A stretch of DNA of 35,236 nucleotides from an uncultured bacterium. GTDB lineage: Bacteria > Verrucomicrobiota > Kiritimatiellia > RFP12 > UBA1067. Positions 1 to 35,236 of this stretch are shown one piece after another (position 1 is the stretch's first letter; the number at the start of each line of letters is the position of its first letter). The stretch is from NCBI GenBank assembly GCA_902772905.1, contig CACYCL010000024.1:1-35236 (forward strand), in the 5' to 3' direction. A program made the position numbers and the translations under genes. Under the pieces are notes generated by a model, which was not told the DNA's origin, did no database searches, and saw nothing but the letters and a program-made list of their open reading frames with translations.

Positions 1-1
1 G

Positions 2-74
2 AGCGAGGAACGGGACTCGAACCCGCGACAACCACCTTGGCAAGGTGGCACTCTACCAACTGAGTTATCCTCGC
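2..74 (-). tRNA. tRNA-Gly (anticodon GCC)
   Basis: The minus strand folds into a full cloverleaf: a 7-bp acceptor stem (GCGAGGA/TCCTCGC), D stem ACTC/GAGT, anticodon stem CCACC/GGTGG around loop TTGCCAA, and T stem GCGGG/CCCGT with loop TTCGAGT. The anticodon is GCC, which reads GGC/GGU glycine codons. The discriminator base is U, as usual for bacterial tRNA-Gly. The window ends one base past the discriminator, so whether CCA is encoded cannot be seen. A promoter lies 18 bases upstream of the mature 5' end. Confidence 0.97.
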
Positions 75-92
75 ATCGCGAAAACAGTGTGT

Positions 93-122
93 ATTATACC
101 ACATACCACGCCCTGAGCGCAA
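93..122 (-). promoter_or_regulatory. Sigma-70-type promoter of tRNA-Gly
   Basis: On the minus strand, -35 TTGCGC (117-122) is followed by an 18-base spacer and -10 TATAAT (93-98), extended by TGG just upstream. The same TGGTATAATAC core recurs before several protein operons here. An A/T-rich tract at about 130-141 sits where an UP element would be expected. Transcription should begin roughly ten bases before the tRNA. Confidence 0.85.
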
Positions 123-159
123 GGGGGTATTTTTAAAAAAACTCGGCCCCAAGGGTCAC

Positions 160-297
160 GTGACCTTTGGAGGAAATGTAGCGTGACCTTTGCCTCGAAG
201 GTAGCGTGACCTTTGGCCCAAAGGTCAGGTGACCCTTGGCCTGAGGGTAGCGTGACCCTTGACCCAAGTGTCAGGTGACCCTTAGCCCAAAGGAGAG
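160..297. repeat. Six tandem 23-bp dyad repeats
   Basis: GTGACC occurs at 160, 183, 206, 229, 252 and 275, exactly 23 bases apart each time. A degenerate half unit lies at about 146-159. The consensus is close to GTGACCYTTGGCCCAAGGT plus four bases. Each unit carries an inverted repeat. The unit at 206 is the cleanest, with ACCTTTGG (209-216), one central base and CCAAAGGT (218-225). The fourth arm pair is T:A in the units at 160, 183 and 206 and C:G in those at 229 and 252, as if pairing were kept. The array lies between glgP and the tRNA promoter, in otherwise non-coding DNA. Function unknown: possible roles are protein binding sites, transcript hairpins, or a dispersed repeat family. Confidence 0.9.
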
Positions 298-320
298 GCG
301 AGACGAAATGGAAAATTGTA

Positions 321-336
321 TGTTTTGTGCAAAACA
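321..336. other. Short perfect inverted repeat between glgP and the 23-bp array
   Basis: TGTTTTG and CAAAACA form 7-bp arms around two central bases. It lies 69 bases beyond the glgP stop codon. It could be a protein-binding dyad or an RNA hairpin. Apart from this and the hairpin at 379-392, nothing recognisable was found in 298-404. Confidence 0.4.
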
Positions 337-378
337 CGGCGGCGCGGCGACCGAAAAGGCCACGCGCGCCGCGTTATT

Positions 379-392
379 GGAGCATCAGCTCC
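379..392 (-). terminator. Small hairpin after glgP, possible weak terminator
   Basis: Read on the minus strand, GGAGC-TGAT-GCTCC forms a 5-bp stem with a 4-base loop, 12 bases after the glgP stop. No U-run follows, so it is not a canonical intrinsic terminator. It could protect the mRNA 3' end, or be chance. Confidence 0.25.
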
Positions 393-404
393 GTCTGAAC
401 ATCG

Positions 405-2864
405 TCAGAAGGCGAGTTTCACCGGCTTCACGTGCCAGATGTCGCGGGCGTACTCCATAACAGCACGGTCGGACGAGAATCTACCGGAACGGGCGATGTT
501 GATGAGCGACATACGGTTCCAGTGCGTCTTGTCACGATATGCAGCGTCAACTCGGTCCTGCGCCTCGCAGTAAGAGCGCAGATCCGCCAGCAACATGTAG
601 TAGTCGTTGTAGTCGAGCAGGCTCCTGAGAATCGGATCGAAGAGCCCTGGCTCCAAGACAGAGAACACGTTCGCCTTTACCATGTCGAGCGCGGCGGATA
701 TCTCAGGGTCTGCGGCAGCGACCTCGCGCGCCGAATACACAGGACGCAGCCTCGCAACGTCCTCGGTGCGCATGCCGAATAAGAACATGTTGTCGTCGCC
801 AACTTCCTGGTTTATTTCGACGTTTGCGCCATCGTATGTGCCAAGCGTCAGAGCACCGTTCATCATGAACTTCATGTTGCCCGTACCAGACGCCTCCATG
901 CCGGCGAGCGATATCTGCTCCGACACCTCGGCAGCCGGCATGATCTTCTCGGCAAGCGAAACGCGGTAGTCTGGCAGGAATGCGACCGACACCTTGCCGC
1001 GCGTCTTCGGATTGGAATTTACCACTCCGGCTATGCCGTGGATGAAGCGAATGATGAGCTTCGCCATATAGTAGCCAGGCGCCGCTTTCGCAGCGAATAT
1101 GAACTGACGCGGCACAGGATCGTAGCTCGGGTCGTTAAGTATCCTATTGTAGAACACTATGATGTACAGCGCAAGAAGCAACTGGCGCTTGTACTCGTGA
1201 AGGCGCTTCACCTGCACGTCAAAAATAGCGTCAGGGTTCAGCTCGATTCCGAGGTTCGACTTCGACCAGCTCGTGAGCTGGCGCTTGTTCGAATACTTGA
1301 TCTTCGCAAGCGCATCAAGAAAACCAGCGTCCCCAGCAAACCGCTCAAGGCCCTTCAGCCCGTCAAGGCACGTGACCCATCCATCGCCAATAGTCTCGGT
1401 GATGAGCTGCGAAAGCATCGGGTTCGCCTTGAGGAGCCAGCGGCGAGGAGTGATGCCGTTTGTGACGTTGTGGAACTTCTCGGGCCACAGCTCGTAGAAA
1501 TCCTTGAACAGGTTCTCCTTCAGTATCTTCGTGTGCAGCTCGGCTACGCCGTTCACGCTGGAAGAGCCAACCAGGCAGAGATTAGCCATGCGGACATACC
1601 TCTCTCCCGTCTCGTCAATGATCGACATGCGCTGAAGCTTGCCGACGTCCGCCGGATAGAGCGAGCTGATCTGCTGGAGGAAACGCCCGTTTATCTCGTA
1701 GATGATCTGAAGGTGGCGCGGCAGAAGCCTCTCCATCATCTGCACCGGCCACTTCTCCAGCGCCTCCTGAAGAATCGTGTGGTTCGTGTAGCCGGTGCAG
1801 CGGCGCGTCAAATCCCAGGCTTGCTCCCACTCAAAGCCTTCATGGTCGATGAGAAGGCGCATAAGCTCAGGGATAACGAGCGTCGGATGGGTGTCGTTCA
1901 GGTGTATGAACACCTTCTCGGGGAATGCATCCCATCCCTTGTTTATGCGGCGGTAGCGGCGAATTATGTCCCTTAGCGAGCAGGCGACGAAAAAGTACTG
2001 CTGCCTGAGGCGCAGCTCCTTGCCGGCCATCGTGTTGTCGTTCGGGTAGAGCACCTTTGTGAGGTTCTCGGCAAGCACCTTCGTCTCCACGGCCTTCACG
2101 TAGTCGCCCTTGTCGAAGTCCTGAAGGTCAAAGTCGTCCACCGCCTTCGCGCTCCAGAGGCGAAGCGAGTTAACTGCGTTGTTGTAGCCAACGATTGGAA
2201 GGTCGTACGGAACGCCTTCGACAGTTTCGGCGGGCTTCCACTGCCAGCGTTGGCGTCCGTCCTTGCCGGGACCGCACTCGACATGTCCTCCGAAGTGAAT
2301 GCGCTGCGCGTATTCAGGGCGCGCCATTTCCCATGGATAGCCGTTCTTGAGCCAGTGGTCCGGCTCCTCTACCTGGCTGCCATTGACTATGCGCTGGCGG
2401 AAGATGCCATAGTCGTACCTGAGACCGTAGCCCATTCCCGCAAGATCGAGCGTGGACATCGAGTCGAGATAGCACGCGGCAAGGCGACCGAGGCCGCCGT
2501 TGCCGAGCCCCGCGTCTGTCTCGTAGTCTCTGAGGTCGTTCCAGTTGATGCCGAAGTCCTTCAGCGCCTCGCGGCAGATGTTGTCGGCCTTGAGGTTAAT
2601 TACGTTGTTGCCAAGAAGACGGCCTATCAGGAACTCAAGGGAGAGGTAGTACACGCGCCTGGTGTTCTGCCGACCGTATTCCTCCTGCGTCGATATCCAA
2701 CGCTCCACTAGCCTGTCACGAACGGCAGTCGCGAACGCGGTGTACTGGTCGCGCCGCGTTACGCGCGTATCACCCTTCGCAAGCGTATACCTCAAGTGCC
2801 ACGCGAAATCGTCCTTGAGTCCGTCAACGGACATTTCAACGCGGTGGTCTGTCTTCTTCGTCAT
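405..2864 (-). CDS. glgP: Glycogen/alpha-glucan phosphorylase (GT35)
   Basis: Cytoplasmic enzyme that releases glucose-1-phosphate from alpha-1,4-glucan ends using phosphate and PLP. The 819 residues match the usual family length. The N-terminal third carries the family signature around TRRVYYLSLEFLIGR and the glycine-rich ETDAGLGNGGLGRLAACYLDS segment. The PLP lysine is K665 in GTGNMKFMMNG, and LTLGTYDGANVEI follows. The start ATG has only a weak purine-rich leader (GGGAAAGA). The gene is last in an operon with three envelope-protein genes and begins 29 bases after the AsmA-like gene. That pairing of storage-glucan breakdown with envelope genes is not functionally obvious. No intact terminator is seen downstream, only small hairpins and the 23-bp repeat array. 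Family assignment is secure; the exact substrate (glycogen or maltodextrin) is not visible. Confidence 0.97.
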   Translation of the reverse strand: MTKKTDHRVEMSVDGLKDDFAWHLRYTLAKGDTRVTRRDQYTAFATAVRDRLVERWISTQEEYGRQNTRRVYYLSLEFLIGRLLGNNVINLKADNICREALKDFGINWNDLRDYETDAGLGNGGLGRLAACYLDSMSTLDLAGMGYGLRYDYGIFRQRIVNGSQVEEPDHWLKNGYPWEMARPEYAQRIHFGGHVECGPGKDGRQRWQWKPAETVEGVPYDLPIVGYNNAVNSLRLWSAKAVDDFDLQDFDKGDYVKAVETKVLAENLTKVLYPNDNTMAGKELRLRQQYFFVACSLRDIIRRYRRINKGWDAFPEKVFIHLNDTHPTLVIPELMRLLIDHEGFEWEQAWDLTRRCTGYTNHTILQEALEKWPVQMMERLLPRHLQIIYEINGRFLQQISSLYPADVGKLQRMSIIDETGERYVRMANLCLVGSSSVNGVAELHTKILKENLFKDFYELWPEKFHNVTNGITPRRWLLKANPMLSQLITETIGDGWVTCLDGLKGLERFAGDAGFLDALAKIKYSNKRQLTSWSKSNLGIELNPDAIFDVQVKRLHEYKRQLLLALYIIVFYNRILNDPSYDPVPRQFIFAAKAAPGYYMAKLIIRFIHGIAGVVNSNPKTRGKVSVAFLPDYRVSLAEKIMPAAEVSEQISLAGMEASGTGNMKFMMNGALTLGTYDGANVEINQEVGDDNMFLFGMRTEDVARLRPVYSAREVAAADPEISAALDMVKANVFSVLEPGLFDPILRSLLDYNDYYMLLADLRSYCEAQDRVDAAYRDKTHWNRMSLINIARSGRFSSDRAVMEYARDIWHVKPVKLAF

Positions 2865-2893
2865 CTTGTCTTTCCCAGCTATGCAACAAACTA

Positions 2894-3826
2894 TCAGAAG
2901 TTAAGAAAGTTCTTCACGGCCTCGGTAGCCTTCTTGGCTCCTTCACCCACGGCCTCGGTAGCCTTCTTGGTGCTCTCGCCAACAGCCTCGGTAGCCCTCT
3001 TGGTGCTTTCACCAACTGCCTCAGAGGCCTTCTTGGCTCCTTCGCCAACCGCACTCGCGCCCTGCGACGCGCCGTCGCCCAAGAACGAACCGAGCTTCTT
3101 GATGCCATCGCCCACGGCTCCTGCGGACTTTAGGATCTCCTTCCACACCCTCTCGACCACCTCGGCAACAGTCACGCCGTCGGACTCCTTGCCGAGATCG
3201 GTGAGCACGATGTCGGCCGGAACCGGTATCGTGATCAAACCAAATTTGACTTTCACGTTCTTGATTGAGAGGCGGTCAATGACGACCTTTCTTTCGGAGA
3301 CATCCTCGACGGCGTCCTCGGTCTCGTCAGCGGCCTCGGCCTCCGCTTCAGCCTTGGCTTCCTCCAGCACGGACTTCTTCTCGGCCTTCTCTTTCGCCGC
3401 CTCGTACTTCTCTTTGCTTCCCGCAAGGTTGTACTGAATCTGCTTGAAGTTGTCGACGCCGTGCTCTCCGCCGCTCAGATACGACACGAATACGCCCTCG
3501 ACTGCGATCTCTTCAATGTGCACGTACTTGTCGCAGAGCGTGGTCATTGCCGCATCGAACACAAGGTTGCTGAGCGAGACGGCGACCGGCTCGTCGTAGC
3601 CCTTCGGGTTGCCAAGGAGGAACTCGCCCATCTCGAAGCGCCCGGTATACGGGTTGAGGTACAGGTGACCGATGTTGAACTCGGTGTCAGTCATCTTCGG
3701 CACGACCGTATTGATTGTCGGCCTGACAATCGGGCCAAGCCAGAGCGGCAGGGTCATGACCAGCAGCAACGCAAGCGCGATTATGCCGCCGATTAAATAT
3801 GCTATTACCTTCAGTATCTTTTTCAT
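2894..3826 (-). CDS. AsmA-like envelope protein with LEA-like 11-residue repeat tail
   Basis: 310 residues. A membrane segment at about 5-30 is followed by an AsmA/DUF748-like beta region (about 31-130) with the pattern LNPYTGRFEMGEFLLGNPKGY and HIEEIAVEGVFVSYL. AsmA-family proteins are inner-membrane-anchored periplasmic proteins linked to lipid transport or outer-membrane assembly. A charged, Glu/Ala/Lys-rich, probably helical stretch lies at about 136-175, and a second short beta segment at 180-215 (KVVIDRLSIKNVKVKFG). The C-terminus (239-304) is six 11-residue units ending in KNFLNF. The protein is much shorter than E. coli AsmA, so it probably holds only one repeat of the groove fold. 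The start overlaps the upstream stop (ATGA), so translation is coupled to the LolA-like gene. The family match is moderate; the role of the tail is unknown. Confidence 0.75.
   Translation of the reverse strand: MKKILKVIAYLIGGIIALALLLVMTLPLWLGPIVRPTINTVVPKMTDTEFNIGHLYLNPYTGRFEMGEFLLGNPKGYDEPVAVSLSNLVFDAAMTTLCDKYVHIEEIAVEGVFVSYLSGGEHGVDNFKQIQYNLAGSKEKYEAAKEKAEKKSVLEEAKAEAEAEAADETEDAVEDVSERKVVIDRLSIKNVKVKFGLITIPVPADIVLTDLGKESDGVTVAEVVERVWKEILKSAGAVGDGIKKLGSFLGDGASQGASAVGEGAKKASEAVGESTKRATEAVGESTKKATEAVGEGAKKATEAVKNFLNF
2915..3112 (-). repeat. Six 33-bp coding repeats (11-residue LEA-like units)
   Basis: Within the AsmA-like gene, residues 239-304 read as GDGIKKLGSFL, GDGASQGASAV, GEGAKKASEAV, GESTKRATEAV, GESTKKATEAV and GEGAKKATEAV. 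The last four units (2915-3046) are nearly identical in DNA as well, which indicates recent tandem duplication. The 11-residue Ala/Lys/Glu/Thr period is that of group 3 LEA proteins and other surface-lying amphipathic helices. Confidence 0.92.
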
Positions 3827-4398
3827 TTTAGTTCCTCCACTGTTATTTTTGTTCTGTGTCCAGAACCGATGGTCTCAACCTCCATTACGTTGGCCATCCA
3901 CCGATCCCCAAATTTCTTTATGCGCGTTCCCCACAAACAGCGGAGCGGACGCTCGCCGTCAAACTCCTCCGCCTGCATGAGAGCTCCCGTCTTGCGGTCT
4001 ATCCAGACACGGACGCGGCGATCTCCGTTTTTCATGACGACCACGGCGCACACCTGACCGTGGACGCTCTCGCCCTCGCGCTCGGCGTCAAAGGAAAAGT
4101 CGTCCCACCATAAATAGTCGAGAGTGAGATCGCTCCACGTCACGTCCGTGCCGAGGATTGATGCATCATTCGCTGCGGAGGGCCGCTCAAGAGCCACGCC
4201 GTCCACCGATAGCCGCGTCACTGAATTGGAGCGCGTAAGCGAATACGTATGCTCGGCCTTCACAATGCCCTTGCGGTTCCTGAGCGCTATGCGGCCGCTC
4301 AGTTCCACGTCAGGCGGAATTATCGTGCGGCAGCTCATGACAAGTTCGCGCGGCGTCGCATTTGTGGAAAGGAGCAGGCTGGCTATCATGGCGATCAT
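3823..4398 (-). CDS. LolA-like outer-membrane lipoprotein-sorting domain protein
   Basis: 191 residues. A short signal peptide is likely (MIAMIASLLLSTNA, cleavage near 14). The remainder resembles the COG2834 'outer membrane lipoprotein-sorting' beta fold: IALRNRKGIVKAEHTYSL, then WSDLTLDYLWWDDFSFD, VRVWIDRKTGALMQAEEFD and a final MEVETIGSGHRTKITVEEL strand. Such proteins are periplasmic and carry lipids or lipoproteins, or assist them. The gene overlaps its neighbours on both sides by four bases (ATGA), so it is translationally coupled with the TPR and AsmA-like genes. All three may form an envelope-assembly set. It is too divergent from canonical LolA to receive that symbol. Confidence 0.72.
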   Translation of the reverse strand: MIAMIASLLLSTNATPRELVMSCRTIIPPDVELSGRIALRNRKGIVKAEHTYSLTRSNSVTRLSVDGVALERPSAANDASILGTDVTWSDLTLDYLWWDDFSFDAEREGESVHGQVCAVVVMKNGDRRVRVWIDRKTGALMQAEEFDGERPLRCLWGTRIKKFGDRWMANVMEVETIGSGHRTKITVEELK

Positions 4399-5300
4399 TT
4401 AAGGGCAGCCTCCAGACGTTCGTCCTTTGCGCCGCCCATTGAGCGGCCAGTCTCGTAATATCGCCTCGCCGCACCAACGTTCGGAGGCTCTCTCTTGAGC
4501 ATGAGATCAGCCATGTTGTAATATGCGTATGGACTGCGTGGATTTGACATGATGGCCTGGTCGAGCGTTGACTCCGCATCCTTCAGCTTGCCTTGCTCGA
4601 CTTCCATGGCGGCCTTCAAGTTAAGCGCCATCGCATCGTTCGGCTTGGCAACCAGCATTTCGCTAATGCCAAGCTCCGCCGCCGCCCAGTCACCTTTCTC
4701 AATATCGGACATGACCCTTTCGCGCGGCGAAAGCGGACGCGAAAGCTTCTCTGGCGCCGTCGGCGCGACGGCAGGCTTCTTTTCTGACGGTTCCTTTGCT
4801 GCAATGCCCCCTTTCTCTACGTCTTCTTCGCCTTCGGCATCCTTGGACCCGCCAGCCTTGCCATCGGCCTTTGCACCGCTCTTGCCGGCACGTTCAGCAG
4901 CCAGTTTCTTCTCAAGATCCGTAGTGTCGCTGACTGCTACAGCCTTGGCATTAGACTTGATCTGCCCCAAGAGCAGCGAATCGATTGCCGCGTTCACGTA
5001 TGCGCGCTTGTTGCGCAGCGTGGCAAACTCTGGCTTGTCCACACGGTCCGGATAATCATGCTCTACACGATCAAGCTCCGCCAGCGCGCGCCGATACGCC
5101 TCTATGGCCTCGGAGATTTTTCCATCGTCGGCAAAGTCAACCGCCGCGTCGATATTCGTCGACGCGCCTTCCATCAGCTCGGATAGACGCGGAATCCTTT
5201 TCCCACCGTCATCGTCATCCGAGCCGAACGGCCAATACCAGCTAGCCTGCACAACGCCGGCAAGGGCGACAGCTGCGGCCAGAATAGAGAACTTACCCAT
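4395..5300 (-). CDS. Periplasmic tetratricopeptide-repeat protein
   Basis: 301 residues. The N-terminus is a signal peptide (MGKFSILAAAVALAGVVQA, likely cut before S20), followed by an acidic patch (GSDDDDGG). One helical repeat lies at about 48-85 (AAVDFADDGKISEAIEAYRRAL). A Lys/Glu/Gly/Ala/Pro-rich, probably disordered linker follows at about 130-195. Two or three TPR units lie at about 205-290 (GDWAAAELGISEMLVAKPND, LKDAESTLDQAIMSNPRSP, NVGAARRYYETGRSMGG). TPRs are protein-interaction scaffolds, and no enzymatic motif is seen. It is the first gene of the operon leading to glgP. Its ATG lies nine bases after a TATAAT box, so the mRNA should be nearly leaderless, and there is no Shine-Dalgarno sequence. 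The partner is unknown. Confidence 0.85.
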   Translation of the reverse strand: MGKFSILAAAVALAGVVQASWYWPFGSDDDDGGKRIPRLSELMEGASTNIDAAVDFADDGKISEAIEAYRRALAELDRVEHDYPDRVDKPEFATLRNKRAYVNAAIDSLLLGQIKSNAKAVAVSDTTDLEKKLAAERAGKSGAKADGKAGGSKDAEGEEDVEKGGIAAKEPSEKKPAVAPTAPEKLSRPLSPRERVMSDIEKGDWAAAELGISEMLVAKPNDAMALNLKAAMEVEQGKLKDAESTLDQAIMSNPRSPYAYYNMADLMLKREPPNVGAARRYYETGRSMGGAKDERLEAALK

Positions 5301-5318
5301 TTGGGGCGTATTATACCA
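5301..5318 (-). promoter_or_regulatory. Extended -10 promoter, near-leaderless start of the TPR operon
   Basis: The minus strand reads TGGTATAATAC, with -10 TATAAT at 5310-5315 and the extending TGG at 5316-5318. Only nine bases separate the hexamer from ATG at 5300. The best -35-like hexamer (TTAAGC, 5335-5340) is 19 bases away and poor, so recognition probably relies on the extended -10. Confidence 0.8.
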
Positions 5319-5365
5319 AAAATGTTCGCATCTCGCTTAAGAAGTCTGGCGGCTCTGGCATTTCG

Positions 5366-6232
5366 TCACTGACGATGCAGCCTAAATGCGGCTAGAAGTA
5401 TCAGCACAAAGCCCAAAACCGACCATGCGTCAGGCATCTGCCCGAAAAACGCAAAGCCAAGCGCGGCTGTGAAAAGTATGTTCGAGTAGTCATATACGGC
5501 AATGTCGCGCGGTGCAGCGTAGCCGTATGCAAGCGTTATACCAAACTGGCCAAGCGCACCGCCGGCGCCGGCGCCAAACAGTATTGCAACCTGGCTCCAT
5601 GTCATCGGGTCGAAGTGCACCATCATGAACGGCACCGATGCCAGACATGAAAATGCACTGAAGAACAACACAATGAAAGCAGGATCGACAGCATACCGCC
5701 TAAGTGCCCTGACACACGCATACGCACCGCCGGCGCAAACGCCGCTGAGAAGCCCCATCGCAAGCGGAAACGCCGCCTCTCCGGCAAAGCCAGGCTTGGC
5801 AACGAAGACAACGCCCACGAACGCCACAATGAGCGACACAATCTGATGCACACCCACCTTTTCGCCAAGAAGCAGCCACGCGAAAGCCACCGTGAAGAAC
5901 GGCGCGGTTTTGTTCAAAGTCTGTCCCTCGGCAATGGGAATATGGCCAAGCGCATAGAAATTCGCGAAGATTCCGCACGTTCCAAGCGCACTACGCAATA
6001 CAAGCAATCCAACGGACCTTGCGGTCAGTCGTCCGCTTCGAGACGAAAGCCATCCACCGCGAACAAACACAGCGAATGCTATCGTGACAGCGATTACGTT
6101 GCGGAAAAAGCTTTTCTGAAAACTCGATATGGGAGCGCCGAAGTCGTCAGCCAGGCGAACGAACGTCGCCATCAGCGCAAAGCCAAAGGCACTTGCGGTG
6201 ATGGCGACGATTCCCTTTGCCCTGCCAGTCAT
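5366..6232 (-). CDS. EamA-family (DMT superfamily) membrane transporter
   Basis: 288 residues with about ten hydrophobic segments arranged as two EamA halves of five helices each, the standard DMT layout. The first half starts MTGRAKGIVAITASAFGFALMA and includes FFRNVIAV and the LNKTAPFFTVAFAWLLLGEK segment typical of EamA proteins. The second half ends with AVYDYSNILFTAALGFAFFGQ. Members export or import small metabolites across the inner membrane; the substrate cannot be told. The ATG at 6232 is preferred because residues encoded further upstream are charged, overlap the end of icd and do not look like a transporter. It follows icd by 22 bases and probably shares its promoter. Confidence 0.85.
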   Translation of the reverse strand: MTGRAKGIVAITASAFGFALMATFVRLADDFGAPISSFQKSFFRNVIAVTIAFAVFVRGGWLSSRSGRLTARSVGLLVLRSALGTCGIFANFYALGHIPIAEGQTLNKTAPFFTVAFAWLLLGEKVGVHQIVSLIVAFVGVVFVAKPGFAGEAAFPLAMGLLSGVCAGGAYACVRALRRYAVDPAFIVLFFSAFSCLASVPFMMVHFDPMTWSQVAILFGAGAGGALGQFGITLAYGYAAPRDIAVYDYSNILFTAALGFAFFGQMPDAWSVLGFVLILLAAFRLHRQ

Positions 6233-6254
6233 CTTAGAAGCGCAATCGCCCGCG

Positions 6255-7478
6255 TCATAGCGCAGCGGCCAGCGCCTCTCCGAACGCCGAGCAAGACACT
6301 TCTTTGGCCCCCTCCATCTGGCGTGCAAAATCGTACGTTACCGTCTTAGCAGCGATTACAGCATCCATTGCGTCAATTATGCGGTCTGCAGCTTCCGTCC
6401 AGCCCATGTACCTGAGCATCATTTCACCGGAAAGTATGAGAGAGCCTGGATTCACCTTGTCGAGTCCGGCATACTTGGGCGCAGTGCCATGCGTAGCCTC
6501 GAATACAGCCGCGCCGGTCTGATAGTTTATGTTGGCGCCAGGAGCAATGCCTATGCCTCCGACCGTGGCCGCAAGCGCATCAGACACATAGTCGCCATTC
6601 AGGTTCAGCGTCGCTATCACATCGTACTCGGCCGGCCGCGTAAGTATCTGCTGAAGGAACGCGTCGCAGATGCAGTCCTTGACGACGATCTCGCGCCCCG
6701 TCTTGGGATTCTTGAACGAGCGCCACGGGCCCTTGTCGATCAGCTTCGCGCCATACTCGCGCTCGGCGAGCGCATAGCCCCAGTCCCGGAACGCCCCCTC
6801 GGTGAACTTCTGGATGTTGCCCTTGTGGACGAGCGTGACGGACTTGCGGTCATTTGCAACAGCGTAGTCGAGGGCCGCTTTCACAAGACGCTCCGTTCCC
6901 TCCAGCGAAACCGGCTTAATCCCTATAGACGCCGTCTGCGGAAAGCGTATTTTCCTCACTCCCATCTCGTCGATAAGAAACTTCTTAACTCTCTCGACCT
7001 CAGGCGTTCCGTTCATCCACTCTATTCCGGCGTATATGTCTTCCGTGTTCTCACGGAAAATCACCATGTCCGTCAGCTCTGGGTGTTTCACCGGAGACGG
7101 CACTCCCTTGAACCACCTGACAGGACGGAGACAAACATACAAATCAAGTGCCTGACGCATCTGCACATTGATCGAGCGTATGCCGCCGCCTACGGGCGTG
7201 GTGAGCGGCCCTTTGATCGACACAAGACAGTCGCGGCAGGCATCGAGCGTAGCCTGCGGAAGCCATTCGCCAGTAGCGTTGAACGCCTTCTCGCCCGCAA
7301 GAACTTCCTTCCACTCTATCTTGCGCTTGCCACCATATGCCTTGTCGACAGCCGCATTCCACACGATCATAGCCGCGCGCGTGATATCCGGGCCGGTTCC
7401 ATCTCCCACAATGAACGGGATAATAGGATTCTCGGGAACGCACAGCTTCCCGCCCTGCATAGTTATCTTGTCTGCCAT
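6255..7478 (-). CDS. icd: NADP-dependent isocitrate dehydrogenase
   Basis: Cytosolic TCA-cycle enzyme that oxidatively decarboxylates isocitrate to 2-oxoglutarate with NADP+. The 407 residues are close to the 416 of E. coli Icd. The isocitrate-binding serine segment [13 protein letters not shown] holds S102 (equivalent to the Ser113 phosphorylated by AceK in E. coli). The metal/substrate motif [12 protein letters not shown] is present, as are [15 protein letters not shown] and [22 protein letters not shown]. The segment [17 protein letters not shown] carries the Lys-Tyr pair typical of NADP specificity. The ATG lies eight bases after a TATAAT box, so the transcript should be leaderless. The EamA gene follows 22 bases downstream. 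Confidence 0.96.
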
Positions 7479-7495
7479 GACTGCGTATTATACCA
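7479..7495 (-). promoter_or_regulatory. Extended -10 promoter, leaderless icd start
   Basis: The minus strand reads TGGTATAATAC, with -10 TATAAT at 7487-7492 and TGG at 7493-7495. Eight bases separate the hexamer from ATG at 7478, so initiation at the usual distance puts the mRNA 5' end at or beside the start codon. No good -35 hexamer is seen. Confidence 0.82.
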
Positions 7496-7523
7496 TAAAC
7501 ACGGCACGTCGCTGACACACACC

Positions 7524-8726
7524 CTATAAAAGCCCCGTCCGTGACATGCGCTTTTTACCATATAGGAGCGCCAGAAGCACCACGTACCAGGAAAGGCACA
7601 TCCACAGAGGCCAGCTGCCTGTTTCAATGTTCGCTCCGGGCAGCCGCGCTATCACCGAAGATACACCGACCATCGCGTGAGTGAACAGCGCGGACAAGTT
7701 GTTGAGGTGCGCGGCTATCGTCTCCGACACGAAACTCGTCAACACCCCCAGAGCCCCGGCCATGACAGTCACCGCCGCGGAAGGAAGAAGAAGCAAATTG
7801 GCGACAAGCCCGCCAGGCGTAACACGGCCAAAGACATGTGCCGCAATCGGGATTCCCCCCGCCCAAGCCGCAAACGTCACCCACAACGTCTTCGCGACAG
7901 CACTGCGCATGGCAGCACCGCAATCAACGGCAAGCAATATCGACAGCATAACGGCAAACGACAGCGCGCATCCTACATCGCCGATCTTCTGAGGATCGCA
8001 TAGGTACACCGCGAGAAACGCAAGCGCCCATGCCCTCGTTCCGTCAGCTCGCCGCCAAAAAAGAGGGGCCGAAAGGTATAACGACGCCATAAGCGCCGCC
8101 CGCACCGCGCTGGGCGGCATGCCGACAATCCATACATAGAACCAGACGAGCGGCACGGATGCAGCGCCGGCAATGCGGCGCGGCACAAACAGAATGCGCA
8201 GAAGCCCGTAGAGCAGCTGCACCACGGCCATAACGTGCAACCCCGATATGGCGAACACATGAATTGTGCCAGACTCTATGAAAACACGCCTTGCACTTCG
8301 GGGCAAACACCGCCTCTCGCCGAGCAGGATGGCCCTATTGAGCACGACGGCATCTGAGTCATGTTCAAGCCCGATTGCCACGCGCCGCGAAAGACTCTTC
8401 CGAACCTCCGCCGCACATGAACCAGCGAATGCGCTTGCCGACGGCATCGCGTTCGCTCGCCTGCGCATTTTCGCCGCGCGCATCCATGGCTGAAGGCGAT
8501 TGCTTCTCTCGACATTCACCGACGAGAAGAGAAACATGGCCGCACCGACGAAGAACAGGAACAGGAAACGCCATCCTCGCAAAGCGAGACCATATCCGAA
8601 CAAAACGGTAAGCAGCGCCAGCAACGCCGGCATCGGCCACGCCTCAGCGCATCTAGGCGCAAGCGAAGCGACATACTCTCCTGCCGCCAGCGCCGCGCAA
8701 GACATCAGCCAATATATACTTCGCAC
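7524..8726 (-). CDS. ComEC/Rec2-type DNA-uptake channel, membrane core only
   Basis: 400 residues, strongly hydrophobic. The ComEC core signature appears at about 150-165 (SGTIHVFAISGLHVMAV), followed by VGMPPSAVRAALMASLYLSAPLFWRR, a DPQKIGDVGCALSFAV segment and GGLVANLLLLPSAAVTVMAG, all hallmarks of the Competence domain. ComEC moves single-stranded DNA through the inner membrane during natural transformation. Many homologues have 650-800 residues with an OB-like N-terminal domain and a C-terminal metallo-beta-lactamase domain. Here the protein stops just after the membrane core and the N-terminal part is short. The start is GTG, fixed by AAAGGAG six bases upstream. No other competence gene is in view, so the role in DNA uptake is inferred from family only. 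Confidence 0.85.
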   Translation of the reverse strand: MRSIYWLMSCAALAAGEYVASLAPRCAEAWPMPALLALLTVLFGYGLALRGWRFLFLFFVGAAMFLFSSVNVERSNRLQPWMRAAKMRRRANAMPSASAFAGSCAAEVRKSLSRRVAIGLEHDSDAVVLNRAILLGERRCLPRSARRVFIESGTIHVFAISGLHVMAVVQLLYGLLRILFVPRRIAGAASVPLVWFYVWIVGMPPSAVRAALMASLYLSAPLFWRRADGTRAWALAFLAVYLCDPQKIGDVGCALSFAVMLSILLAVDCGAAMRSAVAKTLWVTFAAWAGGIPIAAHVFGRVTPGGLVANLLLLPSAAVTVMAGALGVLTSFVSETIAAHLNNLSALFTHAMVGVSSVIARLPGANIETGSWPLWMCLSWYVVLLALLYGKKRMSRTGLL

Positions 8727-8732
8727 TCGACA

Positions 8733-8768
8733 CTCCTTTCTCTCCGGTGGTCAAGCGCTATGATATCA
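8733..8768 (-). promoter_or_regulatory. RBS and likely promoter of the comEC-like gene
   Basis: The Shine-Dalgarno AAAGGAG (8733-8739) lies six bases before the GTG at 8726 and decides this start. Upstream, TGATATCAT (-10 TATCAT at 8760-8765 with the TGn extension) is the best promoter candidate. It follows an A/T-rich stretch with TTAATTTT twice (about 8785-8805). The RBS is convincing; the promoter is weaker. Confidence 0.55.
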
Positions 8769-8870
8769 AATCGCGCTGAAAGAAAAATTAAGCGAAAATT
8801 AACACTGCCCACACTTCAAAGCAAGCGTAGAAGCGCGACAGCTGGCTATGCGCACCAGGCGTCGGCATGC

Positions 8871-10052
8871 TCAGACTGCACCTCTTCGGCGGAAACAAAT
8901 GCGGCTGATCAGCTGATCGAAGCTCTCTGCGCCAGACAGTATCTCAATAGCTATGCGCAGGTAAAGACACCGAACAGGCGAAGTCTCAAGGCGAGGGAAG
9001 CGAACAGCATCCTTCTCTGTCGTGACCAATGCATCGGCGCCCATGTCGGCCGTGCGGTTCAGCGCGTACAGTATCTCGCTCGCGGCGTAGCGGTGGTGGT
9101 CGGCGTATCGCTCGCACCACACAACTTTCGCACCAAGAGCTCGCAACGAATTTTCGAAGCCCTTGGGCGATGCTATGCCTGAAAGCGTGCATGCGGTCTT
9201 GCCCTGAAGCCAGGCAAGAGGAAACTCCTCGCGGCTCCAGACGTCCTTTAGCGACTTCGGCGCGTGAACGCATTCGACAATCTCGGCGGTCGTGTTGTAC
9301 TTTCGTATTTCCCCGCGAACGCCAGAAACATCGCCCTTGCACTTCGTAAGAAAGACAATGTCGGCTCGGCGAAGATTGCGCGCCGGCTCGCGGAGGATTC
9401 CGCGCGGCAGCATGTTGCCGTTGCCGAACGGGTTTGTCGCATCCACAAGCACGACCTCGATGGAGTGCTTCAGCCGCTGGTACTGAAAGCCATCGTCCAA
9501 GATTATCGTGTCGCAACCAAGGCGCTTTACCGCATACCGACCAGCCTTTACGCGGTCACGATCGACAACGACGGCCACGCCAGGCAGGTTCGACGCCAGC
9601 ATGTACGGCTCGTCGCCGCCTTCTGCCGAGTCCTTGAGCACGTGGCGGCCATCCGACACCACAAGCGGAGGCGTCACGACCTGCGTGACCATGCGCACCC
9701 ACCACGGAGCCTCCTTGCGGCGGTAGCCGCGAGACAGTATCGCGACCTTCCTGCCTTCGGCGGCAAGCGTACGGGCGAATATCTCCGTCACTGGTGTCTT
9801 GCCTGTGCCTCCGGCGGTCACGTTGCCAATCGATATGACCTGCACTCCAAGTGGAAAGCGTCTTATGACGCCAATGCGATAAAGCAGATACCTCGCGCCG
9901 ACGATAGCCGCGAACACAAAGCTCAAGGCCTTCAGAACGGCAAGCAGCAGACAGACGCCGACCGGCTGGTCGCGGTCGGCCCCACGCTCCTGGATGAGCT
10001 TTACGAGGTATGTTTCAACCCGCTCGAATCCGCTCTGCCTGGCCTTGCGCAT
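8871..10052 (-). CDS. lpxK: Tetraacyldisaccharide 4'-kinase (lipid A synthesis)
   Basis: Inner-membrane kinase that phosphorylates the 4' position of the lipid A disaccharide precursor to give lipid IVA. 393 residues, slightly longer than E. coli LpxK (328). A membrane helix near 30-60 ([23 protein letters not shown]) precedes the Walker A loop [18 protein letters not shown]. The family-specific [21 protein letters not shown] and [20 protein letters not shown] follow, the last two typical of LpxK. It is the last gene of the mreB operon, six bases after lptD, with GGAAGG nine bases before its ATG. About 145 bases separate its stop from the comEC start, with no clear terminator. Confidence 0.94.
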
Positions 10053-10058
10053 TGCGCA

Positions 10059-12194
10059 TCACCTTCCGAAGACGTTGCCACTGTCGGCGCCAAAGCACCT
10101 GAGGTAGATGTAGAAGCCGAACGACCAGTCGTCGTCATAGTGGTAGCCATCCATCGTCGTGAAGGAGTTTTCGTACTCAACTATGAAACGGAAGCCGAGG
10201 CAATCTGTCAGATAGTCAATCCACCCGCCTACGCTGTCGACCTCGTTCTCGCGAATATCCCACCTGAGACGCGGCCCCCATGCAAGCCAGTCGCATATCT
10301 TGTGCTCAAAGCCAATCTCGGCAATGTGGAAGCGCGCCTCGCCCTGCTCTTCGACGGGCGTCGAGGCGAAATCCCAGTAACGGTGACGACGCAGGTTGTA
10401 CATGGCGTGATACCTCAGGTCGGACGACACGCACTGGCTCAGGCCTGCGGAGGCGTATGCTATGCGATTATGGTCAGAATCATATTCGCCGCGCACACCA
10501 AGGGTCGTGTCGCCGTCTGGCGTCCAGCGAATCCGCGCACCGGGCACGAACGCTCCGCCATGGTAGCCGTAGTTCGGGTAGCCGGGGTAGGCAAGCCTGC
10601 GTAGGTCGCCGCCTTCCGTGTGCGTGGCGGCGTTGAACTGAGCCGCAACGTATGCGTCCACGTCAAGTACCTGCCTGAAGGAGCCGCGCTCGTCGGCAGC
10701 CGCCCATGTATTGCGCAGACCAGGCGTCACGCCGTAGTAGGAATACGGCAGGCCACGAGCGCGCCCTGCGAACTGGTCCTCCCACGTAAGCGACGCATCA
10801 ATGTTGTCGAATACATACGGACGACTCCCTCCGTCCATTCCGGAAAGCCATGCCTCCTGCGCCAGCACGTCGAAGTAAGGCTCTATGACATGACGCCACG
10901 TCTCGTCAATGTTTGCCGTACCGCGAGCGGCGAATGTGGCGCCAAGCTCGCCAATGGACCTGAAAGCCTTGCCCTCTTCGGTCGACGGGCCCCAACCCAC
11001 GAGGTCGCTTGAACCCGCTTCGCTCCAGTACGTTCCACGGTAGCCGGCACGCGGAACGACCGAGAGGACATCCCATAGCGCCTTGAACGGCGCCGTGAGG
11101 CGATGGTACGTATCGAAGCGAAACGCCTTGTAGTCTGCCCAGGGGCCAGGGTTCGTGCCATACCTCGACCGGATGCCGGCGGCATATTCCGCATAGTCGC
11201 GGGTCAGCCAGCCAATGCGGCTCTGAGACTCGTAGTTTACCGGAAGAACGTTGAGCGGCAATGGATTTACGTCGAAGTACGCCTCTGGCAGGCGTCCAGT
11301 CATGCCGTAGAAGTCATTGAGCCTTCCTGAGACCTCCAAGCCGCCAGAAAACGCGTCCTCTAGGTGTTCCCAGAACACGCCGCTGTTTGGATACGTGACC
11401 CAGCTGTCCTTCAGGCTCAGCAGCGACCTGCGCCAGAAGTCCATCGACACAAACGAGTCGGACAGATGCGTTCCGCGCACTCTTACGACGTCGCGCTCGG
11501 TAGCGTCCCATACATGCTCAAGCGTGGCAATGTGACGGTTGCGGTTGACGTCGCTTCCTCTGTTCGAGGAGTATTCGCCCCAGTCGTAGCGGTCGTAATC
11601 CTCGTCCCAGGCATGATAATAGCTGAAAGAACCATACCCGAAGCTGCCAAGATTCCATTTCAGGTCCTCGCCGACGGCCACTCCGTTCTTGTATCTGAGA
11701 TCGAGTCGCGTTGCGCCGGTAAGCCACCATGTATCGTCCATGTACTTCGTGTCGCCAAGAAGGTGATATCTGCTCTTCGTCAGAAGATAAGCGCCCCAGC
11801 GACTCGTGTAGCCTGGCATCCAGCTGAAGCCACAGTCGGTTTCGAGCGGGTAGTACATGTACGGCAGCCAGAACACTGGAACCTCCCAGAAGCGCAGCCA
11901 GGCATTCCTTAGAACGACATAGCCATGTTCTTGGTATTCAAGCTCGCCCGTCACATTCCAGTGAGTGTGGCCCACTTCGTTTGTGCACGTGGTCGCGTAC
12001 GTCGGGAACGGGAACATGAACTTCCCGTCGGCGGTCTTCGACAGGCATTCCGCCCTGAGCGTGTAGGGGCTGCGCACCGCAACCACATGGCCGGTGGCGA
12101 CTGCGGCCTTGGTCACCGGGTCGACTGCGACTCGGTCGGCGGTGAACGTCAGGACCTGCGAGGCGATCGCCGTCAAAAGCATGTTTGTAGTCAT
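10059..12194 (-). CDS. lptD: LptD/OstA-type LPS-assembly outer-membrane protein
   Basis: 711 residues. A short hydrophobic N-terminus (MTTNMLLTAIASQVL, possible signal) leads into an LptA-like jelly-roll segment at about 15-105 (FTADRVAVDPVTKAAVATGHVVAV). The OstA hallmark follows: VVLRNAWLRFWEVPVFWLPYMYYPLETDCGFSWMPGY. The rest is a long series of amphipathic, aromatic-rich beta strands that fits the 26-strand LptD barrel, ending FGADSGNVFGR. LptD with the lipoprotein LptE inserts LPS into the outer leaflet; no LptE is seen nearby. Cysteines occur in both domains, so inter-domain disulfides as in E. coli are possible but untested. The start overlaps the rng stop (ATGA). The periplasmic domain is short, which fits the PVC-type homologues only loosely. 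Confidence 0.88.
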   Translation of the reverse strand: MTTNMLLTAIASQVLTFTADRVAVDPVTKAAVATGHVVAVRSPYTLRAECLSKTADGKFMFPFPTYATTCTNEVGHTHWNVTGELEYQEHGYVVLRNAWLRFWEVPVFWLPYMYYPLETDCGFSWMPGYTSRWGAYLLTKSRYHLLGDTKYMDDTWWLTGATRLDLRYKNGVAVGEDLKWNLGSFGYGSFSYYHAWDEDYDRYDWGEYSSNRGSDVNRNRHIATLEHVWDATERDVVRVRGTHLSDSFVSMDFWRRSLLSLKDSWVTYPNSGVFWEHLEDAFSGGLEVSGRLNDFYGMTGRLPEAYFDVNPLPLNVLPVNYESQSRIGWLTRDYAEYAAGIRSRYGTNPGPWADYKAFRFDTYHRLTAPFKALWDVLSVVPRAGYRGTYWSEAGSSDLVGWGPSTEEGKAFRSIGELGATFAARGTANIDETWRHVIEPYFDVLAQEAWLSGMDGGSRPYVFDNIDASLTWEDQFAGRARGLPYSYYGVTPGLRNTWAAADERGSFRQVLDVDAYVAAQFNAATHTEGGDLRRLAYPGYPNYGYHGGAFVPGARIRWTPDGDTTLGVRGEYDSDHNRIAYASAGLSQCVSSDLRYHAMYNLRRHRYWDFASTPVEEQGEARFHIAEIGFEHKICDWLAWGPRLRWDIRENEVDSVGGWIDYLTDCLGFRFIVEYENSFTTMDGYHYDDDWSFGFYIYLRCFGADSGNVFGR

Positions 12195-13795
12195 GACTGC
12201 GAATACAATACTTGGGAGGTTGCCGCATCTAGTATCGAGAACGCCTCGGGGTGGCGGTGCAGTTCCGAGACGAAGGTAAGGCGCGTGTTGAATTCCTTTT
12301 GAAGCTGCGACAGTATTTCGCTGTCTTCAGTTCTCAGGCGCTGCATGACCTGCGGGGCGATGACGATCTTCGGCTCGAATGGGCGATTCTCGGTCTCTGC
12401 CTTTCTAAGCAGCGACACGAGACGGCGCTGAATTTCTATCGAAATCGCCATCGGCGACTTCACGAAGCCGCCGCCGCGGCAATACGGGCAGCGAGACGTG
12501 AGCTGCGACAGGATGGACTGGTCCTGGCGCTGGCGCGACATCTCGAGAAGGCCAAGTTCAGAGATGTCCAGCACATTGGTGCGCGCCCTGTCGCGCTTCA
12601 AGGCGTCCTTCAGCTTGCGCACGACCTCGCGCTGGTGCTTGCGGCTCTTCATGTCTATAAGATCGAGGATGACAAGCCCTCCGATGTTCCTCAGTCGCAG
12701 CTGTCGCGCCACTTCGTCCACGGCCTCAAGGTTGACCTCGCGTATTGCGTCCTCCTGGTTGCCCTTGCCCTTGTAATGGCCCGTGTTGACGTCTACGGCG
12801 ATGAGCGCCTCCGTCTCGTCGATCACAAGGTAGCCGCCTGACTTCAGCGGCACCTGGCGCGCAAACGCGTCGTGCAACTGTCGCTCTATGCCGAAATGCT
12901 CGAATATCCCGGTCACGCCGTCAAAGCGGCGAATCTTGGTCCTGGCGCGACGAGAGATGCGCGACGCCATCTCGCGCATGGACTCGAAAGTCTTCGCGTC
13001 GTCGATTATTATGGCGTCCACGTCCTCCGTGAGCCAGTCGCGGATAACGCGCTCGCACAGATCCGGCTCTTGGAAAATGCAGCACGGCGTACGCAGCGTT
13101 TTGACGTTGCCCTGCATCTCATTCCACGCCGCCAGAAGGCTCCTGAGATCGCGGGCGAATGCGCGCGCCGACGCGCCAGCGCCGACAGTGCGAACGACTA
13201 GGCCGACGTTCTCCGGAAGCGGCAGCTTGTCCAATATCTTCTTAAGACGCCTGCGCTCGTCGGCGTCGCCTATCTTCTTCGACACGCCGCGAATCTTCGT
13301 GCCAGGCATCATGACGAGGTAGCGGCCTGGGATCGAGAGATTCGCCGTAACGCGCGGCCCCTTCGTCGAAATCGGCCCTTTCGTGACCTGAACGATGATC
13401 TCCGAGCCCGGAGGGAAGCGCTTCGCAACTTCTTCGTCGGACAGCCTCGCGGCCTTGCGCCCTCCGCCCTTCTTCGAGTCGTTCTTCTGACGGCGTTCAC
13501 GTTCGTCGTCATCGTCGAGGAGCGCGTCAGCATCGGGCGTCATGTCCCAATAGTGCAGAAAGGCGTTCTTCTTCAGGCCTATGTCCACGAACGCGGCCTG
13601 AAGGTCGTTCTCAAGGTTCTGCACGCGCCCCTTGAACACACTGCCGACAAGTCGCTCCTCTTCGGGGTGCTCTACCATGAACTCCTCGAGGCGGCCATCT
13701 TCCATGACGGCTACGCGCGTTTCGAGTCGTTCGACGTTTATGATGATCTCGCGCTTCATTCTTGTGCGCTTGAGCCATCCGAATAGATTGATCAT
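12191..13795 (-). CDS. rng: Ribonuclease E/G family endoribonuclease
   Basis: 534 residues. An N-terminal S1 RNA-binding domain at about 35-125 (GSVFKGRVQNLENDLQAAFVDIGLKKNAFLHY) is interrupted by an acidic/basic linker (DDDDERERRQKND). The catalytic DNase-I-like region contains D335 in IAVDVNTG and D378/D381 in ILDLIDM, the magnesium-binding aspartates. The zinc-link cysteines CPYC lie near 440. RNase G/E cuts AU-rich single-stranded RNA in rRNA maturation and mRNA decay. The length is closer to RNase G than to RNase E, and no long degradosome scaffold is present. The ATG at 13795 is supported by GGAGG 12-16 bases upstream and by overlap with the rodA stop (ATGA). Met13 is an alternative start. 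E. coli also has rng downstream of mreBCD, so the linkage is conserved across phyla. Confidence 0.93.
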   Translation of the reverse strand: MINLFGWLKRTRMKREIIINVERLETRVAVMEDGRLEEFMVEHPEEERLVGSVFKGRVQNLENDLQAAFVDIGLKKNAFLHYWDMTPDADALLDDDDERERRQKNDSKKGGGRKAARLSDEEVAKRFPPGSEIIVQVTKGPISTKGPRVTANLSIPGRYLVMMPGTKIRGVSKKIGDADERRRLKKILDKLPLPENVGLVVRTVGAGASARAFARDLRSLLAAWNEMQGNVKTLRTPCCIFQEPDLCERVIRDWLTEDVDAIIIDDAKTFESMREMASRISRRARTKIRRFDGVTGIFEHFGIERQLHDAFARQVPLKSGGYLVIDETEALIAVDVNTGHYKGKGNQEDAIREVNLEAVDEVARQLRLRNIGGLVILDLIDMKSRKHQREVVRKLKDALKRDRARTNVLDISELGLLEMSRQRQDQSILSQLTSRCPYCRGGGFVKSPMAISIEIQRRLVSLLRKAETENRPFEPKIVIAPQVMQRLRTEDSEILSQLQKEFNTRLTFVSELHRHPEAFSILDAATSQVLYSQS

Positions 13796-14967
13796 GTTTG
13801 TTGTTCCTCCCTGTGTATCGTTACGCTTTGAATGAGACCGAGCCCACACATGACCGTTACCAGAAACGTGCGGCCGGAAGAGATGAAAGGCAGCGGCAGC
13901 CCCGTGATTGGCACAATGCCTATCGACATGGCGATGTTCACGTAGACGTGCGCGAAGACGAGAGTGGATACGCCGAGCGCCAGAAGCCGTCCTCGCCCGT
14001 CGGTCGAAACTAGCGCCGCACGGCATCCGCAGCCGAGCAGCGCCGCAAAAAGAGCAAGGAGCACGGCAGACCCAACAAAGCCAGTCTCCTCCGCCCAGAC
14101 GCAGAAGATAAAGTCGTTCATGGATATGGACTGCGGCAGATACTTCAGATGGTTCATCTCGCCACGCCCGATCCCCTTGCCGGAGAAGCCACCAGAGCCA
14201 ATGGAAATCTTTGCCTGCCGCAGGTTGTATCCGGCACCCGTCACATCGGTCTCGGGGAAGAGAAACACCTTCACGCGCCTGACCTGGTGCGGCTTTAGCG
14301 GCACAAACCGCATTATCTGCTCCCTGCGCGCCGCAGGGACGCCGGGCCGCTCCGCCTCGTATACTGCTCCAAGCACTGCCAACGCCGCAATTCCGCCAAG
14401 AGCTGCGATGGCCGCAAGCCCCCTGCGCCACACTCCAGCCGCAAAGGCCATCACGGCAACAGCCGGGAGAAGCGTCAGCGCAGTGCCAAGATCAGGCTCG
14501 GCAAGGATGAGCGCTACGGGAATGCCGACTGCAACGGCCAAAAGCAGAAACGCCCTGAATCCCGCAACCTGGATGTTGAGCAGCGGTATCCGACGCCGTC
14601 CGAACAGCCACGCGACGAGAGAGATGACGAACAGCTTCGATATTTCGCTTGGCTGGAAGAACCACAGCCAGCGCCTTCCGCCATACACCGACGTGCCGAA
14701 CACCAGCACAGCCACAAGGCAGGCTATGGCGACGACGTATCCTGGCAGCGCAAGGAAATCCAGCGTACGCCGGTAGTCCACCGCCGCAATCGCGAAATAC
14801 AGCGTCAGGCCAACCGCAGCGGTCACCAGGTTGTTCACCCACATCCCGTGGAAGACCGTCTCGGCGCGTGCGCTCCCGGCCGACCAAATTGCCACGGTGC
14901 CTGCCGACACCAGGGCGAGCATCACTGCCAGCATGAGCCAGTCGAATCTTGCCAGGAACGTCTTCAT
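13792..14967 (-). CDS. rodA: RodA, SEDS peptidoglycan glycosyltransferase
   Basis: 391 residues with about ten membrane helices. RodA/FtsW polymerises lipid II during side-wall growth together with its cognate class B PBP. Visible SEDS motifs are YGGRRWLWFFQPSEISKLFVI, LAEPDLGTALTLL (the aspartate is the essential SEDS residue), GSGGFSGKGIGRGEMNHLKYLP and NDFIFCVWAEETGFVGS, then GLPLPFISSGRT near the end. The ATG at 14967 is chosen because GCGGAGGA lies a few bases upstream and because it overlaps the PBP2 stop (ATGA). Its neighbours mrdA, mreD, mreC and mreB identify it as RodA rather than FtsW. Confidence 0.95.
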   Translation of the reverse strand: MKTFLARFDWLMLAVMLALVSAGTVAIWSAGSARAETVFHGMWVNNLVTAAVGLTLYFAIAAVDYRRTLDFLALPGYVVAIACLVAVLVFGTSVYGGRRWLWFFQPSEISKLFVISLVAWLFGRRRIPLLNIQVAGFRAFLLLAVAVGIPVALILAEPDLGTALTLLPAVAVMAFAAGVWRRGLAAIAALGGIAALAVLGAVYEAERPGVPAARREQIMRFVPLKPHQVRRVKVFLFPETDVTGAGYNLRQAKISIGSGGFSGKGIGRGEMNHLKYLPQSISMNDFIFCVWAEETGFVGSAVLLALFAALLGCGCRAALVSTDGRGRLLALGVSTLVFAHVYVNIAMSIGIVPITGLPLPFISSGRTFLVTVMCGLGLIQSVTIHREEQQT

Positions 14968-16742
14968 GTGCCGTCCTCCGCAAACATCGCCTTGAGGATC
15001 TCGCAAACCTTCGGGGCCGCGGTAAGCCCGCCCGACTCTCCGTTCTCGACAACCAGCGCCACGGCAGCCGTAGGCGCATCCGACGGCGCGTACGCTATGA
15101 ACCAGGCGTTTTTCCTGCGCGACGAACCAGCTCCGACTTCAGCGGTGCCGGTCTTTCCGGAAACAGAAACCGGCACTCCCTCGCCGCCGCGCCAGCCCGT
15201 CCCTCGCAAATTTCCGTCGCCGGCAACGACCATGCGCATTCCTTTGCGCACGATTCGAAGGTGGGATTCCGGGAAAGGAAGCGGACGGGACTCCGGTGCG
15301 GCATCCAGCCTGAGATGCGGTGTCACTAGGCTGCCAGTGCCAATGGCGCCCGCGACCATGGCCATCTGAAGCGGCGTGGCCAGCAGCATCCCCTGCCCTA
15401 TGGACATCTGCGCGAGATCACCGGGATACCACTTCTCGCCGTACGTGCTCATCTTCCAGTCGCCGTCAGGAACGACTCCGGCGCGGTCCACGCCGAGGTC
15501 GAGCCCCGTCTTGGAGCCAAGCCCGAACACCCTCGCCGCGCGGCAAAACGCATTTGTGCCGGTAGTCATGCCGAGATTGCAGAAGAATGGGTTGCAGCTC
15601 TTCATGAGCGCATGGCACATGTCGAGCGGTCCGTGCCCCCATCGGCTCATGCAGCGGAGCGTCATGCCGCCGCATGCGTATGCGCCAGTGCAGATGTACT
15701 CCTCGTCCGCCGTGTGCCCAGCTCCGAGCGCCGCAAGGGCTGTAACGGGCTTGAACGTCGAGCCTGGCGCGTACGCACCTCCTGTCGCACGGTTGAGAAG
15801 CGGCTTCGCCGGATCGTCTATGTACCGCGCGTACGTCTCGGTGCTCAGCGTGGGCACAAACGCGTTCAGCTCGAATCCCGGCGCGCTCGCAAGCGCCAGC
15901 ACTTCGCCGTTGCGCGGATCCATGACGACGCACGCGCCTCGTTCGCCCTGCAGCTGGCGCTCCACCTCCTTCTGGATGCGCAGGTCTATCGTAGTCGCAA
16001 TGTCCGGCCCGGGCGTCGCATCCAAAACTGTCCATTCGCGGATTGCGAACCCACGCGCGTCGACAAGCAGCTTCATTTCGCCTGGCACGCCGCGCAGAAA
16101 GCCGTCGTAGTACGCCTCAAGGCCGGAGCGCCCGCGCATTTCCGGCGCGAAATAGCTGAACTTCTCGTCACCGGACTGAATCTCGCCTCTATCGCGTCCA
16201 ACATAGCCAAGCACGTGCGATGCCAGCGAGCCGCCCGGATAGACGCGCTCCGCCGTCTTTATGACCGTAAAGCCGGCGAATTCGCGCTCGCGCTCGGAAA
16301 ATACCGCAAGCTCCCGCTCGCCAATGTCGCGCCACACATAGAGCGGCAGCGCCAGCGACTGCGACACATGGCGGCTTATCGCCATGCGCGAAAGCGGCGA
16401 CGGTCGACCGATCGCCTCGCCAACCTCCTTTATGCCGCGCTCTATCGCCGACACCGTGTTCGACCATGAACGCTTCTCGAAGCCGGATGGAAGGCACACT
16501 ATCGACAGCGACGGCCGATTCCCCGCCATCACTTCGCCGTGCCGATCCAGTATGCGCCCCCTCAGTCCCGCCGTCTGCATACGCCGCACCGACTGCCTCG
16601 CCGACGCATAGTTGTAATCTGCGGCGGATGTCACCTGCAGCGCGCGCAAGCTTACGGCGAGATGCACGATGCCCGCGGCGAACACAGCGGCGACCACCCA
16701 GCAGGGAAGGCTCCCCGCGCTCGACTCAGCCCTGTTCGCCAA
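14964..16742 (-). CDS. mrdA: Penicillin-binding protein 2, elongasome transpeptidase
   Basis: 592 residues from a TTG start. A membrane anchor at about 10-33 precedes the dimerisation/pedestal domain (about 40-230, with GLRGRILDRHGEVMAGNRPS and SHVLGYVGRD). The transpeptidase domain has S328-T-F-K331, the SCN triad serine in LMKSCNPFF and KTGTAE. It cross-links side-wall peptidoglycan with RodA. The segment between the first two motifs is unusually cysteine-rich (YICTGAYACGGMTLRC, DMCHALMKSCNPFFC). The TTG at 16742 is supported by AAAGGAGG at a 7-base distance. Starts further upstream lie deep inside mreD and add an Arg/Leu-rich stretch not expected before the anchor. The mreD stop overlaps this gene by 17 bases. 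Confidence 0.94.
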   Translation of the reverse strand: MANRAESSAGSLPCWVVAAVFAAGIVHLAVSLRALQVTSAADYNYASARQSVRRMQTAGLRGRILDRHGEVMAGNRPSLSIVCLPSGFEKRSWSNTVSAIERGIKEVGEAIGRPSPLSRMAISRHVSQSLALPLYVWRDIGERELAVFSEREREFAGFTVIKTAERVYPGGSLASHVLGYVGRDRGEIQSGDEKFSYFAPEMRGRSGLEAYYDGFLRGVPGEMKLLVDARGFAIREWTVLDATPGPDIATTIDLRIQKEVERQLQGERGACVVMDPRNGEVLALASAPGFELNAFVPTLSTETYARYIDDPAKPLLNRATGGAYAPGSTFKPVTALAALGAGHTADEEYICTGAYACGGMTLRCMSRWGHGPLDMCHALMKSCNPFFCNLGMTTGTNAFCRAARVFGLGSKTGLDLGVDRAGVVPDGDWKMSTYGEKWYPGDLAQMSIGQGMLLATPLQMAMVAGAIGTGSLVTPHLRLDAAPESRPLPFPESHLRIVRKGMRMVVAGDGNLRGTGWRGGEGVPVSVSGKTGTAEVGAGSSRRKNAWFIAYAPSDAPTAAVALVVENGESGGLTAAPKVCEILKAMFAEDGT

Positions 16743-17184
16743 GCGCAGCCCTCCTTTCGGCGATGCCGAGCACCCACCATACCGCAAAAGCCGTCGCAAC
16801 GCCAATCGGCAGCGCAACAAGTATGCGCACAAAAACGCCGCCGCCAAGCCCGCCCGTCCACGCTGACAGCCACACCTGATACGCCGGGAACGTCAACAGC
16901 GCGGCGGCACGCGGCAGATCCGCCCGCCGCGCAAACACCACCGCGAGCATGAAGAAGCTGACGCTGGTCATCGGCGGCAAAGACGAAAGCGCATCCTCCA
17001 TGCCGCCACCGGCAGCGGCGAATAGCATCGCACCGGCCAGCGGCAGACGAACTGCGAAAAACTGTGCGGACGTCAAAAGCACCGGGAACCCTATTCCAAG
17101 CGCTTTCGGCATAAGCTCCTCTGCGCCTGCCCCAATGCACAGCACAACGAGCCCGAAAAGCAGATCTAGCAAACTATTTCGCAC
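16726..17184 (-). CDS. mreD: MreD, elongasome membrane protein
   Basis: 152 residues with about five hydrophobic helices (LLDLLFGLVVLCIGAG, FPVLLTSAQFFAV, SFFMLAVVFARR, VFVRILVALPIGVATAFAVWW) and no catalytic motif, like MreD elsewhere. MreD has low sequence conservation, so the call rests mostly on size, topology and its place between mreC and mrdA. The GTG at 17184 overlaps mreC by 11 bases; GGAGGA lies upstream at a rather long distance. Starting earlier would add a Cys/Arg-rich stretch read inside mreC, which is unlikely. Confidence 0.85.
   Translation of the reverse strand: MRNSLLDLLFGLVVLCIGAGAEELMPKALGIGFPVLLTSAQFFAVRLPLAGAMLFAAAGGGMEDALSSLPPMTSVSFFMLAVVFARRADLPRAAALLTFPAYQVWLSAWTGGLGGGVFVRILVALPIGVATAFAVWWVLGIAERRAALGEQG
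16750..16757 (-). promoter_or_regulatory. Strong RBS that fixes the TTG start of mrdA
   Basis: AAAGGAGG on the minus strand, inside the end of mreD, lies seven bases before TTG at 16742. No ATG or GTG in the right frame sits at a suitable distance, so the rare TTG is the best start. Confidence 0.8.
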
Positions 17185-17962
17185 AGCGTATGAACACGTC
17201 CTCCAACGTAGAATAGTCGACTGACGGCAGCACTTCGCCCTCAAGGGCCAGCCCGTCGGAATCGCAGCGGACGCGGATCAGCGTCCCAACCTCTATGCCT
17301 CGTGGGAACACCCCTCCCCGGCCCGAAGTCAATACACGCGAGCGCGGCGGAACGTCAGCATCGCCCATCAGGTGCTTCAGCACAAGCACATCATCGTCGC
17401 CGCCGGAGAGAATGCCGCGCAAGCCGCCGGATTCGGTCTCTATCTCACATGCCGCCTTGACGGTTCCCTCGGTCACAAGCGCAATCTCAGCGGTGTGCGG
17501 CGTCACGTCCGAAACGCGTCCGACAAGCCCATCGGGCGAGACCACCACCGCCCCCTTGACCACGCCGGCCATAGACCCTTTGTCCACTCGTATGCGGTTG
17601 CCTATTCCAGCCGCGCCTCCGCCGGACGACAGCACTCCAGCCGCCAACCAGCGGCCTGGCGCTCTAGTTGCATAGCCAAGCGCATCCCTCAGCCGCGCGT
17701 TCTCGTCTTCAAGCCGTTCGACCTCTCCACGGAGGATTGCAAGGGACGCAACTTCGCGCCTGAGGCGTACGTTCTCCGCCATTGCTGACGAACCTCGGAA
17801 AAGACCAACCACACGCGTCCACACCCGACGCGAAAACGCCTGTTTGGCACGTTCCGCCGGATAGACAGCCTCCACCGCCGCAGAACGCCAACAGACCAGA
17901 ACGGCCGTTATTGACGCCGCCAATGCAATTGCCGCGTATGTTCCGTTCGTTCCTGCCTTCAC
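17174..17962 (-). CDS. mreC: MreC, rod-shape-determining periplasmic protein
   Basis: 262 residues. An N-terminal membrane helix (about 8-25) is followed by a coiled coil at about 60-92 (ENVRLRREVASLAILRGEVERLEDENARLRDAL). The MreC beta domain contains GIGNRIRVDKGSMAGVVKGAVVVSPDGLVGRV, VLTSGRGGVFPRGIEVGTLI and the terminal DYSTLEDVFI. MreC links MreB filaments to PBP2 and MreD in the periplasm and activates PBP2. The start is a GTG overlapping the mreB stop (GTGA), so translation is coupled. Confidence 0.96.
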   Translation of the reverse strand: MKAGTNGTYAAIALAASITAVLVCWRSAAVEAVYPAERAKQAFSRRVWTRVVGLFRGSSAMAENVRLRREVASLAILRGEVERLEDENARLRDALGYATRAPGRWLAAGVLSSGGGAAGIGNRIRVDKGSMAGVVKGAVVVSPDGLVGRVSDVTPHTAEIALVTEGTVKAACEIETESGGLRGILSGGDDDVLVLKHLMGDADVPPRSRVLTSGRGGVFPRGIEVGTLIRVRCDSDGLALEGEVLPSVDYSTLEDVFIRCAK

Positions 17963-19002
17963 GAAGCCCGCCTGTTGCGGGCGAGGAAGTCGAGTTCGTT
18001 CATGACGACACCTGTGCCCTCGGCAACAGCCGAAAGCGGATCATCGGCCACAACGACGGGCAGCCCCGTCTGAGCCGCGAGGAGCTTGTCGAGACCCGCG
18101 AGCTGGGAGCTGCCCCCAGACAGCACAAGACCGCGATCTACAAGGTCAGCAGCTAATTCCGGCTCGCAGCGGTCGAGCGTGGTGCGAACGGCATCCACGA
18201 TCAACGCAACCGGATCCTTTAGTGCGTCCCTTATCTCCTCGGAGGTTATCGTCAAAGTCTTCGGCAACCCCGCCACTATGTCCCTGCCGCGCACCTCGAG
18301 CGTCTTCTCCTCGCCCGTTGGGTACGCGCTGCCTATCTTTATCTTGATCTCTTCCGCCGTACGTTCGCCAATGAGAAGGTTGTATACGCGCTTCATGTGG
18401 CTCATAATCGCATCATCCATCGCATCGCCGCCAGCCTGCCTGGCCGAATAGCTGTGCACAATGCCAGCGAGGGATATGATCGCCACCTCGCACGTACCGC
18501 CGCCAATGTCGACGATCATGGAGCCAGCCGGTTCGGACACCGGGAGGCCGACGCCGATCGCCGCGGCCATAGGCTCCTCTATGAGGAACACCTCGCCTGC
18601 GCCAGCAGCATGGGCAGCATCCTCAACGGCGCGTTTTTCCACTTCGGTTATGCCGGATGGAACTGCGATGACCATACGCGGCTTGGCATATTTTGAGTAA
18701 AAGCGCGGCGGACAAACCTTCTCGATGAAACTTCTGATCATCGCCTCGGTGATGTCGAAATCGGCTATCACGCCCGATTTCATAGGGCGAATGGCTACGA
18801 TGTTGCCAGGAGTTCTGCCAAGCATGCGCTTAGCCTCTTCGCCGACGGCCATAACGCGCTTGGAGCCGGCCTGAATAGCGACAACCGACGGTTCGCGGAG
18901 CACGACGCCGCGATCTTTTACGTAAACAAGCGAGTTAGCGGTACCGAGATCGATACCGATATCCGTGGAAAAGAACGACTTTAGTTTTCCAAGCATCGCC
19001 AT
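17959..19002 (-). CDS. mreB: MreB, actin-like cell-shape protein
   Basis: 347 residues forming an ATP-binding, membrane-associated filament that guides side-wall synthesis. The actin-fold signatures are intact: IGIDLGTANSLVYVKDRGV (phosphate 1), IVDIGGGTCEVAIISLAG (phosphate 2), the IEEPMAAAIGVGLPV connector and VLSGGSSQLAGLDKLLA (adenosine). The N-terminus MAMLGKLKSFF can form the amphipathic membrane-binding helix. ATG 19002 is chosen because AAGG lies five bases upstream; ATG 18996 is possible. It heads an eight-gene envelope operon and has its own consensus-like promoter, unlike the leaderless operons nearby. Confidence 0.98.
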   Translation of the reverse strand: MAMLGKLKSFFSTDIGIDLGTANSLVYVKDRGVVLREPSVVAIQAGSKRVMAVGEEAKRMLGRTPGNIVAIRPMKSGVIADFDITEAMIRSFIEKVCPPRFYSKYAKPRMVIAVPSGITEVEKRAVEDAAHAAGAGEVFLIEEPMAAAIGVGLPVSEPAGSMIVDIGGGTCEVAIISLAGIVHSYSARQAGGDAMDDAIMSHMKRVYNLLIGERTAEEIKIKIGSAYPTGEEKTLEVRGRDIVAGLPKTLTITSEEIRDALKDPVALIVDAVRTTLDRCEPELAADLVDRGLVLSGGSSQLAGLDKLLAAQTGLPVVVADDPLSAVAEGTGVVMNELDFLARNRRAS

Positions 19003-19031
19003 TAACACCTTACAATTTGAGTTTGGAGTGT

Positions 19032-19060
19032 ATTTTATCGTAAAACTCGGCGTGGGTCAA
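19032..19060 (-). promoter_or_regulatory. Sigma-70 promoter of the mreB-lpxK operon
   Basis: -35 TTGACC (19055-19060), a 17-base spacer and -10 TAAAAT (19032-19037) on the minus strand. The predicted start site leaves a leader of about 23 bases containing the AAGG ribosome-binding site before ATG 19002. It is the best -35/-10 pair in the window. Confidence 0.87.
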
Positions 19061-19073
19061 GAGCGTACTTGAA

Positions 19074-19106
19074 AAATTTTTCGGCCGAAACGCCTCGCCA
19101 TGCGAG
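19074..19106 (-). terminator. Possible terminator after dapF
   Basis: Downstream of dapF the minus strand has a hairpin CTCGC-ATG-GCGAG (19094-19106), the palindrome TTTCGGCCGAAA and then AATTTTT. The hairpin is short and not directly joined to the T-run, so termination here is plausible but weak. It sits just upstream of the mreB promoter. Confidence 0.35.
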
Positions 19107-19147
19107 TCGCGTTTATGTCGCTCATCACGTCGTCGAGCCGATTGAGA

Positions 19148-19921
19148 TCAATCCCGATACATGCCGTCGAATACCCTCTTGACTGGTCCCGTAAGTGTAA
19201 TGACGCTGAAGCGATTGCCATCGAATTCGCCGCCCACCACAAGTTCGTAGCCTAGCGATGTCACTACGCGAACAGGGAATGACAGTCCATGCTGCGCAAC
19301 GCCCACAAGCGCCGCAGCCACCGAGCCGGTGCCGCATGCGCCGGTCTCGGCCTCTACGCCACGCTCATAGGTACGTATCGAAAGTTCGCTCGGTGGATTG
19401 TAGGCGACGAAATCAACGTTAGTGCCGTCTGGGGCGTATTCCCCGGAAAAGCGAATGCGTCGTCCTTCACCCTCGACATCAACGGACTTGAGATCGTCCA
19501 CCGGCACTATGGCATGCGGCACGCCGGAGTTGACGAAGTTGTCCCTTACATCCCTCGGATCAGGCAAGGATATCTTCACTGTACCAGGCGCGACAATCTC
19601 CGCCTCCACATCACCTGCACGTGTCTCGAACCGCATCCTGTCGCACTTCGCAGCGCCTATCTCGCGCGCAAACGCCGCAACGCACCGCGCCCCGTTTCCG
19701 CACATGTCAGCCTCGGAGCCATCTGGATTGAAGAAACGCATTTTGAAGTCGGCTCGGCTTGACGACTGCACAAGAATCACGCCCTCGCATCCGATTCCGA
19801 CGCCGCGCGGCGCAATCTTCGCGATGCACCGTCCGCTCTCGGCCGGAAACGTCCCGTCCCGGTCGTCAATCATAACGAAGTCGTTCCCGGCTCTGTGCAT
19901 CTTGACGAACGGTATCTGCAT
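19148..19921 (-). CDS. dapF: Diaminopimelate epimerase
   Basis: Converts LL- to meso-diaminopimelate, the direct precursor of lysine and of the peptidoglycan cross-linking residue. 257 residues, near the family norm of about 275. The two catalytic cysteines are present: C74 in ADMCGNGARC and C196 in TGACGTGS. MHRAGNDFVMIDDRDG at the N-terminus and FFNPDGSEADM are also typical. The usual G-A-D-G segment reads GCEGVILVQ here, a mild deviation. The ATG at 19921 overlaps the protease stop (TGATG), so translation is coupled. Being next to Prc and just upstream of the mre operon places it among cell-wall genes. Confidence 0.96.
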   Translation of the reverse strand: MQIPFVKMHRAGNDFVMIDDRDGTFPAESGRCIAKIAPRGVGIGCEGVILVQSSSRADFKMRFFNPDGSEADMCGNGARCVAAFAREIGAAKCDRMRFETRAGDVEAEIVAPGTVKISLPDPRDVRDNFVNSGVPHAIVPVDDLKSVDVEGEGRRIRFSGEYAPDGTNVDFVAYNPPSELSIRTYERGVEAETGACGTGSVAAALVGVAQHGLSFPVRVVTSLGYELVVGGEFDGNRFSVITLTGPVKRVFDGMYRD

Positions 19922-21975
19922 CAGAACCACCAAGCCTTCTGTTCGGGAACCTCCGCGCCACCGGTGAACCGAATGAGATCCATAAGCACGTTGAAGCCCT
20001 CATCAAGAACGACGTCGTCCTTCTTCGGTTCATTGCGGCGCCGGCGTTTCTTTTTCTTCTTCTCGTCCGATTCGTCGTCAGCGTCGTCAACGTCGTCCAG
20101 TTCACGCAACTCGCGGTCGGCAGCCATCTGCGCCTTGCGCGTCTCGTATTCGAGCGACACGTCCACGCGCTCGGAAATGGCCTTCATGCCCTTTACGTTA
20201 TCCACATGGCGACGGAAGCGTTCGTTGTCAGAGGTGCGCGCGGATGAAAGCTCCTTCAGCACCGGCACGTACTTCTGCAGGTTCCACGAAGGGCGATACT
20301 CCGAAGGAAGTATGCAGCTGAACGGCAGCGCATACGTGAGCTTGTCTTCTCCGATGTCGAGGGAGTCGAGGAGCGAAGGCAGATGCACATCCGCCTCTAC
20401 GCCCTCAACCTGCGTGGAGCGTCCGTTTATGCGGTAGAACCGCGCCGTAGTTATCTTCATCGAGCCGTACTTCTCTGGCCCCATGCCAAGTACCGTCTGA
20501 ACTGTACCCTTGCCGTGCGTTCGCACGTCGCCCAGCACGATTGCGCGTCCGGTGTCTCGCAGATGCCCTGCGACAATCTCCGACGCGCTGGCGCTGGCGC
20601 GATCAGTCATCACGACTACCGGCTTCTTGAACGCAATCGGATTGCCCGGTGGAATCGGCAGGCAGCCTACGGTACGCACGTCGCGTATCTGAACAACCGG
20701 GCCAGACTGCACGAACAGCGCCGAAAGCATGACAGCCTCACGCAGCGAACCGCCGCCATCACCGCGCAGGTCGAGCACCAGCCCTTCCACGCCCTGGGCG
20801 TTGAAGTCGCAGAGGTAGCGCGCCACGTCCATGGAGCAGCTGCGGAATCCGCTTTCCGACGGTTTCTTGTCCATTGTGCCGTAGAAGCTCGGCAGATACA
20901 CGTAGCCCAGCTTGCGAGTGATCCCCGCGAGCGTTACGCGCTCCACACGCCCAGTCGCAGCCTGGTCTTCTAGCTTTATCTCGTCGCGCTCTAGTTCGAT
21001 GAGCTTCTTCGTGCCGCCTGTCGGGTCGCTGCGCGGCACGATCTGCAGCGTCACGCGCGTGCCCTTCGGCCCGCGAATCTTCTTTATGGACTTCTTCATC
21101 GGCTGCCACATCACGTCTTCCATCTCGCCGTCGCCCTGCCTCACGCCGACAATCTTGTCGCCCTCATTGATGCGCCCGTCGCGGTCGATGGGGCCGCCGG
21201 GCATTATCTCGACTATCTTGAGCGCGCCGTCATCCATGGACAGCACAGCGCCGACACCGCAGAGCGTAAGGTTCATTTCCATGTCGAAGTCCTCCTTCGA
21301 CGCCGGGGACATGTATTCGGTGTGCGGGTCATACGCACGGCAGATGGCTGAAAGATAATGCTGCAGCACCGCCTCTTCGTCCGGCTCGGTCAGCACCGTC
21401 ACATACTGGCGGTACTTCTTTATGAGATCGGTAGCGGCGTCAAGCCTGTTGGTGGACTTATCGAGATCGTGGTTTATTTTCATCACGAGGACTTCGTTCT
21501 TTAGTCGCCGCCTCCAATGGTCCTCTGCCTCGTCCTTGTCGGCGGGCCACGGCGCGTCCTTGCGCTTGATGCGGTAGGTCTCGTTCGTGGAGAAGTCCCA
21601 CTCGGCGCTGGCGAGCAAGTTCGTGGCGAAGTTGACGCGCTCGTGCAAACGCTCGACATAGAGCGAATACACGTCAAAGCCAAAGCTCACGTCGCCTGCG
21701 CGGATTTCGTCGTCTATCGTCTTCTCGTGCGCAGAAAGGCGCTCAAGGTCGCTTTTGAGGAATACCGAATGATCGAAGTCGTAGAACGTGACGAGATTGG
21801 TCCACGCGCGCTGCGATATCTCGTCGTTCAGGCGCTGCTGGAGCACATGGTACTTTGGCAGCATGTCGCCAAGCCTGCGTGCGATGTTTCCATAGTAGCT
21901 GCGCGGCTCTACCGCGCCAGGCGCCGCAAGCGCCACAAGCGCCGCCGCAACGGCAGAAAGTGCTGTTTCTCTCAT
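19921..21975 (-). CDS. prc: Prc/Tsp-type C-terminal processing protease (S41)
   Basis: 684 residues. A signal peptide (about 1-22, ending ALAAPG) is followed by a long helical N-domain (about 25-215) as in E. coli Prc (682 residues). The PDZ domain lies at about 230-330 (CGVGAVLSMDDGALKIVEIMPGGPIDRDGRINEGDKIVGV). The S41 catalytic core carries S463 in DRASASASEIVAG and K489 in THGKGTVQ. Such proteases trim periplasmic proteins, including PBP precursors and murein hydrolases, which fits its position among cell-wall genes. Near the C-terminus an acidic run (DDVDDADDESDE) is followed directly by a basic run (KKKKKRRRR). ATG 21975 is chosen for GGAGG a few bases upstream and the signal peptide that follows. 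Confidence 0.94.
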   Translation of the reverse strand: MRETALSAVAAALVALAAPGAVEPRSYYGNIARRLGDMLPKYHVLQQRLNDEISQRAWTNLVTFYDFDHSVFLKSDLERLSAHEKTIDDEIRAGDVSFGFDVYSLYVERLHERVNFATNLLASAEWDFSTNETYRIKRKDAPWPADKDEAEDHWRRRLKNEVLVMKINHDLDKSTNRLDAATDLIKKYRQYVTVLTEPDEEAVLQHYLSAICRAYDPHTEYMSPASKEDFDMEMNLTLCGVGAVLSMDDGALKIVEIMPGGPIDRDGRINEGDKIVGVRQGDGEMEDVMWQPMKKSIKKIRGPKGTRVTLQIVPRSDPTGGTKKLIELERDEIKLEDQAATGRVERVTLAGITRKLGYVYLPSFYGTMDKKPSESGFRSCSMDVARYLCDFNAQGVEGLVLDLRGDGGGSLREAVMLSALFVQSGPVVQIRDVRTVGCLPIPPGNPIAFKKPVVVMTDRASASASEIVAGHLRDTGRAIVLGDVRTHGKGTVQTVLGMGPEKYGSMKITTARFYRINGRSTQVEGVEADVHLPSLLDSLDIGEDKLTYALPFSCILPSEYRPSWNLQKYVPVLKELSSARTSDNERFRRHVDNVKGMKAISERVDVSLEYETRKAQMAADRELRELDDVDDADDESDEKKKKKRRRRNEPKKDDVVLDEGFNVLMDLIRFTGGAEVPEQKAWWF

Positions 21976-21988
21976 GTGATCCTCCAAC

Positions 21989-22660
21989 TTACATGTTTTC
22001 CATAAGTCTAACAAGCCTCTCCAGTTCTGCAGGAGGTATAACCACCCGGTCAGACGCGAAGCTTTCCCTCAGCTCCGAGGCGTTCATTACTATCGTGCCC
22101 TTGATGTTTGCACGGCGCGCCGTGAAAGTGTCGGACGCAAATGCCAGCACCGGCGTGACATCGCCCTTCCATCCGGCATCCGCAAGACCGGCCTTGACAA
22201 ACGCCGCCTCGCGGCTCGCCTGTGCAAGCGGAGAGCGATCAGGGAGCTGGCCGTCCAACAGAATGCGCCCCTCCTCGACGGTCACAGCGCCTCGCCAGAA
22301 CTTCGTCTCCACCGAGAACACTCCGCCAGGGCCAACAACGACATGATCCACATGCTTGCCGCGCGCAACGAAGTCGTTGAACACATGGTACGCATCTGGC
22401 AGCGTCTTCAGTATCTCCGACACGCGCTCCTCTCCGCGCGCGCCCTTGAAGAACCTCTCCACGCGCCTGAGACCCTGCACGAGGCTCCAGATGACCCACA
22501 GCAGCGAAGCCACAAAGAGCGAAGCTGCCGTCAGAGGCTGCACGAAGAACAGCGCAGCCGCGAATCCGGCCGCGAACACGCCGAGGAAGAGCGGCCACAG
22601 CCCAACGACCGTGCCCTTGACCCTTGCCCATTCACCGGCCACTCCATGTATATATGCCAT
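21989..22660 (-). CDS. Membrane-anchored NERD-domain (nuclease-related) protein
   Basis: 223 residues. Two hydrophobic helices at about 19-40 and 45-62 precede a NERD domain at about 73-180. It begins GARGEERVSEILKTLPDAYHVFND and contains D105 in HVDHVVVGPGGVFSVETKFW with E118 and K120, the D...ExK pattern of restriction-endonuclease-like folds. NERD proteins are predicted nucleases of mostly unknown role, sometimes found in plasmids and defence loci. Here the gene sits two bases after dxs and 13 before prc in a housekeeping operon. It lacks a clear Shine-Dalgarno sequence, so translation is probably coupled to dxs. Substrate and role unknown. Confidence 0.82.
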   Translation of the reverse strand: MAYIHGVAGEWARVKGTVVGLWPLFLGVFAAGFAAALFFVQPLTAASLFVASLLWVIWSLVQGLRRVERFFKGARGEERVSEILKTLPDAYHVFNDFVARGKHVDHVVVGPGGVFSVETKFWRGAVTVEEGRILLDGQLPDRSPLAQASREAAFVKAGLADAGWKGDVTPVLAFASDTFTARRANIKGTIVMNASELRESFASDRVVIPPAELERLVRLMENM

Positions 22661-22662
22661 AA

Positions 22663-24294
22663 TTACGAGTTGAAGATTGATGGTTGATGAAGTGAGAATT
22701 CCATTATGCGCGCAACTATAGAGTCCGCATCCAGCCCGTACCGCTTTTCCAGATCGGCGGGCGAACCATGCGGTATGAATGCGTCAGGCCAGCCAAATCG
22801 CATATCCGCGCCGATCAACTCGCCGAACCCACCGGCAAGCGCGGCGTTTTCAAGCGTCGCAACCGCCATTCCGGCGGCACGCTGACGTGCCAGCAGCTCC
22901 GAATCGAACGGCTTGAGATACCGCGCATGCACCACCTCGCACTGCAATGACGGCGACGCTGCCGCAAGGATGTCCGCGACCGCCTGAGCCTTCCAGAGCC
23001 AGTCGCCCGTAGCCCAGATGGCAACATGCGGTTTGCGGACGTCGGAACGCGCCTCGGCGCACACGGCCTGAATGCTGCCACGCGGATATCGTATGACTGT
23101 CGGTCCATTGCGATTCATCGCCTCGTCAAGCAGCGCGCGCATATCCGACTCGTCCCTCGGCTGGCAAATGGTCAGGTTCGGAAGACACCTCAGCATCGCA
23201 AAATCGTACAAACCCTGGTGCGTCGCACCGTCCGCGCCTACTATGCCAGCGCGATCAACGCAGAAAACAACTGGCAGATTCGGCAAACACACGTCGTGCA
23301 TGACTTGATCCACGGAGCGCTGCAGGAATGTCGAATACACTGCGACAACAGGCCGCATCCCTCCCGCCGCAAGCCCTGCAGCGAACGCAACCATGTGCCC
23401 TTCGGATATGCCAACGTCATAGAATCGCCGGGGAAACTCCTTGGCAAACCCAGCAAGACCCGTTCCATCCTTCATGGCCGCCGTCAAGGCAACAATCCGT
23501 CCGTCTCTGCGCGCCATGTCGCAAAGCGCATCGCCGAAGGCTCCGCTCCAGCTTTTCGCCGTGTCTCCGCAACTGCCGTTTGAAGGCGAAACGCCATGAT
23601 ACGCCGTTGGGTCGCGCTCCGCTGGCTCGTAGCCCTTTCCTTTTTTCGTCACAACGTGCACAATCACGCTGCGCTGGTCATCCCTGGCGGAGACGAACGC
23701 CTCCTTGAGCTGCCGCAGGTCGTGGCCGTCAACGGGGCCTATGTACCTAAGGCCGAAAAGTTCGTTGCGCTGAAGGTTCGAGATAAGCGCGCTGAGCATG
23801 CTTGAGACGCTGCCTACCGGTCGCGATATGCTCATCTCGTTGTCGTTCAGAACCACGACTAGCTTCTTCGTCGCGCCAGAGAGGTTGTTTATCGCCTCGA
23901 AAGCCGTGCCATTCGCAAGCGACGCATCGCCGATAACTGCTACGACATGCTCGTCTCCGCCATGCGCGTCGCGTGCGGCGGCAAGTCCCGCCGCAACCGA
24001 TATCGACACGCCCGCATGGCCCGCTACCGCCGCATCTGCCCGGCTTTCCGCAGGACAAGGAAACGGCCCAAGCCCGTCCATAGTGCGCAGAGTGTCGAAC
24101 TGCGCATCGCGCCCTGTCAGTATCTTCCATGCATACGCCTGATGCCCAACGTCCCAGACGACGCGATCGCTCTCCGGATTGAATACATCCGCAAGCGCCA
24201 TTGCAATTTCCACCGCACCTAGCGACGACGCAAGATGCCCGCCGTTTCTAAGTACAACGTCAATGATTCTGCCACGTATCTGCTCTGCCGTCAT
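22663..24294 (-). CDS. dxs: 1-deoxy-D-xylulose-5-phosphate synthase, compact form
   Basis: Thiamine-diphosphate enzyme joining pyruvate and glyceraldehyde-3-phosphate, the first step of the MEP isoprenoid pathway. Present are GGHLASSLG (catalytic His), WDVGHQAY, NDNEMSIS, YIGPVDGHD, KKGKGYEPAERDP and YSTFLQRSVDQV. Also present are VDRAGIVGADGATHQG and the catalytic glutamate in ISEGH. The 543 residues are about 75 short of E. coli Dxs (620). The N-terminal helix region is missing, and about 37 residues are absent between NDNEMSIS and YIGPVDGHD, a segment that is flexible in known structures. The TPP motif reads GDA where GDG is usual, and SEGH replaces AEQH. ATG 24294 overlaps the preceding stop (ATGA). 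The key residues suggest it is active. Confidence 0.94.
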   Translation of the reverse strand: MTAEQIRGRIIDVVLRNGGHLASSLGAVEIAMALADVFNPESDRVVWDVGHQAYAWKILTGRDAQFDTLRTMDGLGPFPCPAESRADAAVAGHAGVSISVAAGLAAARDAHGGDEHVVAVIGDASLANGTAFEAINNLSGATKKLVVVLNDNEMSISRPVGSVSSMLSALISNLQRNELFGLRYIGPVDGHDLRQLKEAFVSARDDQRSVIVHVVTKKGKGYEPAERDPTAYHGVSPSNGSCGDTAKSWSGAFGDALCDMARRDGRIVALTAAMKDGTGLAGFAKEFPRRFYDVGISEGHMVAFAAGLAAGGMRPVVAVYSTFLQRSVDQVMHDVCLPNLPVVFCVDRAGIVGADGATHQGLYDFAMLRCLPNLTICQPRDESDMRALLDEAMNRNGPTVIRYPRGSIQAVCAEARSDVRKPHVAIWATGDWLWKAQAVADILAAASPSLQCEVVHARYLKPFDSELLARQRAAGMAVATLENAALAGGFGELIGADMRFGWPDAFIPHGSPADLEKRYGLDADSIVARIMEFSLHQPSIFNS

Positions 24295-25778
24295 TTTCGC
24301 TTCAATATCAACAGCGGTGTCGCATTCTGTCCAAACGCATCCTCTCGATCCGCCAAAGTGTACTTCTTCTTCAATAGCTCCCAGTAGCGCACCTGGTCGC
24401 CTATCGGGCGCTCCATTCCGGAAGGCATGTCAATTGCGAAACAGTAGCCGGAAAGCGCAGCCACTGGACACTCCGTCTCGTTGATCGCCCGCACGATGTC
24501 TGCGTCAGACATGACGGCAAAAGGACCCATCTCAAAGCCACGGGGAACACGGCGGTTCGTCTCGACGGCAAGGTATATGTCCTGCGTGAAAAGCTCCTTG
24601 CCGCCAGGGTCCAGCGCCTCGATGCGACGCGATACGTCTCGCAGCTGCGCAAGCTCATATTTGCCCTTCTTGAGCGACCAGAAGCGATCCTGACCGTTCG
24701 TGGACCACTTCTCTAGAAGCGGGCTTCCGAAGCTCAGCGCCCACGTCATGCCAAGCACAAGCAGAAGCTCTCCGCTGCGTGGCTGCGCCGCAAAAACCAC
24801 AGCCGCGAACACCGCGAGAAGCCCCATGATCGGCACCTGATAGTCTTCATACGGAAACGGCGCCATCATCTGAACGGCAAATACAGCCAGAAACGCGCAG
24901 AGTACAACCCATGCCATGCCGTCAACCTCCGCACGGCGTTCGCCTACGGCCAGCCCCGCGATGCCAAGCCCGATCACCACGAACAACGGCAAATACCAGC
25001 GCACAAGACGGCTCAGGCTGCCGACGAACCACGTAAAGTCGAAACCGCTGCGTGCGGCGTGAAACGCTTGCGCGGCCATAAAACCGTCACGCGCCGAATC
25101 TGAGACGAGGAAAGGACCATACACAAGGCCAAGCGTACACAGGCCACCAAGTGCGAAGCCAACAAGACGAATGCGACTGTCTGGATCTGCCTGCCGCCGC
25201 ATGGCGGAAACAAGAAGGTGCACGCCGACAACGGCGAGAATTGCGCCAAGGGAGATGCGCGTGCCTGCGGCGAGGGCGAGCGACACGCCTGACGCAACCG
25301 ACCAAAGCACGACATTTCTCCGCCTTCCGTTATTCGTCCAGCAAAGAAACACGAAACCAGCCGTCACGAAAAGAGACGCAAGCGCATACGTCTTCGGTAT
25401 CGTCACAAAATATATGTGGTACAAGTTCGAGCCAAGAAGAAACAGCGTGACAAGCGCCGCAACGCCGCGTCTCCCATCGGGCGCAAGCCGTCGCGCAAGC
25501 ACGGCGGCTAGAAGCATCCCGAATGTGCCGATTGAAAGCGTGAAAACGCGCGCACCGAGCAGTCCCCACGACTTCCACACCCAATCAAAAACGGAGTACG
25601 CCATCGGCATAACCGGACCCTGCGTGAAGAAGAAATCTCGGTACGGCAGCTTGCCCTCCGCGACAAGATTCGCCGCGTAGAGATACCAGCCCTCATCTTG
25701 ATTCAGCCCGCCCATCCACACAGCAGCTGCAGAAAGGCAGGCGAACCCGACGGCCGCCAAAAGACAATACAATTTCAT
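24291..25778 (-). CDS. GT-C fold polytopic membrane glycosyltransferase (GT39/ArnT-like)
   Basis: 495 residues with 10-12 hydrophobic helices over the first 370, then a soluble C-terminal tail. The first extracytoplasmic loop has N26-Q-D28-E29-GWYLY, the acidic motif of GT-C enzymes. LVAEGKLPYRDFFFTQGPV follows, as is common in dolichyl/undecaprenyl-phosphate-sugar-dependent transferases. Such enzymes transfer sugar from a polyprenyl-phosphate donor to lipid A, cell-wall polymers or proteins in the periplasm. Acceptor and donor cannot be told. The gene starts an operon with dxs, which feeds polyprenol synthesis, and a link through the lipid carrier is speculative. The ATG is eight bases beyond a TATAAT box, so the mRNA should be leaderless. 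Confidence 0.82.
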   Translation of the reverse strand: MKLYCLLAAVGFACLSAAAVWMGGLNQDEGWYLYAANLVAEGKLPYRDFFFTQGPVMPMAYSVFDWVWKSWGLLGARVFTLSIGTFGMLLAAVLARRLAPDGRRGVAALVTLFLLGSNLYHIYFVTIPKTYALASLFVTAGFVFLCWTNNGRRRNVVLWSVASGVSLALAAGTRISLGAILAVVGVHLLVSAMRRQADPDSRIRLVGFALGGLCTLGLVYGPFLVSDSARDGFMAAQAFHAARSGFDFTWFVGSLSRLVRWYLPLFVVIGLGIAGLAVGERRAEVDGMAWVVLCAFLAVFAVQMMAPFPYEDYQVPIMGLLAVFAAVVFAAQPRSGELLLVLGMTWALSFGSPLLEKWSTNGQDRFWSLKKGKYELAQLRDVSRRIEALDPGGKELFTQDIYLAVETNRRVPRGFEMGPFAVMSDADIVRAINETECPVAALSGYCFAIDMPSGMERPIGDQVRYWELLKKKYTLADREDAFGQNATPLLILKRK

Positions 25779-25795
25779 TTCGGAGTATTATACCA
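25779..25795 (-). promoter_or_regulatory. Extended -10 promoter, leaderless start of the GT-dxs operon
   Basis: The minus strand reads TTTTTTGGTATAATAC, with -10 TATAAT at 25787-25792, TGG at 25793-25795 and ATG at 25778, eight bases after the hexamer. No good -35 is seen; a T-run lies directly upstream of the TGG. Confidence 0.82.
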
Positions 25796-25839
25796 AAAAA
25801 GAGACAATTCGGCAGTACACCGCACCTGGTGGTCACGGA

Positions 25840-25895
25840 AATGGTTGCGAAAGTGCAAGGTAGCACTTCGCGCAGTCAATGGTTGCGCTTTCGCG
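25840..25895. repeat. Direct and inverted repeats in the gap before the GT-dxs operon
   Basis: The 259-base gap 25779-26037 holds AATGGTTGCG twice (25840-25849 and 25878-25887). GCGAAAGTGC (25847-25856) can pair with GCACTTCGC (25863-25871) with one bulge. It can also pair, over GCGAAAG, with CTTTCGC (25888-25894), so two hairpins compete. No gene is seen in the gap. The array lies after the glycosidase-like gene and about 45 bases upstream of the GT promoter. It may be a 3' UTR structure, an operator, or a fragment of a dispersed element. Confidence 0.55.
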
Positions 25896-26037
25896 TATCC
25901 ATCCATCGACTCGAAAAACGGCGTGGCTCCGGCCTGGGCTGCGGATATACCTCGGCGATGCGGCTTGGCTGTCGGGTCGTGACTCTAAAAACTGTAACTA
26001 GGCAAAACACAAGTTGAAATTTGCAGTGACACGCCAA

Positions 26038-27978
26038 CTATTTGGCCGTCGGCGGAATCATTGGTTTCAGCTCCCCTGGCGCCAGCAGCACGGTTTCACG
26101 ACCTGCGCCTGAAGCACGCTCCACTATCGCTTCCTGCGCTATGTTCGCCTCCGTGTTCAGCAGGTAGATCGTCCCGTCGGGGTATACGCTCCAACGCACG
26201 GTGTCGGCGCACTCGACCTTAGGCCATGTCTCGGCTCCAACAGCCTCCATAGCCTTGGCCAGCAGAAACGAATACAGCTTGCGCACCCCGAATGCGCCTG
26301 GAGAATCAAGCGACGCCAGAAGCACCACGCGCCCCTTGCCTAACTTGTTGACGAAACCTATGCTTCTGCATTTGCCAATCTGCTTTTCGTGAAAGCGGTC
26401 GGAGGCAACTATGAACGGCTCCGCCGTGGCAGACTCAATTTCAGGAACGTCAAAGCCACCTTCAATGAAGTCTGGATCCCATACGTTCGTAAGCGGCTGG
26501 AAGTTCCAGCCTGGACCCGGATTCTTCACGAACTTCATGCCGTGCGGAAGATGCCACTTCTTAGACGCGTCAACCCTGACGCCCGCAAGTTCAGACCAGT
26601 CGCCGTCGTTGTACGGCACGAACGCGCCGTTGGGGGCGTCCTGCACAGTCAGGTGGCTCGCCGCGAGCAGAAGAGTGCCGCCCTCCTTCACGTATGAAAC
26701 AAGCTTCGCATAGAGCGCGTCGTCCATTACGTTGCGTCCGAGGAAGAAGAGGAACTTGTACTTCGCGAACTCGCCGGCGGGAGCGTCAAAAGGCAGTATG
26801 CCTGCCGCGCCGAGCGGCGGATTGCCGGAATGGTCCGAGTCGCCCCAGTTGTCGCGCTCCTGCCAGCCGCGGCGGCGGTATAGCCCGTCAAAGAGACGCC
26901 ACGCCGTGCGATCCGCCTCGGTCACGCGAAAGGCATCGTTCTCGCGCTGCCCGAACAGATGCGTCTGGAAGATTCCCACATAGCCGTCGAAACGCCCCTG
27001 CACCGCGCCAACAGCGGCCAGCGGATAGCCGTCGGCGCGCGGATGCGCCCTGCACCACGCGGTGAAGTCGGCAAGCACCTTGCGATAGCGCCGCGACACC
27101 GGATCGTCGTGCTCGAACTTGCGCCCATGGCTTTTGAGGCTCATGAGGCCGTGTTCGTTGTAGATCGGGTCAGCTCCGCGCAGATAGGCGTGGTAGAGCG
27201 ACGTGCGCCAACGCGCCTCCCACAGTCCATCGCTCTGCATTCCACCATACCAGTCCATGGCCATGTCGGTGCCGAAGCTCTTGCGCCCGAACGCCTCCGA
27301 CGCCGTCTTAGTCCCTGCGTACGCACGCTCTAGCTCGTCCGAATACACGACCTCAAGATCAACGCGGTCGTAGCCAGCCCGCAGAAGGTATGAAGAGAAG
27401 CCAAACGCGCACTCTATCGAGAACACCATGCCGGGCAAGCCCAGTTCCCTCGCCTGGGCAAGATCGCGCCGCGTCTGGGCGCATGTCTCCGCGTACGCCT
27501 GGGCAAGCGAATCGCCGCCCTTTGCGATTCGAGGCGAGAACTTGCCACGACTCATCGTATCGTGCGGATGCCAGTAGAACATCAGCCCGCCGGACTCGCT
27601 GTAGTGCTGAACGCCCTCGCACACGTCGGCATATTCGCGGATAGCGGCAACGAGCGCGTCCTTTTGCGGCGCATATTCCTTCTTCCAGTCCCCGCTCCAG
27701 CGGTTGAACATTTCGTCCATCGTGAACGTGCAGCCGTGCTTGCGGCAGTGTTTTCCGACGGCACGGATCTTCTCAGGCGTCCACTTTCCGTGGAACAGGT
27801 TTAGCAGCGTGCCGCAGCCGTCCTTCGTAAGCGTCTCGGCCGTGGCGGCGCCGAAGCCGCCCTCGGCTATGGATCCGGTCTGCACCACATGCGCGGCACG
27901 CGCACAGGCCGGCAGCGCAACGACTGCGAGCAAAGCGGCGCCGATGCAAAAGCTGCCATTGTGAATTACGTGCTTCAT
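26038..27978 (-). CDS. Secreted glycoside-hydrolase-like protein, family uncertain
   Basis: 646 residues. A signal peptide (about 1-29, GAALLAVVALPACARAA) is followed by a TIM-barrel-like region to about 370 rich in Trp/Tyr/His, such as SGGLMFYWHPHDTMSRG, MVFSIECAFGFSSY and MDWYGGMQSDGLWEARWRTSLYHAYLRGADPIYNEHG. A flavodoxin-like segment at about 420-590 (YKFLFFLGRNVMDDALYAKLVSYVKEGGTLLLAASHL, GRVVLLASLDSPGAFGVRKLYSFLLAKAMEAVG) resembles the trimerisation domain of GH42-type beta-galactosidases. A small beta C-terminus ends the protein. No family signature is certain, and candidate acids are E in SIECAFG and in YNEHG. ATG 27978 has AAAAGGAG four bases upstream. It is the third gene of the phosphoesterase operon, 11 bases after the PAP-like gene. 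Confidence 0.65.
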   Translation of the reverse strand: MKHVIHNGSFCIGAALLAVVALPACARAAHVVQTGSIAEGGFGAATAETLTKDGCGTLLNLFHGKWTPEKIRAVGKHCRKHGCTFTMDEMFNRWSGDWKKEYAPQKDALVAAIREYADVCEGVQHYSESGGLMFYWHPHDTMSRGKFSPRIAKGGDSLAQAYAETCAQTRRDLAQARELGLPGMVFSIECAFGFSSYLLRAGYDRVDLEVVYSDELERAYAGTKTASEAFGRKSFGTDMAMDWYGGMQSDGLWEARWRTSLYHAYLRGADPIYNEHGLMSLKSHGRKFEHDDPVSRRYRKVLADFTAWCRAHPRADGYPLAAVGAVQGRFDGYVGIFQTHLFGQRENDAFRVTEADRTAWRLFDGLYRRRGWQERDNWGDSDHSGNPPLGAAGILPFDAPAGEFAKYKFLFFLGRNVMDDALYAKLVSYVKEGGTLLLAASHLTVQDAPNGAFVPYNDGDWSELAGVRVDASKKWHLPHGMKFVKNPGPGWNFQPLTNVWDPDFIEGGFDVPEIESATAEPFIVASDRFHEKQIGKCRSIGFVNKLGKGRVVLLASLDSPGAFGVRKLYSFLLAKAMEAVGAETWPKVECADTVRWSVYPDGTIYLLNTEANIAQEAIVERASGAGRETVLLAPGELKPMIPPTAK

Positions 27979-27989
27979 AATTCTCCTTT

Positions 27990-29486
27990 TCAGTTTGCGT
28001 GTACAAGATTCAACGTCAATCCAGAGGCCGAAGTTCCGTCTGAGGCGGCGACGGTCTTGAATATGCGCAGCTTGTCGTACAGAACGTGCGAGCCGTTGTC
28101 CTGATCGACCATGTAGAAATCGTACGCAAGCCGCCCCCCGTCGATGCGCATCACCCCGAACATCGAGCGACCAAGGTCCGACGACGCGGGGTCGCCGACA
28201 TTCCCCCACTTTGACGCAACCGCGATCTTGCCGATGGCTATGACTGGAAGCCGTGCGTTATATGGATGCGTACCATTTAGATTTGCATACTGCACACCCT
28301 CGCCTACGCGATGGCCTGCGCTCCCGCAGCTCAGGTAGTAGGTGCCTTCCGGGTCTTTGTCCCAAATCTCGCCGGCGTATTCGCACGTTGCGGGGGCAAG
28401 GTTTATGGCTGCCGGATCTTGGGCGGCATTGGCCCATCCCGCTCCGCTCCAGCGGTACGGCAGCGTCTTTGAGAATGTATGGTCGTGGGCCTGAAGCACA
28501 AGGTCAACCCTGTTCGCCGCGCAGATGCCGCCAAGTCGCTTGGCAAGCTCTTTTCCGCCAGTCGTCTGGGCATGGTCGCCTGTTGTGTACGGGCCAAAGT
28601 GGACGCATACGATGCGCCATACGCTCGTTCCCTTTGCAACGTTCGCCGCAAGATCGGATTCAAGCCAATTCAAGTAGTCTGCGTAGCCCGAGTAATTGTC
28701 GCTCCCGGTGTTTGGCATTGTCGCAATGTGCACGTTGCCATAGTCAAGCGACTCGCATCCGATTAGATTTGCAGGATATTCGATTGGCATGCGCGTTCCG
28801 TATTCGCGGAAGTCGTGGTTGCCGCTGGAGCTGACGAACGGAACGCCATTGTAGAATGCAAACACGGGGTCGAGCACGAAGCCCCATTTTACCGGAACGC
28901 TGACGTACGCATCGTTGACTTTCAGATTCTGGTCGAAGAGGTCGCCGCCGTTGATTATGAAGTCCACGCAGGAAGAGCCGCCAACCGCCCTCACCGACGC
29001 GGCAAGCGAGTTCACCCAACATGCGGACTTTGCAGGGTCCTTCTGCTGTGCATCGTTGAGGTTAACGATCGTGAGCCTGTCGGCGACATTCCTCACATCG
29101 GTGCGACCGTAAACGTAGTGACCAGCACCGCCGATGCGATACGAGTACGCCGTTCCGCGCTTGAGCCCCTTCACGATGACTTTGTGGCAGTTGGCAATGG
29201 CGGCTCCGGGAAACCTCGAATCTCCCACCGGCACACACGAGCCGGTGTACACCAGCGACGTGGACTCGAAGTCGTCCGGAGAAGCGGCTCCCGGCACGAG
29301 CCGCACCTCGCTTTCGGCCACAGACGTGTCGGTCTGCCAGCTGAACCCGCGGCTTTCATACCCATCAGCGAATGTCACCATGACAGCGGCGGGCGACGGC
29401 GTAATCGCGTAGGCGTCTACGCTGATTGCCGCAGCTGGCGAAACCACCGCGGCAAAGAGAAAAACAGCAAGGACAGAGCGAATCAT
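27990..29486 (-). CDS. Secreted purple-acid-phosphatase-like metallophosphoesterase
   Basis: 498 residues. A signal peptide (about 1-20, AVFLFAAVVSPAAA) is followed by a fibronectin-III-like N-domain at about 25-125 (SWQTDTSVAESEVRLV, VIVKGLKRGTAYSYRIG), as in purple acid phosphatases. The calcineurin-fold core follows: NLNDAQQKD, INGGDLFDQ, SSSGNHDF, VHFGPYTTGDH and QAHDHTFSK. These are the five metal-binding blocks in order. A C-terminal beta region (GTYYLSCGSAGHRVGEG) follows. It probably hydrolyses phosphate monoesters or diesters in the periplasm or outside the cell; the substrate is unknown. The start lacks a clear Shine-Dalgarno sequence and lies 19 bases after the preceding stop, so coupling is likely. 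A role in releasing phosphate from phosphorylated glycans is inferred from its glycosidase neighbours only. Confidence 0.8.
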   Translation of the reverse strand: MIRSVLAVFLFAAVVSPAAAISVDAYAITPSPAAVMVTFADGYESRGFSWQTDTSVAESEVRLVPGAASPDDFESTSLVYTGSCVPVGDSRFPGAAIANCHKVIVKGLKRGTAYSYRIGGAGHYVYGRTDVRNVADRLTIVNLNDAQQKDPAKSACWVNSLAASVRAVGGSSCVDFIINGGDLFDQNLKVNDAYVSVPVKWGFVLDPVFAFYNGVPFVSSSGNHDFREYGTRMPIEYPANLIGCESLDYGNVHIATMPNTGSDNYSGYADYLNWLESDLAANVAKGTSVWRIVCVHFGPYTTGDHAQTTGGKELAKRLGGICAANRVDLVLQAHDHTFSKTLPYRWSGAGWANAAQDPAAINLAPATCEYAGEIWDKDPEGTYYLSCGSAGHRVGEGVQYANLNGTHPYNARLPVIAIGKIAVASKWGNVGDPASSDLGRSMFGVMRIDGGRLAYDFYMVDQDNGSHVLYDKLRIFKTVAASDGTSASGLTLNLVHAN

Positions 29487-29505
29487 AGCAAAAGACTTTC
29501 AGCGC

Positions 29506-32262
29506 TTAACGGCAATACGGCTGCGTCCAGGCTGTATGGTGGTCTGGATGCAGCTTGCGCCTGCGCTTGAACTGCGTGGGCGCATCGCTCTCGACGCGGG
29601 CGCGGACGTACAGGTCGTCATCCGCGAGCGCGTAGGACGCAGCGAGTCTCTGACCCTTCGCGCCTTCGACAAGCTTGACGGTCGCGCCGATGCGTTCGTC
29701 GTAGATCGGAACCTTGCGTGCACGGTTCATGTGCTCCTTCGTCGCCGGAATGTCAACGTAGCGAACGGGGTCGAGCGGCGCCCCCCTCTTCGTGGAGATG
29801 AAGCGAACCTTGCAGGCGACGCCGGGAATCGCCGGAACGGAGACAGTTAGAGTGCCAGTGGCGCGGTCGAAGGCGACGTCCTCCAGGTCCAGTTCGGAAG
29901 ACGCGTAGAAGTCGCCGCGATGGATCGCCTCGAAGAGCGCCTTCTGCGTCAGCTCCTTGGCGCGCACCATAATGTAGCCGTCGCAGAAGGTGTACGGGTT
30001 CTCCAGTCCACTGCCTGGATAGAAATGCGTGTCATCGCATCCAAAGCCGTATAGCGGCTGCTGGCCGTGCGTCATGCGATAGGCAAGCACAGCATCCCAG
30101 ATGTGGTCGTGGTACCACTCGCCGTCCAGCTCGTCGGGCACGGGCCACTCGGAACCATTGCTGCACACCTCGAAGTAGCGCAGCTCCGGGTTGTCGATTA
30201 TGTCCTGCGCGCCAACGTCGTACAAAAGCCAATTCGGGTGATTGACCATGCATATGCAATCCTGTCCGCGCTTCTTCGCAAGCGCCTCGCTCATCTCGCG
30301 CGTCTCGCGGATGATGGACGCGACGGTGTGCTTCGGGCAGCTTTCTATCAGCTTAGCCTTCTTCGCGCGCTCGATTATGTCGTCGATGCCAATCACGTTC
30401 ATGTGCATGGCGTGTGTAATGCCGGTCGCCTTGGCGTCGGTCGTGATCTCCACGCCTGGGAGCAAAAGGAACTTCTCCGGCTCGTCAAACATCTTCTTCA
30501 GCTCGGTGTAGGTGGCAAGGCGCACCTCCGTCTTGCCGTCGCGCTCGCGCACGTTGCCCTTGCCGAAGCGCGCGACATACGCCTTGAAGCAGTCGGGGTG
30601 AATCACTTTCGGCGGCCAGCCCTTCTCCGTTCCGTTTCCGACAGGCATCCACTTGTCGGGATCGCCCTGGAAGCGGTTGTGGTCGGAAAGCGCGATGAAG
30701 TCGTAGCCGATATCCTTGTACGCGGCGACAGCCTGCTCCGGCAGCGCGCGCCCGTCGGACCAGTGCGTGTGCATGTGCAGCATGCCGCGATACCAGCGCG
30801 TCCCGTCGCGCACGCTCCACGTGACAGGCGGAAGCGGCTGGCCGTGCATGCCGAACGAGTTGGCCGGCCGCACGCTGAACGTCACAGGCCTGTCGAGCGG
30901 CAGCTCGTGCCTCCCAAACACGCACAAAGAAGGCTCCTTCTCGAATTCTTCGCTCCAGTACGCCCTGGTCGAGAACACGCGCCGCGAGAGTTTGAAGCCC
31001 TTGGCGGAAGCCGTGACTTCGTAGTCCAGCGCGCGCGGATGCCCGTCGTGCGAATGCGCGGGCGGGAAGCTTACTACGACCTGCGCCATGGATTTCTTCG
31101 CCCGGTTCTTCCCGATTCGGGTCGAAACCGAGGCAACGGCACCATCCGGAAACTCTGGTTCGACGGCAATCGACCGGCGAACCGCCTCAGAGCACGAACC
31201 GTCGGGGCTTGGCAGAGGCACAACCCAGTCGGCGCCCATCGAGCTGTCGTGGCGCACGTCGCGGCGCTCTAGGACGATGCGATCGGGGTAAACCGTCATG
31301 AAGAGCGCCTGGTTCGACGAGAAGCAGTCCACGCGGTTCATCAGCTGCGGGCGCTTCTTGTCGGGCTGGTTGCCGCCTGAGAAGGAGTTCTCGCGCCCGC
31401 CGCGCGTGCCGCAGTAGCTTGTGGACGGCACGTGGACGGCGGTGTATTCGCCCTGCCAGATGTTCAGCTCGTCGGCGCAGTTGCAGTGGGCGTGACCGAA
31501 GAACGCCATGACGTTCGGATACCTGGCAAGCGCCTTGTGGTTGACGTCGCCGGCTAGATTCTTCGGATCCCATTCCGGTAGAGTGCCGTGCACAGGACGA
31601 TGCATGGAGTAGAAGAAAGGCTTGTTTGGATCGGGGTTTGCCGAGGCGAGCGCTTCGGCAAGCCCGGGAATCGCCGTGCCCTTGGACATGTTGCGCGGAT
31701 GGTGCGCCAAGACGAATGTGTAGCCCTTTACGGTCTTAACCTGAATCGGCGCCCATTTCTCGTGGAAGAGACGCTCCCAAATCGCCTCTATGTTCTCGTT
31801 CATAAGCGCATGATTTGGCGCATCGGGGTCTATCGACGACGACTTCGCCCACGAATACTTGTGCGCAAAGCCGCCGAAGTCATGGTCGCCTAGATGAAAG
31901 AGCTGCTCGATGGGCTGACCGTCGGAGCGGCGTCCATTCGGAAACACCTTGTACCATATCTCCGCCGCATACTCAAGTTCCGAGACAAGTCCGCAGTCGG
32001 CTATGTCGCCGCAGAGCAGAACGGCATCCGCCTTCTGTGCGTCGTACCAGCGAAGCGTCTTTTCGAAATAGACGTCGCTGTGCATGACGTCTTTTTGCCT
32101 GAGCAGGTGGATGTCGGAGAGCACACCGACTCTGAGGCTCGGTCCCATGCACTTTTTCTCCGGCAGGCAACCAGCCGCCGCCAGCACCGTTGTCGCAGTG
32201 GCCTGCCCAAAGAACGCCCTGCGCGAAAGCGCGGGCCCGATCATGTCCAGTTGTCTTTTCAT
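29506..32262 (-). CDS. Tat-exported fusion of metallophosphoesterase and PHP phosphoesterase
   Basis: 918 residues. The N-terminus carries a twin-arginine signal (S13-R-R-A-F-F, then a hydrophobic stretch to AAAGC32, possibly a lipid-attachment cysteine). The first catalytic domain (about 43-330) is calcineurin-type: VLSDIH52, LLCGDIADCG, LGDHDFGG, AHHPRNM and FFGHAHCN. After a beta-rich middle part (about 360-480) comes a PHP domain (about 490-770): LHMHTHWSDG, FIALSDHN, LLPGVEITT, MVNHPNW and FGCDDTHFY, the metal-binding His/Asp/Glu set. A beta tail follows. Two unrelated phosphoesterase active sites in one exported chain are unusual. ATG 32262 is chosen because the Tat motif follows it and a -10 box lies just upstream; an in-frame start 51 bases earlier would precede the promoter. 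It leads a three-gene operon. Confidence 0.83.
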   Translation of the reverse strand: MKRQLDMIGPALSRRAFFGQATATTVLAAAGCLPEKKCMGPSLRVGVLSDIHLLRQKDVMHSDVYFEKTLRWYDAQKADAVLLCGDIADCGLVSELEYAAEIWYKVFPNGRRSDGQPIEQLFHLGDHDFGGFAHKYSWAKSSSIDPDAPNHALMNENIEAIWERLFHEKWAPIQVKTVKGYTFVLAHHPRNMSKGTAIPGLAEALASANPDPNKPFFYSMHRPVHGTLPEWDPKNLAGDVNHKALARYPNVMAFFGHAHCNCADELNIWQGEYTAVHVPSTSYCGTRGGRENSFSGGNQPDKKRPQLMNRVDCFSSNQALFMTVYPDRIVLERRDVRHDSSMGADWVVPLPSPDGSCSEAVRRSIAVEPEFPDGAVASVSTRIGKNRAKKSMAQVVVSFPPAHSHDGHPRALDYEVTASAKGFKLSRRVFSTRAYWSEEFEKEPSLCVFGRHELPLDRPVTFSVRPANSFGMHGQPLPPVTWSVRDGTRWYRGMLHMHTHWSDGRALPEQAVAAYKDIGYDFIALSDHNRFQGDPDKWMPVGNGTEKGWPPKVIHPDCFKAYVARFGKGNVRERDGKTEVRLATYTELKKMFDEPEKFLLLPGVEITTDAKATGITHAMHMNVIGIDDIIERAKKAKLIESCPKHTVASIIRETREMSEALAKKRGQDCICMVNHPNWLLYDVGAQDIIDNPELRYFEVCSNGSEWPVPDELDGEWYHDHIWDAVLAYRMTHGQQPLYGFGCDDTHFYPGSGLENPYTFCDGYIMVRAKELTQKALFEAIHRGDFYASSELDLEDVAFDRATGTLTVSVPAIPGVACKVRFISTKRGAPLDPVRYVDIPATKEHMNRARKVPIYDERIGATVKLVEGAKGQRLAASYALADDDLYVRARVESDAPTQFKRRRKLHPDHHTAWTQPYCR

Positions 32263-32280
32263 TACCTTTGTAGTATACCA
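32263..32280 (-). promoter_or_regulatory. Extended -10 promoter of the phosphoesterase operon
   Basis: The minus strand reads TGGTATACTAC, with -10 TATACT at 32272-32277 and TGG at 32278-32280. ATG at 32262 follows nine bases after the hexamer, so the mRNA leader would be about 0-3 bases. AAAGG lies only two bases before the ATG, too near for a normal ribosome-binding site and probably outside the transcript. Confidence 0.72.
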
Positions 32281-32285
32281 GAAAC

Positions 32286-32304
32286 CTGCTGAGATTTTCA
32301 GCAG
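32286..32304. other. Perfect 7-bp inverted repeat at the -35 position of the phosphoesterase promoter
   Basis: CTGCTGA and TCAGCAG are separated by five bases. The dyad lies 24 bases after the GH2 stop and 9-27 bases upstream of the -10 hexamer of the next operon. No T-run follows on either strand, which argues against an intrinsic terminator. A regulator-binding site overlapping the promoter is the better reading, but a transcript-end hairpin for the GH2 gene is possible. Confidence 0.5.
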
Positions 32305-32328
32305 AAATTGCATTGGCCTGCGTTGGAA

Positions 32329-35118
32329 TCAGCGCAGAGCATCTATGATGCCGTCGAGCATTGCTGAGCTTTCCGGCTGGCCAGACAAGATGTCCAGGCC
32401 GAATGCGGCCACGTGACGCCCTTTCTCCGTCTTGATCTCGCCCAGATAGAGATAGCAGTCTTTCTTGCCCTCGCCAACGACAATCGGCGTCGCCACGTTC
32501 AGTTCCCTGCGCGAAAGCTCATACGCTCCTTCTTTCACCGCGCGAAAGAGGAGCGGCGTCAGCACACCCTCGTGCGGCAATCCCGCAAGCATCGGCGCGC
32601 CTTTTGCGAGCGCCATGCCAACCTGGCTGCCCATCGACCACCAGCCAAGCGACACGTTCGGCTTTCCGTCCCAGCCTGAGATGGTCAGCACATTCTGCCC
32701 GCGCCCAAGTGCTTCCGTCGCCGTCTTCGATGCAAACGGCGCAATCACGACCCGCGCATTTGCACCATCCGGCGACGAGGCATCGACCACGCCGTCATAA
32801 AGCTTCGCGAGCAATGGCAACAAAGCGGCATCGGCGGCGACATCCGCTCCGTTGCGCTTTGCGCGTTTCGGAAACACCCATAAGTTCCATTCGTTGGCGG
32901 TGCCATCCACCTCGGCGCGCAGCACGGCTTTCGCGGCCTTGGCTACTGATGGCACCTTAAGCATCACCTCGGCTATGGGGCGCGCACTGCCCTCGGGTAT
33001 CTCCGACACAGGTTCTGCGCCCTTCAGCAGCACGTCGCCGTCCGCCGAAAGCGTCCAGCGAACGAAGACGTTCCGTTTCGGGGCGCCGTCGTAGTTGGCA
33101 AAGAAAAACGTGACCTTGTGCTTGTCTCCGACAGAGGCCACAGGGCACTCTGGCGCAAAATCTGCCAACACAGCGCTAGTGCCGTTGAACATTGCGAACC
33201 GCTCTGGAGAAAGGCCTCCTTGCTTCGTCTGCCAGAACGGATCGAAAAGCCCTTGAGCGGAATGTATGGCGCCGTTTGCGACTACCACGTCAACCGCAGT
33301 CCAGAAGCAATAGCCGTCGCAGTATGGATCCTTTCGCGCCCACTCTATGCCACGCTTCTGGTAAATGCCCTGAAGCGTATGCTGCGCATCCTGAAGTGCA
33401 TCGCCCCATGCAAGGTCGAGTCCGCGCTCCGCCAGCCACTTGGCGCGGTCGGCACGCGAATCGGGCGCAACCCATGCGCCCGTGTAGAGCGGTTCCAGTC
33501 GAGTGTCCTGCTTGACGCAAAGGTTCAGGTATTCGTGACATACGAAAGGCCGCCCGGTGTTGAAGGAGCCTCGCGGCCATACGTCGCGCGGGCCAATGTC
33601 GTAGTCGGAGTTGCCAGGGTCGTTGCAGCCCTCGTCGTCGTCGCACTCAAGCCACGCGCACCTGTCCCCGTCCTGATGGTTCACGAGCCTTCCGGGATCC
33701 GTGCGCTTCACGTACGCATACATTTCCTTCTCGACATACGGGCCAAGACGCCCCTCGTTGCCGCCGCAGTAGACGGCGAACGACGGATAGCGCCTGTAGT
33801 GCTCGTACAGCTCCTTCAGGTCGCGGAGCGGATCGAAGGTGAACGCCTCGGTAGGCACGTCGGTATAGTACGGCAGTTCCGGCTGGACGAGAATACCGGC
33901 CTCGTCCGCCGCCTCAAAGTACTCCGGCACCTCGCAGTGCGTGTGCAGCCGCACGAAGTTGAAGCCAGCAGCATGCGCCTTTCTTAGATGTGCAAGGTGC
34001 GTCTCGCGGTCGGGCGGCGGAAGCCCCGTGAGCGGATACACGCTGTCATCGCCGAACCCGCGCAGGAAGTACGGGTGGTTGTTCAGGTAGAATTCACCGC
34101 CGCGCACCTCGACCTTGCGGACGCCAAACCGCTCGCGACGCGTCTGTACCACCGCGCCAGCTCCGTCCAGAAGAGCGATGTCGGCCCAGTAGAGATTTGG
34201 ATGTTCGGGCGACCAAGGGCGGAAGTTCCTGAGGGGAAGACTCACGACAGTCTCGCCCGCCGCGCTGGCAGGGCACGTCACCTTCTCGCCCTCGACCGTC
34301 ACGCGCACCCGGCTCACGTGCACCGCCGCCCCAGAGACCGTAACATGCGCCTCTGCAGTCTGTGCATCGAAGTCGCCGCGAACCCATGCGTCGTCAATGC
34401 GCGTCTCAGGCGTCGCCTCCAGCTCCACGTCACGATATATGCCGCCCCAGCGATGGACGTTGCTCATCAGACCCTTGCGCGACGGCAGCTTGTTGTTCAC
34501 GCAGACGGTAATGCGGTTCTTGCCGCCAAGCTTCACGAACGGAGTGATGTCGTACTTGTACGTGCCGCAGTAATTGTCTACCCACGCGACTGGATGCTTG
34601 TTCACCCAGAACCAGCCCTGCGACTTCACGCCGCCTACCTTGAGCCACACCTTCTTGCCAGCCCAGGCAGACGGCAGCTCTACGTCCTTTTGGTACCAGC
34701 CCTCGCCCATATAGACATGGCGCAGCTTCTTGGGGCTGCTGTCCCACAGAGGATCCCAAGTCTCGGACATTCCAGGCTCGCCCACGCCCTGCGCCTCCCA
34801 TGCACCAGGCACGTTGATCTTCCGCGCCGACGACCACGTATCCATTTTGCTACGGCGCTTGACCGGCGTCTGCTCGTCCACCTTGGCGAACGGAACCTTC
34901 GTGTGACGGTAGCGGCGGCAAAACGGTATTGGCTGCGTTACGAACTCCCACTCTCCGCGCAGCGATATGAAATCTGGCGACGCCTCTCGCCCGACAGGAT
35001 TCACAACAGCCGGCAGCGGCTTTATGCCAGCCCATGTGTCCACGCCGTGCAGCTCTTCGCCTCGCACCGCAACCACCGCCCATGCAATGCCGAACAAAAA
35101 CGTAAATGTCTTCTTCAT
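32329..35118 (-). CDS. Secreted glycoside hydrolase family 2 enzyme
   Basis: 929 residues. A signal peptide (about 1-21, MKKTFTFLFGIAWAVVAVRG) is followed by the GH2 sugar-binding jelly roll (about 40-225: WEFVTQPIPF, VPGAWEAQG, WYQKDVELP, GGIYRDVELEA). Next come the immunoglobulin-like domain (about 230-330) and the TIM barrel (about 340-640). The barrel starts FYLNNHPYFLRGFGDDS and has RLHTHCEVPEYFEAADEAGILVQPELP. The likely acid/base is E455 in CGGNEG and the likely nucleophile E529 in VCHEYL. A C-terminal beta extension follows (about 680-929). Members include beta-galactosidases, glucuronidases and mannosidases; the specificity is not visible. ATG 35118 is chosen to give a clean signal peptide, though a GTG nine bases earlier is also possible. 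It follows the upstream gene by 33 bases, with no promoter seen. Confidence 0.88.
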   Translation of the reverse strand: MKKTFTFLFGIAWAVVAVRGEELHGVDTWAGIKPLPAVVNPVGREASPDFISLRGEWEFVTQPIPFCRRYRHTKVPFAKVDEQTPVKRRSKMDTWSSARKINVPGAWEAQGVGEPGMSETWDPLWDSSPKKLRHVYMGEGWYQKDVELPSAWAGKKVWLKVGGVKSQGWFWVNKHPVAWVDNYCGTYKYDITPFVKLGGKNRITVCVNNKLPSRKGLMSNVHRWGGIYRDVELEATPETRIDDAWVRGDFDAQTAEAHVTVSGAAVHVSRVRVTVEGEKVTCPASAAGETVVSLPLRNFRPWSPEHPNLYWADIALLDGAGAVVQTRRERFGVRKVEVRGGEFYLNNHPYFLRGFGDDSVYPLTGLPPPDRETHLAHLRKAHAAGFNFVRLHTHCEVPEYFEAADEAGILVQPELPYYTDVPTEAFTFDPLRDLKELYEHYRRYPSFAVYCGGNEGRLGPYVEKEMYAYVKRTDPGRLVNHQDGDRCAWLECDDDEGCNDPGNSDYDIGPRDVWPRGSFNTGRPFVCHEYLNLCVKQDTRLEPLYTGAWVAPDSRADRAKWLAERGLDLAWGDALQDAQHTLQGIYQKRGIEWARKDPYCDGYCFWTAVDVVVANGAIHSAQGLFDPFWQTKQGGLSPERFAMFNGTSAVLADFAPECPVASVGDKHKVTFFFANYDGAPKRNVFVRWTLSADGDVLLKGAEPVSEIPEGSARPIAEVMLKVPSVAKAAKAVLRAEVDGTANEWNLWVFPKRAKRNGADVAADAALLPLLAKLYDGVVDASSPDGANARVVIAPFASKTATEALGRGQNVLTISGWDGKPNVSLGWWSMGSQVGMALAKGAPMLAGLPHEGVLTPLLFRAVKEGAYELSRRELNVATPIVVGEGKKDCYLYLGEIKTEKGRHVAAFGLDILSGQPESSAMLDGIIDALR

Positions 35119-35151
35119 GTCTTTCACTTGCCTTTCAAGAGCCTACGCATG

Positions 35152-35236
35152 TCAGCGCGGCATCGACTTCTTGAACCCGATGTACCGCGTGATGTCGGTG
35201 ATCTTTCCGTCCTTCAGTTCGCCGAACTGGACGAGC
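35152..35236 (-). CDS. 3' end of an unrecognised gene, cut by the window edge
   Basis: Only the last 27 codons and a TGA stop are present. They read LVQFGELKDGKITDIT and then RYIGFKKSMPR. The pattern of a strand, a turn and a basic tail recalls the end of small beta-barrel or SnoaL-like proteins, but this is too short to assign. The codon use and short gap suggest it is co-transcribed with the GH2 gene. Confidence 0.6.
   Translation of the reverse strand, partial: LVQFGELKDGKITDITRYIGFKKSMPR

Follow-up and report, generated by a model that had tools for sequence, protein, structure and literature searches.

A gut bacterium related to Kiritimatiellae carries a gene in which two tandem genes have been joined in frame; elsewhere, each of the two codes for its own Tat-exported metallo-hydrolase. 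The predicted chain begins with a twin-arginine signal, continues with an N-terminal metallophosphoesterase (MPE) half, and ends with a C-terminal PHP half. We found the gene in a 35,236-nucleotide stretch of DNA (contig CACYCL010000024.1), referred to here as the window, and its features and those of its neighbors are collected in Table 1. Comparisons of sequence and gene context lead us, on balance, to favor a role in glycan breakdown, as an exported accessory hydrolase in which a phosphoesterase is joined to an ester-type hydrolase. The domain architecture appears to be new, while the folds are known; a search of the literature available to us found no published MPE-PHP fusion.

TABLE 1 Positions in the window of the fused gene, its predicted domains, and its neighboring genes
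Feature	Position	Strand	Basis
Fused MPE-PHP gene, 918 aa, Tat-exported (predicted)	29506..32262	minus	ORF, Pfam/NCBIfam, full-length relatives
Tat signal SRRAFFGQATATTVLAAAG followed by C; possible lipoprotein Cys32	32170..32262	minus	Sequence, aligned MPE homologues, TatC
Metallophosphoesterase domain, residues 43-335: D50xH52, GD86xxD89, GD126HD128, H221, GH257xH259	31258..32136	minus	PF00149, motif columns, VIA-align
Beta-rich domain after MPE, residues 341-482	30817..31242	minus	Paralogue alignments, model strands
Fusion junction, residues 483-488, SVRDGT	30799..30816	minus	L014 and L059 junction sequences
PHP domain, residues 489-790: H496, H498, D503, H528, E605, H620, H675, D744, H746	29893..30798	minus	NF038032, conservation, 3e38
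C-terminal beta domain of PHP half, residues 791-918, conserved end AWTQPY	29509..29892	minus	Alignments, model strands
GH2 enzyme gene, upstream	32329..35127	minus	Pfam/NCBIfam, L052
Pur_ac_phosph_N + Metallophos gene, downstream	27990..29486	minus	Pfam
GH42/GLMA-like gene, ORF 26038-28209, real start about 27960	26038..27960	minus	GLMA_2nd / Glyco_hydro_42M, homologues

A predicted Tat substrate with two metal sites

The 918-aa frame opens at an ATG at position 32262. An alternative start at 32313 is possible and would give 935 aa; relatives begin at the 918-aa position. The N-terminus holds the twin-arginine motif SRRAFFGQ (R14, R15), followed by a weak lipobox, LAAAGC (C32), and R14, R15, and F17 are kept in all 11 aligned MPE homologues. 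The genome also encodes TatC (173.8 bits), and the two marks of a Tat substrate, a twin-arginine signal and TatC, are both present. An initial annotation, made from the letters of this DNA alone, had proposed two unrelated phosphoesterase sites in a single chain of 918 residues with a twin-arginine signal; the reading frame, the signal, TatC, and the conserved ligands bear out two metallo-hydrolase sites of unrelated kinds in a chain exported by Tat. Antisense to the PHP half there is an open frame of 401 aa (window positions 30067 to 31272, plus strand), which is probably a by-product of high G+C.

The Metallophos profile PF00149 matches the N-terminal half at 35.5 bits against a cut-off of 21.5 (Pfam; E value, 1.8e-8; residues 60 to 277 of the 935-aa form). 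Among the MPE motifs DxH, GDxxD, GNH(D/E), H, and GHxH, four are intact, and the third has changed from N to D. In 918-aa numbering, D50, H52, D86, H127, D128, H221, H257, and H259 are identical in 14 of 14 MPE homologues, and the ligand D89 is identical in 13, with one paralogue departing. Motif III reads GDHD (Asp126) instead of GNHD, with Asp in 10 of the 14 sequences and Asn in the other four; GDHD is common to the fused protein and its nearer relatives, whereas four more distant paralogues keep GNHD. The MPE site would be complete only if Asp126 can replace Asn.

A full-length AlphaFold model was of moderate quality (mean pLDDT, 66.9; pTM, 0.55). Its MPE part (residues 39 to 335) aligned with Rv0805 at Z 19.5 and with GpdQ at Z 19.0 (VIA-align) and also matched purple acid phosphatase and SMPDL3A, with all four matches at Z 18 to 19.5. 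A phosphoesterase is the probable identity of the MPE half. For the whole model, the best PDB match was 3e38 (E value, 8e-9), which corresponds to its PHP part.

The beta-rich domain that follows the MPE domain is also found in stand-alone MPE paralogues, and the alignment with these runs to about residue 478. About a dozen stand-alone Tat-exported paralogues, a large expansion for one genome, are spread over about a dozen contigs of the same 2.36-Mb genome (G000), and MPE relatives occur in 94 of 162 genomes of the order, with up to 37 candidates in other genomes. Because the neighborhoods of the stand-alone copies in G000 are mixed and largely housekeeping, the MPE half alone offers no glycan link. 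Two side observations concern this family. A decayed MPE copy (L007, G000:C71) is about 66% identical over residues 10 to 167 and has an internal stop, and two MPE relatives (L115, 1881-5222; L116, 2283-5600) have ∼600 additional C-terminal residues, which form three repeats resembling one another (YVESxGxQYVxTG...) and match no Pfam profile.

Profiles place the PHP half near a known hydrolase family. PF02811 (PHP) reaches 22.3 bits, under its cut-off of 26.4 (Pfam; E value, 1.8e-4), and covers motif I only. The best NCBIfam match is NF038032 (CehA/McbA), at 65 to 69 bits and thus under its cut-off of 80; this model matches 31 of 31 relatives. The nine positions listed for the PHP domain in Table 1, which we take from general knowledge of PHP structures to be the ligands of a trinuclear site, are each invariant in all 36 PHP homologues. 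The initial annotation had called the metal sites of both domains complete, which stands for the nine positions of the PHP domain; in the MPE domain it had missed the substitution in motif III. When the PHP half was modeled by itself, the model resembled no PHP structure and had no significant match in Foldseek, a result that we attribute to weakness of the model rather than to an absent fold.

The PHP family is present in 57 of 346 genomes of the class and in 33 of 388 genomes drawn from the phylum. Most of the stand-alone copies examined have a twin-arginine N-terminus, so export is the rule in this family. The suggestion that an exported PHP protein would be unusual finds no support in these relatives or in 3e38, a Bacteroides vulgatus protein that pairs a PHP domain with another domain. 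Additional N-terminal domains seemed to be present in L050, L051, L113, L114, L117, and L119 and were rejected, the extra length being read as an upstream open frame with a Tat-type start (e.g., MQTTRRGF or MTRKSF) directly preceding the homologous part. In L019 (4325-4717), a PHP gene has a large in-frame deletion (residues 560 to 890 missing) and is either a remnant or an assembly error.

Purifying selection acts on both halves. Between fused copies, dN/dS was 0.06 to 0.18 in both catalytic halves, and each half is therefore probably active as an enzyme. Constraint is looser in the beta domain that follows the MPE domain (dN/dS, 0.14 to 0.26, with the near-identical pair L009/L013 left out).

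One chain made from two tandem genes

A search of species genomes recovered the same domain order in other species, with full-length relatives at 76 to 89% identity. The fused form is found in six genomes (the window's own and those of L009, L010, L011, L012, and L013), always with the same domain order and with the junction at an identical position. In G139 (L014/L056) and G087 (L059), the MPE and PHP genes are separate and adjacent, each with a twin-arginine-type signal. At the junction site, the two-gene form has a stop codon, a start codon, and a second Tat signal, in place of which the fused proteins carry six residues, SVRDGT in the window copy. With these three elements gone, a single Tat signal exports both enzymes at a fixed 1:1 ratio. 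An assembly artefact was rejected as the source of the fusion, given the same open fusion in six separately assembled genomes and a two-gene form with a clean stop, start, and second signal. The sequence RRVF near residue 428 was considered as a relic of the second Tat signal and likewise rejected, as it sits in the beta domain of the MPE half.

We take the two-gene form as the probable ancestral state, since stand-alone genes with a Tat signal make up most of the PHP family. The trees of the MPE and PHP halves differ, and in neither do the fused copies group as a single clade. The PHP tree places L056, a split form, together with L030 and the fused copy of the window, and the MPE tree groups the MPE of the L056 genome (L021) with the split L029. 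The joint may therefore have arisen, or been lost, on more than one occasion. Such a scattered pattern, along with the fact that each half also exists alone as a complete exported enzyme, would suit a fusion of mere convenience for co-expression and co-export, with unrelated substrates and no mechanistic gain from joining. We think this improbable, given that the junction is shared by all six fused genomes and that every one of the eight close MPE orthologues (≥71% identity) from 162 genomes of the order is either part of a fusion with PHP or next to a PHP gene, despite the many other MPE paralogues in the genus. The existence of a tandem two-gene form lends weight to the idea that the halves may have related substrates.

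Gene neighborhoods and other fusions suggest a link to glycans

The fused gene lies among candidate glycoside hydrolase genes. The GH2 gene precedes it by 66 bp, and a purple-acid-phosphatase-like gene starts 19 bp after it and sits between it and the GH42-like gene, all four being on one strand. The best NCBIfam model of the GH2 protein is named for BT4151, with a score far under the cut-off; BT4151 is an exo-beta-1,4-galactosidase of a rhamnogalacturonan-I locus of Bacteroides (PMC8002723). The GLMA_2nd and Glyco_hydro_42M matches of the GH42-like protein are also under cut-off. The neighboring genes of PHP vary from locus to locus. The GH42-like gene is the most conserved of them, with 79 to 83% identical homologues in L009, L012, L013, L014, L067, and L088 and a partial homologue in L057. 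Other neighbors include rhamnosidase, GH97, GH43, GH5, KdgT, LarA, and laminin-G-like proteins. The purple-acid-phosphatase-like gene had no homologue among the fetched loci of relatives.

The PHP domain has also been joined to glycoside hydrolases themselves. In genome G072 (L052, 1676-5758, minus strand), a GH2 enzyme ∼50% identical to that of the window is joined directly to a PHP domain in a 1361-aa frame. In L053, L054, and L055, from three genomes in two other families of the order, the PHP domain is followed by GH5, and the signal is Sec-like, not Tat. In L121 (319-3096, minus strand), the PHP domain is fused to a complete GH20 hexosaminidase. Together, these fusions and neighbors suggest a role in glycan breakdown, perhaps of pectin.

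The initial annotation had taken both halves for phosphoesterases and had suggested that they could work in series, for example on a diester and then a monoester, with a single substrate outside the cell. In fuller form, an extracellular phosphodiester would be cut stepwise, from diester to monoester and on to phosphate, to scavenge phosphate or phospho-glycans. Most characterized PHP proteins are phosphoesterases. The genetic linkage of MPE and PHP, an MPE fold nearest to phosphodiesterases and phosphatases, the purple-acid-phosphatase-like MPE gene directly downstream, and an Exo_endo_phos gene near the MPE/PHP pair in G087 would all accord with such a series. We nevertheless consider it rather unlikely, since the nearest PHP family consists of ester and carbamate hydrolases, not phosphatases (PMC8292978), the fusion partners of PHP are glycoside hydrolases, and at least four genomes (G033, G059, G063, and G065) have a PHP orthologue (81 to 82% identity) without this MPE orthologue. 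The PHP half comes nearest to CehA/McbA, whose characterized members cleave carbamate esters, and it keeps company with glycoside hydrolases both in its fusions and in its gene neighborhoods. No support was found for teichoic acid, or for any specific phosphorylated polymer, as the substrate. Because CehA and its relatives cleave carbamate esters and the histidine motifs appear to fit, we rate an ester-type glycan hydrolase as the likelier function of the PHP half, above a phosphoesterase.

A proposed role and its implications

If, as we favor, the protein is exported to assist in glycan breakdown, it would fold and load its metals in the cytoplasm, and Tat would then carry the folded protein across the inner membrane, to act in the periplasm or as a lipoprotein. 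The N-terminal half would be a dinuclear phosphoesterase of the Rv0805/GpdQ kind, and the C-terminal half would be a trinuclear PHP hydrolase of the CehA/McbA type that takes an ester-type substituent (carboxyl, carbamoyl, or phosphoryl) off glycan fragments. Removal of the substituent would let the neighboring GH2 and GH42-like enzymes proceed. A broader proposal, which we offer tentatively, is that the PHP half belongs to an unrecognized exported carbohydrate-active family that removes ester-type decoration from plant-glycan fragments, has been separately fused to GH2, GH5, GH20, and a phosphoesterase, and might merit a carbohydrate-esterase-like class of its own.

What surprises is not so much that an exported protein has two sites as that this PHP family has repeatedly been joined to glycoside hydrolases and, in the present gene, to a phosphoesterase. 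The two-gene form and the glycoside hydrolase fusions provide a testable lead on an uncharacterized exported PHP family across the phylum searched. If the PHP half does remove glycan decorations, a metal-dependent family would be added to the carbohydrate-active enzymes, and CehA/McbA-like proteins would have a natural role beyond pesticide degradation.

Comparison with known systems

CehA and its relatives hydrolyze carbamate esters, and histidines H313, H315, H453, and H495 of CehA have been reported as important (review, PMC8292978). The PHP-type domain of the fused protein has HxH, NHP, and other histidine motifs in the CehA order, and these four residues appear to correspond, in order and motifs, to H496, H498, H620, and H675. 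The fused protein differs from CehA/McbA in scoring under the family cut-off, in lying in glycan loci and not in a setting of pesticide degradation, and in being joined to an MPE. The structure 3e38 (BVU_3505) shares the arrangement of a PHP domain plus a second domain and is matched by sequence profile too (E value, 0.0056); however, its identity is 15%, it lacks an MPE half, and its record title gives no function. The N-terminal half resembles the Rv0805- and GpdQ-type metallophosphoesterases in fold and metal motifs, but it has only ∼18% identity with them, GDHD where they have GNHD, an added beta-rich domain, and Tat export. Each half also has close relatives in the stand-alone Tat-exported MPE and PHP families of the order, which share its boundaries and export signals, whereas the fused protein holds both halves in one chain.
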